Of a DNA stretch of 64,000 nt, positions 1-64,000 are shown one piece after another; the stretch's first letter is position 1, and each line of letters starts with the position of its first letter. Source of the stretch: Amycolatopsis coloradensis. Its GTDB lineage: Bacteria > Actinomycetota > Actinomycetes > Mycobacteriales > Pseudonocardiaceae. The notes under the pieces were generated by a model, which had not been told where the DNA came from, made no database searches, and saw only the letters and a list, made by a program, of their open reading frames with translations. The position numbers and the translations under genes were made by a program. The stretch lies in the NCBI RefSeq assembly GCF_037997115.1, contig NZ_CP150484.1:194005-258004 (forward strand), read 5' to 3'.

Positions 1-47
1 CCGCGTGGAACCGGACCGCGAGCCGCGCCGAGGCGGTGGCGGCGAAG

Positions 48-72
48 CTTCCCTCGGTTCAGCCGAGGGAAG
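48..72. terminator. Hairpin at the left edge of the window
   Basis: Ten-base arms CTTCCCTCGG (48-57) and CCGAGGGAAG (63-72) enclose a 5-nt loop. This probably terminates a gene lying outside the window to the left. The first 45 bases have coding-like third-position GC but cannot be assigned to a gene. The sequence just after it (GGGGGCCTTCACG) resembles the hairpin family found at many gene ends in this window. Confidence 0.6.
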
Positions 73-109
73 GGGGCCTTCACGCGCTCCAAGCTTTCCG
101 AGCCAGGGG

Positions 110-151
110 ACTTTGTGTTACAAAGTGGAAGTGAGCTTTGTAGTTCAGAGT
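110..151. promoter_or_regulatory. Doubled palindromic operator upstream of ABC exporter operon
   Basis: ACTTTGT (110-116) and ACAAAGT (120-126) form a perfect 7-bp dyad with a 3-nt spacer. A second, imperfect copy, GCTTTGT..TCAGAGT (135-151), has the same spacing, centred 25 bp downstream. Both lie between the left-edge hairpin and the ATG at 170. The likely ligand is the small winged-helix regulator encoded at 2447-2770 in the same operon; that assignment is an inference. Confidence 0.6.
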
Positions 152-169
152 GCTCGAAGGGGGAAAGTC

Positions 170-1072
170 ATGGCGGACGCGTTCAGGCTCGAAGGGCTGG
201 TCAAGCGCTTCGGCGACGTACTGGCCGTCGACGATGTCAGCGTGCGGGCCGCGCCGGGGGAGGTGGTGGCGCTGCTCGGGCCGAACGGCGCCGGCAAGTC
301 GACCACCATCGACATGCTGCTGGGCCTGAGCAGGCCGGACGCCGGCCAGGTCCGGGTCGCCGGGCTCGGCGCGAGCGAGGCGATGGACCGGGGGATGGTC
401 GGCGCGATGGCGCAGAACGGGACGCTGCTGCGGGACGCGACGGTCACCGAACTCGTCGGCCTGTTCGCCTCGCTGCACCGGAACGCGCTGCCGGTCGGTG
501 AGGTGCTCAAGCGCGCCGGCGTCACCGAATACGCGAATCGCCGCTGCGGGAAGCTGTCCGGTGGTGAGCAGCAGCGGGTGCGGTTCGCGCTCGCGCTGGT
601 CGGCGATCCGGACCTGCTGGTGCTCGACGAGCCGACCGCGGCCATGGATGTCGACGGACGGCGCCGGTTCTGGGCGTCGATGCGCGAGTACACCGAGACG
701 GGCCGCACGGTCCTCTTCGCGACGCACTACCTCGCCGAAGCCGAGGACTACGCGGACCGTGTCGTGCTGATGCGGCACGGCCGGGTCGTCGCGGACGGTC
801 CGGTCGGTGAGGTCCGGGCCGCGGTCGCCGGACGCGTGCTGCGTGCCGTCGTCCCGGACGCCACCGAAGCCACGCTCGCCGCCTTGCCCGGGGTATCGCG
901 CGCGGTGCTGCGTGCCGGGCACGCGGAGCTGAGCTGTGCCGATTCCGACGCCGCCATCCGCGGCCTGCTGCGCGGGTTCCCGCTCGCCTCGGACATCGAA
1001 ATCACCGCTGTGGGACTGGAAGAAGCCTTTATCGCGCTGACCGCCGATGCGGCTGAAGGAGCTTTGAGATGA
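170..1072 (+). CDS. ABC transporter ATP-binding protein (ABC-2/drug exporter type)
   Basis: A 300-residue cytoplasmic ATPase that would drive the permease encoded next to it. Walker A (GPNGAGKS) is at residues 37-44, the signature LSGGEQQRV at about 129, and the Walker B region LLVLDEPTAAMD at about 150, followed by the switch histidine region (ATHYLAEAE). The C-terminal ~90 residues are the extension usual in CcmA/DrrA-like exporters. The ATG at 170 is chosen because it follows AAGGGGGAAAG; the frame is open further upstream but crosses the operator. It overlaps the permease by ATGA. Substrate unknown; self-resistance or lipid export are possible. Confidence 0.93.
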   Translation: MADAFRLEGLVKRFGDVLAVDDVSVRAAPGEVVALLGPNGAGKSTTIDMLLGLSRPDAGQVRVAGLGASEAMDRGMVGAMAQNGTLLRDATVTELVGLFASLHRNALPVGEVLKRAGVTEYANRRCGKLSGGEQQRVRFALALVGDPDLLVLDEPTAAMDVDGRRRFWASMREYTETGRTVLFATHYLAEAEDYADRVVLMRHGRVVADGPVGEVRAAVAGRVLRAVVPDATEATLAALPGVSRAVLRAGHAELSCADSDAAIRGLLRGFPLASDIEITAVGLEEAFIALTADAAEGALR

Positions 1073-1800
1073 ACCTGAACTACCTGGCGCTGGAGATCAA
1101 GCGCATCGTCCGAAGCCCGCAGTTCGCGTTGTTCACCATCGGCATGCCCTTGGCGATGTTCCTGTTGTTCGGCGGGATCTTCGGCGCCCGCGAGATCGCT
1201 CCTGGGATCTCGACCGCGACGGTGACCATGGTGAACATGGCCGCGTACGGCGCCATGACCGCCGCGCTGTTCACCGGCACCCGCGTCGCCACCGAGCGCA
1301 CCGACGGCTGGCAGCGCACCCTGCGACTGACCCCGATGCGGGCGCCGGGCTATCTGATGGTCAAGGTGTCGGCGGGATTGTTCGTCGCGTTGCCCGTCCT
1401 GCTGGTGATCTTCGCGGCCGGGATGATCCGCGGTATCCGGCTCGAAACCGGCCAGTGGCTGACGATCTTCGGCACACTCTGGCTCGGGACGCTGCCCTTC
1501 GCGGTGCTGGGGCTGATGATCGGCCTGTTCGGCAAGGGCGACACCGTCCAGGCGGTGACCGGCGCGCTGATGCTGCCGCTGGGCATGTTCGGCGGATTGT
1601 GGATCCCGCTGCAGGTCCTGCCCGGCTGGATGAACACGGCCGGGCACCTCATGCCGACGTACTGGCTCGGCGAGATCGGCCGCGCGCCGGTGCTCGGCGG
1701 TTCGGGCACGCTGACCGCCGTGGGGGTGCTCGCGGCGTGGCTCGTGATCCCCGCGCTCGTGGTGATGGCGAGGTTCCGGCTCGACACGGCGAGACTGTGA
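1069..1800 (+). CDS. ABC-2 type permease
   Basis: A 243-residue membrane protein with about six hydrophobic segments: residues ~15-40 (FALFTIGMPLAMFLLFGGIF), ~55-75, ~100-125, ~135-160, ~165-190 and ~215-237. The layout is that of ABC-2 membrane components that pair with a DrrA/CcmA-like ATPase. Its start codon overlaps the stop of the ATPase gene (ATGA), so translation is probably coupled. The 20-bp gap to the next gene suggests one transcript. Export substrate cannot be read from the sequence. Confidence 0.9.
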   Translation: MNLNYLALEIKRIVRSPQFALFTIGMPLAMFLLFGGIFGAREIAPGISTATVTMVNMAAYGAMTAALFTGTRVATERTDGWQRTLRLTPMRAPGYLMVKVSAGLFVALPVLLVIFAAGMIRGIRLETGQWLTIFGTLWLGTLPFAVLGLMIGLFGKGDTVQAVTGALMLPLGMFGGLWIPLQVLPGWMNTAGHLMPTYWLGEIGRAPVLGGSGTLTAVGVLAAWLVIPALVVMARFRLDTARL

Positions 1801-1820
1801 ACCCGTGTTAGTTTTCCGAA

Positions 1821-2450
1821 GTGGTGGAGGATGAACGGGACGGCGACGAGCGGCCGATGACGCCCGAGGAGTCGCTCGCGCTCATCGCCACGCAGGCGGA
1901 GAAGACCCGGCGCGAGATCGGGCCGAATCCGGCGGTGCTGCTCGCCGTATGGGGTCTGGTGTGGCTGCTCGGCTTCGGGCTCGTCTACCTTTCCGCCCCG
2001 CCGACCGCGCTGCTGCCGATGTGGGCCGCCGGCGTGATCGCCGTCGCCGGTTTCGCCGGGGCCATGGCGTATTCGGCGATCTACGGCATCCGGTCGGGCC
2101 GCGGGGTGCGCGGGCCGTCCCGGCTCGTCGGGGCGATGTACGGGTGGAGCTGGATGATCGCGTTCGGCGGCCTGACGGTGGTGAACACCGCGCTGATCCG
2201 CCTCGGCCTCGACAGCGAGTTGATCCCGTTGCTGTGGTCCGGGACCTCGCTCATACTGACCGGTCTGATGTACCTCGCCGGCGGGATGCTGTGGCAGAGC
2301 AAGCTGCAGTACGGCCTCGGCGTGTGGATCATCGCGTGCGGCGCGGCGAGCGTGCTGGCGGGGGGACCGCACAACTTCCTCGTACTGAGCCTCGCGGGTG
2401 GCGGTGGCTTCCTGGTGGCGTCGCTGGTCTTCCTGGTGCGGGCGCGATGA
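1821..2450 (+). CDS. Multi-pass membrane protein of the exporter operon
   Basis: About 209 residues with roughly six membrane segments, beginning after a charged N-terminus (ESLALIATQAEKTRREIG). No catalytic motif is recognised. It sits between an ABC-2 permease and a winged-helix regulator and overlaps the latter by 4 nt. Such proteins recur in actinomycete operons of this composition, perhaps as an accessory membrane subunit or sensor. The start is uncertain: GTG at 1821 or ATG at 1857, neither with a good ribosome binding site. Confidence 0.75.
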   Translation: MVEDERDGDERPMTPEESLALIATQAEKTRREIGPNPAVLLAVWGLVWLLGFGLVYLSAPPTALLPMWAAGVIAVAGFAGAMAYSAIYGIRSGRGVRGPSRLVGAMYGWSWMIAFGGLTVVNTALIRLGLDSELIPLLWSGTSLILTGLMYLAGGMLWQSKLQYGLGVWIIACGAASVLAGGPHNFLVLSLAGGGGFLVASLVFLVRAR

Positions 2451-2770
2451 GCGAAGACGGGTTGCCCCAGCTCGACCCGGTGATCCACGCGCAGGCGCGG
2501 CTGCGGGTCACCGTGGCGTTGTCGAGCCTGGGGCCGGGGGACAGCATCACCTTCCCGAGGCTGCAGCAACTGCTGGACATGACACCGGGCAACCTGTCGA
2601 CCCATCTGCGCAAACTCGAGGACGCGGGCTACGTCGAGATCACGAAGGCGTTCGAGCACCGCACGCCGGTGACCCTGGTCCAGCTGACCACCCGTGGCCG
2701 GGCCGCGTTCGAGGAGTACACGAAGGCCCTGCATCGTCTTCTCGAGGTGCCGGGCGATGGGCGGGCATGA
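2447..2770 (+). CDS. Winged-helix transcriptional regulator (HTH_34-like)
   Basis: A 107-residue DNA-binding protein. The segment from about residue 35 (ITFPRLQQLLDMTPGNLSTH) onward is a helix-turn-helix, followed by a wing (EHRTPVTLVQLTTRGR) and a helical tail. This is the MarR/ArsR-like HTH_34 pattern. It overlaps the membrane protein gene by ATGA and dinB by 14 nt, so it is likely autoregulated with the exporter. The doubled ACTTTGT-N3-ACAAAGT site at 110-151 is the natural candidate operator. The inducing ligand is unknown. Confidence 0.87.
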   Translation: MSEDGLPQLDPVIHAQARLRVTVALSSLGPGDSITFPRLQQLLDMTPGNLSTHLRKLEDAGYVEITKAFEHRTPVTLVQLTTRGRAAFEEYTKALHRLLEVPGDGRA

Positions 2771-4079
2771 CCGGTGGGTCATCCACCTCGACATGGACGC
2801 GTTCTACGCCTCCTGTGAACAGCTGACCCGGCCGACCCTGTCCCACCGTCCGGTACTGGTCGGCGGCGCGGGACCGCGCGGCGTGGTCGCCGGGGCGAGC
2901 TACCAGGCGCGCGAACACGGGATCAAATCGGCGATGCCGATGTCGCAGGCCCGGCGGCTGCTGCCGCCCAACGGGGTCATCCTGCCGCCGCGGTTCAAAC
3001 TGTACGAACTGCTGAGCACCCAGGTGTTCGACCTCGTCGCCCAGTACGCGCCCGTGCTGGAACGGATCTCCCTCGACGAGGCCTTCGCGGAACCGCCTTC
3101 ACTGGCCGGTGCCTCCTCGGACGAGGTGCGGGAGTTCGGTGCGCGCCTGCGGGAGCACATCCGGTCCGAAATCGGCCTGGTGGCGTCGATCGGGGCGGCG
3201 TCGGGGAAGCAGGTCGCGAAGGTCGCGTCGGATCTGGCGAAACCGGACGGGCTGCTCGTCGTCGACCAGGGCACCGAACGCGACTTCCTCGCGCCGCTGC
3301 CGACCAGGGTGTTGTGGGGGATCGGCCCGGTGGCGGAAGGGAAACTGCGGGCGATCGGCGTCCGGACACTGGGCCAGCTGACCGCGCTCTCCGACGCCGA
3401 CGCGGTGTCCACTTTGGGCAGTGTGGTCGGGCGGGACCTGCGGCGGCTGGCCACCGGCGTCGACGACCGGCCGGTGTCCGACCGCGCGGAGCTCAAACAG
3501 GTCAGCGCCGAAACGACCTTCGACCGGGACCTGATCGATCTGACGAGCCTGCGGCGCGAGGTCCGCGACCTCGCCGTGCACGCGCACCGGCGCCTCGTCA
3601 ACGCCGGACGGGTCGCGCGGACGGTGGTGGTGAAGCTGCGGCACACCGACTTCAGCACCGTGACGCGTTCGGAGACGATGGCCTCGCCCACCGACGAATT
3701 CGACCAGCTCGCCGCGATGGCGGAACGGCTGCTGATCGATCCGACCGAGTTCGGCGGGGTGCGGCTGGCCGGGGTCGCGTTCTCCGGGCTTTCGGTGCCG
3801 CATCAGGATCCGCTGTTCACTCTTTCGGTTCCGGCCGCCGAGACGCCCGTGGTCGAGCGAGCCCCGGCGCCGGTGCCGGTGCCGGTGGTGTCGTCGAGTT
3901 GGCGGCCCGGGGACGACGTCGTGCACGAGTCGTACGGAACCGGGTGGGTGCAGGGCGCCGGGCACGGACGGGTGACCGTCCGGTTCGAGACGCGCACCAG
4001 TGGGCCGGGGGTGGCGCGGACGTTCCCGCAGGAGGATCCGGCGCTGCGCAGGGGAGAGCCCGGCGACTGCCTGGCTTGA
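2757..4079 (+). CDS. dinB: DNA polymerase IV (Y-family, DinB)
   Basis: A 440-residue translesion polymerase. Catalytic Asp12 lies in LDMDAF, with Tyr17 in the steric-gate position, and the second acidic pair is SLDEA (Asp107, Glu108). Palm, fingers, helix-hairpin-helix (about 190-230) and little-finger domains follow. After about residue 350 comes a Pro/Val-rich linker and a C-terminal ~60-residue module (GDDVVHESYGTGWVQG) typical of actinobacterial DinB. The ATG at 2757 overlaps the regulator gene; its position at the end of an exporter operon suggests co-transcription. No LexA box was noticed upstream. Confidence 0.94.
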   Translation: MGGHDRWVIHLDMDAFYASCEQLTRPTLSHRPVLVGGAGPRGVVAGASYQAREHGIKSAMPMSQARRLLPPNGVILPPRFKLYELLSTQVFDLVAQYAPVLERISLDEAFAEPPSLAGASSDEVREFGARLREHIRSEIGLVASIGAASGKQVAKVASDLAKPDGLLVVDQGTERDFLAPLPTRVLWGIGPVAEGKLRAIGVRTLGQLTALSDADAVSTLGSVVGRDLRRLATGVDDRPVSDRAELKQVSAETTFDRDLIDLTSLRREVRDLAVHAHRRLVNAGRVARTVVVKLRHTDFSTVTRSETMASPTDEFDQLAAMAERLLIDPTEFGGVRLAGVAFSGLSVPHQDPLFTLSVPAAETPVVERAPAPVPVPVVSSSWRPGDDVVHESYGTGWVQGAGHGRVTVRFETRTSGPGVARTFPQEDPALRRGEPGDCLA

Positions 4080-4091
4080 GCCGGCAAGCGG

Positions 4092-4109
4092 AGTGTCCAC
4101 AGGGACACT
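4092..4109. terminator. Short hairpin downstream of dinB
   Basis: AGTGTCC (4092-4098) and GGACACT (4103-4109) enclose ACAG, 12 bp after the dinB stop. A related copy (GTGTCC-ATTAA-GGACAC) occurs at 4284-4300 inside the inverted-repeat element. Confidence 0.55.
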
Positions 4110-4140
4110 TAGTGCCAACCGAGTGCTCTTTTGCGGAGGG

Positions 4141-4469
4141 GTCGTGAGTGCTAGAGAGCGTTCTAATCCAATGTCACGTAGCTTAAGTCGATCTTGGGTG
4201 GGTGTCTTGATCGTAAGCGGTGAGGGTTGCCGCAGGTCACGCGCTCAGTTGCCCTGGCCGGCGGGAGCCGACTGCGTTCCTGAGTGTCCATTAAGGACAC
4301 GTTCGCTGACTCGATGTCTGATTGACCCCCTCGGCCCACGACCAGGGCCGAAGGCTCCCTTCGTCGCATCAGGCGCAGCGAAGGGAGCCTTCACCCCGAC
4401 TGTCAACCTCGTCCAAGATCAACTTAAGTTACGTGGCATTGCGTTCTAATGCTCTTTATCACTCACGAC
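4141..4469. repeat. 329-bp element with 57-nt terminal inverted repeats
   Basis: The arms 4141-4197 and 4413-4469 are reverse complements at 47 of 57 positions. The outer 10 bases (GTCGTGAGTG / CACTCACGAC) and inner 7 are perfect. The interior carries two smaller dyads (4284-4300 and 4350-4392). No convincing open reading frame and no clear target-site duplication are visible. It fits a MITE-like non-autonomous element or a large structured RNA. Most of the gene-free stretch 4080-4648 is this element; 4470-4648 holds only the capA promoter region. Confidence 0.65.
4350..4392. repeat. Hairpin inside the inverted-repeat element
   Basis: GAAGGCTCCCTTCG (4350-4363) pairs perfectly with CGAAGGGAGCCTTC (4379-4392) across a 15-nt loop. 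It belongs to the GAAGG..CCTTC family that otherwise sits at gene ends. Confidence 0.7.
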
Positions 4470-4648
4470 TCAGGGGCGCGCCGCACGAGCGTCTCCCGTT
4501 CCGCTGATCGTTCAGGACGGCCATGGCGGCGATCCTCCCAGGTTCCGGAGGCGATTCACGAACGGAAAGTGCCGTGGACCTCGGTTGAGTGTCGTGCCTA
4601 CGGGCCGTAAGGCAGGATGGAGGGACCTTCACCCGATCGAGGGAATAA

Positions 4649-5776
4649 ATGCTCAGCTCCCGTGCCCGTCAGACCACTGCCCTCCTCGGCGCCGCCCTCC
4701 TGCTCGCGGGGTGCGGCAGCGCTCCGGAACAGCGGCAGCCGCCCGCCACGTCCGAGGCGCCGCCGTCGAGCCAGGCGCCGGACGGGTCGTTCACCGTGGT
4801 CGCGACCGGCGACGTGCTGATCCACCCCGCGCTGACCGAACAGGCGAAGGAAGACGGTGGTGGCAAGATCGACTACCGGCCTCTGCTGGCCGGGATCAAA
4901 CCGCTGATCTCCGGGGCCGACCTCGGCATCTGCCATCTCGAGACCCCGCTCGCGCCGAAGGGCGGGCCGTACAGCGGCTACCCGTCGTTCAGCGCGCCGC
5001 CCGAGATAGCCGGCGCGCTCAAGGACACCGGGTACGACAACTGCTCGACGGCGTCCAACCACACGATCGACCAGGGCGTGGACGGCGCGACCAGGACCCT
5101 CGACGAACTCGACGAGGCCGGGATCAAGCACACCGGCTCGGCGCGTTCGGCCGAGGAGGCGAAGAAGCCGCTGATCGTCGACGTCACCGGCGTCAAGGTC
5201 GCCCAGCTCTCGTACTCCTACGGGTTCAACGGGATCAAGGTGCCCGCGGGCAAACCCTGGCTGGTGAACCAGATCGACGCCGAAGACGTGATCGCCGAGG
5301 CCAAGGCCGCGCGGAAGGCGGGCGCGCAGGTCGTCCTCGCGAGCCTGCACTGGGGCACCGAGTACCAGCACGAGCCGACCGCCGAACAGCGCTCACTGGC
5401 GAAGAAACTCCTCGGCGACGACTCGATCGACCTGATCATCGGCCATCACGCGCACGTCGTGCAGCCCTTCGAGCAGATCAACGGCAAGTGGGTCGCCTAC
5501 GGCCTCGGCAACAGCGTCGCCCGCCATTCGGAGCCGAAGGGTTCGACGGAACAGGGCGCGGCCGCGCGGTTCCGGTTCGTGCGCGACGGCGAACGCTGGA
5601 AGGTCGACAAGGCCGAATATGTCCCGACACTGGTCCAGCTCGGCCCGCCGATCCGCCTGCTCGACCTGACCGCGGGACAGGCCGGGAACGCCGGCGCGGA
5701 AGCGCTCGAGGCCACCGACGAAGTCGTCCTCAGCCGCGGCGCGGGCGAGCGGGGGCTGACCCGCCCCGGCCGCTGA
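4649..5776 (+). CDS. CapA-family (PGA_cap) lipoprotein
   Basis: A 375-residue exported lipoprotein of the poly-gamma-glutamate capsule (CapA/PgsA) metallophosphatase-like family. The N-terminus is a lipoprotein signal with lipobox LAGC (Cys22), followed by a Pro/Ser-rich linker. The domain starts at FTVVATGDVLIHP and carries HLETPL, SNHTIDQG, LHWGTEY and IIGHHAHVVQPFE, the metal-site-like motifs of PF09587. The ATG at 4649 follows GAGGGAA. No capB/capC synthase genes are nearby, so a role in polyglutamate synthesis is doubtful; many actinobacterial homologues are orphans. Confidence 0.9.
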   Translation: MLSSRARQTTALLGAALLLAGCGSAPEQRQPPATSEAPPSSQAPDGSFTVVATGDVLIHPALTEQAKEDGGGKIDYRPLLAGIKPLISGADLGICHLETPLAPKGGPYSGYPSFSAPPEIAGALKDTGYDNCSTASNHTIDQGVDGATRTLDELDEAGIKHTGSARSAEEAKKPLIVDVTGVKVAQLSYSYGFNGIKVPAGKPWLVNQIDAEDVIAEAKAARKAGAQVVLASLHWGTEYQHEPTAEQRSLAKKLLGDDSIDLIIGHHAHVVQPFEQINGKWVAYGLGNSVARHSEPKGSTEQGAAARFRFVRDGERWKVDKAEYVPTLVQLGPPIRLLDLTAGQAGNAGAEALEATDEVVLSRGAGERGLTRPGR

Positions 5777-5784
5777 CCAGAGGG

Positions 5785-5817
5785 GGCAGGGGCGGGCTCG
5801 TCCCGCCCACCCCTGCC
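5785..5817. terminator. Bidirectional terminator between convergent genes
   Basis: GGCAGGGG (5785-5792) pairs with CCCCTGCC (5810-5817), extended by CGGG (5793-5796) with CCCG (5802-5805) across a bulge. It lies between the stop codons of the CapA-like gene (+) and the polyprenyl synthase gene (-). Confidence 0.7.
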
Positions 5818-5832
5818 TTACCGCGCCCGCCT

Positions 5833-6858
5833 TCAATACCGTCGCCGTACCACCAGTTTCGCGAGCGCCGCGAGCTCGGCGCCTGGGCGGGGCACCGGAT
5901 TCGAGACGGCGAGATGGTGCAGCGCGCCGGTCAGGAGCGCGTCGGCCTGCTCCTGACTCCAAGCCCGGCCGCCCGCCCGTTCCACCAGCTCGGCCGCGTG
6001 GGGCAATTCCGCGGCGTCGAGGTTTTCCTTGCGGTACAAGGCATCCAGTTCTCGCCCGGCTTCCGTCCCCGAGTGGAGCGCGGCCACCACCGGCAGGGAC
6101 TTCTTCCGGTTGGACAGATCCGAGTGGACCGGTTTGCCGGTCACCGCCGGATCGCCCCAGATCCCGAGTAGATCGTCGATGTGCTGGAACGCCAGCCCGA
6201 GTGCCCTCCCGTACTCGGTCAGCCGGTCGACCTGATCCTGTCTCCCTTCCCCGGCCAGCGCCCCGAGCGTGCACGACGCCCCGAGCAACGCGCCGGTCTT
6301 CCCCTCGGCCATCCGTACGCATTCGGCGGTGTCGACGTCACCGCGTTCCTCGAACTTCAGATCGGCGCTCTGGCCCTCCAGCAGGTCGATCACGGCGGTG
6401 CTGAGCACCCGCAGCGCGGTCTGCCCGAACGGGGCCAGCACCTCGAAGGCCCGGCACAGCAGGGCGTCCCCGGCGAGGATCGCCGCGCCGGTGCCGAAAA
6501 CGGTCCAGGCCGTCGGGCGGTGCCGCCGGGTCGTGTCGGAGTCCATCACATCGTCGTGCAGCAGGGAGAAGTTGTGCACCATCTCCACCGCGACACCCAC
6601 CGGGACGGCGATCTCGGCGTGCCCTCCGACCGCCCGCGCCGACAGCAGCGCGAGCGCGGGCCGCAAGGCCTTCCCGTTGTCCGAAGTGGACGGACGCCCG
6701 TGTTCGTCCCACCAGCCGAAGTGGTAGCCGGCGATGAGCCGCATCGATTCGGGCATGCCGTCGACGGCCTCGCGCAAGGCCGGGTCGAGCAGATTCCGGC
6801 TCCAGGTCAGCACTTCACCGGCGGGCCGGGCTCCGGTATGGGTCTCGATGGTCGTCAA
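5833..6858 (-). CDS. Polyprenyl (isoprenyl) diphosphate synthase
   Basis: A 341-residue all-alpha trans-prenyltransferase that condenses isopentenyl diphosphate with an allylic diphosphate. The first Asp-rich motif is HDDVMDSD followed by TTRRHRP; the second is HIDDLLGIWGDP. The lysine/arginine of GKALRP is the usual IPP-binding residue. The length fits geranylgeranyl or farnesyl-geranyl synthases. I choose the TTG at 6858 because GAAAGGGAG lies just upstream and the preceding sequence is AT-richer non-coding DNA; an ATG at 6945 in frame lacks a ribosome site. No terpene cyclase is adjacent, so the chain length and product remain open. Confidence 0.9.
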   Translation of the reverse strand: MTTIETHTGARPAGEVLTWSRNLLDPALREAVDGMPESMRLIAGYHFGWWDEHGRPSTSDNGKALRPALALLSARAVGGHAEIAVPVGVAVEMVHNFSLLHDDVMDSDTTRRHRPTAWTVFGTGAAILAGDALLCRAFEVLAPFGQTALRVLSTAVIDLLEGQSADLKFEERGDVDTAECVRMAEGKTGALLGASCTLGALAGEGRQDQVDRLTEYGRALGLAFQHIDDLLGIWGDPAVTGKPVHSDLSNRKKSLPVVAALHSGTEAGRELDALYRKENLDAAELPHAAELVERAGGRAWSQEQADALLTGALHHLAVSNPVPRPGAELAALAKLVVRRRY

Positions 6859-7309
6859 CGGACTCCCTTTCAGTCGACCCGGAGAACTGCTGTTTTTCGC
6901 AATTCGTGGATAACCATTCGAGTAGGGCGGTGGCAAAGTCAACATAGCAAGGGGTAATGCCCCGACAAACAACTCGATCGGGTCTGCGGAAATGTTCACC
7001 TGTTTGCCGACCGTCCCGGACGCGCGGCCGGAGGCGGCCGTTCGGGTGTCGAAGCTGCGCGAAATGCCGGTATGCGGCGGAGTCGGTGACGTCTCGTGGT
7101 GGCGACTCACTCGGTCGTGAAGCCGCGCTCTCCGATCGGTGACGCGCCTTTCCGGCGCGTATCGGAAATTGTTTCGAGTGCTGAGAAATTGGGCCGAGCC
7201 GGTGATGATCGACTGCGCTGAGTCCGCCGCTGGTATGAATTGATTCAACCGGTCTTTTCGCTCGTGGAAGGGTGAACTAGCTTCAGCAGTCTCCGTGGGA
7301 AGGACTCGA
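6859..7309. other. Divergent intergenic region, 451 bp
   Basis: This region separates two divergent genes and is less GC-rich than its surroundings, as expected for promoters. One dyad is visible: ACGCGCC (7142-7148) and GGCGCGT (7154-7160), flanked by CCGAT (7132-7136) and ATCGG (7161-7165). On the minus strand a TTGACT (6942-6937) could be a -35 for the prenyl synthase. No gene is supported. Confidence 0.5.
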
Positions 7310-8074
7310 ATGGGCATGTACCTGACCGGCATCGCCTGGGTCGTCGGCGCGGCGGCCCTCGCGGGCTTCGTCGGCTACCTCGTCCGCAGGTTCGGCTGGG
7401 ACGAGGGACGGCCCGACAACAACGACGCCGCCGGCCAGGTGTTCACCATCGTCGGTGGGCTGCACGCCGTCCTGGTCGCGTTCGTCCTGATCTCGCTCTT
7501 CGACTCCGCGAGCGCGGCGCGCGAGGGCTCGTACCACGAGGCGGACAGCCTGGTCGCCGCCGTCTGGGCCGCCGATTCGCTGGGGACCGAGGTCAAGGAC
7601 GAGGTTCGGAAGCTGAGCGCGGAGTACATCACCACGGTCGAAAAGAAGGAGTGGCCGCTGATGGCCGGGGGGCAGACGAGCCTCCCCGATCTCGGCTGGA
7701 CGCACCTCGACAACTTGCGCAAGGCGGTGGACAAGGCCCCCTCGGACGACGACTGGGTCCGTGAGCGCAAGGCCGAGGCGTCCACCCAGCTCTGGCAGGT
7801 CTATGAAGCCCGGCAGGACCGGCTCAACGCGGTCGTCGGCGGCCGGGTCGGCGGCGTCGTCTGGTTCGCGCTCATTCTCGGCAGCCTCGTCTCGGCGCTG
7901 TTGCCCAACCTGTTCGGCGGTACGCGGCTGGCCGCGCATCTCGTGATCGTGTCCACCCTGGCAGGCACGGTCACGTTGCTGCTGTTCGCGATCTACCAGC
8001 TGCAGAACCCGTTCGGCGGTGGGGTACGGATCCCGCCGGACGCGTTCACCTCCGCGCTGGCGAGGATCTCTTGA
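7310..8074 (+). CDS. DUF4239-like membrane protein
   Basis: A 254-residue protein with an N-terminal membrane helix ([19 protein letters not shown]), a second ([20 protein letters not shown]), a soluble helical stretch rich in charged residues (about 70-175), and two C-terminal helices ([41 protein letters not shown]). This four-helix, bestrophin-like layout is that of the DUF4239 family, of unknown function. ATG 7310 is preceded by GGAAGGAC. The next gene starts 4 bp after its stop, suggesting an operon. Confidence 0.8.
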
Positions 8075-8078
8075 GCCG

Positions 8079-9281
8079 GTGAGCACCGTGGACCGGGTGA
8101 CGCGGACGGCGGCGACGGTGGCCGTCGCCGGCCTGGTGGGGGCGTCGGCGCTGCTGGCCCCGATGGCCGCGCGCGCCGCCGAGTCCTGCCTGGTGGTGCA
8201 GGCGGAGACCGGGTCGCACGGGAAGTCGAAGCTGCGCTGGTTCGACGCCGGATCGGGGACCACTTCGCGCGTGACCGAGCCGGGCTACCGGCTCAACGCG
8301 CTCGGCTACTCCGCGACGCGGAACCTGGTCTTCGGTGTCGCGGAAGGACTCAGCCGGGGCGGGCACGCGGTGACGATCGACCGTGACGGGAAGACCCAGG
8401 ATCTCGGGCCGATCACCCGTGCCGGGAACCGGCTGCCGGTGTGGAGCCCCGTCGCCGGGGTGACCGCCGGCGCGATCGGCGAGAATTACTGGTATCTGCT
8501 CAGGAACGGCACACTGTACACAGTGGACTTGTCGCCGGGAGAGCGGTACCTGCGGGTGATCAGGACGGTGTTCCTGCGGCCGATCACGCTCGCCCACGAC
8601 GTCAACGATTTCGCGTACCACAACGGATTGCTCTACGGCGTGTCCACCACCTGGCGCGGAAAGGGCGCCGTGATCACCATCGACCCGGCATCCGGCAAGG
8701 TCCGCGAAGCCGAAGACGCGCGCTTCCCGCCCGCCGACGTCTACGGCTCCGTCGTGCTCGGCCGCGACGGCGCCCTGTACGCCACGGCGAACCGGATCGG
8801 CGGGCGCAGCGTGCTCTACCGCCTCGACCGAAGCGGGCAGGTGACCGTCGTGCGTTCGGGCCCGCCGCTGGCGGGTTCGGACGCCGCGGGTTGCCTCACC
8901 GCGCCTGAGCCGCCGAAACCCGAGCCGCCCAAGCCGACTCCGACACCCACGCCGACATCCACTCGGACTCCGGTGCCGTCACCCACTCCGTCTTCCACGC
9001 CCTCGCCCAGTCCGTCTTCGTCGCCGAGTTCGAGTCCTTCACCGACCCCCTCTCCGACGCCGTCGCCGAGCCCGGCGCCCACTCCGGCACCTCAGGTGGT
9101 CCCGCCGCCCGCTCCCGCGCCGAAGCCGTCTCGTTCGGCCGCGCCCCGGGAACGGAAGGAGGAGGCGGCGGAGACCGATTCCCTTGCCCGCACGAAGGAG
9201 AAGCGGCGGTGGGGATTGACCGCGCTGGTGCTGATCCTCGGCGGCGGCGCGGCGGCGGGTGCCGTCCGGCGGGCCCGGTGA
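8079..9281 (+). CDS. Secreted beta-propeller-like protein with Ser/Pro/Thr stalk and C-terminal anchor
   Basis: About 400 residues: a signal peptide (to about ARAAES), a ~230-residue domain with repeated strand-turn blocks ([50 protein letters not shown]) resembling DUF6923-type propellers, then a stalk of ~75 residues made almost only of Pro, Thr and Ser, a basic stretch, and a C-terminal membrane helix ending in RRAR. It is probably displayed on the cell surface. GTG 8079 or GTG 8088 may be the start. It ends 1 bp from a convergent gene. Confidence 0.8.
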
Positions 9282-9282
9282 G

Positions 9283-10308
9283 TCAGTACTTGAACTGGTC
9301 CACGTTCTCGCGCGTGATGAGCAGCGGGTCGCCGAGGAGCACGGTCTTCGTGTCTTCCTCGTACTTGATCGCGGGGAGTTCGAGGTTGACCTTGTTCGAC
9401 GGGCTGAGCCGTTTGCCCTCCGCGATCTGCTTGCCCGCCCACGCGGTGAGGTAGCCGAGCGATTCGACGTTCCACAGCACCGACAGCGACGCGGAGCCGT
9501 CCAGCAGGTACGGCTTGATCGCCTGCGGCGTCCCGACGCCGACGGTGAAGACGCGGCCGATCTTCTGCTGCGACCGCACGGCCTCGGCGACCCCGGGCGC
9601 GGACGTCGTGCATTCGCCGACCAGGCCGGTGAGGTCCGGGTACTTGGCCATCAGCCCTTTGGCCAGCGCGGTGGCGTTGTCCTTGTCCTCGCCGGCGTAG
9701 ACCGTCTCGACGAGCTGTGCATGGGGGTACTCCGTAGCGGTATACGCGCGCTGAACCGCGATCCACGCGTTGAGGTTCTCGGCGGTCTCGCCGCAGGAGA
9801 CTATCGCGTACTTGCCCGCGTTCCCCATCTTCTTCATCAGGGCGTCGGTGAGCGCCTTGCCGATGCCCTCCGGGGTCGCCTGGTTGACGAAGAGTTCGCG
9901 ATCGGTGCCGGGTGCGTCGGTGTCCGAAGTGATCACATGGACGCCCTTGGCCCGTGCCTCGGTGATCGCGGGGGCGATCGCCCTTGGATCGTTCGGCGCG
10001 ATCGCGATGACGTCCACCTGCTGGTCGACGAGGCCGCGCACGATCGAGACCTGCGCCGCGGGGTCCACCGTGACCGGGCCGGTCGAGGACCATTCGACAC
10101 CGAGCTGCTTGGCCGCGGCCTGCCCGCCGGCGTTCATCGCCTCGAAGTACGGGATGCCCGCGACCTTCGGCACGAACGCGATCCGGATCGGCTTCGCCGC
10201 CGTCTCCGCCGGTTCTTCACCACCGCCACAGCCGGTCAGCCCGAACACCATGCCCCAAGCGAGCACAGTGGCAACGACGAGCGTCTTCGTCGGCCCTCGC
10301 ATCTCCAC
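9283..10308 (-). CDS. Sugar-type ABC substrate-binding lipoprotein (Peripla_BP_4), orphan
   Basis: A 341-residue lipoprotein with lipobox LTGC, followed by IRIAFVPKVAGIPYFEAMNAGG, the start pattern of RhaS/LsrB-like binding proteins that bind monosaccharides or autoinducer-2. Typical hinge and ligand elements follow (DVIAIAPNDPRAIAPA, ITSDTDAPG, GLVGECTTSAPGVAEAV). GTG 10308 or ATG 10302 may be the start. No permease or ATPase lies next to it, so it must either use a distant transporter or act as a sensor. It is convergent with the stalked surface protein, with 1 bp between stops. Confidence 0.87.
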   Translation of the reverse strand: MEMRGPTKTLVVATVLAWGMVFGLTGCGGGEEPAETAAKPIRIAFVPKVAGIPYFEAMNAGGQAAAKQLGVEWSSTGPVTVDPAAQVSIVRGLVDQQVDVIAIAPNDPRAIAPAITEARAKGVHVITSDTDAPGTDRELFVNQATPEGIGKALTDALMKKMGNAGKYAIVSCGETAENLNAWIAVQRAYTATEYPHAQLVETVYAGEDKDNATALAKGLMAKYPDLTGLVGECTTSAPGVAEAVRSQQKIGRVFTVGVGTPQAIKPYLLDGSASLSVLWNVESLGYLTAWAGKQIAEGKRLSPSNKVNLELPAIKYEEDTKTVLLGDPLLITRENVDQFKY

Positions 10309-10511
10309 CCCATAGTCACGGAACTACCTGAACCAGCCGATCGGTCTACGCGCGGTGGAGACCTCCGGCGAAACTAGGGGTCCTCGGTTACCCCGGTCAA
10401 CCGGATGAGCGCAAAGGGTTACGGAAGTGAGTTCATCGACCTGGGCCGATTACCGGGTCGGCCTACGGGGGTGACGGTGAGCGACCGCGAGACGCGGATC
10501 ACTGCGCCACT

Positions 10512-10532
10512 TATACGGGTGGGGGGTATAGT
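10512..10532 (+). promoter_or_regulatory. CsoR-like site overlapping a leaderless -10
   Basis: TATAC (10512-10516) and GTATA (10526-10530) flank a G-rich spacer, resembling CsoR/RcnR-family operators (TATACCCC..). TATAGT (10527-10532) is a good -10 element placed 6 nt before the ATG at 10539, and there is no ribosome binding site, which indicates a leaderless transcript. Metal control of the next gene is an inference supported by its His-rich tail. Confidence 0.5.
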
Positions 10533-10538
10533 GTCCGC

Positions 10539-11054
10539 ATGAACGAGACACGGCATGGAGCAAGCTGGTCGATGGCGGCTTCGGCGACGCTGCACTGCCT
10601 CACCGGCTGTGCGATCGGTGAGGTCCTCGGCATGGTGATCGGTACGGCGCTCGGCCTCGGCAACGTGGCGACGATCATCCTCGCGGTGGCGCTCGCTTTC
10701 GTCTTCGGCTACGCGCTGACCATGCGCGGCGTCTTGAAGTCGGGCCTGCCGTTCGGCACCGCGCTCAAGGTGGCGCTGGCGGCCGACACCGTGTCGATCG
10801 CGGTCATGGAGATCGTCGACAACGGGGTCATGCTGGTGGTGCCGGGTGCCATGGAGGCGGGGCTCGCGAGTCCGCTGTTCTGGGGCGCGCTGGCGTTCGC
10901 GCTGGCCGTCGCGTTCGTGCTGACGGTGCCGGTGAACAAGTGGATGATCGGGCGCGGGCTGGGGCATGCGAAGGTCCACGCGCACCACGGCGGGCACGGC
11001 GACCACGGCGACCACGGCGGACACAGTGGTCACGAGGGGCACCACGCGCACTGA
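10539..11054 (+). CDS. DUF4396 membrane protein with His-rich tail
   Basis: 171 residues with about four membrane helices (TLHCLTGCAIGEVLGMVIGT, NVATIILAVALAFVFGYALT, a segment around VSIAVMEIVDNGVMLVV, LFWGALAFALAVAFVLTV) and a cytoplasmic or external tail of about 27 residues that is mostly His, Gly and Asp (HGDHGDHGGHSGH). The conserved body matches DUF4396. The tail could bind Cu, Ni, Co or Zn, and a CsoR-like site overlaps the promoter, so metal transport or buffering is plausible. Translation probably starts on a leaderless mRNA. Confidence 0.85.
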   Translation: MNETRHGASWSMAASATLHCLTGCAIGEVLGMVIGTALGLGNVATIILAVALAFVFGYALTMRGVLKSGLPFGTALKVALAADTVSIAVMEIVDNGVMLVVPGAMEAGLASPLFWGALAFALAVAFVLTVPVNKWMIGRGLGHAKVHAHHGGHGDHGDHGGHSGHEGHHAH

Positions 11055-11092
11055 GCGCCCTTCGTTGCACGGCCGCGGCCTGCCGGAGGTCC

Positions 11093-11150
11093 GTGAAGGC
11101 CTCCTTCCCTACCCTGAAGGTAGTGAAGGAGGCCTTCACTACCTTCAGGG
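11093..11150. terminator. Terminator region with two mutually exclusive hairpins
   Basis: Hairpin A: GTGAAGGCCTCCTTC (11093-11107) with GAAGGAGGCCTTCAC (11125-11139). Hairpin B: an 18-nt arm at 11112-11129 with its perfect complement at 11133-11150 and a 3-nt loop. They share 11125-11139, so only one can form at a time. The region lies between convergent genes (10539-11054 and 11180-12415). Confidence 0.75.
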
Positions 11151-11179
11151 AACGCCGCCTGCCAGGTGACCCCGCCGGG

Positions 11180-12415
11180 TCAGACGCTCGACAGGTCGAT
11201 CGCCCTGTCGATCTCCTTCGGCATCAGCACCCGCAAAATGCCCTCCAGCAGGTAGTAGTCGGCGTAGGGCAGCGAAACCTCGACGCCGTCCTCGGCCCGC
11301 CGGTTGCGCGTCCCCCGCGCCACGATCGCCTCGGCGCGGGTGGACTTCGTGGTCAGGCAGGTGTCGCACAACGCGGTGAGGATCCGGATCGCCGCCTCGC
11401 GGTAGTGCGGCCGGTTCGCGACCTTCGCCAGGTCGAGCAGGCCGCACGCCATCACCGCGCCGGCCGAGGAGTCCTTGATGTCGTGCGGCGCCTGCGGTGC
11501 GAGGTAGTCCCACACCGGCACGGCGTCCGGGGTGAGGGCACGCAGCGCGAAGTCGGCAAGGCGTTGCGCGGTCCGCAGGAACAGCGGGTCGCCGGAACGC
11601 CGGTACATCGTGGTGAACCCGTAGATCCCCCACGCCTGACCGCGCGACCAGCAGGACGCCGGACTGTAACCCTGCACGGTGTTCGGGCCGATTTCGGCGC
11701 CGGTCTCGGGATCGAAATCGAACACGTGCGGCGTCGAACCGTCCGGGCGCAGGAAGACCCGTTCGGTCGTCTTCGCGTGGGAGACGGCGATGTCGAGGTA
11801 CTTCCGGTCACCGGTCTGCTTGCTCGCGAAGGTCAGCAGATCCAGGTTCATCATCGTGTCGATGATGACCCGGCCGGCGTTGTTCGGCGTGCCGAGTGCG
11901 CCCCACGCCCGGATGAACCTCCCTTTTTCGTTGTAGCGCTGGATGAGCGACGCGGCGGCGGTGAGCGCGCCGGCGCGCCATTTCTCGTCGCCGGTGAGCC
12001 GCCAGCCGGTCACCCACGACGGGTAGAAGAGGAATCCGAGGTCGTGGTCCCGCGTCTCGTGCTGGCGCGGCGCGAGCTTTTCCGCCGACGCCATGGCGAG
12101 GGTGCGGAATTGCGGATCGCCGCTGTAGATCGAGGCGAGCCATAAAGTGCCCGGCCAGAATCCGCCGATCCAGCCGCCGTTCTGCGAATAGGTCCATTTC
12201 TCGAACCGGGTGATCTCCGGAAAGGCCGTCACGCCGGGTGCGACGGCTCGCAGCTTGGTCACCGCGTAGTCGGCCGTTCGGCGGAATGTCCTTAGGCTGT
12301 CGGCCACTTCCCCGGCCGCACTGGCGGCCGGGGTGATCGCCGTCGCCGCGACGGCGGCAATGCCGGGAACATGGGTAAAAAGGGTTCGCCGGGAAACGCT
12401 CACCATACCCGCCAT
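11180..12415 (-). CDS. Glycoside hydrolase family 88 (unsaturated glucuronyl hydrolase), Tat-exported
   Basis: A 411-residue enzyme that would remove unsaturated uronic acids from oligosaccharides made by polysaccharide lyases. The N-terminus has a Tat signal (SRRTLFTH). The family's two aspartates appear in DHDLGFLFYP and in VIIDTMMNLDLL; other landmarks are SRGQAWGIYGFT and a final DYYLLEGILRVL. ATG 12415 or 12406 may be the start. A GH105 relative lies at 20825-21985, so this region may serve degradation of uronic-acid polymers. The 3' end meets a dual hairpin. Confidence 0.9.
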   Translation of the reverse strand: MAGMVSVSRRTLFTHVPGIAAVAATAITPAASAAGEVADSLRTFRRTADYAVTKLRAVAPGVTAFPEITRFEKWTYSQNGGWIGGFWPGTLWLASIYSGDPQFRTLAMASAEKLAPRQHETRDHDLGFLFYPSWVTGWRLTGDEKWRAGALTAAASLIQRYNEKGRFIRAWGALGTPNNAGRVIIDTMMNLDLLTFASKQTGDRKYLDIAVSHAKTTERVFLRPDGSTPHVFDFDPETGAEIGPNTVQGYSPASCWSRGQAWGIYGFTTMYRRSGDPLFLRTAQRLADFALRALTPDAVPVWDYLAPQAPHDIKDSSAGAVMACGLLDLAKVANRPHYREAAIRILTALCDTCLTTKSTRAEAIVARGTRNRRAEDGVEVSLPYADYYLLEGILRVLMPKEIDRAIDLSSV

Positions 12416-12463
12416 TCGTCAGTGGGAAATGCGTCACGGGAGTTTCGCACGACGATCACGGCA

Positions 12464-12489
12464 TTGTGAAGACCATTCATGGTTGTGAA
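12464..12489. promoter_or_regulatory. Operator-like dyad upstream of the GH88 gene
   Basis: TTGTGAA occurs twice (12464-12470 and 12483-12489) around the dyad ACCAT-TC-ATGGT (12472-12483). It lies 49-74 bp upstream of the GH88 start on the minus strand. The cognate regulator is unknown. Confidence 0.35.
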
Positions 12490-12497
12490 TAAACGGC

Positions 12498-12690
12498 TCA
12501 CTCAGTGGGACGGATGTTCGCGTTGTGCCGGAACACGTTGTCCGGGTCGTACACCGCCTTGACGGCGGCCAGGCGCGCGTACTTCTCCGCGCCGAACGCC
12601 GTGCGCACCCGGTCTTCGTCGTATTCGTTCATGAAGTTCAGGTAGCCGCCGTAGTTGTTGGAATGCGGCAGGAGTTCTTCCCGCAGCGGG
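12498..12690 (-). pseudogene. Remnant of a BBE-domain FAD-linked oxidase
   Basis: The minus strand encodes the last ~60 residues of a berberine-bridge-type FAD oxidase: HSNNYGGYLNFMNEYDEDRV, then KYARLAAVKAVYDPDNVFRH and NIRPTE before the stop. This is the BBE C-terminal signature. The rest of the ~450-residue enzyme is missing, and a strong hairpin (12699-12736) now stands where it should continue. It is a deletion remnant rather than a functional gene. Confidence 0.75.
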
Positions 12691-12698
12691 ACGAAAGG

Positions 12699-12736
12699 GC
12701 GAAGGCCCGGCGTTATGGGGTACGCCGGGCCTTCGC
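12699..12736. terminator. Strong hairpin downstream of the DPBB/SH3 protein gene
   Basis: GCGAAGGCCCGGCGT (12699-12713) pairs perfectly with ACGCCGGGCCTTCGC (12722-12736), loop 8 nt, 101 bp after the end of the minus-strand gene 12837-14063. It interrupts the BBE remnant. Confidence 0.8.
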
Positions 12737-12836
12737 GATCTGTGTTCGACCTCTGACCCCGCGACCGCGATCGACGTGGCCAGGGGCGCCTTGTCACCGC
12801 GATAGCGGGGCCTTCGGCCGAAGCGGGTTCAGGGGG

Positions 12837-14063
12837 TCACGAGCACTTGGGTGCCACCGGCAGGTCCGAGCCGGTCTGCACGTAGGTGTCGGAGACGTAG
12901 TGCCCCGGGCCGATCCGGTCCCAGACGTTGCTGGTGCCGAACTTGCCGGTGACGGTCTCGCCCTCGACGTAGCACTCGATGTTGACCTTCGCGTAGTTCG
13001 CCGCGAGGCCCTTGATCGCCGCGGTGGTGCTGGCCGAAGCCCGGACGTTCATCGGGTCGCCCGCGGTGCTGATGACGCCGGTCGGGCCGGAGCCGGTCCA
13101 CAGGTAGGAGACGTTGACCCAGCCGTTGTCCGTCATCTTCAGACCGTCCCAGAAGGTGCCGTCCGCGAGGTCGATCCCCGCCGGGTTGGCCACCTTGCGG
13201 CCGAACTCGTCCTTGCCGCCGTTGTAGCCGTCCTGGTACGCCGCCTGTGCCTCGGGCTTGCCCTGCGGCAGGTTCTTCCACATCTGGCGGGTGGCCGACG
13301 GGTTCCAGTAGTCGTCCTTGGTGTTCCACGGACCGACGTCCCACACCGGCGCGTACTCGCAGCGGCTGTTGTCGGTGCGGCAGATCCGGACGGTGTAGTT
13401 GCCGGTGTTCTTCGGCGCCAGGCCACGGCCAGAGGGGAGGGCGACGAAGTGGTCGCGGGACTTGATCACGTGGCCGTTGGCGGTGGTGCCGCCGACGAGG
13501 CCCTCGCGGGTGCCGTAGACCCGGTACGTCAGCGGGGCCGCGGCCGCGCCGATCGCGTTGACCTGCGGGCCGAGCTCACCCTGAAGGGTGACGTCGCTGA
13601 CCTTCGCGGTCACGCCGTCGGTCACCGTGCGCAGTCCGATGCGGACCTGGACGGTGGAGACGGAGGCGGGCAGGTGGGCGGCGCCGCCCTCGGTGGGCGT
13701 CCACTCCGTCCAGTCCTGGGAGTTGAGCCTGCCTCGGACGTCGACCTCGACCTCGGTGCCCTTCGGCGCGTCGGCGGTCACCTGGGCGGTGACGCGGTTC
13801 ACCGGCTTCCCGAGCTTCTGCTCGGCGAGCAGCAGGTAACCCTGGCTGCCGACGGAGTCGGGTTTTCTGTGCCAGGCGGCGTTTTCCAGGCTGAGCACGC
13901 CGCCGTCGCTGCGGACGTTGACGTCGTCGCCGTCCACAGTGGACAAGTCGGCGCGCCAGCTTCCCTCGGGCGCCGCGTTCGCGGGGCTGGCGGCCAAGGC
14001 GGTGACCGCCCCCACGGCCAGCACGGCCGCCATCACCCGGCGGGCCTTAACGGTCCGGACCAT
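12837..14063 (-). CDS. Secreted protein with DPBB-like core and C-terminal SH3-like domain
   Basis: 408 residues with a signal peptide (cleavage near SPANAAP). A beta-rich N-terminal domain is followed by a region (TTANGHVIKSRDHFVALPSG, then YAPVWDVGPWNTKDDYWNP) that resembles the RlpA/expansin-like double-psi barrel, and by an ~80-residue SH3-like domain (AGDPMNVRASASTTAAIKGL .. WDRIGPGHYVSDTYVQTGSD). The same SH3-like domain is in the protein at 17294-17950. Many streptomycete homologues exist but have no assigned role; cell-wall binding is likely. ATG 14063 follows GGGAGACC. A SARP-box-like repeat lies 56 bp upstream. Confidence 0.85.
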   Translation of the reverse strand: MVRTVKARRVMAAVLAVGAVTALAASPANAAPEGSWRADLSTVDGDDVNVRSDGGVLSLENAAWHRKPDSVGSQGYLLLAEQKLGKPVNRVTAQVTADAPKGTEVEVDVRGRLNSQDWTEWTPTEGGAAHLPASVSTVQVRIGLRTVTDGVTAKVSDVTLQGELGPQVNAIGAAAAPLTYRVYGTREGLVGGTTANGHVIKSRDHFVALPSGRGLAPKNTGNYTVRICRTDNSRCEYAPVWDVGPWNTKDDYWNPSATRQMWKNLPQGKPEAQAAYQDGYNGGKDEFGRKVANPAGIDLADGTFWDGLKMTDNGWVNVSYLWTGSGPTGVISTAGDPMNVRASASTTAAIKGLAANYAKVNIECYVEGETVTGKFGTSNVWDRIGPGHYVSDTYVQTGSDLPVAPKCS

Positions 14064-14118
14064 TCCGGTCTCCCTTCGAGCACTCTCGGTGGCTACGAAG
14101 GGAGCTTCGCCGGGGGGT

Positions 14119-14136
14119 GTACACGATCGATACAAA
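14119..14136 (-). promoter_or_regulatory. SARP-box-like direct repeat
   Basis: Read on the minus strand: TTTGTAT-CGAT-CGTGTAC, two heptads with a 4-bp spacer, i.e. an 11-bp period, the architecture bound by SARP regulators. It matches the site at 17254-17271 at 12 of 14 heptad positions and lies 56 bp upstream of the start at 14063. Confidence 0.55.
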
Positions 14137-14142
14137 CGTGAG

Positions 14143-14185
14143 TCGGCACCTGATCGCGGTGGGTGAACCCGCAATCAGGTGCCGA
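14143..14185. terminator. Terminator of the SARP regulator gene
   Basis: TCGGCACCTGAT (14143-14154) pairs with ATCAGGTGCCGA (14174-14185), extended after one mismatch by GCGG/CCGC. It is 13 bp after the stop of the minus-strand SARP gene and directly abuts the promoter region of the DPBB/SH3 gene. Confidence 0.75.
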
Positions 14186-14197
14186 AGTGCGAAAAGG

Positions 14198-17149
14198 TCA
14201 GGCGCTCGCGGAGTCGTTGTAGGAGGCTTCGGCCGCTTCCTGCAGGCGCGAAGCGAGTGCGGATTCCTGTGGCCGCGCGGAGAGTTCCCGCCACAACGCC
14301 AGCGCGCGCTCCGAATAGGTCCGCGACCGCTCGGGCTGGCTCAGCGCCTCGTGCAGTTCCCCGAGCAGCTGGGACACCTCGGCCTCGGACCGGCGATCCC
14401 CGTTGCGCCGGTGCACGCTCAGCGAATTGACCAGCAGCAGCTGCGCGTGGGCCAGATCGCCGCTGTGCAGATACAACTCGCCGAGGTTCTGGTTCGCGTA
14501 GCCGACGCAGTGGTCGTCGCCGAGTTCGTTGAAGATCGCGATGGCACGGTCGACCCACTCCCGCGCGCCCGCGAGGTCGCCCTGGTGCTGGCGCAGCATG
14601 GCGAGCCGTTTCAACGCGTGCGCCTCCCGGTGCCGATCGCCGATCCGGGCGGACTGATCGAGCGCCTCGGTGAACCAGCGTTCCGCTTCGTCGAACCGGC
14701 GCCGCGCCAGCCACACCGCGCCGATCGCGATCCGCGCGAGGGCCTCGCCGTGCGGATCGCCCGCCGCCGAGAACTGGTCGAGCGCCGCGTGACAGTGCTC
14801 CAGCGCGACGGCGTCCTCGCCCTTGATCCGCAGCACGGTGCCGAGCCCGGCCAGCGCGATCGCCGCGCCCTGCGTGTCGCCGACCTTGTCGAACAGCAGC
14901 TGCGACTGCTCGAACGCGACCAGCGCTTCGGCGTAGCTGTCCTGGTACAGCTGGATCTGCCCGAGGTTGCGCTGGATGATCGCCTCGCCGCGGACCTCGC
15001 CCGAGCGGCGCGCGGCGGCCAGCGCGACGGCATGGGTGTGCATCCAGTCGTCCTGGTGACCGCGCTGGTCGAAGTACGGGGCCAGCGCGGCGGCGAGACG
15101 CCAGGCCAGCGAGTCGAAACCCAGGTCGGCGGCCAGCGAGACGGCGGCGACACAGGTGTGCCGCTCGGCGGCGAACCACGCGGCCGGGTCCTCGATCAGA
15201 TGCGCGGTACCCGGTGGCAGCGCGGGCTGGACGGCCGTGTCGTCCCGGTAGAGCCCGAAGAAATGGATCGGCATCCGATCCGCGGCCTCGACCGCGAGCG
15301 CGAGATAGCCCTCCAGCACCCGTTTCGTGGCGTCGCGCGCCTTCGCCGGGACGTCCTGCGCCCGGAGTTCGAGGGCGTAACACCGCAACAGGTCGTGCAG
15401 GCGGTAGCGGGGCTCGCCGGTGGCGTCCGAGCCGCTGAGCTCGACCAGATGAGCGTCCACCAGTACATCGAGGACGTCCTCACCGTGCGTGCGGCCGAGC
15501 AGGGCCGCGACCACCCAGCCGGGGAACTGGACCGAGCCGAGCCCGCCGAGGCCGCGGAACGCGGTCGCCGCCGACATAGGCAGGAGGTCGTAGCTGAGGG
15601 TGACACTGGCCCGCACGGCGAGATCTCCGACGCGGAGTTCGTCCAATCTTCGTCTTTCGTCGCGCAGCCGGTCGGCCAGCACGCGCAACGTCCAGCCCGG
15701 CCGATGGGTCAGCTTCGCCCCGGCGACCCGGATCGCCAGTGGCAGATACCCGCAGTGGCGCAGGATCGCCGTCGCGCAGTCCGGCTCCGCGGCGACCCTT
15801 TCCGTGCCGACGATGCCTTCGAGCAGCTTCGCGGCCTCGGCCTCGGGCAGCAGGTCGACGTCGACCGGGGTGGCCCCGGCCAGATCCGGCATCCGGACCC
15901 GGCTGGTGATCAGCACCGCGCAGGAACCCGCGCCGGGCAGCAGCGGGCGGACCTGCGCCGCGCTGCCGGCGTCGTCGAGGACGACGCACATCCGCAGTGT
16001 CGCGAGCCGGGAACGCAGCAACGCCGCGCGCTCGGGGAGATCACGCGGCAGCCCCGCGTCCGGGACGCCCAGCGCGCGGAGCAGCTCGGCGAGCACGGTC
16101 ATCGGGGGCCGGGGCGATGACGACGTCCCGGCCAGGTCGACGTGCAGCTGACCGTCCGGGAAATCGTCGCGGACCGCGTGCGCCACCCGGATCGCGACGG
16201 AGGACTTGCCGATCCCCGGTGCCCCCGAAAGCACCGCGATCGCCGGCTTTCCCTGCTCGCTGCGTTCACGGAAGAGGCCGACGAGCTCGCCGACCACGTC
16301 GTCGCGGCCGGTGAAGTCCGGCAGGTCCAGCGGCAGCTGGCAGACCGGCGTCACCGGCACGGTGAGGGCGGCGGTCACCGCGTCCTGGGTCGCGGACGGC
16401 GTGAGGACCAGCGAAGCCCGCAGTTCCCGCAGCCGCGGCCCCGGTTCGGTGCCGAGTTCGTCCGCGAGCACCTTCTCGGCCGTTTCGTAGGCCTCGATCG
16501 CGTCGGCCGTGCGGCCGTCGGCCCGCAGCGCGACGATCAGCTGCTGCCAGAGCTCCTCGCGCAGGGGATGTTCGGTGACCAGGCCGCGCAGTTCGGCGAC
16601 GGCTTCGGCGGTCCGGCCGAGTTCGATCCTCGCGCGCAGGCGCTGTTCCTGGACCGCGAGCCGCAATTCCGTCAGCCGGGCGACGGTCGCGCCCCAGCCG
16701 TGGTCGTGGGGGAGACCTTCGAGGACCTCGCCGCGCCACAGCGCTTCGGCTTGATCCAGCAGGTCCAGCGCGGATTCGGCTTCCCCGTGGCCGAGCGCGT
16801 CCTGCGCGCGGGCGGCCAATTCGCCGAAGCGGATGTGGTCGATCTCGTCGGGAGTGGCTTTGAGGATGTATCCGGATGCCCGGCTTCCGATGCGCTCCCC
16901 GAGCTCGGGGTCGTGGTCGGCGAGGCGTTTGCGGAGTGAATGGACGTAGGTGCGGATGTTCGCCGCCGCCGACCGGGGAGCGGACGAAGGCCACAGGACC
17001 TCGATCAGCAGTTCGGTGGAGACGACGACGTTGGGCTGGAGCAGGAGAGCGGCCAGCAGCAGCCGGGGTTTGGGCCCGCCGAGCGGCACCACCTGCCCGT
17101 CCACCGCCACTTCGAGCGGACCGAGAACGCGAAACCCGAGAATAGTCAC
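14198..17149 (-). CDS. SARP/AfsR-type transcriptional regulator with NB-ARC and TPR domains
   Basis: A 983-residue regulator. Residues 1-95 are an OmpR-type winged helix (VLGPLEVAVDGQVVPLGGPK at the start), about 95-250 the bacterial transcriptional activation domain, an NB-ARC ATPase follows with P-loop GAPGIGKS (309-316) and LITSRVR, and the C-terminal ~350 residues are tetratricopeptide repeats (GDTQGAAIALAGLGTVLRIK). This is AfsR architecture. It starts with GTG 17149. The two neighbours on either side share an SH3-like domain and each has a SARP-box-like repeat, so they are the likely targets. No antibiotic cluster is visible in the window. Confidence 0.93.
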   Translation of the reverse strand: MTILGFRVLGPLEVAVDGQVVPLGGPKPRLLLAALLLQPNVVVSTELLIEVLWPSSAPRSAAANIRTYVHSLRKRLADHDPELGERIGSRASGYILKATPDEIDHIRFGELAARAQDALGHGEAESALDLLDQAEALWRGEVLEGLPHDHGWGATVARLTELRLAVQEQRLRARIELGRTAEAVAELRGLVTEHPLREELWQQLIVALRADGRTADAIEAYETAEKVLADELGTEPGPRLRELRASLVLTPSATQDAVTAALTVPVTPVCQLPLDLPDFTGRDDVVGELVGLFRERSEQGKPAIAVLSGAPGIGKSSVAIRVAHAVRDDFPDGQLHVDLAGTSSSPRPPMTVLAELLRALGVPDAGLPRDLPERAALLRSRLATLRMCVVLDDAGSAAQVRPLLPGAGSCAVLITSRVRMPDLAGATPVDVDLLPEAEAAKLLEGIVGTERVAAEPDCATAILRHCGYLPLAIRVAGAKLTHRPGWTLRVLADRLRDERRRLDELRVGDLAVRASVTLSYDLLPMSAATAFRGLGGLGSVQFPGWVVAALLGRTHGEDVLDVLVDAHLVELSGSDATGEPRYRLHDLLRCYALELRAQDVPAKARDATKRVLEGYLALAVEAADRMPIHFFGLYRDDTAVQPALPPGTAHLIEDPAAWFAAERHTCVAAVSLAADLGFDSLAWRLAAALAPYFDQRGHQDDWMHTHAVALAAARRSGEVRGEAIIQRNLGQIQLYQDSYAEALVAFEQSQLLFDKVGDTQGAAIALAGLGTVLRIKGEDAVALEHCHAALDQFSAAGDPHGEALARIAIGAVWLARRRFDEAERWFTEALDQSARIGDRHREAHALKRLAMLRQHQGDLAGAREWVDRAIAIFNELGDDHCVGYANQNLGELYLHSGDLAHAQLLLVNSLSVHRRNGDRRSEAEVSQLLGELHEALSQPERSRTYSERALALWRELSARPQESALASRLQEAAEASYNDSASA

Positions 17150-17253
17150 CTAAACCGCCAATACGGCAGGAGCCCCATATCCGCCGATAATATTGCCGTC
17201 CCGCCATGGTTGGCTAGATCCATTCGCATGCATGTGCAGACAGCCGGTCGGCG

Positions 17254-17271
17254 TTTGTACGTGATGTGTAC
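17254..17271 (+). promoter_or_regulatory. SARP-box-like direct repeat
   Basis: TTTGTAC-GTGA-TGTGTAC: two heptads with a 4-bp spacer, 23 bp before the ATG at 17294 and about 105 bp upstream of the divergent SARP gene. It pairs with the similar site at 14119-14136. Confidence 0.55.
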
Positions 17272-17293
17272 GACGCCGGTCGACGCTGAAGCC

Positions 17294-17950
17294 ATGAAGC
17301 GTTCAAGTGTCCGGCGGCTCGCCGGTTTCTTTCTCGTGCTGGTGACGGCGGGCGCCTTGGGTCTCGCCGGAGCCACTCCCGCACTGGCCGCGGCCACCGG
17401 GACCGTGAAGACGGCGGGCGATCCGCTGAACGTCCGCCGCGCCCCGAGCACCTCCTCGACCGCGGTGCGCACGGTGGCCAACGGCGCCACGGTGACCATC
17501 GACTGCCAGACGGTCGGGACCTCGGTCACCGGTCCGCTGGGTACCACGACGTTGTGGGATTACGTCCCCGCGCTCGGTGGCTACATCTCGGACGGCTACG
17601 TCTACACCGGCTCGGACCAGCGGATCGCCCCCGACTGCGGAGTCGGCTCCGGCAGCGCCGAATGCTCCACCGGCGTCTGCGCGGGTGAGGGGCAGTTCCG
17701 CTCTTCGGACGCGCATTTCCTCGTCTACGACAGGAACGCCGACGGCAAGTCCGCCGTGGTCGCGTACTGGCTGAAGGGTGGCGCCGGCCCGTTCTACGTC
17801 TGGGCATCCGGCGGTAACGGCACCCACGTCGACAAGGCCGTGCCGGTCGCGAAGGGATCGTGGGTCTATTACAAGGTCTGCGTCGCCGACGCCGCCGCGA
17901 ATCCGACGCTCGAGGCCTGTAGTGGCGGCATCACCGATTACGCCGCGTGA
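17294..17950 (+). CDS. Secreted SH3-like domain protein
   Basis: 218 residues with a signal peptide (cleavage near ATPALAAA). Residues ~38-112 form an SH3-like domain (AGDPLNVRRAPSTSSTAVRT .. LWDYVPALGGYISDGYVYTG) closely related to the C-terminal domain of the protein at 12837-14063, including the ending GSDxxxAPxC. The second half is a Cys-containing beta-rich domain (CSTGVCAGEGQFRSSDAHFL, ending near CSGGITDYAA). Cell-wall association is likely. It is 43 bp from phoD and may be co-transcribed with it. A SARP-box-like repeat lies directly upstream. Confidence 0.82.
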   Translation: MKRSSVRRLAGFFLVLVTAGALGLAGATPALAAATGTVKTAGDPLNVRRAPSTSSTAVRTVANGATVTIDCQTVGTSVTGPLGTTTLWDYVPALGGYISDGYVYTGSDQRIAPDCGVGSGSAECSTGVCAGEGQFRSSDAHFLVYDRNADGKSAVVAYWLKGGAGPFYVWASGGNGTHVDKAVPVAKGSWVYYKVCVADAAANPTLEACSGGITDYAA

Positions 17951-17993
17951 AATCCCTCCCCGTTCTTTCCCCACTTCGAAAGGTTGAATTTTC

Positions 17994-19565
17994 ATGGGCC
18001 AGGTGAATCGGCGTGCGGTACTCCTCGGTGGGGCCGCGGCGGTTTCGGCGGCGGCGTTGTCGTCGACGGTGCCTTCGTGGGCGAACGCGAGAACACTGGC
18101 GGCGGCGCCCGCCATCCACGACCCGTTCCAGCTCGGTGTCGCGTCGGGTGACCCGCTGCCGGACAGTGTCGTGCTGTGGACGCGGCTCGCTCCCGCCCCG
18201 CTGAACCCCGACGGTTTCGGCGGCATGCCGGACGCTTCGTACACAGTGGACTGGGAACTCGCCGACGACCAGGCGTTCTCCTCGATCGTGCAGAAGGGCA
18301 CCGTGACCGCGGCCCGTGCCTCCGGACACAGCGTCCACATCGAACCGGTGGGCCTCGAACCGGGACGGGAGTACTTCTACCGGTTCAAGACCAGCGGCCA
18401 CATTTCGCCCGTCGGCCGGACGCGGACCGCCCCCGCCGCCGGTGCGGCGGTGAACCAGCTGAAGTACTGCTTCTCCTCCTGCCAGCATTGGGAGGAAGGC
18501 TGGTACCACTCGTACAAGGGCATGCTCGCGGACAACCCGGATCTGGTGCTGTTCCTCGGCGACTACATGTACGAGCGGAAGTCCGGCCGTGCCGCCGCCG
18601 ACCGGAATCCGCGCAAACTGGCGTCCACCGAGGACGTGACGACGCTCGCCCAGTACCGCGCCCGGCACGCCCAGCACAAGACCGACGCCGACCTCCAGAA
18701 CGCGCACGCGATGGCGCCGTGGATCGTGGTCTTCGACGACCACGAGGTGATGAACAACTGGAACGGCACCACCAGCCCGGCGACGGACGCGCGCAAGGCC
18801 GCAGGTTTCCAGGCGTTCTACGAGAATATGCCGATCCGGTCCACCGCGAAGCCGAGCGGCGCGTCGATCCGCCTGTACCGGCAGTTCGGCTGGGGGAACC
18901 TCGCCCGGTTCCACATGCTCGACACCCGCCAGTATCGCAGCGCGCAGGTGCCGGACCCGTCCGGTTCGGCGGGCCCGTCGTGCACCGACATGCGGTCGAC
19001 GTCGCGCAGCATCCTGGGCACGGCGCAGGAGGCGTGGCTGCTGAAGGCACTGGAGACGCATCCGGCGAAGTGGGACTTCCTCGGCCAGCAGGTCTTCTTC
19101 GCCACCCGTGACGGTGACGGGAACAAGGCGACCTGTGAGAGCCCCGATTCCTGGCAGGGTTACGAGGCTTCCCGCGACCGGATCGCGAAGGGCATCGTGG
19201 ATCGCAAGGTGCCGAACCCGATCGTGCTGACCGGCGACGTCCACCGGCACTGGGCGGCCGACCTGCGCCGCGACTACTTCAACCACAGCGACCCGGTGTT
19301 CGGTTCGGAACTGGTGACGACCTCGGTCACGAGCAACAGCGACACCGCGACCGATCCGTCTTCGACGTGGCTGTCGAACAACCCGCATGTCAAGTACTGC
19401 CGGGGAAAGCGTGGTTACGTGCGCGTGACGGCGTCGCAAACGCAGATGCGGGCGGACTTCATGACGCTTTCGGACACCACCGAGTACGACTTCTCGAAGG
19501 TTGTCCTGGCCGCGGACCGCAGTTACGTCGTCGAGGCGGGGAAGCCGGGACTCCAGCGGGTTTAG
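17994..19565 (+). CDS. phoD: Alkaline phosphatase D (PhoD), Tat-exported
   Basis: A 523-residue Ca/Fe-dependent phosphodiesterase/phosphomonoesterase. Twin-arginine signal NRRAVLLGG at the N-terminus. Domains: an N-terminal fibronectin-like part beginning FQLGVASGDPLPDSVVLWTR, then the metallophosphatase core with FSSCQ, LFLGDYMYE, VFDDHEVMNNW and LTGDVHRHW, all typical PhoD metal ligands. GAAAGG precedes the ATG. It follows the SH3 protein gene closely and ends at a long hairpin. It would release phosphate from extracellular esters or teichoic-type polymers. Confidence 0.95.
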   Translation: MGQVNRRAVLLGGAAAVSAAALSSTVPSWANARTLAAAPAIHDPFQLGVASGDPLPDSVVLWTRLAPAPLNPDGFGGMPDASYTVDWELADDQAFSSIVQKGTVTAARASGHSVHIEPVGLEPGREYFYRFKTSGHISPVGRTRTAPAAGAAVNQLKYCFSSCQHWEEGWYHSYKGMLADNPDLVLFLGDYMYERKSGRAAADRNPRKLASTEDVTTLAQYRARHAQHKTDADLQNAHAMAPWIVVFDDHEVMNNWNGTTSPATDARKAAGFQAFYENMPIRSTAKPSGASIRLYRQFGWGNLARFHMLDTRQYRSAQVPDPSGSAGPSCTDMRSTSRSILGTAQEAWLLKALETHPAKWDFLGQQVFFATRDGDGNKATCESPDSWQGYEASRDRIAKGIVDRKVPNPIVLTGDVHRHWAADLRRDYFNHSDPVFGSELVTTSVTSNSDTATDPSSTWLSNNPHVKYCRGKRGYVRVTASQTQMRADFMTLSDTTEYDFSKVVLAADRSYVVEAGKPGLQRV

Positions 19566-19579
19566 CGACCTCGTGAGTG

Positions 19580-19664
19580 TGGGCTGAAAGCGTCCTTCGC
19601 CTCGTCTGACGCGGTGAAGGACGCTTTCCTCGCATCCGATGCGGTGAAGGACGCTTTCAGCCCA
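19580..19664. terminator. Hairpin with one 5' arm and two alternative 3' arms
   Basis: The 19-nt arm 19580-19598 (TGGGCTGAAAGCGTCCTTC) is perfectly complementary to 19646-19664, and its inner 13 nt also to 19616-19628 (GAAGGACGCTTTC). The unit GCGGTGAAGGACGCTTTC is present twice in direct orientation. It lies between convergent genes. Confidence 0.75.
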
Positions 19665-19675
19665 CCGCGCTCGGC

Positions 19676-20680
19676 TCAGGAGAGCAGGTCCACCAGCGCG
19701 TCGCCGCGCGGCGTCCGGACCACGAGCACCACCTGACCCTCGCGATGCCGCTGGATCAACCCAGCCGAGACGAGCTGTTCGCAGTGGTAGGTCGCGGTGC
19801 TCGCGGCACAGGACAGCAGATTCGCGATTTCGCCCATCCTGGCGGGCTTTCCCAAGTGCCGCAACAGTTTCGCGCGGTGGGCGCCGACGACCAGATCGAG
19901 TCCGTCGACACCGGGGGCCGGTTCGGGCTTGCCGCCGTCGAGCAGGCCGTCGAGCCCCGGCAGCGGGTAGCCGATCCAGATGGCGTCCTCTTCGTCGAGG
20001 TTGGACACCACCGAGCGGCTGCCCGCGAGCATCGGGACGAGGATCAGTTTGCGGCCACGGACGGTGTACTTCGCCGGCTCGGCGTCGGGCAGCAGCAGAC
20101 AGCCGTTGCTGAACCGGAAATGGGGCCGCAGCAGGCCGAGCACCGCGTCGGTCCCGCCGCGGACCGAGGCGACGCCGATCCGCTCGATTTCGCGGTCGAG
20201 CAGGGGACGGGCCCTGCTCCAGAGGTTTTCGGTCGCCAGCCTGGTCGCGGTGAAGGCGTCCGCGAGCGAGGCGGCCCAGCGTCTCGGATGGTCGGCGGCC
20301 TGCCGCCACTGCGCGGGCACCCGATCGCCGAAGACCTCTTCCAGGCCTTTCAGTACGTCGGATTCCGTCAGGTCGCGCAGCATTTCCGCCTGGGCCGCGG
20401 CGGAACAGTCCTCGCCGGGACTGATCGGGACGATGAAGTCCGGCTGCACCGAGGTGCCGCGGCGGGCGAGTGAGCTCGCCGCGCGATATCCCTGCTCGGG
20501 AATCGCCGAGCCCACCTGACGGCGCCAGGCGGCGGGCAGGCCGCGGTCGTACCCGCCGACGACCTCGACGAGCATCGAAACCAGCGAGATGTGCGGGGAA
20601 ACCGTCACACCGACCGGGATCGTGCTGGTGTCACCGAGTTCGAGCCGGGTAAAAGAGGCCAGGGGCGGCGTCTCGCGCAT
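19676..20680 (-). CDS. ArsR-like winged-helix regulator with long N-terminal domain
   Basis: 334 residues. The last ~75 residues form an ArsR-type helix-turn-helix and wing (MGEIANLLSCAASTATYHCE, LVSAGLIQRHREGQVVLVVR). The first ~250 residues form the helical ligand-binding-like domain common in actinobacterial regulators of this type, which often carry DUF5937. No metal-site cysteines are evident. It stands alone between convergent phoD and the GH105 gene; its targets are unknown. Confidence 0.8.
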   Translation of the reverse strand: MRETPPLASFTRLELGDTSTIPVGVTVSPHISLVSMLVEVVGGYDRGLPAAWRRQVGSAIPEQGYRAASSLARRGTSVQPDFIVPISPGEDCSAAAQAEMLRDLTESDVLKGLEEVFGDRVPAQWRQAADHPRRWAASLADAFTATRLATENLWSRARPLLDREIERIGVASVRGGTDAVLGLLRPHFRFSNGCLLLPDAEPAKYTVRGRKLILVPMLAGSRSVVSNLDEEDAIWIGYPLPGLDGLLDGGKPEPAPGVDGLDLVVGAHRAKLLRHLGKPARMGEIANLLSCAASTATYHCEQLVSAGLIQRHREGQVVLVVRTPRGDALVDLLS

Positions 20681-20763
20681 CCGGTCGTCCCTCCTGGGAG
20701 TGGGCGTCGCAGCACGCGATGTTAGCGCCTCCGGTCAATACCCGGCACCCGGTCGGAAAACGA

Positions 20764-20810
20764 CCGAAGGGCGCTTTCCCCAGGTCGGAAGCGGGGAAAG
20801 CGCCCTTCGG
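20764..20810. terminator. Terminator of the GH105 gene
   Basis: CCGAAGGGCGCTTTCCCC (20764-20781) pairs perfectly with GGGGAAAGCGCCCTTCGG (20793-20810), loop 11 nt, 15 bp after the stop of the minus-strand GH105 gene. Confidence 0.8.
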
Positions 20811-20824
20811 CCGGTGCGGCGACC

Positions 20825-21985
20825 TCAGCGGGCGAGTTGCTCATTCATGATGAGGAACGCGCCGAGACCGTGGAAATCGTTGGTGTTGCGTTTACGCGCG
20901 TAGTAATACGCCGTGTCGCCGACGTTGGTGCCTTCGGAGATGTTCGAGATATCGGTCAATCCGTCGGCTCCGGTCGAAACCTGGGACAAGACCCCGCGAT
21001 AGCCCTTCGCGGCCACGGGCCGGTACTCGGCGCCGATGTAGCCGCGTTCCACCGCGCGGGAGAGCAGGAAGGTGTACATCGCCGAAGCCGAGGTCTCCAG
21101 CCAGTTGTCCTTGTCACCGCCCCGGTCGACGACCTGGAACCAGCGGCCCGAAGCCCGGTCCTGCCAGCGGGTGTACCCCGCGGCGAGGAATTTCACGACG
21201 TCGACGAGACGACGGCGCCGCGGATGGTCGCGGGGGAGGATTTCGAGGAGGTCGATCGCCGTCATCCCGAGCCAGCCGATCGCGCGGCCCCAGTGGAATT
21301 TCGAATGCCGTCCGGGGCCCGAGGCCCACGGTTCCGAGCCGTCTTCGTCATAGGCGTGGTACAGCAGGCCCTTCGCGGGCTCCTTGAGCCGGTCGAAGTA
21401 GACGCTGACGTTCTTCGTGGCCTCTTCGTAGCAGTAGGCGGTGTCACCGAAGGTCTTGCCGTACAGGGCGAGGAACGGCTGCGCCATGTACACGCCGTCC
21501 GCCCACAGCTGCCCGACCCTGCTCGTGGCGTGGAGCATCCCGCCGTCGGACGTCCGGGGATAGGACGGGAACCGGGCGCGCAACTGGTCCGCCGCGGTCT
21601 TGTACTTCGCCTGCCCGGTTTCGGTGTACAGCAAGGGGAACATCTGCCCGGAGCGCATCGCGTCCAGATTGGTGAAATTGTTGGAGACTCCGCTCTCGGT
21701 GACGAACCGGTCGTACCAGGCGAGGATGTAGTCGAGGTAGGACTTCTCGCCGGTGCGCCGGTACACCAGGTACTGGCCGTAGAGGTAGAGGCCGCGGGTG
21801 TAGCCCCAGCCGCCGAGGGTGGCCGGGGTGTGACGCTTCATCGTCGAGTCGACGACGGCGCGCGACCAATCCACCGGAGCCGCGGAGGCCACGCCGGGCA
21901 GGGCGAGCGCGCCGAGGGCGCCCGCGGTTCCCGCCAGCACCGTGCGCCGGGAAAGCCGTGCCGCGCGAAGAGGATCTGGGGACAT
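20825..21985 (-). CDS. Glycoside hydrolase family 105 (unsaturated rhamnogalacturonyl hydrolase-like), Tat-exported
   Basis: A 386-residue (alpha/alpha)6-barrel enzyme with Tat signal LSRRTVLAGTAG. The family's general acid/base aspartate is likely the Asp in LWADGVYMAQPFLALYG, as in YteR. Further landmarks are WGRAIGWLGMTAIDLLEILP and NWLETSASAMYTFLL. It would cleave the unsaturated sugar left by pectin lyases. With the GH88 gene 9 kb away it suggests extracellular use of uronic polymers. The upstream region carries a palindrome and an AT-rich promoter-like stretch. Confidence 0.9.
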   Translation of the reverse strand: MSPDPLRAARLSRRTVLAGTAGALGALALPGVASAAPVDWSRAVVDSTMKRHTPATLGGWGYTRGLYLYGQYLVYRRTGEKSYLDYILAWYDRFVTESGVSNNFTNLDAMRSGQMFPLLYTETGQAKYKTAADQLRARFPSYPRTSDGGMLHATSRVGQLWADGVYMAQPFLALYGKTFGDTAYCYEEATKNVSVYFDRLKEPAKGLLYHAYDEDGSEPWASGPGRHSKFHWGRAIGWLGMTAIDLLEILPRDHPRRRRLVDVVKFLAAGYTRWQDRASGRWFQVVDRGGDKDNWLETSASAMYTFLLSRAVERGYIGAEYRPVAAKGYRGVLSQVSTGADGLTDISNISEGTNVGDTAYYYARKRNTNDFHGLGAFLIMNEQLAR

Positions 21986-22125
21986 TCGAGGCCCTTCCTG
22001 CGCCGGGGAAGCGGGGAGTGAGTGGCCGGGATGCCGATCCGCCGTCCGCCGGCATCCCGACCAGTCTTGGGGGCGGAACTTCCTTGTGGGACAACGTGTA
22101 CTCGGGTGTTCGTCGGCGAGTCAAG

Positions 22126-22140
22126 AGAGATCCGATCTCT
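22126..22140. promoter_or_regulatory. Palindrome in the GH105/FolP2 divergent region
   Basis: AGAGATC-C-GATCTCT is a perfect dyad, followed by the AT-rich ACGTCATATATCAGATACG. It lies ~140 bp upstream of the GH105 start and ~107 bp upstream of folP2. It could be a GntR-type operator for the hydrolase; the regulator is not in view. Confidence 0.4.
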
Positions 22141-22234
22141 TACGTCATATATCAGATACGCCACCCGAATGGGCGCTCCCGGTCGCCGGGACGGTCCCGA
22201 TGGGCGGTACTCACCGGGCGGGCGTCCGCTCGCC

Positions 22235-22240
22235 TACGAT
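22235..22240 (+). promoter_or_regulatory. Leaderless -10 of folP2
   Basis: TACGAT lies 6 nt before the GTG start at 22247 and there is no ribosome binding site, which fits a transcript starting at the start codon. Confidence 0.45.
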
Positions 22241-22246
22241 CGGTGC

Positions 22247-23113
22247 GTGAACGAGCTGACCTTCCGCGGGCGCCGCGTCGCCCGGGACCGCGCCCTGGTC
22301 ATGGCGATCGTCAACCGTACTCCCGACTCCTTCTACGACAAGGGGGCGACCTTCTCGGATCCGGACGCGCTCGCCGCCGTCGCCAGGGCGGTGGCCGACG
22401 GCGCGGACATCGTCGACATCGGCGGAGTCAAGGCCGGCCCCGGCGCGGAGGTCGACGTCGAGGAAGAGATCCGACGGGTGGTCCCGTTCGTCGAGCGGAT
22501 CCGCGAACTGCACCCCGGCCTGGTGATCAGCGTCGACACGTGGCGTCACGAGGTGGGCAGGCGCGCGGCCGAGGCGGGCGCGGACCTGATCAACGACACG
22601 TGGGCGGGAGCCGATCCGAAACTGGCCGAGGTCGCGGCCGAGTTCGGCACCGGCTACGTCTGCTCGCACACCGGGAACGCCGTCCCGCGGACTCGCCCGT
22701 TCCGGGTGCACTACCCGGACATCGTCGCGGACGTCGTCGCGGAGACCACGGCGCACGCCGAAGCCGTCGTCGCGCTCGGTGTCCCGCGTGAAGGGGTGCT
22801 GATCGATCCGACGCACGACTTCGGCAAGAACACGTGGCACAGCCTGGCGCTGCTGCGGCACGCGCGGGAACTGGCGGACACCGGCTGGCCGGTGCTGATG
22901 GCACTGTCCAATAAGGACTTCGTCGGCGAGACGCTCGGCGTGGAACTCGCGGAGCGGGTCGACGGCACGCTCGCCGCGACGGCCTGGGCGGTGGCCGAGG
23001 GAGCCAAGGTGTTCCGGGTGCACGAGGTGCGGCGCACTCGTCAGGTGCTGGAGATGATCGCGTCGATCCAGGGGACGCGGCCGCCCGCTCGCGCCATTCG
23101 CGGGCTGGCCTAG
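22247..23113 (+). CDS. folP2: Dihydropteroate synthase homologue (FolP2 type)
   Basis: A 288-residue TIM barrel. It begins with ALVMAIVNRTPDSFYDKGAT and ADIVDIGGVKAGPGAEVDVEEE, the FolP2-type versions of the DHPS pterin and p-aminobenzoate loops (the typical FolP1 would read NVTPDSFSDGG and GESTRPGA). In mycobacteria FolP2 lacks DHPS activity, so folate synthesis should not be assumed. IDPTHDFGKNT and SNKDFVGETLG are conserved. No other folate genes are nearby. Its stop shares CTAG with the convergent kinase gene. Confidence 0.88.
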   Translation: MNELTFRGRRVARDRALVMAIVNRTPDSFYDKGATFSDPDALAAVARAVADGADIVDIGGVKAGPGAEVDVEEEIRRVVPFVERIRELHPGLVISVDTWRHEVGRRAAEAGADLINDTWAGADPKLAEVAAEFGTGYVCSHTGNAVPRTRPFRVHYPDIVADVVAETTAHAEAVVALGVPREGVLIDPTHDFGKNTWHSLALLRHARELADTGWPVLMALSNKDFVGETLGVELAERVDGTLAATAWAVAEGAKVFRVHEVRRTRQVLEMIASIQGTRPPARAIRGLA

Positions 23114-24657
23114 CCGTCCAAGGGGATGACGGCCGAAACCGTGGTGCCCGTGCCGGGTTCGCTCGCGACGGTCAGTTCGCCGCCGAGCGCGCGGACCCGG
23201 TCACGGAGGCCGTGCAGCCCCGAGCCGCCGCCGATGTCGGCCGTGCCGGTGCCGTCGTCGTGGACGCCCACCCGCAGGCCGTCGTCCTCGACGCGGATGC
23301 ACACGCGGACTTCCCCCGCCCGCGCGTGTTTCAAGGCATTGGTGACGGCCTCCGAGACGACGAAATACGCCGTCGCCTCGACGGCACCGCTGAGCCGCGG
23401 CACGTCCGCGCCCACGAGGTCGACCGCGAGCGGGACCCGGTCCAGCAGCGACCGCACCGCGGGGATCAGCCCAGCCTCGGTGAGGATCGCGGGCCGGAGC
23501 CCGCGCGCGAGTTCGCGCAGTTCGGTGACCGTGGCCTGCAGTTCGTCGATGGTGCTTCGCAGCAGTGTCGCGACGGCGGGGGTGAGCTCACTCCCGAGCC
23601 GGCGCTCCGCCATCCGCAGCAGCAGGACGACGCTGACCAGGCGTTGCTGCGCGCCGTCGTGCAGATCCCGCTCGACCCGTCTCCGCTCGTCGTCGGCGGC
23701 GGCCACGATGCGGGCACGGGAGGCCTGGACCTCGACGAGGCGTTCCTCCAGTTCCGCGGCGAGCCGCTGGTTGTCCAGCACCAGCCCGGCGGCCGCGTTG
23801 AGCGCGTCGATCGACCGGCTGTCCTTCCACACCTCGTCGTCCTGCACGAGCGCGGCCAGCCCGGTGCCGTCGCGTTCCAGCAGGAGCCGGATCATCTCCG
23901 CGTTGCCGACCCGCGCCCGCAGCACCCCGATCAGGAACGTCAGCGGCCACAGGCAGAACGAGATCCGGTAGACGTCCAGCAGCGGTTCGGAGAACGGGTG
24001 CCCGGAGCCGAGCGCGCTGCCGACCGTGGTGCTCAATGCGCCGACCACGGCGATCGCGAGGACAGGGGAGAGCAGTCGCCGCTGCGGAAGCCGTCCGGTG
24101 AGCCAGCGGTAGAGCAGCACCACCACGACTCCGCCGCCGATCAGCGCGCCGACGAGCTCCAGCAGCCGTTTGACCAGCTGTTCGGCCTCCGGCGATGCGG
24201 CGACCGCGGCGAGGTTCTTCGGATCGTCGTTGACCAGCAGACCGAGGATGGCCGACCCGAAGACCACGGCGTACGCGGAGAAGGCGAGCGCTCGTTCGGA
24301 GTATGACCGGAGCTTCCCGTGCGGGAAGGCGAGCACGAGATGCGCGATCACCGGGCTGGACGCCGCGGACAGCGCCAAACCCACCGTGTGCACCAGCGGT
24401 TGGTCGGCGAATTGCAGATCCTCGGCGAACAGCGCGAGCCCGGCCAGCGCGATGAGCAGGCCGATGGGGTTCGAGGCGCGGCGTACGTGCGCGACGGCGC
24501 CGGCGAGGAGGAAGAGGAACCCCGTCGTCGTGGACAGGGTGGTGTCGAGCACGGTGTGCGTACCGTCGGCGATCTTGAGCGTCGACGCGACGACGCCCAT
24601 CCCGATCCCGGCGGTCAGCACGCCCGCCATCGCGACGGTACGAGGGTGCGTCACCAC
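23110..24657 (-). CDS. Orphan sensor histidine kinase (HisKA_3/NarL type)
   Basis: About 515 residues. Six to eight membrane helices occupy residues ~10-240. A helical linker follows, then the HisKA_3 dimerisation motif ERDLHDGAQQRLVSVVLLLR with the phosphoacceptor His, and an HATPase_c domain (ATAYFVVSEAVTNALKHARA, VHDDGTGTADIGGGSGLHGL). Its partner should be a NarL/LuxR response regulator, but none lies in the window. Start GTG 24657 or 24654. It is divergent from the sulfonate/nitrate-type importer, which it might control. Confidence 0.88.
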   Translation of the reverse strand: MVTHPRTVAMAGVLTAGIGMGVVASTLKIADGTHTVLDTTLSTTTGFLFLLAGAVAHVRRASNPIGLLIALAGLALFAEDLQFADQPLVHTVGLALSAASSPVIAHLVLAFPHGKLRSYSERALAFSAYAVVFGSAILGLLVNDDPKNLAAVAASPEAEQLVKRLLELVGALIGGGVVVVLLYRWLTGRLPQRRLLSPVLAIAVVGALSTTVGSALGSGHPFSEPLLDVYRISFCLWPLTFLIGVLRARVGNAEMIRLLLERDGTGLAALVQDDEVWKDSRSIDALNAAAGLVLDNQRLAAELEERLVEVQASRARIVAAADDERRRVERDLHDGAQQRLVSVVLLLRMAERRLGSELTPAVATLLRSTIDELQATVTELRELARGLRPAILTEAGLIPAVRSLLDRVPLAVDLVGADVPRLSGAVEATAYFVVSEAVTNALKHARAGEVRVCIRVEDDGLRVGVHDDGTGTADIGGGSGLHGLRDRVRALGGELTVASEPGTGTTVSAVIPLDG

Positions 24658-24846
24658 TGAGCGTGATTCGTCCGTTCGGCTCGAACCGTTACACCGGTCC
24701 TGAAATGTGGAACAGGAGTTCCGTCTGGTGTCAAGGATTCTCAGCATCTTTCCCGTCATTCGGATGGCGATGCAGGCACGTGGGTGAACATGCGACTCTC
24801 GCGCCACCACCCGAGCCGAGTCGTACCCTCCGAAAGGCGACCTCCC

Positions 24847-25905
24847 GTGCGCACCCACCACAGAACCCGCTTACTGGCCGCGGCCTTCGCCGCCTTGACC
24901 TTGGCCAGTGGGATCGCCGGGTGTTCGCGTGCCGATCGGGGCACCGAAGTGGAGCAGAAGAGCCAGGGCGCCGCGGCCGAGGTGCGCCTCGGGTACTTCC
25001 CCAACGTGACGCACGCGCCCGCGCTGATCGGCGCCAAGAACGGCTTCTTCGCCAAGGAGCTCGGCTCCACGAAGCTCACCACCCAGACGTTCAACGCCGG
25101 ACCCGAAGAGGTCAACGCGTTGCTCGGCGACTCGCTCGACATCGCGTTCATCGGCTCCGGCCCGGCCATCAACGCCTTCACCAAGTCCAAGGGCGCCATC
25201 CAGCTGGTCTCCGGCGCGGTCACCGGCGGCGCCCAGTTGGTGGTGAAGCCGCAGATCACCGCGCCGGAGCAGCTCACCGGGAAGAACATCGCGACGCCGT
25301 CGCTGGCGAACACCCAGGACGTCGCGCTCAAGAAGTTCGTCGCCGAGAAGAAGCTGGCGGGAGTCAAGGTCACGAACCTCGACAACCCGAAGACGTTCGA
25401 CGCCTTCAAGAAGGGCGAACTCGACGGCGGGTGGCTGCCGGAGCCGTGGTCCTCGCGTCTCGTGCTCGACGCGGGCGCGAAGGTCCTGCTGGACGAGAAG
25501 ACGCTGTGGCCGGAAGGCAAGTTCCCGACCACGGTCGTGATCGTCCGCAGCGAGTTCCTGCAGCAGCACCCGGAGACCGTCACCGCCATCCTCAAGGGTG
25601 AACTCGCCGCCATCGAGTGGGCGAAGACCAACCCCGCCGAGGCGAAGAAGGTCGTCAACGGCGAGCTCAAGGCGCTCGCGGGCAGCACCCTGAGCGAGGC
25701 CGTCCTCGATCGCGCGTTCTCCGGTATCGAACTCGGCATCGATCCGGTGGCGTCGACCTTCAGCCAGCTCGCGCAGGACTCGGTGACCGCGGGTGTGGTG
25801 AAGTCCGCGGTGGACCTCAAGGGGTTCGCCGATTTCGGCCCGCTCAACGCCGTGCTCAAAGAGCAGGGCAAGCCCGGCGTGAACGCGCCCGGGCTGACGA
25901 AGTGA
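24847..25905 (+). CDS. ABC substrate-binding lipoprotein (sulfonate/nitrate/taurine type)
   Basis: 352 residues with a lipoprotein signal (lipobox IAGC) and the NMT1/SsuA-like fold: VRLGYFPNVTHAPALIGAKN, FNAGPEEVNALLGDSLDIAF, PSLANTQDVALKKFVAEKK. Ligand may be an organosulfonate, nitrate or similar oxyanion. GTG 24847 is preceded by GAAAGG; an ATG at 24790 in the same frame would add MRLSRHH.., reminiscent of actinobacterial sulfur-operon leader peptides. It is followed by its ATPase and permease, so 24847-27584 is a complete importer operon. Confidence 0.9.
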   Translation: MRTHHRTRLLAAAFAALTLASGIAGCSRADRGTEVEQKSQGAAAEVRLGYFPNVTHAPALIGAKNGFFAKELGSTKLTTQTFNAGPEEVNALLGDSLDIAFIGSGPAINAFTKSKGAIQLVSGAVTGGAQLVVKPQITAPEQLTGKNIATPSLANTQDVALKKFVAEKKLAGVKVTNLDNPKTFDAFKKGELDGGWLPEPWSSRLVLDAGAKVLLDEKTLWPEGKFPTTVVIVRSEFLQQHPETVTAILKGELAAIEWAKTNPAEAKKVVNGELKALAGSTLSEAVLDRAFSGIELGIDPVASTFSQLAQDSVTAGVVKSAVDLKGFADFGPLNAVLKEQGKPGVNAPGLTK

Positions 25906-25921
25906 CCGGAGGGGATCAGCG

Positions 25922-26704
25922 ATGACGACCACCTTGGAGCCCGGCCTGTCCACCGGTGTCGCCGTGCGCCTCGACGGGGTGCGGAAGGCTTTCGGGCCGA
26001 CCGGCCGCGCCGTCGTGGCCCTCGACGGGATGGACCTGACGGTCGCCCCCGGCGAGTTCGTCTGCCTCCTCGGCGCCTCCGGCTGCGGCAAGAGCACCCT
26101 GCTGAACCTGGTCGCCGGTCTCGACCGGCCGACGTCGGGCTCGATCACCCTGGAGACCTCCCGGCCCGCGGTCATGTTCCAAGAGGCCGCGCTGATGCCG
26201 TGGCTGACCGCGGCCCGCAACGTCGAACTGCCGCTGCGGCTCGCCGGCTTCGGCCGGGCCGAGCGCCGGGAAAAGGCGGCCGAACTGCTCGAACTCGTCC
26301 GCCTCGGTGGCGCGGGTGACAAGCGGCCGCACGAGCTGTCCGGCGGGATGCGGCAGCGCGTCGCGCTCGCCAGGGCGCTGGCCGCCACCCTGCGTGTCGG
26401 CGGTGACCCGGAGCAGTCGCTGCTGCTGATGGACGAGCCGTTCGCCGCGCTCGACGCCATCACCCGCGACGTCCTGCAGGGTGAACTGCTGCGCGTCTAC
26501 CGCAGCACCGGCACCTCGGTGCTGTTCGTGACCCACGACGTCCGCGAGGCCGTCCGGCTCGGCCAGCGGGTCGTGCTGCTTTCGTCGCGGCCCGGCCGGG
26601 TGGTGCGGGAATGGCGCGACGTCCAGGCCTCCGACGCCGAGGAGCTGACGCTGGAGATCACCGGTCACCTCCGGGAGGTGATCAGTACCCATGCCGCGGC
26701 TTGA
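25922..26704 (+). CDS. ABC importer ATPase (SsuB/TauB type)
   Basis: 260 residues. Walker A GASGCGKST, Q-loop VMFQEAALMPWL, signature LSGGMRQRVALARAL, Walker B LLLMDEPFAALD and H-loop FVTHDVREAVRLGQ are all present. The pattern is that of the nitrate/sulfonate/taurine importer family. A good ribosome site (GGAGGGGATC) precedes ATG 25922. It overlaps the permease gene by 14 nt. Confidence 0.93.
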   Translation: MTTTLEPGLSTGVAVRLDGVRKAFGPTGRAVVALDGMDLTVAPGEFVCLLGASGCGKSTLLNLVAGLDRPTSGSITLETSRPAVMFQEAALMPWLTAARNVELPLRLAGFGRAERREKAAELLELVRLGGAGDKRPHELSGGMRQRVALARALAATLRVGGDPEQSLLLMDEPFAALDAITRDVLQGELLRVYRSTGTSVLFVTHDVREAVRLGQRVVLLSSRPGRVVREWRDVQASDAEELTLEITGHLREVISTHAAA

Positions 26705-27584
26705 CCGCCCCGAAACCGCGGCGGAAGACGCCGACGAGGCCGTCGGCGCGGGGCTCGACTCGCTCGACACCCCCACCGGGGAGCGCCGGGAAAGCCGGGG
26801 AAAGCGATTCCTTCGCGGTTTCGTGCCGCCGGTGGTCTTCCTGATCCTGGTGATCGCGCTGTGGCAGGCGCTGTGGGCCGCCGCGTTCTGGCCGGAGGCC
26901 ATGCTGCCCGCGCCGCTCGCGGTGTGGGACGAACTCGTCGGCATCACCGTCGACGGTGAGATCTTCGAGTTCGTCTGGACGTCGGTGCACCGGGCCGCGC
27001 TGGGCTTCCTGATCGGCGTGGTCATCGGGACGCCGCTCGGGCTACTGGTGGCGAAGGTTCGGGTCGTCCGGGCCGCGGTCGGGCCGTTCCTGACCGGGCT
27101 GCAGAGCCTTCCGTCGGTGGCCTGGGTGCCCGCGGCGATCCTGTGGTTCGGGCTGAACGACGCGTCGATCTACTTCGTGGTGTTGCTGGGTTCGGTTCCT
27201 TCGATCGCGAACGGCCTCGTCTCGGGCATCGACCAGATCCCGCCGATCCTGCCGCGCGTCGGCCAGGTGATGGGAGCGAACCGGCTTTCGTCGGCGCGGC
27301 ACATCCTGCTGCCCGCCGCGCTGCCCGGATTCCTCGCCGGGCTCAAGCAGGGCTGGGCGTTCTCGTGGCGTTCGCTGATGGCCGCCGAGCTGATCGCGCT
27401 GTCCCCGGCGCTCGGCAAGGGACTCGGCGCGTACCTGCACGAAGGCTCGTCGTTCAACAGCATGGAGGCCGTGATGTCGGCCATCTTCCTGATCCTGCTG
27501 GTCGGGGTCGGTATCGAGCTGGTGGTGTTCCGTCCGCTGGAACGGTCGGTCCTGCGTGCTCGCGGTCTCACCGCGTCCCTTTAG
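26691..27584 (+). CDS. ABC importer permease (SsuC/TauC type)
   Basis: 297 residues. After a ~40-residue charged N-terminus there are about six membrane helices, with the EAA-type cytoplasmic loop around GQVMGANRLSSARHILLPAA LPGFLAGLKQ, characteristic of BPD_transp_1 permeases. It belongs with the upstream ATPase and binding protein. The stop codon is followed almost at once by the disrupted siderophore-binding gene. Confidence 0.92.
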   Translation: MPRLDRPETAAEDADEAVGAGLDSLDTPTGERRESRGKRFLRGFVPPVVFLILVIALWQALWAAAFWPEAMLPAPLAVWDELVGITVDGEIFEFVWTSVHRAALGFLIGVVIGTPLGLLVAKVRVVRAAVGPFLTGLQSLPSVAWVPAAILWFGLNDASIYFVVLLGSVPSIANGLVSGIDQIPPILPRVGQVMGANRLSSARHILLPAALPGFLAGLKQGWAFSWRSLMAAELIALSPALGKGLGAYLHEGSSFNSMEAVMSAIFLILLVGVGIELVVFRPLERSVLRARGLTASL

Positions 27585-27670
27585 GACTTTGGGCAGGCTA
27601 GCCGGTTGCGGTTCTTCGCAATCGGTCGACGAGACCCTGGTGCCGCCGGAGGCCAGGGGGGACCTTTCCG

Positions 27671-28555
27671 GTGACCGTCGAGCACAAGTACGGGTCCGCG
27701 ACGGTCGAAAAACAGCCGTCGCGGATCATCACGCTCGGCCTGTCCGACCACGACGCCGTGCTGGCGCTCGGGATCCGGCCGGTCGGCGCCGTCGACTGGT
27801 TCAAGGAGCGGCCGTACGGGAAGTGGCCGTGGACCCAGGCTCGCTGGGGCGACAAGCAGCCGGAGATCGTGGGCGAACGGGACGACTACAACTTCGAGAA
27901 GATCGCCGCGCTGAAGCCGGATCTGATCCTCGCCCAGTACAGCGGGATGAAGAAGGAGCAGTACGACAAGCTTTCGCAGCTCGCCCCGGTCGTCGCGCAG
28001 CCGCCGAAGTTCGAGGACTACGCGGCGCCGTGGCAGGAGACGACCCGGATGGTGGGTCGCGCGCTGGGGCTCGCGCAGAAGGCCGAGGACCTGATCGCCG
28101 GGATCGGCCGGCGGTTCGCGCAGGCGCGGGCCGAGCATCCCGGGTTCGCGAAGCTGTCGATGGTCGTCGCCGATACCTTCGAGGCGGGCAAGTTCTCCGC
28201 GTTCACCACGACCGACCCGAAGATGATCTTCACGGCCGAGCTGGGCTTCCGGCCCTTCGAACCGGTCAAGGCGCTGAGCAAACCGGAGAACAACGTCGTC
28301 GAGGTCTCGTCGGAACGGTTCGATCTGTTCGACGCGGATCGCCTGGTGTGGCTGAACTCCGACGTCGGCGCGGAGGCCAGGGTGCGGGCCGATCCGGTGT
28401 ACCGGAAGCTGAAGGTGTCGGCGGACAAGCGGGATCTGTTCATCACCTACGAGAACCCGCCGGTCGGGGCCGCGATCTCGTTCAACACCGTGCTGAGCAT
28501 CCCGTACGCGATCGAGCAGCTGGTGCCGAAGCTGGCGGCCGTCGCCGGCTCCTGA
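27671..28555 (+). CDS. Siderophore-type periplasmic-binding protein, export signal out of frame
   Basis: The readable frame encodes 294 residues of a FepB/FhuD-like binding protein (Peripla_BP_2): VTVEHKYGSATVEKQPSRII, LGLSDHDAVLALGIRPVGAV, FEKIAALKPDLILAQYSG. A lipobox (LAGCGSSQS) lies just upstream at ~27597-27623, but in another frame. Removing one G from the G6 run 27656-27661 would join them as ..EARGTFPVTVEHKYG. The hydrophobic part of the signal also looks truncated. As it stands the protein starts at GTG 27671 and would be cytoplasmic, so it may be non-functional, or the run may be a sequencing error. Confidence 0.65.
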   Translation: MTVEHKYGSATVEKQPSRIITLGLSDHDAVLALGIRPVGAVDWFKERPYGKWPWTQARWGDKQPEIVGERDDYNFEKIAALKPDLILAQYSGMKKEQYDKLSQLAPVVAQPPKFEDYAAPWQETTRMVGRALGLAQKAEDLIAGIGRRFAQARAEHPGFAKLSMVVADTFEAGKFSAFTTTDPKMIFTAELGFRPFEPVKALSKPENNVVEVSSERFDLFDADRLVWLNSDVGAEARVRADPVYRKLKVSADKRDLFITYENPPVGAAISFNTVLSIPYAIEQLVPKLAAVAGS

Positions 28556-28590
28556 CAGTTCAAGGTCGAGGACTGGAACACCTCGCGTCT

Positions 28591-28629
28591 ATGAAGGAAA
28601 TGGGACATTCAACGTCCCAATTCCTTCAT
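28591..28629. terminator. Hairpin after the siderophore-binding gene
   Basis: ATGAAGGAAATGGGAC (28591-28606) pairs with GTCCCAATTCCTTCAT (28614-28629) with one mismatch and a 7-nt loop. Confidence 0.7.
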
Positions 28630-28765
28630 GGACGGCCCCGGTGTGGCGCCTGGCCCGACCACTCGCCAGACGTTGCGAAGGTCACGGTGATTCCTGACGT
28701 CCTGAAAGTGGCTTTCGCGACATCCCGTCGCCGGCTCCTGAGCGTTCACCTTCCGGAGGTGGCAA

Positions 28766-28798
28766 ACCTACGACACCGTAAGTTACGGTGTCGTAGGT
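28766..28798. promoter_or_regulatory. 33-bp perfect palindrome upstream of the acyl-ACP desaturase
   Basis: Arms ACCTACGACACCGTAA (28766-28781) and TTACGGTGTCGTAGGT (28783-28798) around a single G. It lies 31 bp before the ATG at 28830, where a repressor would block the promoter. TetR-family lipid regulators bind operators with similar TACGnnACCGTAA half-sites. No regulator gene is adjacent. Confidence 0.7.
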
Positions 28799-28829
28799 AG
28801 CGTTTTCCGTACCCTGGAAGGACGAACGC

Positions 28830-29762
28830 ATGGCGGTCCCCGAAACCACCCGGCTGATGCTCGAGCTCGAGGGGACGGTGGAGGAGAACCTCAATCGGCA
28901 TCTCTCGGTCGCCAAGGAATGGATGCCGCACGAGTACGTGCCCTGGGACGAGGGCCGCAACTTCGCCGATCTCGGCGGTGAGGCGTGGGATCCCGAGCAG
29001 TCGCGGGTGTCGCCGATCGCGCGGACGTCGTTGGAGGTCAACCTCCTGACCGAGGACAACCTGCCGAGCTATCACCGCGAGATCGAGCGCGCCTTCGGTC
29101 GCGACGGCGCGTGGGGCACCTGGGTGCATCGCTGGACCGCTGAAGAGGGCCGCCACGGAATCTGCATCCGCGACTACCTGCTGGTGACGCGCGCGGTGGA
29201 CCCGGTCGAGCTGGAGCGCATGCGGATGCAGACCATGCAGGCCGGCTACGACAGCGGCGACAAGGAGCTGCTGAACGTCTTCGCGTACGTGTCCTTCCAG
29301 GAGCTGGCGACGCGGATTTCGCACCGCAACACCGGAAAGTACACGCAGGATCCGCTGTGCGAGAAGCTGCTCGCGCGGGTCGCGATGGACGAGAACCTGC
29401 ACATGCTCTTCTACCGGAACCTGGTGCAGGCGTCGCTGGAGCTTTCACCTGACGCGATGATGCGCGCCATCACCGACGAGGTCGTCCAGTTCCAGATGCC
29501 GGGCGCGGTGATCCCGAGCTTCGTGCGGAAGGCCGCGCTGATCGCGAAGGCGGGCATCTACGACCTGCGCATCCACCACGACGAGGTGATCTGGCCGTTG
29601 CTGCGGCAGTGGAAGATCTTCGAGCTCGAAGGGCTCGGCGAGGTGGGGGAGAAGGCACGGGACGAACTCGACCAGTTCCTGAAGGCCCTCGACACGCAGG
29701 CTTCACGCTTCGAGGAGCGCCGCGCGGCCGCTGAAGCCCGCGCCGCCGCCCGGCACGCGTGA
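28830..29762 (+). CDS. Acyl-[ACP] desaturase (DesA-like, diiron)
   Basis: A 310-residue soluble stearoyl-ACP-desaturase-type enzyme. The diiron ligands fall in TAEEGRHGICIRDYL (EEGRH) and VAMDENLHMLFYRN (DENLH), with a further Glu in LLTEDNLPSYHREIE. It would introduce a double bond into ACP- or CoA-bound fatty acids. GGAAGGA precedes the ATG. The C-terminal ~20 residues are Ala/Arg-rich, and the last codons lie in the first unit of a tandem repeat. Control by the palindrome at 28766-28798 is likely. Confidence 0.93.
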   Translation: MAVPETTRLMLELEGTVEENLNRHLSVAKEWMPHEYVPWDEGRNFADLGGEAWDPEQSRVSPIARTSLEVNLLTEDNLPSYHREIERAFGRDGAWGTWVHRWTAEEGRHGICIRDYLLVTRAVDPVELERMRMQTMQAGYDSGDKELLNVFAYVSFQELATRISHRNTGKYTQDPLCEKLLARVAMDENLHMLFYRNLVQASLELSPDAMMRAITDEVVQFQMPGAVIPSFVRKAALIAKAGIYDLRIHHDEVIWPLLRQWKIFELEGLGEVGEKARDELDQFLKALDTQASRFEERRAAAEARAAARHA

Positions 29763-29963
29763 TCCGGCCCCAGCCACGTGAGTTCCGCCTCCAAGCACGC
29801 GAGATCCGGCGGCCGTCACGCGTGTCCCGCCGGACGACACGCGTGATCAGACGGACGACTCGCGTGATCAGACGGCCAACTCGTGTGTCGTCCCTCTGAT
29901 CACGTGAGCCGGCCGCCGGATCACGCGTGATCGCGGGCGGAACTCGCGTGACAGCCGTCGGCG
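29754..29963. repeat. Ten tandem degenerate 21-bp repeats
   Basis: Units start at 29754, 29775, 29796, 29817, 29838, 29859, 29880, 29901, 29922 and 29943, each opening with CACGCGTGATC or a variant (CTCGCGTGATC, CACGTGAG, CTCGTGTG) followed by a GC-rich half such as AGACGGACGA. The first unit supplies the last two sense codons and the stop of the desaturase gene. The array fills the gap to the convergent helicase gene. Confidence 0.8.
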
Positions 29964-29967
29964 AGGA

Positions 29968-31614
29968 CTAGCGCGAGCGGCGCGAGCCCGCGCGGGTCCC
30001 CGAGGAGAACGCGGCGGCACCACCGCGACGGGCCGGAGCGCCGCCGGACTGGTTCCGCGAGGACTGGGACTTCGCGGCACCGGAGCCGCGGCGCGGCTGC
30101 GACTCGGCGGAGCTGTGGCGCCCCTGACGGGCCTGGCCGCCCTTGGGCGCGCCTTCGCGACGTCCGGTGCTCTCGGCCGCGCGACGGCCTTGGCCGGCGG
30201 GAGCACCGCGACGGTCGCCCTCGGTACGGGGCTGACGCGAACGGCCGTCGGAAGAGCCGCCGCGACGGCCGCCACCGGAAGCGCCACGGCCACCGGCGGA
30301 GGGGCCCCGGCCGCGACCACCGCGGCCGCCACGTCCACCGCTTGCCGGACGGTCTTCGTCGTCGCCCTTGCCCAGGATGGCTTCACCGCTCGCGCTGACG
30401 CGCTTCGGCCGCGTGTCCACGATCGGCCGTCGCGGCGAAGCGGTGAACGAACGCTCACCGGGCGCCAGTTCCGACAGCAGCGGGTGGCCGGGGCCGAGCT
30501 GCGTCGTGGTCGGCTTGATGCCGGCCTTGCGGGTGAGGTCGCGGACGTCGCCGACCTGCGCGTCGGTCATCAGTGTGACGACGGTGCCGGACGCACCGGC
30601 CCGCGCGGTCCGGCCGGAGCGGTGCAGGTACGCCTTGTGCTCGACCGGCGGGTCGGCGTGGATGACCAGCGTGACGTCGTCGACGTGGATCCCGCGCGCG
30701 GCGATGTCGGTCGCGACCAGCGTCTTCGCCGCGCCGGAGGCGAACGCCTCCAGGTTGCGGGTGCGGGCCGTCTGGCCGAGGTTGCCGTGCAGTTCGACCG
30801 CCGGCACGCCGGAGGCCATGAGCTTGCGTGTCAGCTGCTTGGCGCGGTGCTTCGTGCGGGTGAAGACCAGCGTGCGGCCCGGGGCGGCGGTGAGATCGAT
30901 CAGCACCGGCAGCCGGTGGGTCTCCTCCAGGTGCAGCACGTGGTGCTGCATCGTCGAGACCGGCGACTGGGCCGAGTCGACGCTGTGCGTGACCGGGTCG
31001 TGCATGAAGCGCTTGACCAGCACGTCGACGCCCGCGTCGAGGGTCGCCGAGAACAGCAGCCGCTGCCCGCGCTCCGGGGTCTCGGCCATGATGCGCCGGA
31101 CGTCGGGCAGGAAGCCGAGGTCGGCCATGTGGTCGGCCTCGTCCAGGACGGTGATCTCGACGTGGTCGAGCTTCGCCTCGCCGGAGCGCATGTGGTCGGC
31201 GAGCCTGCCGGGGCACGCGACGACGATGTCGACGCCGTCACGCAGCCTGGTGATCTGCGGGTTGGGGCTGACGCCGCCGAAGATCGTGGTGACCTTGAGG
31301 CCGAGTGGCTTGGCCAGCGGCAGGAACGACGCCTCGATCTGGGTCGCCAGTTCGCGCGTCGGCGCCAGGACCAGCGCACGCGGACGGCCGGGGCGGCGGC
31401 GGGTAGGGCCTTCGGCGAGCCGGGCGAGGACGGGCAGCACGAAGCCGTACGTCTTGCCGGAGCCGGTGCGGCCGCGGCCGAGGACGTCCCGGCCCGCCAG
31501 CGAATGCGGCAGTGTGGCGGCCTGGATCGGGAACGGGCTGGTGACGCCTTGTTCGGCGAGCGAGTCCACGAGGGTCTTGGGCAGGCCGAGTTCGGTGAAA
31601 GTAGGTGTGCTCAT
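29968..31614 (-). CDS. DEAD-box RNA helicase with RGG-rich tail
   Basis: 548 residues. Q motif (FTELGLPKTLVDSL .. FPIQAATLP), motif I GRGRTGSGKT, Ia/Ib (APTRELA, ACPGRL), DEAD as DEAD in TVLDEADHMADLGF, SAT (LLFSATLD), and the C-terminal helicase domain with VATDIAARGIHVD and HRSGRTARAG. The last ~130 residues are Gly/Arg/Ser-rich, typical of RNA-binding tails. Probably acts in ribosome assembly or RNA turnover, often cold-related. ATG 31614 has no clear ribosome site; a 17-nt hairpin sits just upstream. Confidence 0.93.
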   Translation of the reverse strand: MSTPTFTELGLPKTLVDSLAEQGVTSPFPIQAATLPHSLAGRDVLGRGRTGSGKTYGFVLPVLARLAEGPTRRRPGRPRALVLAPTRELATQIEASFLPLAKPLGLKVTTIFGGVSPNPQITRLRDGVDIVVACPGRLADHMRSGEAKLDHVEITVLDEADHMADLGFLPDVRRIMAETPERGQRLLFSATLDAGVDVLVKRFMHDPVTHSVDSAQSPVSTMQHHVLHLEETHRLPVLIDLTAAPGRTLVFTRTKHRAKQLTRKLMASGVPAVELHGNLGQTARTRNLEAFASGAAKTLVATDIAARGIHVDDVTLVIHADPPVEHKAYLHRSGRTARAGASGTVVTLMTDAQVGDVRDLTRKAGIKPTTTQLGPGHPLLSELAPGERSFTASPRRPIVDTRPKRVSASGEAILGKGDDEDRPASGGRGGRGGRGRGPSAGGRGASGGGRRGGSSDGRSRQPRTEGDRRGAPAGQGRRAAESTGRREGAPKGGQARQGRHSSAESQPRRGSGAAKSQSSRNQSGGAPARRGGAAAFSSGTRAGSRRSR

Positions 31615-31622
31615 AAGCGTGT

Positions 31623-31639
31623 GGGCGCGAAGCGCGCCC
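31623..31639 (-). promoter_or_regulatory. Hairpin next to the helicase start codon
   Basis: GGGCGCG and CGCGCCC enclose a 3-nt loop, 8 nt upstream of ATG 31614 in the mRNA leader. It could limit ribosome access. A possible -10 (TACACT, 31765-31760 on the minus strand) would give a leader of about 140 nt, and an upstream frame ends in TGA overlapping the start (ATGA). Confidence 0.5.
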
Positions 31640-31890
31640 TGGTATCTCCGTAAGGATAGAAACGGTTGTCCTGCCCGGCGCAGACCTCGGGGGGCCGCGG
31701 CGCGTGGTCTTCGACAACGAAACGCGGCCCGAGGCAGAACTGAGCGGACCGCGTCGTCCAGTGTACTGGGTCGTGATCTCCCGGGCTACGTGATATCGCC
31801 CGCACCGGTCCGGTGATGTTCGTCGGTTCGGACGAGCCGGGCGCGGCGTCGCGGTGAAACGCTGACCTGACCGGACGAAAGGGGACACGG

Positions 31891-33228
31891 GTGTCGAACG
31901 TTCAGGAGCTGCAAGGGGTGCTCGACGAGGAGGCGCGTCGCGCGAGCGTCCCCGGAGCGGTGGTGGGGGTGACGTACCGCGGTGAGGAGTCGGTGTTCGC
32001 CACCGGAGTGTCCAGTGTGGACACCGGGCTTCCGGTCGATCCCGGCACGTTGTTCATGATCGGCTCCACCAGCAAGACCTTCGCCGCGGCCGCCGTGCTG
32101 GCCCTGGTCGAAGACGGTGTGCTGGACCTGGACAGGCCGGTCGTCGAGTACCTTCCCGATCTCCCCTTGGCGGATCCGATGGCGCGGAAGACGGTGACCT
32201 CGCGTCATCTGCTCACGCATTCGGCCGGTTTCCTCGGCGATGTCGACTTCACCACCGGGTGGGGTGACGACGCGCTGGCCCTCGCGATCGCGAAGTTCGG
32301 CGACCTGCCGCAGAACTTCCCGCCCGGCGAGGTGTTCTCCTACTGCAACGCCGGATTCCAGCTGGCAGGCCGGGTCGTGGAGGTGATGGCGGGCGAACCC
32401 TTCGAGGACGTGGTCCGCGGCAGGCTGCTCGAACCACTCGGCATGACCCAGTCGTATTACCTGCCGTGGGAGGTGCTCACCCGCCGTCACGCCGTCGGAC
32501 ACGTGCTGCGCGACGGTGAAGCGGCGGTCGAGCACACCGTGGGCCTCACCCGTGCGGACAGCGCGAGCGGCGGGCTGTGGTCGACCGCGGGCGACCAGCT
32601 GAAATGGGCCCGGTTCTTCCTGACCGGTGAGGCCGAGGGCGAGCCTCCGATCAGCGAAGCCACCCGCGACCTCATGCGCGCGCCGCAGCGCAGGGCCGCG
32701 CTGCGGTTCGAAGAGGTCGGGCTCAGCTGGCTGCACACGACCCACGGCGCCGCCCGGCTGGTCCGGCACGGCGGCAACGTGAGCAACCTGCAGTTGTCAG
32801 AGTTCGTGACCGTGCCGGAGGAGGACTTCGCCGTCACGGTGCTTACCAATAGCGCGGGCGGGTCCGCACTGGGCGCGAAGGTCGTCGACTGGTGCCTGGA
32901 GCACGTGGTCGGGCTGCCTCCGCTCACGAGCCCGCCGCCGGTGCCGCAGCCGGACATCGCCGAGTACCTGGGCCGCTATCAGACCGGTGACCTGGCGTTC
33001 GTGGTCAAGGACCGGGACGGCGCCCTCTGGGCCCAGCTGGTCGCCGACGTCGAGGGCTTTCCCTCGCCGCCGCCGTTCGAGGCCGTTTTCGTGGGCGGCG
33101 ACGCGATCGCCCCCGTGGCCGACACCCGCAAACCCACCGCGCGGTTCCTGCGCGACGAGCGTGGACGGGTGACTTCGGTCGAGTTCGGTGGCCGGACGGC
33201 GAAGCGAAGCGCTACGGTTACCGGGTAG
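31891..33228 (+). CDS. Serine hydrolase of the class C beta-lactamase/PBP family
   Basis: 445 residues with no signal peptide, so probably cytoplasmic. The nucleophile motif SxxK is STSK in FMIGSTSKTFAAAAVLALVE, the YxN motif is YCN in GEVFSYCNAGFQLAG, and HGG appears in RLVRHGGNVSNL. A C-terminal beta domain follows after about residue 350. It could be an esterase or D-aminopeptidase; beta-lactam resistance should not be assumed. GTG 31891 is preceded by GAAAGGGGA. It is 25 bp from the acyl-CoA dehydrogenase gene. Confidence 0.88.
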   Translation: MSNVQELQGVLDEEARRASVPGAVVGVTYRGEESVFATGVSSVDTGLPVDPGTLFMIGSTSKTFAAAAVLALVEDGVLDLDRPVVEYLPDLPLADPMARKTVTSRHLLTHSAGFLGDVDFTTGWGDDALALAIAKFGDLPQNFPPGEVFSYCNAGFQLAGRVVEVMAGEPFEDVVRGRLLEPLGMTQSYYLPWEVLTRRHAVGHVLRDGEAAVEHTVGLTRADSASGGLWSTAGDQLKWARFFLTGEAEGEPPISEATRDLMRAPQRRAALRFEEVGLSWLHTTHGAARLVRHGGNVSNLQLSEFVTVPEEDFAVTVLTNSAGGSALGAKVVDWCLEHVVGLPPLTSPPPVPQPDIAEYLGRYQTGDLAFVVKDRDGALWAQLVADVEGFPSPPPFEAVFVGGDAIAPVADTRKPTARFLRDERGRVTSVEFGGRTAKRSATVTG

Positions 33229-33253
33229 TAACTTCGGCTGACCAGGAGTGACC

Positions 33254-34984
33254 ATGAGCGAAAAGGCGACCGCGTTGTTGCTGAACCCGGGTGGGTACGA
33301 CCCACGGCAGTTCGACCCGGAGACGCGTCGCCTGTTGCGTGCCACCATCGAGTGGTTCGAACAGCGTGGCAAGCGCAAGCTCGTCGAGGACTACCACGAC
33401 CGGACCTTCTACGCGGACTTCATCGAGTTCGCGGGCAAGGAAGGCCTGTTCTCCACGTTCCTCACTCCTGGCGCCAACGCCGAGGGGAACCCCGACAAAC
33501 GGTGGGACACCGCGCGGGTCGCCGCCCTGTCGGAGATCCTCGGCTTTTATGGCTTGAACTACTGGTATCCGTGGCAGGTCACCATCCTCGGCCTGGGCCC
33601 GGTGTGGCAGAGCGCGAACGAGGCCGCCCGCAAACGCGCGGCGGACTCGCTCGCTGCCGGCGGCGTCGCCGCGTTCGGACTGTCCGAAAAGGAGCATGGG
33701 GCCGACATCTACTCGTCGGACCTCGTGCTCACCCCGGACGGCAAGGGCGGCTACCGCGCGAACGGGTCGAAGTACTACATCGGCAACGGCAACTGCGCCC
33801 GGACCGTGTCCGTGTTCGGCCGCATCGACGGTGTCGACGGCCCGGACCAGTACGTGTTCTTCTACGCGGACTCGGAACACCCGAACTACCGCGTGGTGAA
33901 GAATGTCGTGCCGTCGCAGATGTACGTCGCCGAGTTCGAGCTGAACGACTACCCGGTGTCCGAAGAGGACATTCTGCACGTCGGCGCCGACGCGTTCTCC
34001 GCGGCGCTGAACACGGTCAACATCGGCAAGTTCAACCTGTGCTTCGGCGGCATCGGGATGTCGACGCATTCGCTGTACGAGGCGATCACGCACGCGCACA
34101 ACCGGGTGCTCTACGGCAAGAAGGTCACCGAATTCCCGCACGTGCGCCGGGAATTCGTCGAGGCGTACGCGCGGCTCGTCGCGATGAAGCTGTTCTCCGA
34201 CCGTGCCGTGGACTACTTCCGCAGCGCGACCGCGGACGACCGCCGGTACCTGCTGTTCAACCCGATCACCAAGATGAAGGTGACCACCGAGGCGCAGAAG
34301 GTCATCGGCCTGGTCGCGGATGTGGTGGCGGCCAAGGGATTCGAGGCCGACACCTACCTCGCGATGGCCAAGAACGACATCGACGGCCTGCCGAAGCTGG
34401 AAGGCACGGTGGCGGTGAACCTCGCGCTGATCGCGAAGTTCGTGCCCGCGTACCTGTTCGCGCCGCAGGCCTACGAGCCGGTGCCGACCCGTTCCGACGC
34501 GGCCGACGACGAGTTCCTGTTCCGCCAAGGCCCCGCACGCGGCCTGTCGAAGGTGCGGTTCCACGACTGGCGTGAGGCGTACGCCAAGGCGTCCGCGATC
34601 CCGAACGTCGCGCGGTTCACCGAGCAGGCCGAGGCGCTGGTGAAGCTGTTCACCGAAGCCGCGCCGGACGAGGCTCAGCAGCAGGACATCGACTTCGGTC
34701 TCGCGCTGACCGAGCTGTTCACGCTGGTCGTCTACGGGCAGCTGGTGCTGGAGCAGGCGGAGATCACCGGCATCGAGACCGAGGTCGTCGACCAGATCTT
34801 CGCCATCCTGGTGCAGGACTTCAGCCTCACCGCGATCGATCTGCACGGGAAGTCGTCCTCGACCGACGCGCAGCAGGCCCTCGCGCTGGCCTCGATCCGG
34901 AAGCCGGTCGTCGACGCGGCGCGCTTCGATCACGTGTGGTCGCTGGTGCGGGACCTCTCGGGCGCCTACGCCATGAATCCGTAA
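33254..34984 (+). CDS. Acyl-CoA dehydrogenase family protein
   Basis: A 576-residue flavoprotein, longer than classical ~380-residue enzymes and like the ~580-residue actinobacterial group. The central beta domain has AAFGLSEKEHGADIYSSDLV and NGSKYYIGNGNCARTVSVFG, the FAD/substrate loop pattern. The C-terminal helical domain contains LCFGGIGMSTHSLYEAITHA and LYGKKVTEFPHVRREFVEAY. It probably oxidises an acyl-CoA, substrate unknown. ATG 33254 follows AGGAG with 6-nt spacing. It ends at a long bidirectional terminator. Confidence 0.88.
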   Translation: MSEKATALLLNPGGYDPRQFDPETRRLLRATIEWFEQRGKRKLVEDYHDRTFYADFIEFAGKEGLFSTFLTPGANAEGNPDKRWDTARVAALSEILGFYGLNYWYPWQVTILGLGPVWQSANEAARKRAADSLAAGGVAAFGLSEKEHGADIYSSDLVLTPDGKGGYRANGSKYYIGNGNCARTVSVFGRIDGVDGPDQYVFFYADSEHPNYRVVKNVVPSQMYVAEFELNDYPVSEEDILHVGADAFSAALNTVNIGKFNLCFGGIGMSTHSLYEAITHAHNRVLYGKKVTEFPHVRREFVEAYARLVAMKLFSDRAVDYFRSATADDRRYLLFNPITKMKVTTEAQKVIGLVADVVAAKGFEADTYLAMAKNDIDGLPKLEGTVAVNLALIAKFVPAYLFAPQAYEPVPTRSDAADDEFLFRQGPARGLSKVRFHDWREAYAKASAIPNVARFTEQAEALVKLFTEAAPDEAQQQDIDFGLALTELFTLVVYGQLVLEQAEITGIETEVVDQIFAILVQDFSLTAIDLHGKSSSTDAQQALALASIRKPVVDAARFDHVWSLVRDLSGAYAMNP

Positions 34985-34987
34985 AGT

Positions 34988-35040
34988 TCCGTGAAGGCCT
35001 CCTTCCCTACCCTGAGAGTAGGGAAGGGGGCCTTCACGGA
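34988..35040. terminator. Long bidirectional terminator
   Basis: Arms 34988-35010 and 35018-35040 are complementary at 22 of 23 positions with a 7-nt loop; the core is GTGAAGGCCTCCTTC. It lies between the convergent acyl-CoA dehydrogenase and tex genes. Confidence 0.85.
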
Positions 35041-35050
35041 CTTCTGAGAG

Positions 35051-37420
35051 CTACTTGCCGAAGCCGGCCTTCCGGAGAGCGTCCGCCATGGCGCCGCCGC
35101 CACCGGAGTTCCCGCCGCGGTCCCGGCCGCCGCCACGGCCGCCCTGACGCTGGCCGCCTTGGCGCTGACCGCCGCCCTGGCCGCGGTCACGACCACCGCC
35201 ACCGCCCTGCTCGCGGGCGGGACGGCCGGGCTCGTCGTCCAGCCGCAGGGTCAGCGAGATCCGCTTGCGCGGCACGTCGACCTCCAGGACCTTCACCTTG
35301 ACGATGTCGCCGGGCTTGACGACCTCACGCGGGTCCTTGACGAAGTTCTTCGACAGCGCGGAGACGTGCGCGAGCCCGTCCTGGTGCACGCCGACGTCGA
35401 TGAACGCGCCGAACGCGGCCACGTTCGTCACGACACCTTCCAGCCGCATGCCCGGCTTGAGGTCGCCGATCTTCTCGACGCCGTCGGCGAAGGTCGCGGT
35501 CTTGAACGCCGGACGCGGGTCGCGGCCCGGCTTTTCGAGTTCGGCGAGGATGTCGGTCACCGTCGGCAGACCGAAGGTCTCGTCGACGAACTCCGTGGGC
35601 TTCAGCGCCTGCAGTGTCCGCGAGTTGCCGATGAGCGAGCGGATGTCCGTGCCGGTCGAGGACAGGATCCGCCGCACCACCGGGTAGGCCTCCGGGTGCA
35701 CCGAGGACGAGTCGAGCGGGTCGTCGCCGTCCGGGATCCGGAGGAAGCCCGCGCACTGCTCGAAGGCCTTCGGACCCAGCCGTGCGACCTCCTTGAGCCC
35801 GCTCCGGGTCTTGAACGGCCCGTTCTCGTCGCGGTGCGCGACGATGTTCTCCGCCAGGGTCGTCGTGATGCCCGAGACGCGGGTCAGCAGCGGGGCGGAC
35901 GCGGTGTTGACGTCCACGCCGACGGCGTTCACACAGTCTTCGACCACCGCGTCGAGTGAACGCGACAGCGAGATCTCCGACAGGTCGTGCTGGTACTGCC
36001 CGACGCCGATCGACTTCGGGTCGATCTTCACCAGTTCCGCCAGCGGGTCCTGCAGCCGCCGCGCGATCGAGACCGCGCCGCGCAGCGAGACGTCCATGCC
36101 CGGCAGCTCCTGCGAAGCGAACGCCGACGCCGAGTAGACCGACGCGCCGGCCTCCGAGACGACCGCCTTGGTCAGCTTCAGCTCCGGGTGCTTCTTGATC
36201 AGTTCGCCGGCGAGCTTGTCGGTCTCGCGCGACGCGGTGCCGTTGCCGATCGAGATCAGGTCCACCTTGTGCCGGGCGCACAGCGCGGCGAGTTCGGCGA
36301 TGGACTGGTCCCACTTGTTCGCGGGCTGGTGCGGGTAGATCACGTGCGTGTCGACGACCTTGCCGGTCGCGTCGACGACGGCGACCTTGACGCCGGTGCG
36401 GAAGCCCGGGTCGAGGCCCATCGTGGCGCGCGTGCCCGCCGGGGCGGCGAGCAGCAGGTCCCGCAGGTTCGCGGCGAACACGCGGACGGCGTCGTCCTCG
36501 GCCGACTGGCGCAGCCGCATCCGCAGGTCGATGCCCAGGTGCAGCAGGATCTTCGTGCGCCACGCCCAGCGGACGGTGTCGCCGAGCCACTTGTCGGCCG
36601 GCCGCCCTTCGTTCGAGATGCCGAACTTGTGCGCGATGCGGTTCTCGTACTCGGTCGGCCCGGTGCGCGGTTCTTCGGAGGGCTCTTCGGACTCCATCGT
36701 GAGGTCGAGGATCTCCTCCTTCTCACCACGGAACATCGCGAGGATCCGGTGCGAAGGAAGCTTGGTGTAGGGCTCGGAGAAGTCGAAGTAGTCGGAGAAC
36801 TTCGCGCCCTCCTCGGCCTTGCCGTCGCGGACCTTCGAGGCCAGGCGGCCTTCCGCCCACATCTTCTCGCGCAGCTCGCCGATCAGGTCGGCGTCCTCGG
36901 CGAAGCGCTCGACGAGGATCGCGCGGGCGCCGTCCAGCGCGGCCTGCGCGTCGGCGACACCCTTGTCGGCGTCGACGAACACCGCGGCGGCGGCCTGCGG
37001 GTCGGTGTTCGGGTCGCTCAGCAGCCCGTCGGCGAGTGGCTCCAGACCGGCCTCGCGGGCGATCATCGCCTTCGTCCGCCGCTTGGGCTTGTACGGCAGG
37101 TAGATGTCCTCGAGGCGGGACTTCGTGTCCGCCGCCATGATCGAGGCTTCGAGCGCCTCGTCCAGCTTGCCCTGGCTGCGGATCGACTCCAGCACCGCGA
37201 CCTTGCGCTCGCCGAGTTCCCGCAGGTAGCGGAGGCGTTCTTCGAGGGTGCGGAGCTGGGTGTCGTCCAGCATCCCGGTGACCTCTTTGCGGTACCGGGC
37301 GATGAACGGCACGGTCGATCCGCCGTCCAGCAGGTCGACGGCCGCCTTGACCTGCCCCTCGCGCACGCCGAGTTCTTCGGCGATCTTCTGCTCGACTGTC
37401 TGCAGGCCCTGCACGCTCAC
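35051..37420 (-). CDS. tex: Tex-family transcription accessory/RNA-binding protein
   Basis: 789 residues: N-terminal Tex helical domain ([40 protein letters not shown]), YqgF-like RNase H fold ([20 protein letters not shown]), helix-hairpin-helix ([20 protein letters not shown]), and an S1 RNA-binding domain ([20 protein letters not shown]). A ~55-residue Gly/Arg/Gln-rich tail is an actinobacterial addition. GTG 37420 is chosen because AGGAG lies 7 nt upstream. Tex associates with transcription complexes; exact function unsettled. Confidence 0.94.
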
Positions 37421-37518
37421 TCCCACGCTCCTGAAATCCGCCCTCGGGTGCTCTCGGACCCTGCATTCTGCCGCTCGCGCCGAGCCGACTTTCGTATGGC
37501 CTCCCCTAACCGAACCCT

Positions 37519-37545
37519 TGACAGTTGTATTGGTCTGTACCATTT
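37519..37545 (+). promoter_or_regulatory. Chitinase promoter with DasR-like site
   Basis: TTGACA (37519-37524) is a consensus -35. ATTGGTCTGTACCATT (37530-37545) closely matches the DasR responsive element (ACTGGTCTAGACCACT type) that represses chitin and N-acetylglucosamine genes in actinomycetes. It overlaps the spacer and -10 region, 37 bp before the GTG start. Confidence 0.7.
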
Positions 37546-37582
37546 TGATGTGGCCGACATCACCCGTTCGTGGAGGCCAGTC

Positions 37583-39073
37583 GTGAAAGTGAAGCCGAAA
37601 CACGCGTTCCTCGCCCTGCTGTCGTCACTGGCCGTGTGCCTGGGGGTGACTTTCGCGGTCTCGGGCAACGCCTCGGCCGCCAACATCCTGACCAACCCGG
37701 GCTTCGAACTCGGGACCACGAGCGGCTGGACCTGCTCCGGCACCAACGCGGTGGTCACCACGCCGGTCCATTCGGGCACCCGTGCGCTCAGCGCCACCCC
37801 GGCCGGACAGGACAACGCCCGCTGTTCGCAGAGCGTGGCGGTCAAGGCCAACACCGCGTACACGCTTTCGGCGTGGGTGCAGGGCAGCTACACCTACCTC
37901 GGTGTCACCGGCACCGGGACGGGTGACAAGAACACCTGGACCCAGGGCGGCGGCAGCTGGAGCCAGCTCTCGCTGAGCTTCACCACCGGCGCGTCCACCA
38001 CCAGCGTCGAGATCTACCTTCACGGCTGGTACGGCCAGCCCGCGTACTTCGCCGACGACGTGAACCTCGACGGCCCCGGCGGCTCGCCCACCACGACGCC
38101 GACCACGCCGACGACGTCCACGAGCCCGACGACCACCACGTCGAACCCGCCGACCACCACGACCAGCACCCCGCCGACCGGGAACCTGCCGAAGCACGTG
38201 ATCACCGGCTACTGGCAGAACTTCTACAACGGTGCGAAGGCGCTCAAGCTCGCCGACGTCCCGACGAAGTACAACATCATCGCGGTGTCCTTCGCCGACG
38301 CGACGGCCACGCCGGGCGCGGTCAGCTTCACCCTCGACTCCGGTCTGTCGAGCCAGCTCGGCGGCTACACCGACGCGCAGTTCAAGGCCGACATCAAGAC
38401 GGCGCAGGCGCGCGGGCAGAAGGTCATCCTGTCCGTCGGCGGTGAGAAGGGCACGATCCGCGTCGACTCCTCGGCCGCGGCGACGAACTTCTCCAACAGC
38501 ATGAAGTCGCTCATCGCGACCTACGGCTTCGACGGCGTCGACATCGACCTCGAGAACGGCGTCAACGCGACCTACATGGCGCAGGCGCTGCGCAGCATCC
38601 ACGCGGCGGGCGGCTCGGTCATCACCATGGCGCCGCAGACGATCGACATGCAGAGCCCGGCGGCGGAGTACTTCAAGCTGGCACTGAACGTCAAGGACAT
38701 CCTGACGATCGTGAACATGCAGTACTACAACAGCGGCACGATGCTCGGCTGCGACCAGAAGGTCTACTCGCAGGGCACGGTCGACTTCCTCACCGCGCTG
38801 GCCTGCATCCAGCTGCAGAGCGGTCTGCGCGCCGACCAGGTCGGGCTCGGCCTGCCCGCCTCAGGCTCGGCCGCGGGCGGCGGCTACCAGGCGCCCGGCA
38901 ACACGGTCAACGCGCTGAACTGCCTGGCGAAGGGCACGAACTGCGGCTCTTTCAAGCCTTCGACGACGTACCCGACGATCCGGGGCGCGATGACCTGGTC
39001 GATCAACTGGGACGCCTCGCAGGGCTACGCGTGGTCGAACACGGTGAGCGCGGGCCTGGCCGGCCTCCCGTGA
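37583..39073 (+). CDS. Secreted GH18 chitinase with N-terminal carbohydrate-binding module
   Basis: 496 residues: signal peptide (cleavage near GNASAA), a ~135-residue beta-sandwich CBM ([20 protein letters not shown]), a ~30-residue Thr/Pro/Ser linker, and a GH18 barrel starting [14 protein letters not shown]. The catalytic motif DxxDxDxE is DGVDIDLE with Glu324. GTG 37583 follows GGAGG. It would hydrolyse chitin to oligosaccharides; the DasR-like operator upstream supports induction by chitin. A strong terminator with a T-rich tract follows. Confidence 0.95.
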
Positions 39074-39087
39074 CGACCCGCTAGACC

Positions 39088-39130
39088 GGGGCGGGGCACC
39101 GTCGTCGCGCGGGCGACGGTGCTCCGCCCC
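39088..39130 (+). terminator. Intrinsic terminator of the chitinase gene
   Basis: A 17-nt arm (39088-39104) pairs with 39114-39130 with one mismatch, followed by TTCCACTTCTTCCCCTT. Confidence 0.85.
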
Positions 39131-39147
39131 TTCCACTTCTTCCCCTT

Positions 39148-39173
39148 CACGCATCCAGAGGACTGAACGCGTG
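39148..39173. repeat. Diverged copy of the CCTCTGAATGCG element
   Basis: On the minus strand it reads CGCGTTCAGTCCTCTGGATGCG, close to CGCGTTTCGTCCTCTGAATGCG at 42381 and 53880. It is bounded by CACGC/GCGTG and ends 3 bp before the GMC oxidoreductase stop codon. Confidence 0.5.
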
Positions 39174-39176
39174 AGG

Positions 39177-40844
39177 TCAGAGCGGGGTGAGGGGGAGCCG
39201 GAGGGCGGCCGGGGCCTCCGGAGGGACGACGGGCTTCAGCGGGGCGACAGGGGACAGGCGCCGGTAGGGGGAGCCGAGCGGCGGCCGCGGGTCGGCCTCG
39301 CCTTTGTTGGGCCACAACGACATCGCGCGCTCCGCCTGCGCGGTGATGGTGAGCGACGGGTTCACCCCGAGATTCGCCGAGATCGCCGAACCGTCCGCGA
39401 TATGCAGCCCGGGATGACCGTGCACGCGCTGGTACGGGTCGACGACGCCGGTCTCGGCGCTGTCGCCGATCGCGCAGCCGCCGATGAAATGCCCCGTGAT
39501 CGGGATGTTCGCCAGATCCGTCCACGCGCCCTGCGCGAGCCCGCCGATCTTGTCCGCCACCCGCCGCGTGACCTCGTGCCCGGCCGGGATCCACTCCGGG
39601 TTCGGCTCGCCGATGCCCTGTTTCGTGGTCATCCGGCGGCCGAAGAGCCCGCGTTTCGTGTACGTGGTCACGGAATTGTTCAACGTCTGCATCACCAGCA
39701 GCCCGACCATCCGCTCCGACCACCGTCGCGGGTTGTGCAACCGCACCAGCTGCCGCCGGTTCCGCCACAGTTCCCGCGCGCCCAGCACCCACCGGCGTTT
39801 GCCCGGCTCGGCGTCGACGAGCACCGTCGTCAGCAATCCCATGAAGTTGCTGCCCTTGCCGTAGCGCACCGGTTCGACGTGCGTGACGGCGTCGGGACGG
39901 ATCGACGACGTGATCGCGACGCCGCGGGTGAAGTCCGTGTCCTTGCGCAAGGAACGCGCGGCGAGCACGGCCTCGGAGTTCGTCCTGGCGAGCAAGCCGA
40001 GACGCGGTGACAGGTTCGGCAGCGTGCCCGAGTCCTTCAGCGAGTGCAGAAGTCGTTGCGTGCCCAGGGAAGCGGCGGCGAACACGACTTCGGAGGCGGT
40101 GAAGGTCCGCTTGCGCTTGCGTACCCAACGTCCTGTTTGGACGGTATCGACCGCGTATCCGCCATCGATCGGCCGGACCGACACGGCGGTGGTCAGCGGA
40201 TGGACCTCCGCGCCCGCCTTCTCCGCCAGATACAGGTAGTTCTTGACGGTCGTGTTCTTCGCGCCCACCCGGCAGCCGGTCATGCACTCGCCGCAGTGCG
40301 TGCACGGCTTTCGCGGCGGGCCCTCACCGCCGAAGAACGGGTCGACGTCGCGCTTGCCGAAATGGACGCCGACCGGCGTCGGCCGGTAGGTGTCCGCGAT
40401 GCCCATGTCCTCGGCGACCTCGCGCAGCACGCGGTCGGCCGGCGTGACCAGCGGGTTCTCCACCACGCCCAGCATCCGTTTCGCCTGGTCGTAATGCGGG
40501 GCGAGCTCGGCCTTCCAGTCGGTGATGTGCGCCCACTGCGGGTCTTCGTAGAAGGTGTCCGGGGGTTCGTAGAGCGTGTTCGCGTAGACGAGCGACCCAC
40601 CGCCGACGCCCGCGCCGCTCAATACGAAGGTGTTCTTCAGCAGTGTGAGCCGCTGGATGCCGTAGCAGCCCAGTTTCGGGGCCCACAGGTACTTCCGCAG
40701 CCGCCACGAGGTTTTCGCGAACTCGTCGTCGGCGAACCGGCGGCCGGTTTCCAGCACGCCGACGCGGTATCCCTTCTCGGTGAGCCGCAACGCGGTCACG
40801 CTGCCGCCGAAACCGGAGCCGATCACCAGCACGTCGTAGTTCAT
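39177..40844 (-). CDS. GMC-family oxidoreductase (cholesterol-oxidase-like) with ferredoxin-like Cys motif
   Basis: 555 residues. FAD-binding N-terminus YDVLVIGSGFGGSVTALRLT, GAGVGGGSLVYAN, and a C-terminal GHFIGGCAIGDSAETGVVDP with LHIADGSAISANLGVNPSLT. Residues around 190 carry CTHCGECMTGC, a CxxCxxCxxxC pattern able to bind a 4Fe-4S cluster, seen in this subgroup. It likely oxidises a steroid or other alcohol. Its ATG overlaps the stop of the Baeyer-Villiger-type gene (ATGA), so the two enzymes are translationally coupled and may act in one pathway. Confidence 0.9.
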   Translation of the reverse strand: MNYDVLVIGSGFGGSVTALRLTEKGYRVGVLETGRRFADDEFAKTSWRLRKYLWAPKLGCYGIQRLTLLKNTFVLSGAGVGGGSLVYANTLYEPPDTFYEDPQWAHITDWKAELAPHYDQAKRMLGVVENPLVTPADRVLREVAEDMGIADTYRPTPVGVHFGKRDVDPFFGGEGPPRKPCTHCGECMTGCRVGAKNTTVKNYLYLAEKAGAEVHPLTTAVSVRPIDGGYAVDTVQTGRWVRKRKRTFTASEVVFAAASLGTQRLLHSLKDSGTLPNLSPRLGLLARTNSEAVLAARSLRKDTDFTRGVAITSSIRPDAVTHVEPVRYGKGSNFMGLLTTVLVDAEPGKRRWVLGARELWRNRRQLVRLHNPRRWSERMVGLLVMQTLNNSVTTYTKRGLFGRRMTTKQGIGEPNPEWIPAGHEVTRRVADKIGGLAQGAWTDLANIPITGHFIGGCAIGDSAETGVVDPYQRVHGHPGLHIADGSAISANLGVNPSLTITAQAERAMSLWPNKGEADPRPPLGSPYRRLSPVAPLKPVVPPEAPAALRLPLTPL

Positions 40845-42298
40845 CGCGCGCCCGCCGTCCGGTAGTCGCCGAGGTCGAGCTTCCTCGTCCGCCGGTCGTA
40901 CTCGGTCACCAGACCCGGCCAGTTCGTGCTCACGCGGCCGTTCTCCTGGCGGTACCAGCTGGCGCAGGCCGTCCAGACACTGCGCCCGAGGCGTCGCTGG
41001 ATCTCCTCGTCGTACTTCCGCTCGACCTCCGGTATGACGTCCATATAGGACACTTCCGGTTTGGCGAGGTGCTCGACGGCTTGCCGGATGTAGCGGGCCT
41101 GCCGTTCGATCATGTAGATGATGGAGCCCGCGCCGAGGTTCGTGTTGGGCCCGTAGACACAGAACAGGTTCGGGAACCCGGGCACGGTCATGCCGAGGTA
41201 CGCCCGCGCCCCGCCTTTCCACGCGTCGGACAGCGCCCGTCCGCCGAGGCCCTCCACCTTCAGTTCGCCGAGAAAGTCGGTCGCCGCGAAACCGGTCCCG
41301 TAGACGATGACGTCGGCTTCGTGTTCGACTCCGTCCTCCGTGAGCACACCGGACGGTGTGATCGCGCTGATCCGCCGTGTCTCGACGGCGACGTTGTGCT
41401 GCGCCAGCGCGGGCAGGTACTCGTTGGTGAACAGGATCCGCTTGCAGCCCAGGGGATAGTCCGGGGTGAGTTTCTCGCGCAGCGCCCTGTCCTTGATGTG
41501 ACGCCGCCGCAGCTGGGCCGTCCGGAGTTCGAAGACCTTGGCCAGCAACGGATGTTTGGTCATCGCATAGGTCGCGTACTCGGCGAGGAGGAAGATCCGG
41601 AGCCTACCGAGCAGCTGGGTGGCAGGCAGATACCGGAACAGCCGCTGCTGCCAGCGCCGGTAGCGGGTGTCCCGTTTGGCCATGATGTAGGGCGCGGTCC
41701 GCTGGAACACCGTCAGCTCGCCCGCCTGGCGCTGGAGTTCGGGCACGAACTGGATGGCGCTCGCGCCGGTGCCGATCACCGCGACCTTCTTGCCGCGCAG
41801 GTCGACGTCGTGATCCCAGTGCGCGGAGTGGAAGCTGTCGCCCTCGAAGGTTTCCTGGCCTGGGATGTCCGGTTGGACGGGCCGCGAGAGCTGGCCGACG
41901 GCGGGGACGAAGACGTTCGCTTCGAACGTCTCGCCGCCCGCGGTCTCGACCCGCCAGAGCCCGCACTCCTCGTCGAAGGCCGCGGCGATGACGCGAGTGC
42001 CGAACCGGATGTGCGGTTCGAGCCCGTAGCGGCGTACCACGCGCTTGAGGTATTCGTGGATGTCCGGTTGCAGCGAGAACCGTTTCGGCCAGTCGGGGTT
42101 GGGCTCGTAGGAGAACGAGTACAGCGGCGACGGGATGTCACAGCCGGCGCCGGGGTACGTGTTCTCCCGCCAGACGCCGCCGGGTTCGCCGGCGCTTTCC
42201 AGGATGGTGAAGTCGTCGAATCCGGCGCGTTTGAGCTCGATCGCCGTCCCGACCCCGCCGAAGCCCGTCCCTACGATCAGCACGCTGGTATCGCCCAT
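40841..42298 (-). CDS. Flavin-binding monooxygenase (Baeyer-Villiger type)
   Basis: 485 residues. First Rossmann motif GTGFGG (FAD), second GTGASA (NADPH), and the BVMO fingerprint FxGxxFHxxxWD as FEGDSFHSAHWD. Other conserved parts are GGVWRENTYPGAGCDIPSPL and CVYGPNTNLGAGSIIYMIER. It would insert oxygen into a ketone using NADPH and O2. Coupled to the GMC oxidoreductase, it suggests alcohol oxidation to ketone and then ester formation, for example on a steroid or terpenoid; that order is an inference. Confidence 0.9.
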   Translation of the reverse strand: MGDTSVLIVGTGFGGVGTAIELKRAGFDDFTILESAGEPGGVWRENTYPGAGCDIPSPLYSFSYEPNPDWPKRFSLQPDIHEYLKRVVRRYGLEPHIRFGTRVIAAAFDEECGLWRVETAGGETFEANVFVPAVGQLSRPVQPDIPGQETFEGDSFHSAHWDHDVDLRGKKVAVIGTGASAIQFVPELQRQAGELTVFQRTAPYIMAKRDTRYRRWQQRLFRYLPATQLLGRLRIFLLAEYATYAMTKHPLLAKVFELRTAQLRRRHIKDRALREKLTPDYPLGCKRILFTNEYLPALAQHNVAVETRRISAITPSGVLTEDGVEHEADVIVYGTGFAATDFLGELKVEGLGGRALSDAWKGGARAYLGMTVPGFPNLFCVYGPNTNLGAGSIIYMIERQARYIRQAVEHLAKPEVSYMDVIPEVERKYDEEIQRRLGRSVWTACASWYRQENGRVSTNWPGLVTEYDRRTRKLDLGDYRTAGAR

Positions 42299-42379
42299 GC
42301 CGATCGAAGTTACCCAGCGGTCACCCCGCTAGGAAGTACACGACCGGCCACTCAATCGAGATTTCCGGCCACCCCCTGC

Positions 42380-42442
42380 CCGCGTTTCGTCCTCTGAATG
42401 CGGTAGTTGGTAGTGCGAACTAGCGCGTTCAGAGGGCGAAAC
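42380..42442. terminator. CCTCTGAATGCG-element hairpin at the end of the HTH_42 gene
   Basis: GTTTCGTCCTCTGAATGCG (42384-42402) pairs with 42424-42442 apart from two wobble positions. Bases 42380-42409 are identical to 53879-53908. The distal arm encodes the last residues and stop of the minus-strand gene. Confidence 0.7.
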
Positions 42443-43532
42443 ACACCGAGTGGGACTCGGCCTTCGGGTGCGCCCAAGCCAGGAGGCGGTGGGCGGAGCT
42501 TTCGAGGGCGTCCAGATCGCGCTTCGGGACTCGCTCGAAGGGCGTGATCACCACCGAAGCCGCCTTCTTCACCATCTTGATCTCCCAGAAGCCCTTCACG
42601 AACCCGCCGACCAGAATGGTGCCCTTGACCAGGCCGTTCTGCGAGATGACGACCTTGCGGTACTCGTCGCTGATCACCCGCGTGCGGTCGGCGTAGGAGA
42701 GGACGGTCTGGTCGAACGGCCCCAGCAGCCGGGCGGGCGCGGGGGTGTCCGGGTCCGGGCGGGGTGCGTCTTCGAGGTCGAAGAGTTCGCGGCCGTTCTC
42801 GTCGCGGAACGTCCGCAGTTCCGTCCGCAGCCGCTCGGCGACGTCGCCGAGCTTCGTGATCCCGGCCCACGCCTGCGCGTCCTGCACACTGGCCGGCCCG
42901 AACGCGGCCAGATAACGCCGGAACATCGCTTCCGGGGACGGCGCCGGGTCCGCCTCGGCGCCCAGCCAGTCCCCGGTGGTCTGATACGTCGGCTGCCCGG
43001 ACTTGCCCCAGACGCCGCGCGGCGGGATCTGCACCAGCGGCAGCAACGCCCGCGCGACGTGCACCAGCGACGACGGCGCCACGCCCTCCCAATGCTTCGC
43101 CAGTTCCGCGCCGAGGCCTGCCGACGAAAGCGGCCGCTCGCCGAGCAGTTTGCGGGCGGTGCGGGCGATCTCCTGGTGGTCGAGGCCCTTGATGTCAGGG
43201 CCGAACTGGGTGTTGCCGGTCACCGAACGGTCGTAGAGGGGCTGCACGATCGGCCGCCAGGCCAGCGCGTCCGCCGGTTTCACCAGGTGCACCGTGCCGC
43301 GCATGAGCGCGATCCGCACGACGCTCTTGGTCAGCAGGAGGTTCGCCAGCTCTTCCTGGCGGAAGCCGTGCAGCCGGGTCCACAGCGCGAAGTACGGCGG
43401 GTTCGGGGCCTGTGCCTGCAACCCGGCCAGATGCTCGACCGCTTCGAGCGCGGTCATCTTCGAACGCCGGAGCAGCAGCTGCCGGTCCAGCATGGCGCGG
43501 TTCAGCGCGCGCCTGCTCAACGTGTCGGACAT
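42429..43532 (-). CDS. Winged-helix DNA-binding protein (HTH_42, AlkX/YcaQ-like)
   Basis: 367 residues of the HTH_42 (DUF1006) family. N-terminus LSRRALNRAMLDRQLLLRRS, then EHLAGLQAQAPNPPYFALWT, the conserved block with the QAQ/NPP motif, and HLVKPADALAW. A C-terminal beta part contains GPFDQTVLSYADRTRV and ILVGGFVKGFWEI. Related YcaQ/AlkZ proteins are DNA glycosylases acting on alkylated or cross-linked DNA; this more divergent branch is not proven to be. The ATG at 43532 is preferred over an upstream in-frame codon. It diverges from the AraC regulator. Confidence 0.85.
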   Translation of the reverse strand: MSDTLSRRALNRAMLDRQLLLRRSKMTALEAVEHLAGLQAQAPNPPYFALWTRLHGFRQEELANLLLTKSVVRIALMRGTVHLVKPADALAWRPIVQPLYDRSVTGNTQFGPDIKGLDHQEIARTARKLLGERPLSSAGLGAELAKHWEGVAPSSLVHVARALLPLVQIPPRGVWGKSGQPTYQTTGDWLGAEADPAPSPEAMFRRYLAAFGPASVQDAQAWAGITKLGDVAERLRTELRTFRDENGRELFDLEDAPRPDPDTPAPARLLGPFDQTVLSYADRTRVISDEYRKVVISQNGLVKGTILVGGFVKGFWEIKMVKKAASVVITPFERVPKRDLDALESSAHRLLAWAHPKAESHSVCFAL

Positions 43533-43597
43533 GCCGCTCACCCTAATCGGAATCAAGGACAGTTACGGTCCTCAATGCGCCGAGCGTTGCCGGGATC

Positions 43598-43603
43598 CAT
43601 AAT
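43598..43603 (+). promoter_or_regulatory. Leaderless -10 of the AraC regulator
   Basis: CATAAT lies 7 nt before ATG 43611 and no ribosome binding site is present. Confidence 0.45.
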
Positions 43604-43610
43604 CCCGGCC

Positions 43611-44639
43611 ATGGAACTACCGCCGCCGGTGATCCGGGACTGGGACTACCCGCGCGGCACGGCGAGCATCGTGCTCATGGCCCGCTTCGCCGCCGAGAAC
43701 GGTGTCGCGGGGCTGGAGTCCTACGAGCACGCCCCCGTGGACGGCCAGGTCGACGCGCGACAGGAACTCGCGGTGGTCCGGGCCCTGGTCCGCGGGCTCG
43801 ACGGCGGAGACGACGTCGCGCTACGGCTGAGCAGGCGGTACCGCGTCAGCGCGTTCGGCATCTTCGGCTTCGCGTGCATCAGCAGCCCGACGCTGGGGGA
43901 CGCGATGCGCTTCGCCCTGCGCTACCTCGACCTGAGTTTCACCTTCTGCATCCCGCACGTGACCGTCGAGGCCGGACGGCTCGCGCTGGCCATGGACGAC
44001 AGCCGCGTGCCGGGCGACGTCGCCCGGTTCCTGGTGCTGCGCGACCTCGGCGCCATCCACACCGTCATGCGCGACATCCTGCCGGACATCTCCCTGCGCT
44101 CCTTGGTCTTCCGGCACGAGCGTCCCTCCACAGTGTACGAATACGTGCGGACGTTCGGCCTGGTGCCGTCGTTCTCCGCCCCGGCACATCTCGCCACCCT
44201 GGATCCGCTCTTCCTCGACAAGCCGTTGCCACAGGCCAACGACCAGACGGTCGCGGTCTGCGCCGCGCAATGCGATCTGCTGGTCTCCCGGAGACGGGAA
44301 CGCTCCGGGATCGCGCAGCAGGTCCGGGAACGGCTGGTGCGACTCGGAGGCGTCGACGCGGGGATGGACGAGGTCGCGCGGCAGCTCGCGCTCAGCCCGC
44401 GCACGCTGCGACGACGGCTGTTCGAGGCCGGGACCGGCTACCGCACGCTGCTCGACGAGGTCCGTCAGGCCTTGGCGGAGGAAATGCTCGACACCGGCGC
44501 GCTCAGCGTGGAGGACGTCGCGCTGCGGCTGGGCTACGCCGAAGCGTCGAGTTTCATCTACGCCTTCAAACGCTGGAAGGGGATGACGCCGGCGGCTTAT
44601 GCCCGGCGGAACGCGTTGCGAGCACGGCCGGGTAGGTGA
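43611..44639 (+). CDS. AraC-family regulator with Arabinose_bd-type N-terminus
   Basis: 342 residues. The N-terminal ~200 residues match the PF12625-type ligand domain (LSRRYRVSAFGIFGFACISS, LGDAMRFALRYLDLSFTFCI), usual in OruR/ArgR-like regulators of lipid or amine catabolism. The C-terminal double HTH contains MDEVARQLALSPRTLRRRLF and VEDVALRLGYAEASSFIYAF. Possible targets are the adjacent oxidoreductase genes. Its last 74 bp overlap the convergent TetR gene. Confidence 0.9.
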   Translation: MELPPPVIRDWDYPRGTASIVLMARFAAENGVAGLESYEHAPVDGQVDARQELAVVRALVRGLDGGDDVALRLSRRYRVSAFGIFGFACISSPTLGDAMRFALRYLDLSFTFCIPHVTVEAGRLALAMDDSRVPGDVARFLVLRDLGAIHTVMRDILPDISLRSLVFRHERPSTVYEYVRTFGLVPSFSAPAHLATLDPLFLDKPLPQANDQTVAVCAAQCDLLVSRRRERSGIAQQVRERLVRLGGVDAGMDEVARQLALSPRTLRRRLFEAGTGYRTLLDEVRQALAEEMLDTGALSVEDVALRLGYAEASSFIYAFKRWKGMTPAAYARRNALRARPGR

Positions 44640-45231
44640 CCCGAAGCAGGTGCAGGATCGAGTCGGTGAGGAAGACCCGCAGCTCGTCGCGGCCGAGCGT
44701 GCCACGGATCAGCCATTCGCGTGACGCCGCGCGCAGCATCCCGCCGTACGAACGGATCATCGCGCGGAGTTCTTCGCGACCTTCGGTGACGTCGCTCATC
44801 AACGCGGCCGCGAGCACACGATCGGCGGCGATCTCGTCGGCCTCCAGCATGATCCGCTCGATCTCCGGGTCGCGGCCCACCGCCTCCGGGCCGATCGCCG
44901 TCAGCCACGCCTGCTCGTTGCGCTCGACGACCTCGATCCAGTGCTGGACGCTGATCGCGAGCCGGTCTTCGGCGGTCGTGTCGGGCAGGTTCTCGATCAC
45001 CGGCGCCGGGACGATCATCATCTGCCGGACGACTTCCAGGTACAGCTCCCGTTTGCCGCCGAAATAGTGGTTGATCAGCGGCCGGGCCACCCCGGCGGCC
45101 TTCGCGATGTCCGAGGTCGAAACCGAGGCGTACGTGCCCGCGCCGAACAGCCGCCGGGCCGCGGTCAGGATCTCGGCGCGCCGGGCGGCCGGCTCGAGGC
45201 GGCGCCGCCGGATCTCCGGATCGGTGCTCAT
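44566..45231 (-). CDS. TetR-family regulator
   Basis: 221 residues with an N-terminal HTH (AEILTAARRLFGAGTYASVS, IAKAAGVARPLINHYFGGKR) and a helical ligand domain. The C-terminus (after about residue 205) is Ala/Pro/Ser-rich and overlaps the AraC gene by 74 bp on the opposite strand; an earlier functional C-terminus cannot be excluded. Targets unknown. ATG 45231 is the natural start. Confidence 0.88.
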   Translation of the reverse strand: MSTDPEIRRRRLEPAARRAEILTAARRLFGAGTYASVSTSDIAKAAGVARPLINHYFGGKRELYLEVVRQMMIVPAPVIENLPDTTAEDRLAISVQHWIEVVERNEQAWLTAIGPEAVGRDPEIERIMLEADEIAADRVLAAALMSDVTEGREELRAMIRSYGGMLRAASREWLIRGTLGRDELRVFLTDSILHLLRVTYPAVLATRSAGHKPPASSPSSV

Positions 45232-45357
45232 GGGCCGAGCGTAACCCGTTTCACGTGACCGCCTGCCGTTACTCATTCGGAACAACCCGCCGGTAACCCC
45301 CGGGGCCTTCAAGGCGACGTTCGGGGCGGGGGGACCGGGCGTCATGAGTAGGGACGA

Positions 45358-45636
45358 ATGGCCAGTGCCGAACGCGAGCCGGTTCGCCGTACCGGACGGT
45401 GGGTCAGTGTGCGGCTGCAGCATCGTGACGTCCGGATCCAAGGTGACATCGGGGAGGAATCCGTCTCCTACGCGGGGATCGTGATCACCAGTTTCGAGAA
45501 CGGTGCCGAGGTCGGCGAACGCTGGATCCCGCTCGGGGTCGATCCGTCGGAGGCCGACGACGAACAGCTCATCCAGCAGTTGCGCGACGCGCTGATCTGG
45601 CAGGCACGCCGGCCGCCCAAGGCCGCGGGGGAGTAG
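45358..45636 (+). CDS. Hypothetical 92-residue protein
   Basis: Not recognised. It has strong third-position GC bias, a beta-rich body (GRWVSVRLQHRDVRIQGDIG, YAGIVITSFENGAEVGERWI) and a helical, charged end (EADDEQLIQQLRDALIWQAR). No signal peptide or membrane helix. ATG 45358 follows AGGGACGA. It stands alone between the TetR gene and the paa cluster and ends at a long hairpin shared with paaR. Confidence 0.65.
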   Translation: MASAEREPVRRTGRWVSVRLQHRDVRIQGDIGEESVSYAGIVITSFENGAEVGERWIPLGVDPSEADDEQLIQQLRDALIWQARRPPKAAGE

Positions 45637-45660
45637 CGGAATTGGGAAGGTTCCAGAGCT

Positions 45661-45739
45661 GCTGAAGGGCGCTTTCACCGCATGCGACGCGGTGAAGGAC
45701 GCTTTCACTGCATCACATGCGGTGAAAGTCCCCTTCAGC
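45661..45739. terminator. Long hairpin between the small ORF and paaR
   Basis: Arms 45661-45684 and 45716-45739 are complementary at 22 of 24 positions. The loop holds another copy of GGTGAAGGACGCTTTCAC (45691-45708), as in the hairpin at 19580-19664. Confidence 0.8.
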
Positions 45740-45740
45740 C

Positions 45741-46334
45741 TCATTGGGTCCGGAGGCCGTCGAAGGCGATCTTGCACACCGCGTCCGCCAGTTCGGTCCC
45801 GGCCGAACCCCGTCGCGGCCGGTACCACTCGATCAGCGAGTTCACCATGCCGTACAGCAGCCGCGCGGTGACCGCGGGATCGATGTCGGGCCGCACGTCG
45901 CCCTCGGTCTCGGCCTGTTTCACCAGTTCCGTGACGAGCCGGTCGAATTCCCGCCGCCGCGCCAGCGCCGCCCGTTCGATCTTGGTGTTGCCGCGCACCC
46001 GCAGCAGCAGCGTCACGAACGGCAGCTGCTCGACCAGCACGAGGACACTGCCCCGCACGAGGTGCTCCAGCTTCTCGATCGCCTTGCCCTCGAAGGATTC
46101 CGTCTCGGCGGCGACGGCGAACAGGCCGTTCAGCGCGCGGTCGACGGCGAGCCGCAGCAGCTCCTCCTTGCTCGGCACGTGGTGGTAGATAGCGGATTTC
46201 GTGATGCCGAGCTTGCGGGAGAGGTCCTCCATGCTGGTGCCGTCGTAGCCGCGTTCGTTGAACAGTTTGACCGCGACCTGGAGCAGCGACTCGAGGTCGT
46301 AGCCGGGACGTCCCCGGCGGGCGGGGGTGCTCAA
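45741..46334 (-). CDS. paaR: TetR-family regulator of phenylacetate catabolism (PaaR)
   Basis: 197 residues with HTH LLQVAVKLFNERGYDGTSME and LSRKLGITKSAIYHHVPSKE. It starts with TTG 46334, which overlaps the paaK stop (TTGA); no other start fits the domain. It is the last gene of paaI-paaK-paaR. TetR-type PaaR proteins in actinobacteria and Thermus respond to phenylacetyl-CoA. The two related sites between paaI and paaZ (48041-48068, 48162-48184) are its likely operators. Confidence 0.87.
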   Translation of the reverse strand: MSTPARRGRPGYDLESLLQVAVKLFNERGYDGTSMEDLSRKLGITKSAIYHHVPSKEELLRLAVDRALNGLFAVAAETESFEGKAIEKLEHLVRGSVLVLVEQLPFVTLLLRVRGNTKIERAALARRREFDRLVTELVKQAETEGDVRPDIDPAVTARLLYGMVNSLIEWYRPRRGSAGTELADAVCKIAFDGLRTQ

Positions 46335-47614
46335 CCGCGGTCCCGTTCGTCGAGGACGCGGCGCATCTTGCCCAGCGACCGTTCCAGCGTGTCCGGGTCG
46401 ACGACCTCGACGCCGACGCTCACGCCGACCCCGTCCTTGACGCCGGCGATCAGCCGGGCGGCGGCGTCGGCGCGCTGCTCGGCCGTCGCGTCCGGGCGCG
46501 CTTCGACGCGCACCGTCAGGTGGTCCATCCGGCCCTTCGTCGATCGGACCAGCTGGAAATGCGGCGCGAGCGCGGGGGTCACCAGCACGACTTCCTCGAT
46601 CTGCGTGGGGAAGACGTTGACGCCACGCAGGATGATCATGTCATCGCTACGTCCGGTCACCTTCTCCATCCGCCGGTACGCCGGCCGCGCGGTGCCCGGC
46701 AGCAGCCGGGTCAGGTCGCGCGTGCGGTACCGGATGATCGGCAGCGCCTGCTTGGTGAGCGAGGTGAACAGCAGCTCACCCTCGGCGTCGGTCGGTTTTT
46801 CGGTGAACGGGTCGATCACCTCGGGGAAGAAGTGGTCCTCCCAGATGTGCAGCCCGTCCTTGGTCTCGACGCATTCCTGCGCGACGCCGGGGCCCATCAC
46901 CTCGGACAGGCCGTAGATGTCGACCGCGTCGATGCCGACGCGTTCTTCGATCTCCGTGCGCATCTGCTCGGTCCATGGCTCGGCCCCGAAGATGCCGACC
47001 TTGAGCGAACTCGTCTGCGGGTCGACGCCCTGCCGTTCGAATTCGTCGAGCAGGGTGAGCATGTACGACGGGGTGACCATGATGATCTCGGGTTTGAAGT
47101 CGGTGATGATCTGCACCTGGCGCGCGGTCATGCCGCCGGACGCCGGGATCACCGTGCAGCCGAGCTTCTCGGCGCCGTAATGCGCGCCGAGCCCGCCGGT
47201 GAACAGGCCGTATCCGTAGGCCACGTGGACCTTGTCGCCCGGACGCCCGCCCGCCGCGCGGATCGAGCGTGCCATCACCGTCGCCCAGGTGTCGATGTCT
47301 TCGGCGGTGTAGCCGACGACGGTCGGTTTCCCGGTGGTCCCGCTGGACGCGTGGATGCGGCTGACCTGCGCTTCCGGCACGGCGAACATGCCGAACGGAT
47401 AGTTGTCGCGCAGATCCTGTTTGGTGGTGAAGGGGAACCTCGCCAGGTCTTCCAGCGCCTTGCAGTCGTCCGGGTGAACGCCCGCCTCGTCGAACTTCCT
47501 GGTGTAGAACGGCACGTTGTCGTAGGCGTGCCGCAGCGTCCACCGGAGACGCTTCAGTTGCAGCGCCTGGAGTTCGCCGATGGTCAGGTTCTCGGCGTCG
47601 TCGCTGAAAGTCAT
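46331..47614 (-). CDS. paaK: Phenylacetate-CoA ligase
   Basis: 427 residues, AMP-forming. The P-loop-like motif is SSGTTGKPTVVGYT, followed by YGYGLFTGGLGAHYGAEKLG, IYGLSEVMGPGVAQEC and RSDDMIILRGVNVFPTQIEE, all signature blocks of PaaK. It activates phenylacetate with ATP and CoA, the entry step of the pathway. ATGA overlap with paaI upstream and TTGA overlap with paaR downstream. Confidence 0.96.
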   Translation of the reverse strand: MTFSDDAENLTIGELQALQLKRLRWTLRHAYDNVPFYTRKFDEAGVHPDDCKALEDLARFPFTTKQDLRDNYPFGMFAVPEAQVSRIHASSGTTGKPTVVGYTAEDIDTWATVMARSIRAAGGRPGDKVHVAYGYGLFTGGLGAHYGAEKLGCTVIPASGGMTARQVQIITDFKPEIIMVTPSYMLTLLDEFERQGVDPQTSSLKVGIFGAEPWTEQMRTEIEERVGIDAVDIYGLSEVMGPGVAQECVETKDGLHIWEDHFFPEVIDPFTEKPTDAEGELLFTSLTKQALPIIRYRTRDLTRLLPGTARPAYRRMEKVTGRSDDMIILRGVNVFPTQIEEVVLVTPALAPHFQLVRSTKGRMDHLTVRVEARPDATAEQRADAAARLIAGVKDGVGVSVGVEVVDPDTLERSLGKMRRVLDERDRG

Positions 47615-48027
47615 CGTTGGGGTGCCTTCTCGATGGTGCGGCTGCGGCCGCGGAATTCGGCGACGACCTCCGGCCCGTCGGGGGTCTCCCGGTGCACGGT
47701 GACGTCGTAGATGCCGTTGCGGCCGTAGCGGGTCCGCTCCGTGGCGGTGGCGATGAGGTGGTCGCCGAGTTTGCCGGCGGCGACGAAGGAGATCTCCGCG
47801 CCGGAAGCGACGGTCACCGGGCCGTGGCTGTTGCAGGCGCAGGCGAACGTCGTGTCGGCCAGCAGGAAGACGTAGCCGCCGTGGGCGATGTCGTGGCCGT
47901 TGACCATCGCTTCGGTGATCCGCATGGTGGCGACGGCGCGCCCTTCGGCGGCCTCGACCAGCTCGATGCCCAGCGCGTTCGACGCCTGGTCGTCGGCGAA
48001 CATCGTGTGCGCGGCGTTGCCAGTCAT
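47611..48027 (-). CDS. paaI: Hydroxyphenylacetyl-CoA thioesterase
   Basis: A 138-residue hotdog-fold thioesterase. NGHDIAHGGYVFLLADTTFA carries the HGG block and catalytic Asp region of PaaI. It hydrolyses dead-end hydroxylated or epoxide-derived CoA esters to free CoA. ATG 48027 is preceded by AGGTGG. It is the first gene of the minus-strand paaIKR operon, divergent from paaZ. Confidence 0.92.
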   Translation of the reverse strand: MTGNAAHTMFADDQASNALGIELVEAAEGRAVATMRITEAMVNGHDIAHGGYVFLLADTTFACACNSHGPVTVASGAEISFVAAGKLGDHLIATATERTRYGRNGIYDVTVHRETPDGPEVVAEFRGRSRTIEKAPQR

Positions 48028-48040
48028 GCGAGACCACCTG

Positions 48041-48068
48041 GTTACTGACCGAATGGACGGTTGTTCAA
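48041..48068. promoter_or_regulatory. Candidate PaaR operator, paaI side
   Basis: TTACTGACCGAATGGACGGT (48042-48061) continuing to TTGTTCAA, 14 bp upstream of paaI. It shares GAAYGGACGGT with the site at 48162-48184 (48051-48061 here). Confidence 0.55.
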
Positions 48069-48161
48069 GGGCGCCGCAAGTAAAAACGCGCTTTCGTGCG
48101 GATGTCAAGGGTCCGTCACCGTCCGGGGGTTTGCAAGCGCCGGGGCAGAAGCTAGAGTGAA

Positions 48162-48184
48162 TTACTGAACGGACGGTCTGTTAA
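48162..48184. promoter_or_regulatory. Candidate PaaR operator, paaZ side
   Basis: TTACTGAACGGACGGTCTG (48162-48180) then TTAA, a partly palindromic 23-bp site 23 bp before the paaZ start. The core GAACGGACGGT is at 48167-48177. Confidence 0.6.
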
Positions 48185-48207
48185 TCCCATCATCGAAGGG
48201 TCGCCCC

Positions 48208-50238
48208 ATGGCTTTGCTGCGCAGCTACGTCTCCGGCGGATGGCACACGGCGGACAACGACGGCGTACCGCTGCACGACGCCTCGACCGGCGAAGAGGTC
48301 GCCCGGGTTTCGTCCGAGGGCATCGACTTCGCCGCCGCACTGGAGTACGGACGCCGCGTCGGCGGCCCCGCGCTGCGCGAGCTGACCTTCCACCAGCGTG
48401 CCGCGCTGCTGAAGACACTGGCCTCTCACCTGCGTGAACACCGCGAGGAGCTGTACGCGCTCTCGGCGCGCACCGGCGCCACCAAGACCGACTCGATGGT
48501 CGACATCGACGGCGGCATCGGCGTGCTGTTCGCCTACTCCAGCAAGGGCAAGCGCGAACTCCCGAACGACACCGTCTACGTCGACGGCAACGTCGAGCCG
48601 CTGAGCAAGGGCGGCACCTTCGTCGCCCAGCACATCGCCGTCCCGCTGCGCGGGGTCGCCGTCCAGATCAACGCGTTCAACTTCCCCGTCTGGGGCCCGC
48701 TGGAGAAGTTCGCGCCCGCGTTCCTCGCCGGGGTGCCGAGCCTGATCAAGCCCGCCAGCCAGACCGCGTACCTCACCGCGCGGCTGGTCGAGATCATCGT
48801 CGAGTCCGGCATCCTGCCCGAGGGCACGCTGCAGTTCGTCGCGGGCAGCGTCGGCGACCTGCTCGACCACGTCACCGCGCAGGACCTCGTCTCGTTCACC
48901 GGCTCCGCGTCGACGGCGCAGAAGCTGCGCGCGCATCCGGCGATCGTGCGCAACTCCGTCCGCTTCAACGCCGAGGCCGACTCGCTGAACCTGTCGATCC
49001 TCGGCCCGGACGCCAAACCCGGCACCACCGAGTTCGATCTCTTCGTCAAGCAGCTGACCACCGAGATGACGGTCAAGGCGGGCCAGAAGTGCACCGCCAT
49101 CCGCCGCGCGTTCGTTCCCGCGGACCTGGTGGACGACGTCGCCGAGGCCGCGAGCGCGCGGCTGGCGAAGGTCACCATCGGCAACCCCGCCGCCGAAGGT
49201 GTGCGGATGGGTGCCCTGGCCAGTCTGGAGCAGCGCGAGGAGGTCCGGCGGTCGCTCAAGGCGCTGCTGGACGTCGGCACGGTCGTCTTCGGCGACCCGG
49301 AGCAGGTCGAGGTCGTCGGCGCGGACGCCGAACGCGGCGCGTTCATCTCGCCGGTGCTGCTGAAGGCCGACCCGGAGCGCTCCGAGCCGCACGAGGTCGA
49401 GGCGTTCGGCCCGGTGTCGACGCTGCTGCCCTACACGTCCACCGAACAGGTCATCGAGCTCGCCGCACGCGGTGGCGGCAGCCTCGTGGGTTCCGTCGTC
49501 TCCGCGGACCAGGAGTTCGTGCGCGAGGTCGTCCTCGGTGTCGCGCCGTACCACGGCCGTCTGCTGGTGCTCGACGCCGAAGACGCCAAGGAGTCCACCG
49601 GCCACGGTTCGCCGATGCCGCAGCTGGTGCATGGCGGCCCCGGCCGCGCCGGCGGCGGCGAGGAGATGGGCGGCGTCCGTGGCGTGCTGCACCACATGCA
49701 GCGCACGGCGGTCCAGGGTTCGCCCGCCGCCCTGAGCACGGTCACCGGCCGCTGGGTGACGGGCGCACCGAGGGCAGAGGGCGACGTCCACCCCTTCCGG
49801 AAGTCGTTGGCGGAGCTGAAGATCGGTGACTCCGTCGTCGCCGGCCCGCGCACCGTCACCCAGGAAGACGTCGACCACTTCGCCGAGTTCACCGGCGACA
49901 CCTTCTATGCCCACACCGATCCCGAGGCCGCCGCGGCGAACCCGCTGTTCGGCGGGATCGTGGCGCACGGGTACCTCGTGGTCTCGTTCGCGGCGGGCCT
50001 GTTCGTCTCGCCGGAGCCCGGCCCGGTGCTGGCCAACTACGGCCTGGAGAACCTGCGGTTCCTCACCCCGGTCAAGGTCGGCGACTCCTTGACCGTGACC
50101 CTGACCGCGAAGCAGATCACCCCGCGCATCGACCAGGAGTACGGCGAAGTCCGCTGGGACGCCGACGTGACCAACGCCGACGGCGACTCGGTCGCCAAGT
50201 ACGACGTGCTCACCCTGGTGGCGAAGGAGCAGTCATGA
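48208..50238 (+). CDS. paaZ: Oxepin-CoA hydrolase / 3-oxo-5,6-dehydrosuberyl-CoA semialdehyde dehydrogenase
   Basis: 676 residues. The N-terminal ~520 residues are an aldehyde dehydrogenase with the catalytic cysteine in GQKCTAIRR (Cys295); the C-terminal ~140 are a MaoC hotdog domain with [10 protein letters not shown] (Asp564, His569). This is the bifunctional ring-opening enzyme: the hydratase domain opens oxepin-CoA, and the dehydrogenase oxidises the reactive aldehyde. First gene of paaZABCDE, overlapping paaA by ATGA. Confidence 0.96.
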
Positions 50239-51179
50239 CCGCGACCCTCCCTGAGGAAGACCTCGAACGGCATTTCGAGGCGACGATCGAGCGGGACCAG
50301 CGCATCGAGCCGCGCGACTGGGTGCCCGAGGGCTACCGCAAGACGATGATCCGGCAGATCGCGCAGCACGCGCATTCGGAGATCATCGGCATGCAGCCGG
50401 AGGGCAATTGGATCACCCGTGCGCCTTCGTTGCGGCGCAAGGCGATCCTGCTCGCGAAGGTGCAGGACGAGGCCGGGCACGGGTTGTATCTGTACTCGGC
50501 GGCGGCCACGCTCGGTGCCGACCGCGCGGATCTGACCGACAAGCTGATCAACGGCAAGCAGAAGTATTCGTCGATCTTCAACTACCCGACGCTGACCTTC
50601 GCCGACGTCGGCGTGATCGGCTGGCTGGTCGACGGCGCGGCGATCTGCAACCAGGTTCCCCTGTGCCGCAGTTCGTACGGGCCGTACGCGCGCGCCATGA
50701 TCCGCATCTGCAAGGAGGAGTCCTTCCATCAGCGGCAGGGTTTCGAGCTGCTGATGACGATGATGCGCGGCACGGAGAAGCAGCGGGAGATGGTGCAGGA
50801 AGCGGTGAACCGCTGGTGGTGGCCGTCGCTGATGATGTTCGGCCCGCCGGACGCCGATTCGCCGAACACCGCGCAGTCGATGGCGTGGAAGGTCAAACGG
50901 CACACCAACGACGAGCTGCGCCAGCGTTTTGTCGACATGTCCATTCCGCAGGCCGAGGCGCTGGGGGTCACCTTCCCGGACCCGGACCTGAAGTGGAACC
51001 CCGAACGCGGGCACTACGACTTCGGCGCCGTCGACTGGGACGAGTTCAAGAACGTGTTGAAGGGCAACGGCCCCTGCAACGCCCAGCGCATCGCGCACCG
51101 GCGGCGGGCCCAGGAAGACGGCGCGTGGGTGCGGGAAGCCGCGGCTGCCCACGCCGCCAAGAAAGGGGCTTCGGTATGA
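50235..51179 (+). CDS. paaA: Phenylacetyl-CoA epoxidase catalytic subunit PaaA
   Basis: A 314-residue bacterial multicomponent diiron monooxygenase. Iron-ligand segments are [35 protein letters not shown] and [20 protein letters not shown] (ExxH motifs). With PaaC it forms the core that makes the 1,2-epoxide of phenylacetyl-CoA. ATGA overlaps on both sides (paaZ, paaB) indicate coupled translation. Confidence 0.97.
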
Positions 51180-51460
51180 AGCACGACTGGCCGTTGTACG
51201 AGGTGTTCGTCCGCGGCAAGCGCGGCTTGAACCACGTGCACGTGGGTTCGCTGCACGCCGCTGACGACGACATGGCGCTGCACCACGCGCGGGATCTGTA
51301 CACCCGCCGCAACGAGGGCGTGTCGATCTGGGTCGTGCGCGCGTCGGACATCACGGCGTCTTCGCCGGACGAGAAGGATCCGTTCTTCGCGCCCAGCGGC
51401 GACAAGGTGTATCGGCACCCGACGTTCTACGACATCCCCGACAACGTTCCGCACATCTGA
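51176..51460 (+). CDS. paaB: Phenylacetyl-CoA epoxidase subunit PaaB
   Basis: 94 residues, the small non-catalytic subunit. [20 protein letters not shown] and [20 protein letters not shown] are conserved PaaB blocks. It links PaaAC heterodimers into the larger complex. ATG 51176 overlaps the paaA stop; paaC starts 1 bp after its stop. Confidence 0.96.
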
Positions 51461-51461
51461 C

Positions 51462-52319
51462 ATGAGCTTCGACAACGCCTACGAGGCGATCACCGAGGAG
51501 AACGACTCCCGCTGGGCCTTCGGCACCGGGTTCGAGGACCCGCTGTCCGGTGTGGACACCACCGTTCCGTCCGGTGTGGACGGTGCGCGGCTGGCGGCTT
51601 ACTGCCTGATGCTCGGCGACGACGCGCTGATCTTCTCGCACCGGCTGCAGGAGTGGTGCACGAACGCGCCCGAACTCGAGGATGAGGTCGCGATCGCGAA
51701 CATCGCCCTCGACCTGCTCGGACAGGCCCGGCTGCTGCTCGCCCGTGCGGGCAAGGCCGACGGCAGCGACCGCACGGAGGACTCCTACGCCTTCTTCCGG
51801 AGTGAGCAGGAGTACCGCAACGTCCGGCTCGCCGAACTCGACGGCGGGCACTTCGGGCATCTGGTCGCGCGGCTGCTGGTGTTCTCGATCTGGCGGCTCG
51901 CCTTGTTGCAGCGGTTGCAGGCCAGTGTCGATCCGGTCCTGGCGGCCATCGCGGACAAGGGTGTCAAGGAAGTCGCGTACCACCGCGACTACGCCGCCCA
52001 GTGGGCCGTGCGGCTCGGGGACGGCACCGAGCTGTCGCATGAGCTGATGCAGGAGGGCCTGGACGCGGTCTGGCCGTACGTCGACGAGTTGTTCGTGGCG
52101 CACGAGGCCGAGTTCGTCGAGTCGCCGTCGCTGCGGCCGGAGTTCGACGCGATCCTGGACCAGGTGCTGGCCGTCGCGACGTTGAAGCGTCCCGAGACCG
52201 GTGCCATCGCCGGGGTTTCCGGCCGGATGGGCCGCGACGGCGTGCACACCGAGCGGATGGGCTACCTGCTGGCGACCCTGCAGAGTGTCGCCAGGGAACA
52301 TCCGGACGCGACATGGTGA
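51462..52319 (+). CDS. paaC: Phenylacetyl-CoA epoxidase structural subunit PaaC
   Basis: 285 residues, the ferritin-like partner of PaaA without a full diiron site. DEVAIANIALDLLGQARLLL and KEVAYHRDYAAQWAVRLGDG with LSHELMQEGLDAVWPYVDEL are typical. It overlaps paaD by 7 nt. Confidence 0.95.
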   Translation: MSFDNAYEAITEENDSRWAFGTGFEDPLSGVDTTVPSGVDGARLAAYCLMLGDDALIFSHRLQEWCTNAPELEDEVAIANIALDLLGQARLLLARAGKADGSDRTEDSYAFFRSEQEYRNVRLAELDGGHFGHLVARLLVFSIWRLALLQRLQASVDPVLAAIADKGVKEVAYHRDYAAQWAVRLGDGTELSHELMQEGLDAVWPYVDELFVAHEAEFVESPSLRPEFDAILDQVLAVATLKRPETGAIAGVSGRMGRDGVHTERMGYLLATLQSVAREHPDATW

Positions 52320-52801
52320 CCGCGTACGCGGTGGCGGCCACGGTCACCGATCCGGAACTGCCGATGCTCACCCTCGCGGACCTCGGCGTCCTGCGTGAAG
52401 TGTCCGAAGAGGACGGACGGGTGGTCGTCGCGATCACCCCGACCTACACCGGCTGCCCGGCGATGGACACCATGCGCGACGACCTCGTGCACGCGCTGAC
52501 CGGCGCGGGGTACGGCGAGGTCGAGGTCCGCACGGTGCTCCAGCCCGCTTGGTCCACGGACTGGATCACCGAGGACGGCAAACGGAAACTGGCCGAAGCG
52601 GGCATCGCTCCGCCGGGGGCCGCGCCGCGGCGCACCGGCCCGATCCCGCTCACGCTGAGCCCGCCGGTGTCGTCCGTGCGCTGCCCGCACTGCGGTTCCG
52701 CGGACACCGAGGAGCAGTCCCGGTTCAGCGCGACGGCGTGCAAGGCCCTGCGCCGCTGCCGGTTCTGCCTCGAACCGTTCGAACACGTCAAGGAGATCTA
52801 G
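52313..52801 (+). CDS. paaD: Phenylacetate catabolism protein PaaD (DUF59 type)
   Basis: 162 residues. The N-terminal MIP18/DUF59 domain (VTDPELPMLTLADLGVLREV, TPTYTGCPAMDTMRDDL) suggests Fe-S assembly help for PaaE. A C-terminal zinc-ribbon-like module has CPHCGS and CRFC pairs. It overlaps paaC by 7 nt and paaE by 1 nt. Confidence 0.94.
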   Translation: MVTAYAVAATVTDPELPMLTLADLGVLREVSEEDGRVVVAITPTYTGCPAMDTMRDDLVHALTGAGYGEVEVRTVLQPAWSTDWITEDGKRKLAEAGIAPPGAAPRRTGPIPLTLSPPVSSVRCPHCGSADTEEQSRFSATACKALRRCRFCLEPFEHVKEI

Positions 52802-53871
52802 TGACAGCGACCCTGCGCCGCACGGGTTTCCACACCCTCAAGGTGTCCGACGTCCAGCGCCTGTGCGACGACGCCGTCGCGGTGACCTTCGAGGTTCCCG
52901 AAGATCTCGCGGACACCTTTCGCTTCAAGCCGGGCCAGTCGCTGACCCTGCGCCGTGAGATCGACGGCCGCGACGAGCGCCGTTCGTACTCGATCTGCGC
53001 ACCCGCCGGCGCGGCGCCGCGGGTCGGCGTCCGGGAGGTGCCGGGTGGGCTGTTCTCGTCGTGGCTCGTGCGCGACGTGAAGCCCGGCGACGAGATCGAG
53101 GTCGCGCCGCCGACCGGCAGCTTTACTCCGGACCTGAACGTTCCTGGGCATCACGTGCTGATCGCGGCCGGATCCGGGATCACGCCGGTGCTGTCGATCG
53201 CGTCTTCGCTGCTCAGCGACTCCGACGCGACGGTGACCGTGCTCTACGGCAACCGCCGCACGGACACCGTCATGTTCGCCGACGACCTCGCGGATCTGAA
53301 GGACCGCTATCCAGCGCGGCTCGAACTCGTCCACGTGCTCTCCCGCGAGCCGCGCGAGGCGGAACTGTTCACCGGGCGGCTCGACGCGGAGAAGCTGCGG
53401 CGCCTGTGCACCGTGCTGATCCCGGTCGAGGACGTCGCGCACTGGTGGCTGTGCGGGCCGTTCGAGATGGTGACCGGCGCGCAGGAACTGCTGCGCTCGC
53501 TGGACGTCGCCGACGATCGCGTCCATCAGGAGCTGTTCTATGTGGACACTCCGCCGGAGCCGGTGCACCACATCGATCCGGCCGTCGTCGGGGCGTCCAG
53601 CGAGGTCACGCTGGTCCTCGACGGCCGGTCGACGACGATGACGTTGCCGCGCAGCTCCTCGCTGCTCGACGGCGCGCAGAAGTTCCGTCCGGATCTGCCG
53701 TTCGCCTGCAAGGGCGGGGTGTGCGGCACCTGCCGGGCGAAGATCTGCGACGGCAAGGTGGACATGCGGCGCAACTTCGCGCTGGAGAAGGCCGAAGTCG
53801 ACGCCGGTTTCGTGCTCACCTGCCAGTCGGTGCCGATCTCCGACGCCGTCACCGTGGACTTCGACGCCTGA
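52801..53871 (+). CDS. paaE: Phenylacetyl-CoA epoxidase reductase PaaE
   Basis: 356 residues: FAD-binding ferredoxin-reductase domain (RRSYSICAPAG), NAD-binding domain (VLIAAGSGITPVLSIASSLL), and a C-terminal plant-type 2Fe-2S ferredoxin with CKGGVCGTCRAKIC and a fourth Cys in VLTCQS. It passes electrons from NAD(P)H to PaaA. GTG 52801 shares its first base with the paaD stop. Last gene of the operon; the beta-oxidation genes paaFGHJ are not in this window. Confidence 0.95.
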   Translation: MTATLRRTGFHTLKVSDVQRLCDDAVAVTFEVPEDLADTFRFKPGQSLTLRREIDGRDERRSYSICAPAGAAPRVGVREVPGGLFSSWLVRDVKPGDEIEVAPPTGSFTPDLNVPGHHVLIAAGSGITPVLSIASSLLSDSDATVTVLYGNRRTDTVMFADDLADLKDRYPARLELVHVLSREPREAELFTGRLDAEKLRRLCTVLIPVEDVAHWWLCGPFEMVTGAQELLRSLDVADDRVHQELFYVDTPPEPVHHIDPAVVGASSEVTLVLDGRSTTMTLPRSSSLLDGAQKFRPDLPFACKGGVCGTCRAKICDGKVDMRRNFALEKAEVDAGFVLTCQSVPISDAVTVDFDA

Positions 53872-53878
53872 CCCACCG

Positions 53879-53944
53879 CCGCGTTTCGTCCTCTGAATGC
53901 GGTAGTTGCACACGCAAGAACCGCATTCAGAGGACTAATCGCGG
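53879..53944. terminator. CCTCTGAATGCG-element hairpin between paaE and the ABC-F gene
   Basis: GTCCTCTGAATGCGGT (53888-53903) pairs perfectly with ACCGCATTCAGAGGAC (53920-53935); outer CCGCG/CGCGG also pair. The first 30 bases are identical to 42380-42409. The distal arm runs into the stop codon of the ABC-F gene. Confidence 0.8.
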
Positions 53945-55506
53945 AGGGGGAGCCACCGGGTGATGCCGATGTCGGCGAGGAACGGCCGGTCGTGGCTCGC
54001 CACGATCAGCGTGCCCCGGTAGGCCAGCAGCGCCTCGGTGAGCCGCCGTACGCTCGCCAGGTCGAGGTTGTTCGTCGGCTCGTCGAGCAGCAGGAGCCGC
54101 GGCGTCGGTTCGGTCAGCAGCAACGTCGCCAGCGCCGCCCGGAACCGTTCCCCGCCGGACAGCGACGCCACCTCGCGGTCGGCCGTCTTGCCCCGGAACA
54201 GGAACCGCGCGAGCCTCGCGCGGATCTCGTTGTCCGTGAGTGACGGCGCGACGAGCCGCACGTTGTCCACAATGGGCATAGAGTCGTCCAGTACGTCGAT
54301 CCGCTGGGGGAGCAGCCTCGCGGGGACGAACAGCCCCACCTCGCCCGACTTCGGCGGGAGCTCGCCGGCGATCGTCCGCAGCAGGGTGGTCTTCCCCGAA
54401 CCGTTCGGGCCGACGAGCGCGATCCGCTCGGGGCCCATGACGTGCAGGTCCACCGCCGGTCCGAACTGAGGCACGGCGTCGATCCGGAGCACGTCCGTTC
54501 CCCGCGGGACCGTCGTTTCCGGCAGTTCGACGCGGATCTCGGCGTCCTCCCGCACCAGTTCCTCGGCGGCCCTCAGCGCCTCGACGGCGCCTTCCAGCCG
54601 GTCGGTGTGCAGGTTCCGGTACTTGCCCGCGGCGATCTGCGCGTCCTCCTGGCGTTTGCGCATGCGCCCTTTGGGTTCGCGTTTGGTGTCCCACATCTTC
54701 TGGCCGTAGCGGGCCCGCCGGGCGAGTTTGAGCCCGGCCTCGACCAGCTCCCGCTTCTGCCGTTTGACGTCCGACTCCGCCGCGCGCACATGCCGCCGCG
54801 CGGCCTCTTGAGCGACCTCGACCGCGTGTTCGTAGGCCGCGAGGTTGCCGCCGTACAGGGTGACCTCGTGGTCGCGGACCTCGGCGATCCGGTCGACCAG
54901 CCGCAGCAGTTCGCGATCGTGCGAGACCACCACGAGGATCCCGCCCCAGCCCGCGACCTCACGGTGCACGAGTTCACGCGCCCGCAGGTCGAGGTTGTTC
55001 GTGGGCTCGTCGAGCAGCAACGCGGCGGGACGGCGCAGCAGCAGGGCGGCCAGCCCGAGCAGCGTGAGTTCGCCGCCGGACAGCTCGCCCGCCCGCCGGT
55101 CCAGGCGGACGGCGCCCAGGCCGAGCCGGTCGAGGATCGCGCGGATGCGTTCCTCGACGTCCCAGTTGTCACCGATGGTGGCGAAGTGCTCTTCGGTGGC
55201 GGAACCGTCCTCGACGGCTCTGATCGCCGCCCGGATCGCGGTGACACCGAGCACGTCGTCGACGCGGCGTCCGGTGTCGAGGACGAGGTTCTGCGGCAGG
55301 TAGCCGAGTTCACCCGGTGTGGTGATGGAACCCGTAGTGGGCCGCAGCTCGCCGGCGAGCAGCCTGAGCAGCGTGGACTTACCGGATCCGTTGGTGCCGA
55401 CCAGGCCGGTGCGGCCGGTGCCGAGGGTGAGCGAAAGGCGCTTGAACGCCGGTGCGCCGTCGGGCCAGGTGAAGGTGACGTCGGAAAGTGTCAAGGAAGA
55501 AGACAT
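53935..55506 (-). CDS. ABC-F family ATPase
   Basis: 523 residues with two ATPase domains and no membrane segments. Walker A motifs are GTNGSGKST and GPNGSGKTT, signatures LSGGELTLL and LSGGERFRA, Walker B LLLDEPTNNLD twice. The linker of ~80 residues (about 240-320) is basic and helical. Members act on the ribosome, either as translation factors or by protecting it from antibiotics; which applies here is not clear. ATG 55506 follows GGGAGTCTC. Confidence 0.92.
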   Translation of the reverse strand: MSSSLTLSDVTFTWPDGAPAFKRLSLTLGTGRTGLVGTNGSGKSTLLRLLAGELRPTTGSITTPGELGYLPQNLVLDTGRRVDDVLGVTAIRAAIRAVEDGSATEEHFATIGDNWDVEERIRAILDRLGLGAVRLDRRAGELSGGELTLLGLAALLLRRPAALLLDEPTNNLDLRARELVHREVAGWGGILVVVSHDRELLRLVDRIAEVRDHEVTLYGGNLAAYEHAVEVAQEAARRHVRAAESDVKRQKRELVEAGLKLARRARYGQKMWDTKREPKGRMRKRQEDAQIAAGKYRNLHTDRLEGAVEALRAAEELVREDAEIRVELPETTVPRGTDVLRIDAVPQFGPAVDLHVMGPERIALVGPNGSGKTTLLRTIAGELPPKSGEVGLFVPARLLPQRIDVLDDSMPIVDNVRLVAPSLTDNEIRARLARFLFRGKTADREVASLSGGERFRAALATLLLTEPTPRLLLLDEPTNNLDLASVRRLTEALLAYRGTLIVASHDRPFLADIGITRWLPLRD

Positions 55507-55670
55507 GAGACTCCCTGCGAAGGAGGTGGATGCGGGCGCAGGTTCGTCTCAGAAGATCACCGCGACAGGTTAGCCCGTGGGTGGTCGTGTGGCGATCGAT
55601 TTTCGCCGGGGGCTGAGGGGGACTTGGGCGAAGTGGGAGGCGGGCCGCCGTTTCGCGGCGACGGAGCGGT

Positions 55671-55880
55671 CAGGAATGGTCTGCGGCATTCGCGGACCAG
55701 GTCGAACTCGGCAGGACCGGCCATCGGGCGATACCGGTCCCGGCCGAGATCCGCGACCTGACCTGACAGCGGGTCGGTGATGATCCGCCGCGGCACCCGT
55801 GAGGAGGTCGAGGGCGACGGCGGCGCGAAACTGGTCCAGTTCTGGATCATGCGACTGCCACCACCGTCGTCGATATTCGG
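55671..55880 (-). pseudogene. Decayed DUF222/HNH (13E12-type) gene fragment
   Basis: Two adjoining minus-strand frames carry pieces of one family in the right order: about 55880-55790 reads YRRRWWQSHDPELDQFRAAV ALDLLTG (the usual LDQLRAD..LDLLTG region), and about 55787-55671 reads RIITDPLSGQVADLGRDRYR PMAGPAEFDLVRECRRPF (the segment before the HNH motif). A frameshift separates them and the HNH nuclease part is absent. The gap 55507-56110 otherwise holds only short repeats (55871-56035) and the promoter at 56098. Confidence 0.55.
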
Positions 55881-56035
55881 CAATGGCTTGCATTGCCGGA
55901 TTTCGGTAACAGCACAGGTGTCGGCCTCGATCACATGTCGCCGAATTCCGGCAACGGCACCGGCGCGTCGACCCCGACGCGACACCGGGACACCGCCGGA
56001 TCCCCGCCCAGCCCTTGCCGATTTCCGGCAACGGA
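55871..56035. repeat. Four short TTCCGGCAACGG-like repeats
   Basis: Copies: CGATATTCGGCAATGG (55871-55886), CCGGATTTCGGTAACAG (55896-55912), GCCGAATTCCGGCAACGG (55940-55957), GCCGATTTCCGGCAACGG (56018-56035). The last two match at 17 of 18 positions. Confidence 0.5.
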
Positions 56036-56097
56036 GGACCTGCCACAAGCCCCACCGCCCCGAGACACGGTCTGTCACCTCGGCGACCGGCGGGGGG

Positions 56098-56103
56098 CAT
56101 ACT
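56098..56103 (+). promoter_or_regulatory. Leaderless -10 of the reductase-deaminase gene
   Basis: CATACT lies 7 nt before GTG 56111 without a clear separate ribosome site. Confidence 0.4.
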
Positions 56104-56110
56104 GGCGGGC

Positions 56111-57199
56111 GTGATCGAACGCCCTCATGTCCTGCTGTCCGCCGCGGTCTCGCTCGACGGCTACCTCGACGACACGAGCGACACCCGGCTGGTGCTGTCG
56201 AACCAGGAGGACTGGGCCAGGGTGGACGGGCTGCGCGCCGCGTCGGACGCGATCCTGGTCGGCGCGAACACGGTGCGCGCGGACGATCCGCGGTTGCTGG
56301 TGCGCTCGCCGGAGCTGGTCGCGGAACGGGTCGCGGCGGGTCGTCCGGGGCAGCCGGTCAAGGTCACTCTCACGCGGAGCGGGTCACTCGATCCGGCGGC
56401 ACAGTTCTTCACCGTCGGTGACGCCGAAAAGCTGGTCTACGCGCCGCCCGGCGTCGTCACGGGAGTGAAGGCGACCGTCGTCGAGCTGGTGGATCTGCGC
56501 GCGATGCTGGCCGACCTCCACGCGCGGGGCGTCCGGCGGCTGATGGTCGAAGGCGGCGGTGCGATCCACAGCCAGTTCCTCACCGAAGGCCTGGCCGACG
56601 AACTGCATCTGGCCATCGCGCCGTTCTTCGTCGGCGACACGCGCGCGCCGCGGTTCGTCGGCCCGGGGGCCTTCCCGCGCGGGCTGACGCTGACCGGAAC
56701 GACGAGGCTGGGTGACATCGCCGTCCTGGAGTACCACGCGACCCCGGAACCGTCCGAAGTGGACATTCTGCGGCTGCGCGAGGCCATCGCCCTGGCCGAG
56801 AACTGCCCGCCGCGCACGTTCCGCGTCGGCGCGGTCATCGCCGCGGCCGACGGTGAAGTGATCTCCACCGGTTTTTCGGGCGACGGCGATCCCGCCAACC
56901 ATGCCGAAGAAGCCGCCCTCGCCAAACTCGAACCGGGAGATCCGAGGCTGGCGGAGGCGACGATGTACACATCGCTGGAGCCGTGCAGCTCGCGGACGTC
57001 ACATCCGCGAAGCTGCACCCAGCTCATCCTCGACGCCGGCATCCCGCGCGTCGTCTTCGCCTGGCGCGAGCCGTCGGTGTTCGTCGACTGCGTCGGCGCC
57101 GAAACGCTGGAGGAGGCCGGACGCCGGGTGATCGAGGTACCTGCCCTCGCCGCCGACGTCCGCCGCGCGAACACCCACATCCCGGGTGTCCGCCCCTGA
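56111..57199 (+). CDS. RibD-like fusion in reversed order (reductase then deaminase)
   Basis: 362 residues. Residues 1-~215 are a RibD_C/dihydrofolate-reductase-like domain (VLLSAAVSLDGYLDD, DAILVGANTVRADDPRLLVR, RLMVEGGGAIHSQFL). Residues ~220-362 are a cytidine-deaminase-like domain with HAEE (zinc His and catalytic Glu) and PCSSRTSHPRSC (zinc cysteines). Canonical RibD has the deaminase first. It may serve riboflavin or a related pathway (deazaflavin, modified pyrimidine or nucleoside antibiotic). No other rib genes are nearby. Confidence 0.87.
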   Translation: MIERPHVLLSAAVSLDGYLDDTSDTRLVLSNQEDWARVDGLRAASDAILVGANTVRADDPRLLVRSPELVAERVAAGRPGQPVKVTLTRSGSLDPAAQFFTVGDAEKLVYAPPGVVTGVKATVVELVDLRAMLADLHARGVRRLMVEGGGAIHSQFLTEGLADELHLAIAPFFVGDTRAPRFVGPGAFPRGLTLTGTTRLGDIAVLEYHATPEPSEVDILRLREAIALAENCPPRTFRVGAVIAAADGEVISTGFSGDGDPANHAEEAALAKLEPGDPRLAEATMYTSLEPCSSRTSHPRSCTQLILDAGIPRVVFAWREPSVFVDCVGAETLEEAGRRVIEVPALAADVRRANTHIPGVRP

Positions 57200-57203
57200 A
57201 CTC

Positions 57204-57296
57204 CTACTTGCAGGCGTCGCAGCAGCCGCAGCCCAGACCGGTGCACGCCGAGCAGCAACCGTGGCGAAGCACGACCTTCAACAGACGCTTGATCAT
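57204..57296 (-). CDS. 30-residue Cys-rich microprotein
   Basis: Thirty codons from ATG 57296 to TAG 57204. A canonical Shine-Dalgarno GGGAGGA (57308-57302) sits 5 nt upstream. The N-terminus is basic and hydrophobic (MIKRLLKVVLRHG); the second half holds seven Cys in the pattern CCxxC-x4-CxCCxxC, ending in Lys. This suggests metal or Fe-S binding, or a modified peptide. It lies 107 bp downstream of cobN on the same strand, so it may be co-expressed with a cobalt-handling gene. No family is recognised. Confidence 0.65.
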   Translation of the reverse strand: MIKRLLKVVLRHGCCSACTGLGCGCCDACK

Positions 57297-57403
57297 CGCT
57301 GTCCTCCCGATCATTGACGTCCCACCGCCCTTGTCACGCTAAGTTCTGCGCATACGACAGTGGTACCGCCGGGAGTGCCACGGCGCTGCTCCAGCGGGTG
57401 ATG

Positions 57404-60400
57404 TCAGGACTCGAGATCCCCCTCCAGCGATAGGTAGACCTCGCGCAGCTGAGCCAAAAGATCGGCGTCCGGCTCCGCCCACAGCCCCCGATCGGCCGCC
57501 TCGTTCAGCCGCTCGATGATGCCGCGCAGCGCCCACGGGTTGGCCTGGCGCAGGAACTCCTGGTTGACCTCGTCGAGCACGTAGGACTCGGTGAGCTTTT
57601 CGTACATCCAGTCGCCGACCACCCCGGCGGTGGCGTCGAAACCGAAGAGGTAGTCGACGGTCGCCGCCAGCTCGAAAGCTCCCTTGTAGCCGTGCTTGCG
57701 CATCGCCGCCAGCCAGCGCGGGTTGACCACGCGGGCCCGGAAGACACGGGCGGTCTCCTCGCCGAGGGTGCGCGTGCGGACCGCGTCCGGGGTGGTGCTG
57801 TCGCCGACGTAGGACGCGGGCGCGGTCCCGGTCAGCGCACGGACCGTCGCGATCATCCCGCCGTGATACTGGAAATAGTCGTCGGAATCGGCGATGTCAT
57901 GCTCACGGGTGTCGGTGTTCTTGGCCGCGACCACGATCCGCTTGTACGAGTTCTCCATGTCCTCGCGCGCGGGCCTGCCGTCGAGGTCGCGGCCGTAGGC
58001 GAAGCCGCCCCAGACCGCGTAGACCTCGGCGAGATCCTTGTCGTCGCGCCAGTTCCCGGAATCCATCAGCGGCAGCAGGCCTGCGCCGTACGCGCCGGGC
58101 TTGGAGCCGAAGATCCTCGTGGTGGCCCGGCGTTCGTCCCCGTGCGCGGCCAGATCCGCGCGGGTGTGGGCGCGCACGAAGTTCTCGTCGTCCGGCTCGT
58201 CGAGATTCGCCACCAGGCGGACGGCGTCGTCCAGCAAGGTGATCACGTGCGGGAAGGCGTCGCGGAAGAACCCGCTGATCCGCACCGTGACGTCGATACG
58301 CGGGCGGCCGAGTTCGGCGAGCGGGATGGCCTCGATGCCGGTGACCCGTCGCGACGCCTCGTCCCAGATCGGCTGGACACCCAGCAGCGCAAGGACTTCC
58401 GCCGCGTCGTCACCCGACGTGCGCATGGCCGACGTGCCCCACACCGAGAGACCGACCGAACGCGGCCAGTCGCCCGTGTCCTCCCTGTAGCGGCGGAGAA
58501 GCGAGTCCGCGAGCGCCTGCCCGGTCTCCCAGGCGAGACGGCTCGGGATGGCCTTCGGGTCCACGGTGTAGAAGTTGCGGCCGGTCGGCAGGACGTTGAT
58601 CAGGCCACGCAGGGGAGAACCGCTGGGCCCGGCCGGGATGTAGCCGCCGTCGAGCGCGTGGAGCACGGCGTCGATCTCGGCGCCGGTGCCCGCCAGCCGC
58701 GGCACGATCTCGGTGGCGGCGAAGGTCAGCACACGGGCGACCTCCTGGTGTTCCGGCACGTCGGCGACGACCTCGGCGACCGCGCCGGGGGACCAGTCCC
58801 TGGCCTCCATCGCCTCGACGAGCGACCGCGCCTTCTGCTCGATGGCGTCCACTTCGGACAGTGGTGCGTCGCTGTTCTCCTTGAGCCCCAAGGCGGAACG
58901 CAGACCGGGGACCGCGCCCTGTTTGCCGCCCCACATCTGCTGGGCCCGCAGCATCGCGAGTACGAGGTTGATCCGCGCTTCACCGACCGGCGCGGCGCCG
59001 AGGATGTGCAGGCCGTCGCGGATCTGCGCGTCCTTGACCTCGCACAGCCAGCCGTCGATGTGCAGCAGGAAGTCGTCGAACTCGGCGTCGTGCGGGCGTT
59101 CCTCGACACCGAGGTCGTGGTCGAGTTTCGCCGCCTGGATCAGCGTCCAGATCTGCGCGCGGACCGCGGGCAGCTTGGCCGGGTCCATCGCGGCGATGTT
59201 GGCGTGCTCGTCGAGGAGCTGTTCCAGGCGGGCCATGTCGCCGTAGCTCTCGGCGCGGGCCATCGGCGGGATCAGGTGGTCGACGATCGTGGCGTGCGCG
59301 CGCCGTTTGGCCTGCGCGCCCTCGCCGGGATCGTTAATCAAGAACGGGTAGATCAGCGGCAGATTACCCAGGACGGCGTCCGGCGCGCACGAGTCAGAGA
59401 GACCCGCGGTCTTGCCGGGAAGCCATTCCAGCGAACCGTGTTTGCCGAGGTGGACGACGGCGTGCGCGCCGAACTCCTCCTCCAGCCAGCGGTACGCGGC
59501 CAGGTAGTGGTGGCTCGGCGGGAGGTCCGGGTTGTGGTAGATCGCCACCGGGTTCTCGCCGAATCCGCGCGGCGGCTGGATCATCAGGATGACGTTGCCG
59601 GACTGCAGCGACGCCAGGACGATGTCGCCGTTGTCCACATAGAGCTCGCCGGGGGCAGGACCCCAGTGCTCCTCCATGCCCTCGCGCAGCTCCGCGGGCA
59701 GTTCGGCGAACCACTGGCGGTACTTGTCGGCGGGCACGCGGATCGGGTTGCCGGACAGCTGTTCCTCGGTGAGCCACTCCGGATCCTGGCCGCCCGCGGC
59801 GATGAGCGCGTGGATCAGCGCGTCGCCGTCGGGCTGGTCGGTGCCGGTGGGCTCGACGCCGGGGAACGGGTCCTCGCCGAGGTCGTAACCCTGGTCGCGC
59901 ATGCGGCGCAGCAGTTCGATCGCGGACGCGGGCGTGTCGAGGCCGACGGCGTTGCCGACGCGGGAGTGCTTCGTCGGATACGCGGACAGCATCAGCGCGA
60001 TACGGCGCTCCGGCGGGGGAGTGTGGCGCAGCCGGGCGTGCGCGAGCGCGATCTTGGCGACCCGTGAAGCGCGCTCGGCGTCCGGCACGTACTTGGGGAG
60101 GCCGTCGTCGTCGATCTCCTTGAACGAGAACGGGACGGTGATGAGACGGCCGTCGAACTCGGGGACGGCCATCTGGTTGCCCGCGTCGAGCGGGGAGAGG
60201 CCGTCGTCGTTCGCGGACCACGTCTCGCGGTCGCTGGTCAGGCACAGGGCTTGGAGGATCGGGATGTCGAGCGCGGCCATCTCGGCGACGTCCCACGCCT
60301 CGTCGTCGCCGCCCGCGCCGACCTCGGACGGCCGGGTGCCGCCGGCGGCCAGCACGGTGACCAGGAGCGCGTCGGCTTTGGCCAGCTCGGCCATCATCTC

Positions 60401-60985
60401 CGGCTCGCGGGTGCGCAGGGACGCGCAGTGGATCGGGAGCGCGCGGCCCCCGGCGTCCTCGACGGCGTCGGAGAGAGCGTGGACGAACTCGGTGTTGCCG
60501 GACAGGTGATGCGCCCGGTAGTAGAGGATCGCGACGACCGGGCCCTCGGGGCTCTTCGGCTCGCGCTCCAGGACACCCCACAGCGGCTGCACGGCGGGCG
60601 GTTCGAAGCCGTCACCCGTCAGAAGGAGCGTGTCGCTCAGGAAGCGGTGCAGCTGGTTGAGGTTCTCCGGCCCGCCCTGCGCGAGGTACGCGTGCGCCTC
60701 CGCCGCCGTGCCCGCCGGGACCGTCGACAGCTTCATGAGCTGCGCGTCCGGTGTCTGCTCACCACCGAGGACCACCACGTGCGCGCCGCTCGCGCGGACC
60801 GTGTCGAGCCCTTCCTGCCAGCTGCGTTCGGAGCCGAGGATCCGGACGACGACGATCGGGGCGCCGTCGAGCAGGGCGGGCAGCTCGGCCAGATCGAGCC
60901 GGGCGGGGTTCGCCAGCCGGTAGTCGGCCTCGCTGGACCGGGCGCTGAGCAGGTCGGTGTCCGAAGTGGACAGAAGCAGGATCAC
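57404..60985 (-). CDS. cobN: Cobaltochelatase subunit CobN
   Basis: 1193 residues, the large ATP-dependent subunit that inserts cobalt into hydrogenobyrinic acid a,c-diamide in aerobic B12 synthesis. Typical blocks: start ILLLSTSDTDLLSAR, HLGKHGSLEWLPGKTAGLSD, NVLPTGRNFYTVDPKAIPSR, LSVWGTSAMRTSGDDAAEVL. GTG 60985 is preferred (GAGGAA upstream); GTG 60997 is possible. A B12 riboswitch precedes it. CobS/CobT are not in the window; cobG starts at 63543. Confidence 0.96.
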   Translation of the reverse strand: MILLLSTSDTDLLSARSSEADYRLANPARLDLAELPALLDGAPIVVVRILGSERSWQEGLDTVRASGAHVVVLGGEQTPDAQLMKLSTVPAGTAAEAHAYLAQGGPENLNQLHRFLSDTLLLTGDGFEPPAVQPLWGVLEREPKSPEGPVVAILYYRAHHLSGNTEFVHALSDAVEDAGGRALPIHCASLRTREPEMMAELAKADALLVTVLAAGGTRPSEVGAGGDDEAWDVAEMAALDIPILQALCLTSDRETWSANDDGLSPLDAGNQMAVPEFDGRLITVPFSFKEIDDDGLPKYVPDAERASRVAKIALAHARLRHTPPPERRIALMLSAYPTKHSRVGNAVGLDTPASAIELLRRMRDQGYDLGEDPFPGVEPTGTDQPDGDALIHALIAAGGQDPEWLTEEQLSGNPIRVPADKYRQWFAELPAELREGMEEHWGPAPGELYVDNGDIVLASLQSGNVILMIQPPRGFGENPVAIYHNPDLPPSHHYLAAYRWLEEEFGAHAVVHLGKHGSLEWLPGKTAGLSDSCAPDAVLGNLPLIYPFLINDPGEGAQAKRRAHATIVDHLIPPMARAESYGDMARLEQLLDEHANIAAMDPAKLPAVRAQIWTLIQAAKLDHDLGVEERPHDAEFDDFLLHIDGWLCEVKDAQIRDGLHILGAAPVGEARINLVLAMLRAQQMWGGKQGAVPGLRSALGLKENSDAPLSEVDAIEQKARSLVEAMEARDWSPGAVAEVVADVPEHQEVARVLTFAATEIVPRLAGTGAEIDAVLHALDGGYIPAGPSGSPLRGLINVLPTGRNFYTVDPKAIPSRLAWETGQALADSLLRRYREDTGDWPRSVGLSVWGTSAMRTSGDDAAEVLALLGVQPIWDEASRRVTGIEAIPLAELGRPRIDVTVRISGFFRDAFPHVITLLDDAVRLVANLDEPDDENFVRAHTRADLAAHGDERRATTRIFGSKPGAYGAGLLPLMDSGNWRDDKDLAEVYAVWGGFAYGRDLDGRPAREDMENSYKRIVVAAKNTDTREHDIADSDDYFQYHGGMIATVRALTGTAPASYVGDSTTPDAVRTRTLGEETARVFRARVVNPRWLAAMRKHGYKGAFELAATVDYLFGFDATAGVVGDWMYEKLTESYVLDEVNQEFLRQANPWALRGIIERLNEAADRGLWAEPDADLLAQLREVYLSLEGDLES

Positions 60986-61027
60986 AGCATTCCTCACTCG
61001 GGGTGTCCGCGCCCCGGGTCGTGCGGT

Positions 61028-61126
61028 CGCGCCGGCCGGAGTTCCTGGCTTCCCCTCTTCACCGGGAGGGGTGACAGTGGCGGGACCGCCCCGGACTCTC
61101 ACCGGGTTCCTCCACCTGCCGACGCG
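61028..61126 (-). promoter_or_regulatory. Cobalamin riboswitch controlling cobN
   Basis: Read on the minus strand the leader has GGTGAGAGTCCGGGGC (core), GGTCCCGCCACTGT and the B12 box GAAGCCAGGAAC (61052-61041). P1 can form between 61126-61118 (CGCGTCGGC) and 61036-61028 (GCCGGCGCG). The aptamer ends about 40 nt before the cobN start, so B12 binding probably blocks ribosome access or promotes termination. Confidence 0.93.
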
Positions 61127-61166
61127 TGGGTTCTTCGGTTCACTCTCCGGTGCGGTCCGGCGGGAG

Positions 61167-61316
61167 TCAAGGTGATGTGCGGCCGGGGGCGGAGTCGTAA
61201 CCCCACACGTGGGTGAGCACCTGGCCCTGGTGGCGGCTGACCAGCTCCACGCCGGTGCCTTCGACGTCCGCGTGCAGCACGGCCAGGACGGCGACCGCCC
61301 CCAGGCCGTTGGCGGG
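61167..61316 (-). pseudogene. Coding-like fragment, possibly the end of an OmpR-type regulator
   Basis: About 48 codons with strong third-position GC bias end at TGA 61167-61169. The end (VELVSRHQGQVLTHVWGYDS) resembles the winged-helix end of OmpR response regulators (..GQVLTREQLL.HVWGYDFD) with a short deletion. The frame runs into the hairpin 61319-61363 upstream, so no intact gene is present. The resemblance is suggestive only. Confidence 0.35.
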
Positions 61317-61318
61317 GC

Positions 61319-61363
61319 ACTGGGTGGATTTTGGGACGTTGGATGACCCGAAATCCACCCAGT
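61319..61363. repeat. Hairpin upstream of the fragment
   Basis: ACTGGGTGGATTT (61319-61331) pairs perfectly with AAATCCACCCAGT (61351-61363); GGG/CCC extend it after one mismatch. It lies between the XRE gene and the coding-like fragment and may terminate the XRE-ABC operon. Confidence 0.7.
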
Positions 61364-61441
61364 CGCGCGTGATCGGTCCGGTCGCGCGGGTTCGCCAGGC
61401 CCCGTGTCGTCCGGTGGGTTCCTCGGGCCTCGCCGAGCTGC

Positions 61442-61687
61442 TCACGCCGACCGCTCCGACGAAGAGTCACCTATCCGCGGGAACGGGGCGGTGGAGAAGA
61501 TGATCTCCACCGCCACCTCGAAGAACTCCGCGATCCGCAGTGCGAGGTAGAGGCTCGGGCTGTACTCGCCGCGTTCGAGGTAGCCGATGGTCTGGTAGTG
61601 CACGCCCAGCGCATCGGCGAGTTCGCGGCGGGAAATGCCCCTTTCCGCCCGCAACATCGCGATCCGGTTGTAAACGACCTCGCTCAT
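61442..61687 (-). CDS. Small XRE-type transcriptional regulator
   Basis: 81 residues, essentially one helix-turn-helix (NRIAMLRAERGISRRELADA, LGVHYQTIGYLERGEYSPSL) plus a short tail (FEVAVEIIFSTAPFPRIGDS). This YgzD-like small HTH group often accompanies ABC-2 exporters. It is 3 bp after the permease gene, so it is the third gene of the exporter operon and may regulate it through the palindrome at 63472-63497. Confidence 0.9.
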   Translation of the reverse strand: MSEVVYNRIAMLRAERGISRRELADALGVHYQTIGYLERGEYSPSLYLALRIAEFFEVAVEIIFSTAPFPRIGDSSSERSA

Positions 61688-61690
61688 GAG

Positions 61691-62542
61691 CTAGCCAATT
61701 CGCTGCATCGCCTTTTCCCGTCGTGCCGCCACCGAGGACCCGGACTCGCGTCGCGCCATGCGCCGCAGGACGACCGGGGCCAGCGTCAATCCGATCACGG
61801 CCCACACCGACAGCACGCCGAGGGTCTCCCATGGCCGCCAGGACTGGCCGATCTCGATGATCACCGTCGAGTCCGGCAGCAGCGCCGACCGCATGCCGAG
61901 GCCGAGCCAGTACATCGGGAACACCTGCCCGAGGTACTGCAGCCATTCCGGCAGGGCGGTGATCGGGTAGAAGATCCCCGAGATCGCGCCGATCCCCAGT
62001 GTCGGCAGCATGATCAGCCCGATGCTGCGCGCGTTCGAGGTCAGCGAGCCGAAGATCGCGCCGATCGGCATGGTGGCGAGCAGACCGAGCACCAGCACCC
62101 ACAGCAGGCCCAGCCACGAGGTCAGCCCGCCGGGCGCGATGCCGTCGAACAGGATCAGACTGGGGATCAGTACCAGCAGCATTCCGATGACGGTGTTCAA
62201 CGACACCGTGACGACCTTGCCGACGAGGTAGCCGATCATGCCGTTCGGGGTGGCCTTGGCGCGCAGGAGCGTGCCGTCTTCACGTTCGACGGCGAGGACT
62301 CCCGCCATCCCGAGCATGCCGCTGAACACGATCGACGCGCCCAGCACGCTCGGCACGGTGGCGGCGCCGAGCGAGAACTCCGTGCCCGGCAGTTTCGCGC
62401 CGCGCATGAAGAACATGACGATCACGAAGATCGCCGGGAAGAGGAAGGTGTTGAAGAGGTCTTCCCGGTTGGTCATCATCTGGCGGGCTTCGAGCCAGCC
62501 GCGCCGGACGCCCAGCCGGACACTGTGCTGAATCGTGTTCAT
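61691..62542 (-). CDS. ABC-2 type permease
   Basis: 283 residues with about six membrane helices (FNTFLFPAIFVIVMFFM, VPSVLGASIVFSGMLGMAGV, VVTVSLNTVIGMLLVLIPSL, WVLVLGLLATMPIGAIF, LIMLPTLGIGAISGIFYPIT, LGVLSVWAVIGLTLAPVVLR). EREDGTLLRAKATPNG is the conserved ABC-2 loop. It overlaps the ATPase gene by 4 nt. Substrate unknown; drugs, lipids or peptides are possible. Confidence 0.92.
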   Translation of the reverse strand: MNTIQHSVRLGVRRGWLEARQMMTNREDLFNTFLFPAIFVIVMFFMRGAKLPGTEFSLGAATVPSVLGASIVFSGMLGMAGVLAVEREDGTLLRAKATPNGMIGYLVGKVVTVSLNTVIGMLLVLIPSLILFDGIAPGGLTSWLGLLWVLVLGLLATMPIGAIFGSLTSNARSIGLIMLPTLGIGAISGIFYPITALPEWLQYLGQVFPMYWLGLGMRSALLPDSTVIIEIGQSWRPWETLGVLSVWAVIGLTLAPVVLRRMARRESGSSVAARREKAMQRIG

Positions 62543-63444
62543 CGCGCGCCCACCGCCTCCAGGGACTCGGCCTTGCGGACCAAGGTCATGTACGTGTCCT
62601 CGAGCGACGCCCGCCGGACCTCCAGATCGCCGATGGCGTCCCCGTGCTGCTTGAACAGTTCGTGCACGTACTTCGTCGATTCGGTCGTGGAGTGCACGAA
62701 CCGCTGGCCGTCCAGCGTCCAGCGCACCTCGGCCTCGCCGGCGATCTGTCTGCTCAGCGCGTCGGCCGAACCGTCGGCCACGATGCGGCCGTGGTTCAGG
62801 ATCAGGATCCGGTCGGCCAGCTTCTCGGCCTCGTCGAGGTCGTGCGTGGTCAGCAGGATCGTCGTGTCGTCGTCATCGGTCAGCCGGTGCACGAGTTCGT
62901 GGAACTCGCGCCGCGCCTCCGGGTCCAGTCCGGCGGTCGGCTCGTCGAGGAACAGCAGTTCCGGACGGCCGACGATGCCGATCGCGACGTCGAGCCGTCG
63001 CCGCTGCCCGCCCGAGAGCATCCGGACCTTCTTGTCCGCGTGCTCGGTCAGGCCGACCGCGGCGACCAGCTCGTCCGGATCCCACGGCCGCTTGATGCGG
63101 TCCGTGGAGTACGGCGCGTAGTAGCCGCCCAGGTGCTCCAGCAGCTCGCGCACCCGCCATTTCGCGTGGTCGCGCCAGGCCTGGAGGACGACCCCCAGCC
63201 GCGCCCTCCAGTTCTCGTCCGCGTGCGCCGGGTCGGTGCCCAGCACGCTGACCTCGCCCTCCGACCGCATCCGGAAGCCTTCGAGGATCTCGATCGTCGT
63301 GGTCTTGCCCGCCCCGTTCGGGCCGAGCAGGCAGATCACCTCGCCGCGGTGCGCGGTGAAGTCGACGCCGTGGAGAACGTCGTTCGTGCCGTATCGCATC
63401 CGGAGATCTTTGACGGAGATCATCACGTCGTGTGGATCTCTCAT
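62539..63444 (-). CDS. ABC transporter ATP-binding protein (ABC-2 exporter)
   Basis: 301 residues. Walker A GPNGAGKTT, signature LSGGQRRRLDVAIGIVGRP, Walker B LLFLDEPTAGLDPEARREF, switch LTTHDLDEAEKLADRI, then a C-terminal extension. First gene of the ATPase-permease-XRE operon, divergent from cobG. ATG 63444 follows GGGGGTGACC. Confidence 0.93.
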   Translation of the reverse strand: MRDPHDVMISVKDLRMRYGTNDVLHGVDFTAHRGEVICLLGPNGAGKTTTIEILEGFRMRSEGEVSVLGTDPAHADENWRARLGVVLQAWRDHAKWRVRELLEHLGGYYAPYSTDRIKRPWDPDELVAAVGLTEHADKKVRMLSGGQRRRLDVAIGIVGRPELLFLDEPTAGLDPEARREFHELVHRLTDDDDTTILLTTHDLDEAEKLADRILILNHGRIVADGSADALSRQIAGEAEVRWTLDGQRFVHSTTESTKYVHELFKQHGDAIGDLEVRRASLEDTYMTLVRKAESLEAVGAR

Positions 63445-63471
63445 TGGTCACCCCCATCTCAGTGCTGCGAT

Positions 63472-63497
63472 CGAATGTAGCACACCTACTACATTCG
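63472..63497. promoter_or_regulatory. Operator-like palindrome between exporter operon and cobG
   Basis: CGAATGTAG (63472-63480) and CTACATTCG (63489-63497) flank CACACCTA. It is 28 bp upstream of the exporter ATPase start and about 46 bp upstream of cobG. The XRE regulator of the operon is a candidate ligand. Confidence 0.55.
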
Positions 63498-63530
63498 GTC
63501 TGAGAGATACTCTCGCAGAAACGGGCCATC

Positions 63531-63536
63531 TACAGT
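63531..63536 (+). promoter_or_regulatory. Leaderless -10 of cobG
   Basis: TACAGT lies 6 nt before ATG 63543; no ribosome binding site is seen. Confidence 0.4.
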
Positions 63537-63542
63537 GAGCGC

Positions 63543-64000
63543 ATGTCCACGAGCGCCCGTGTCCGAGCCGACGCGTGCCCTGGTGTCTTCGCCACACACG
63601 ACGCGGCCGACGGTCCGCTCGCCCGGATCCGGCTGCCCGGCGGCGCCATCACCTCGGCCCAGGTCGGCGCGCTCGCGGATGCCGCCGACGACCTCGGGGA
63701 CGGCGCCCTCCACCTGACCTCCCGCGGCAACGTGCAGCTGCGCGGCGTCACCCGGCCAGGTCTCGCTGGCAGGCTCACCGCGGCCGGGCTGCTGCCTTCG
63801 CCGTCGCACGAACGCGTCCGCAACATCCTCGCGTCGCCGTTGAGCGATACCGCGCAAAAGCTGGCCTCGGCCCTCGACAAGGCGCTGTGCGCGGCTCCTG
63901 AGCTGGCCGAACTCCCGGGACGCTTCCTCTTCGCCCTCGACGGCGGCCAAGGCGACGTCGCCGGTGAGGGCGCCGACGTCTGCTGGCGCGACGGCGCCGT
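63543..64000 (+). CDS. cobG: Precorrin-3B synthase CobG (5' part, runs off the window)
   Basis: The first 152 codons of a nitrite/sulfite-reductase-family protein. The opening RADACPGVFATHDAADGPLA, RIRLPGGAITSAQVGALADA and ALHLTSRGNVQLRGVT form the ferredoxin-like half domain of CobG, which converts precorrin-3A to 3B with O2 and a 4Fe-4S centre. The cluster cysteines lie beyond the window. No stop occurs before base 64000. With cobN it indicates the aerobic B12 route. Confidence 0.9.
   Translation, partial: MSTSARVRADACPGVFATHDAADGPLARIRLPGGAITSAQVGALADAADDLGDGALHLTSRGNVQLRGVTRPGLAGRLTAAGLLPSPSHERVRNILASPLSDTAQKLASALDKALCAAPELAELPGRFLFALDGGQGDVAGEGADVCWRDGA

Follow-up and report, generated by a model that had tools for sequence, protein, structure and literature searches.

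A cysteine-rich microprotein gene of Pseudonocardiaceae, found beside cobN in Amycolatopsis coloradensis, as a candidate minimal metallothionein-like buffer

Does the short cysteine-rich ORF that follows cobN on the minus strand in Amycolatopsis coloradensis encode a protein of its own, does it belong functionally to cobN, and what could it do? The window, i.e., the whole stretch of 64,000 nucleotides that was analysed, contains the following elements of this ORF:

57204..57296, minus strand: microprotein ORF of 30 aa, MIKRLLKVVLRHGCCSACTGLGCGCCDACK (translation; family matches; codon selection)
57207..57263, minus strand: Cys core HGCCSACTGLGCGCCDACK, the part kept family-wide (family copies)
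57302..57308, minus strand: Shine-Dalgarno GGGAGGA, 5 nt 5' of the ATG (sequence; SD-like site also in relatives)

A first-pass annotation had described this ORF from its letters, and its reading was confirmed exactly to the base. Translation of the minus strand from 57204 to 57296 gives MIKRLLKVVLRHGCCSACTGLGCGCCDACK and a stop (30 codons plus stop), and the GGGAGGA Shine-Dalgarno (SD) is present at 57308-57302 with the described 5-nt spacing. The translation also contains the reported seven Cys within the last 17 residues, in the spacing CCxxC-x4-CxCCxxC, and its core consists of an HxCCxxC and a CxCCxxC unit.

The microprotein family and selection on the protein

At E<=6e-4, the window peptide was matched in 51 of 60 same-genus genomes (own genome included, counted from the result table), and the same search matched none of 40 other genomes of the order. 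A family profile of 20 diverse members (A3), used at E<=0.01, matched 261 of 390 Pseudonocardiaceae genomes in 43 of 46 genera, the majority of these 261 places being counted by profile match and not by letter-by-letter reading. The matching genomes included 241 of 338 of good quality and 75 of 80 Amycolatopsis genomes (the latter counted from the table). The best E-value was above 1e-5 in 13 of the 261 matching genomes, and about 4 of the 261 could be chance matches at the threshold. The searches scored only some of the candidates in each genome (20 or 32), so the absence from a given genome is soft. Furthermore, an improved profile matched 33 of 249 genomes sampled from the order at E<=0.001; all 33 belong to Pseudonocardiaceae, and none of the 249 matched outside this family.

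When the class was searched with an earlier profile, the matches outside Pseudonocardiaceae were all weak. Of eight such loci (L182-L189), five gave translations and none of these contained the core; L182 and L183 are partial look-alikes of it, and L182 has an in-frame stop. In an earlier search of the order, the top match from outside Pseudonocardiaceae (L210) also lacked the core, and the plasmid and phage searches returned one weak, unconvincing match each. Among 11 matches that were read, four (L149, L153, L154, and L158) are not members at the reported place, and the least certain member (L152) has a GTG start, a weaker SD, and 37 aa. In a separate observation, each genome of genus g51 has two microprotein copies, located apart from one another (L201, L205, L206, and L214; 23 of 23 g51 rows, counted from the table), and one of these copies lies upstream of a Meth_synt_2 gene. 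In a 5.8-billion protein set, searches that see proteins of about 24-84 aa sharing short words with the query found the window's peptide itself but no other protein, and the query with a relative gave no match. The microprotein is a conserved family of Pseudonocardiaceae overlooked by annotation; the first-pass annotation had noted that the ORF is short enough for gene callers to miss.

The family core has the form [C/H]xCCxxC-[T/S]Gxx-CxCCxxC and lies at the extreme C-terminus, followed by 0 or 1 residue. Within about 18 residues it has 7-8 Cys, spaced as CxCC, CC, and CxxC. The fetched loci gave 170 copies (a set that includes repeat fetches of one genomic place), among which the 54-nt core occurs in 66 versions as DNA and in 34 as peptide. 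Most other genera that were read have eight Cys in two CxCCxxC units. In the Amycolatopsis copies read, except L324, His replaces the first Cys, and L152 from another genus also has His at this position. The N-terminus is variable, being of the MIKRLL type (30 aa), absent (20-22 aa, e.g., MHGCCSKCTGQGCGCCGNCN), or a polar stretch (29-34 aa). The length ranges from 20 to 37 aa and is roughly 20-34 aa for most members.

An SD-like site lies 5' of the start codon in 90 non-redundant copies (88 ATG, 2 GTG), and 83 of these 90 sites fall in the top two classes of an ad hoc scale; the start codons were picked by this same scale, so the count is not an independent test. Both the Cys and the SD, the loss of which in relatives would have spoken against the gene, are kept. 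The proposed comparison of synonymous with nonsynonymous change was also carried out, and in syntenic copies the variable codons are mostly synonymous. By sequence form, the copies were assigned to three groups, whose neighbours were read for the upstream ends of group A, 7 of 17 group B loci, and five group C loci. The synonymous proportion of variable codons was 10/12 in group A (orientalis form, 18 copies), 9/17 in group B (other 30-aa forms, 17 copies), and 8/8 in group C (20-aa form, 20 copies). Of the eight residue-changing codons in group B, all but codon 16 are outside the Cys core. Across the copies, Cys codons alternate between TGC and TGT, and the profile alignment keeps both the residues between the Cys and their exact spacing. 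Pooled substitutions were 81% synonymous vs. 19% expected, a figure that is inflated because the copies were chosen by amino-acid pattern, and the three groups are the fairer test. Selection acts on the protein. Relatives in the genus, family profile matches, and synonymous codon change together place the gene far beyond chance; the microprotein gene is almost certainly real and is presumably translated.

Neighbouring genes, promoter, and terminator

The surroundings of the ORF in the window contain the following elements:

57404..61102, minus strand: cobN, ORF from the first GTG (Pfam CobN-Mg_chel, 1327 bits); a neighbour in the orientalis clade only
56015..57199, plus strand: RibD_C plus deaminase gene (Pfam), convergent, ending 4 nt from the peptide stop
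57336..57341, minus strand: TAGCGT, -10-like block of the conserved promoter (upstream regions)
57362..57369, minus strand: GCGGTACC, 5' block of the conserved promoter, GCGGT, 23 nt, TANNGT (upstream regions)
57395..57401, minus strand: TCACCCG, present once here and twice in other Amycolatopsis groups (read by eye)
57167..57193, minus strand: hairpin 3' of the stop, possible terminator, z ~ -1.4 (folding)

The placement of the microprotein 3' of cobN on the same strand is correct for the window, where the 3' end of cobN (57404) lies 107 nt upstream. The cobN loci closest to that of the window are from Amycolatopsis of the orientalis/coloradensis/azurea group. By comparing 80 fetched cobN loci, the microprotein was found beside cobN in only 10, all of them orientalis-clade Amycolatopsis, and a position behind cobN fails as a general rule. 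Synteny with cobN is limited to the orientalis clade; other Amycolatopsis and other genera have different neighbours, and the gene has its own promoter. In the upstream regions compared, the cobN end lies upstream of the microprotein in L001-L017, while in L144 both the gene and its promoter are present and the cobN end is missing. Other Amycolatopsis copies are located either close to polA, together with a TetR/ABC-2 pair in convergent orientation, or close to ptpA/SURF1, where genes for NIF3 and an RNase H-histidine phosphatase follow at a greater distance (polA, ptpA, and SURF1 being names that we presume from the sequences). In other genera, a TAP-like hydrolase gene (Pfam) is convergent on the microprotein in four contexts (L203, L206, L209, and L211). 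No adjacent metal gene was found in most of the contexts read. The position next to cobN is incidental, because the neighbours differ elsewhere. A role in cobalamin synthesis, in which the peptide would supply cobalt to CobN or act as its partner, would fit the same strand, the 107-nt distance in the window, and the 10 shared loci, but 70 of 80 cobN loci have no nearby peptide, yet most Amycolatopsis have it elsewhere; the microprotein's own promoter and its retention in L144 without the upstream cobN end also speak against it. On the basis of synteny, we reject a functional cobN link of this kind, and we regard a CobN partner as extremely improbable.

Some further features of the window were observed. 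A cobalamin riboswitch (RF00174, 41.3 bits) at 61021-61134 on the minus strand overlaps the first GTG (61102) of the cobN ORF, and therefore the true cobN start must be further downstream. In the RibD-like protein encoded at 56015-57199, the reductase domain (residues 37-234) precedes the deaminase domain (254-349), the reverse of the usual RibD domain order. A match to the ASdes sRNA (RF01781, 58 bits, E 4e-11), a family named from tuberculosis bacteria, lies at 29145-29212 on the minus strand.

Upstream of the microprotein, a two-block promoter is kept across genera with differing neighbourhoods: a GCGGT-like block is followed, at a distance of 22-25 nt (exactly 23 nt in 28 cases), by TANNGT. 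It was found in 33 of 52 representatives vs. 0.19 expected (Markov shuffles, maximum 2 in 1000); these representatives are mutually related, and the count is one of conservation and not of 33 independent events. At that spacing, it was absent in 19 of 52. Groups B and C of Amycolatopsis have TCACCC repeats 5' of this promoter. ACTTAGCGTGAC occurs at 16 places in the own genome (G000, <=1 mismatch), and reading of the printed flanks by eye showed a correctly spaced GCGGT block only at the peptide. Behind the stop, folding gave z < -1.5 in 60 of 93 distinct regions (median -2.2), and the window hairpin is weaker than those of most relatives. The conserved promoter and the frequent post-stop hairpins make the microprotein a stand-alone gene, with its own promoter and a probable terminator.

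These contexts also bear on two other functions of a short Cys-rich ORF. The first is a cysteine-responsive attenuator, the translation of which would control a downstream gene, as in the mycobacterial polycysteine short ORFs, a kind of short Cys-rich actinobacterial ORF treated in PMC9094748. Such an attenuator would lie just upstream of the codirectional gene that it controls, and in one genus the next codirectional gene encodes a Meth_synt_2 protein (L201). However, both in the window and in several further contexts, the gene that follows runs towards the ORF from the opposite strand. Four contexts, which rest on crude ORF calls, do have a codirectional gene with a Pfam name at a distance of up to about 300 nt, of a different kind each time, i.e., GH35 (L150), RibD_C (L156), Meth_synt_2 (L201), and an ABC protein (L207). 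The microprotein also has its own SD and often a hairpin 3' of the stop, and the residues between its Cys are kept along with the exact spacing. An attenuator is thus very unlikely. The second function is that of a precursor of a ribosomally made modified peptide (RiPP), one of the first proposals for this ORF, to which a short ORF with a Cys-rich C-terminus would correspond. A leader with nearby modification genes was not found; the forms of 20-22 residues leave no room for a leader, no maturation or transport genes recur in the contexts read, and the microprotein is present in most Pseudonocardiaceae genomes. We consider such a precursor highly improbable.

A palindrome common to peptide and CDF exporter promoters in some clades

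A possible link to metals comes from the promoter region, in which the window contains the following site:

57347..57359, minus strand: TGTCGTATGCGCA, partial and weak match to the CDF-exporter palindrome CAYATGCGCATRTG (sequence comparison)

In the own genome, the palindrome CAYATGCGCATRTG precedes a CDF exporter gene (Cation_efflux and ZT_dimer, Pfam; G000:7600365), and it precedes one likewise at 15 of 28 site loci, as checked with a CDF motif. One genome (G033) has only two sites with <=2 mismatches, of which one lies in the CDF promoter and the other in the peptide promoter. In a genome of another genus (G421), the sole two sites are the peptide promoter, with the exact palindrome, and a CDF promoter. 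In a further genome (G200), the sole site with <=2 mismatches is the peptide promoter. A reversed-pattern control gave up to 4 matches per genome, and sites elsewhere are often due to chance. The significance of the palindrome rests on the position of the sites and not on their number. Moreover, ATGCGCA or its complement was present in 8 of 43 dereplicated peptide promoters vs. 0.9 expected (maximum 5 in 2000 shuffles), while the palindrome core was absent in 35 of 43 representative peptide promoters, including the 20-aa Amycolatopsis group. The palindrome is thus common to peptide and CDF promoters in some clades.

The palindrome or a diverged form of it was also found in the three Rhodococcus plasmid CDF promoters that were read. 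A 41-nt query around the palindrome matched 8 of 72,556 plasmid records, of which seven are Rhodococcus, and the match in a Rhodococcus ruber plasmid adjoins an annotated CDF gene. A match to the operator in a Mycolicibacterium plasmid is intergenic with no CDF gene beside it. As a separate observation, a long palindrome around CACATGCGCATATG is present in the CDF promoters of two actinobacterial families (own genome, 7597400-7603400, L223; Rhodococcus plasmids, L346-L348 and L366). No regulator gene is adjacent at the CACATGCGCATATG palindrome loci. The palindrome CAYATGCGCATRTG (<=2 mismatches) was found at 0 of 30 ArsR-type loci of the own genome G000 (30 fetched of 42 listed). The Zur box tabulated in PMC7174638 does not resemble this palindrome, and that paper gives no SmtB motif for M. 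smegmatis. According to the same paper, SmtB controls zitA with Zn in mycobacteria, and PMC7689651 describes the ArsR-family regulator KmtR as controlling a CDF exporter for Co/Ni in mycobacteria. Because mycobacterial CDF exporters are under such ArsR-family control (KmtR, SmtB), we favour a metal of the Zn/Co/Cd type over Cu.

A redox or Fe-S thiol peptide, the thiols of which would cycle between reduced and disulfide states or hold an Fe-S cluster, beside mycothiol, would agree with the 7 or 8 closely packed Cys and with the fact that the microprotein promoter is unlike the CDF promoter. On the other hand, a palindrome common with a CDF metal exporter in several clades would be unexpected for such a peptide, and no Fe-S or redox gene recurs adjacent to it in the contexts read. 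We consider this function rather unlikely.

A metallothionein-like buffer and known systems

The best explanation is probably a minimal metallothionein-like buffer for metals of the Zn/Co/Cd type. We hypothesize that two CxCCxxC units (HxCCxxC and CxCCxxC in the window), joined by a turn containing [T/S]G, form a thiolate peptide that would wrap a small Zn, Co, or Cd cluster in the cytosol, Cu(I) being possible as well. The peptide would thereby buffer a metal surplus, and in part of the family, the peptide and a CDF-family exporter may be under the same operator. We infer metal binding, the identity of the metal, the regulator, and the buffering role from sequence. Of the earlier proposal of a metallothionein-like Co/Zn binder, the function remains the best guess and has gained some regulatory support, while a connection to cobN is not supported.

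A role as metallochaperone or tiny zinc knuckle, in which the peptide would dock on a partner instead of serving as a bulk buffer, would also be suggested by the very strongly kept core and by the basic-hydrophobic N-terminus, which is likewise kept among the 30-aa Amycolatopsis forms. Other clades lack this N-terminus or have an unrelated one, so that outside the core nothing constant was seen that could serve for docking, and such a role is unlikely.

As expected of a metallothionein, the microprotein is very short and rich in Cys, which are spaced as CC, CxC, and CxxC. None of 20 members matched any Pfam or NCBIfam family at E<=1, named metallothionein families among them, and a PDB sequence search gave no chain at E<=10. 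By its sequence, the anatomy appears metallothionein-like, and the named metallothionein families are not matched. The literature listings covered, on metallothioneins of Amycolatopsis and actinobacteria, small Cys-rich proteins, the palindrome, and metallohistin, showed no description of the microprotein; the survey by Schmidt from 2010, reportedly an in silico survey of actinobacterial metallothioneins, lies outside this scope. It is quite possible, if less than assured, that the microprotein represents a new family of genome-encoded minimal metallothioneins, down to 20 residues, with a doubled CxCCxxC unit, near-universal in Pseudonocardiaceae, invisible to annotation, partly paired with a CDF exporter under one operator, and with a new two-block promoter across genera. 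If so, this antibiotic-producing actinomycete family would have one of the smallest metal-buffering proteins known, missed by annotation, and a natural 8-Cys mini-scaffold for metal-cluster chemistry. It would also allow one to decide clearly whether microproteins of this kind have a housekeeping role, and it would provide an unassigned promoter type as a starting point for finding the regulator.

Bacterial metallothioneins of the SmtA/BmtA type are Cys-rich buffers of about 55 aa with a zinc-finger-like fold, and SmtB-type regulation is their hallmark. The microprotein would resemble them as a Cys-rich buffer, but it differs from their zinc-finger-like fold of about 55 aa and has no Pfam match. 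The copper metallothionein of Neurospora crassa has about 25 aa and 7 Cys in CxC spacing without CxCC pairs. It is alike in being very short with 7 Cys and unlike in being eukaryotic and without CxCC pairs, homology being compared by PDB sequence search only. According to PMC6337107 and PMC10961391, the mycobacterial copper metallothionein MymT is likewise a small Cys-rich actinobacterial peptide with CxC motifs, of 4.9 kDa and under the copper regulator RicR. Unlike MymT, the microprotein mostly has 20-34 aa and a doubled CxCCxxC core, and the sole regulatory link found is to a CDF exporter. The polycysteine leaderless short ORFs of mycobacteria (Canestrari 2020, as cited in PMC9094748) are also short, Cys-rich, and missed by annotation, and they control a downstream gene. 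In contrast to these ORFs as described there, the microprotein gene has an SD and its own promoter, and the gene that follows it converges on it in the window as well as in several further contexts.
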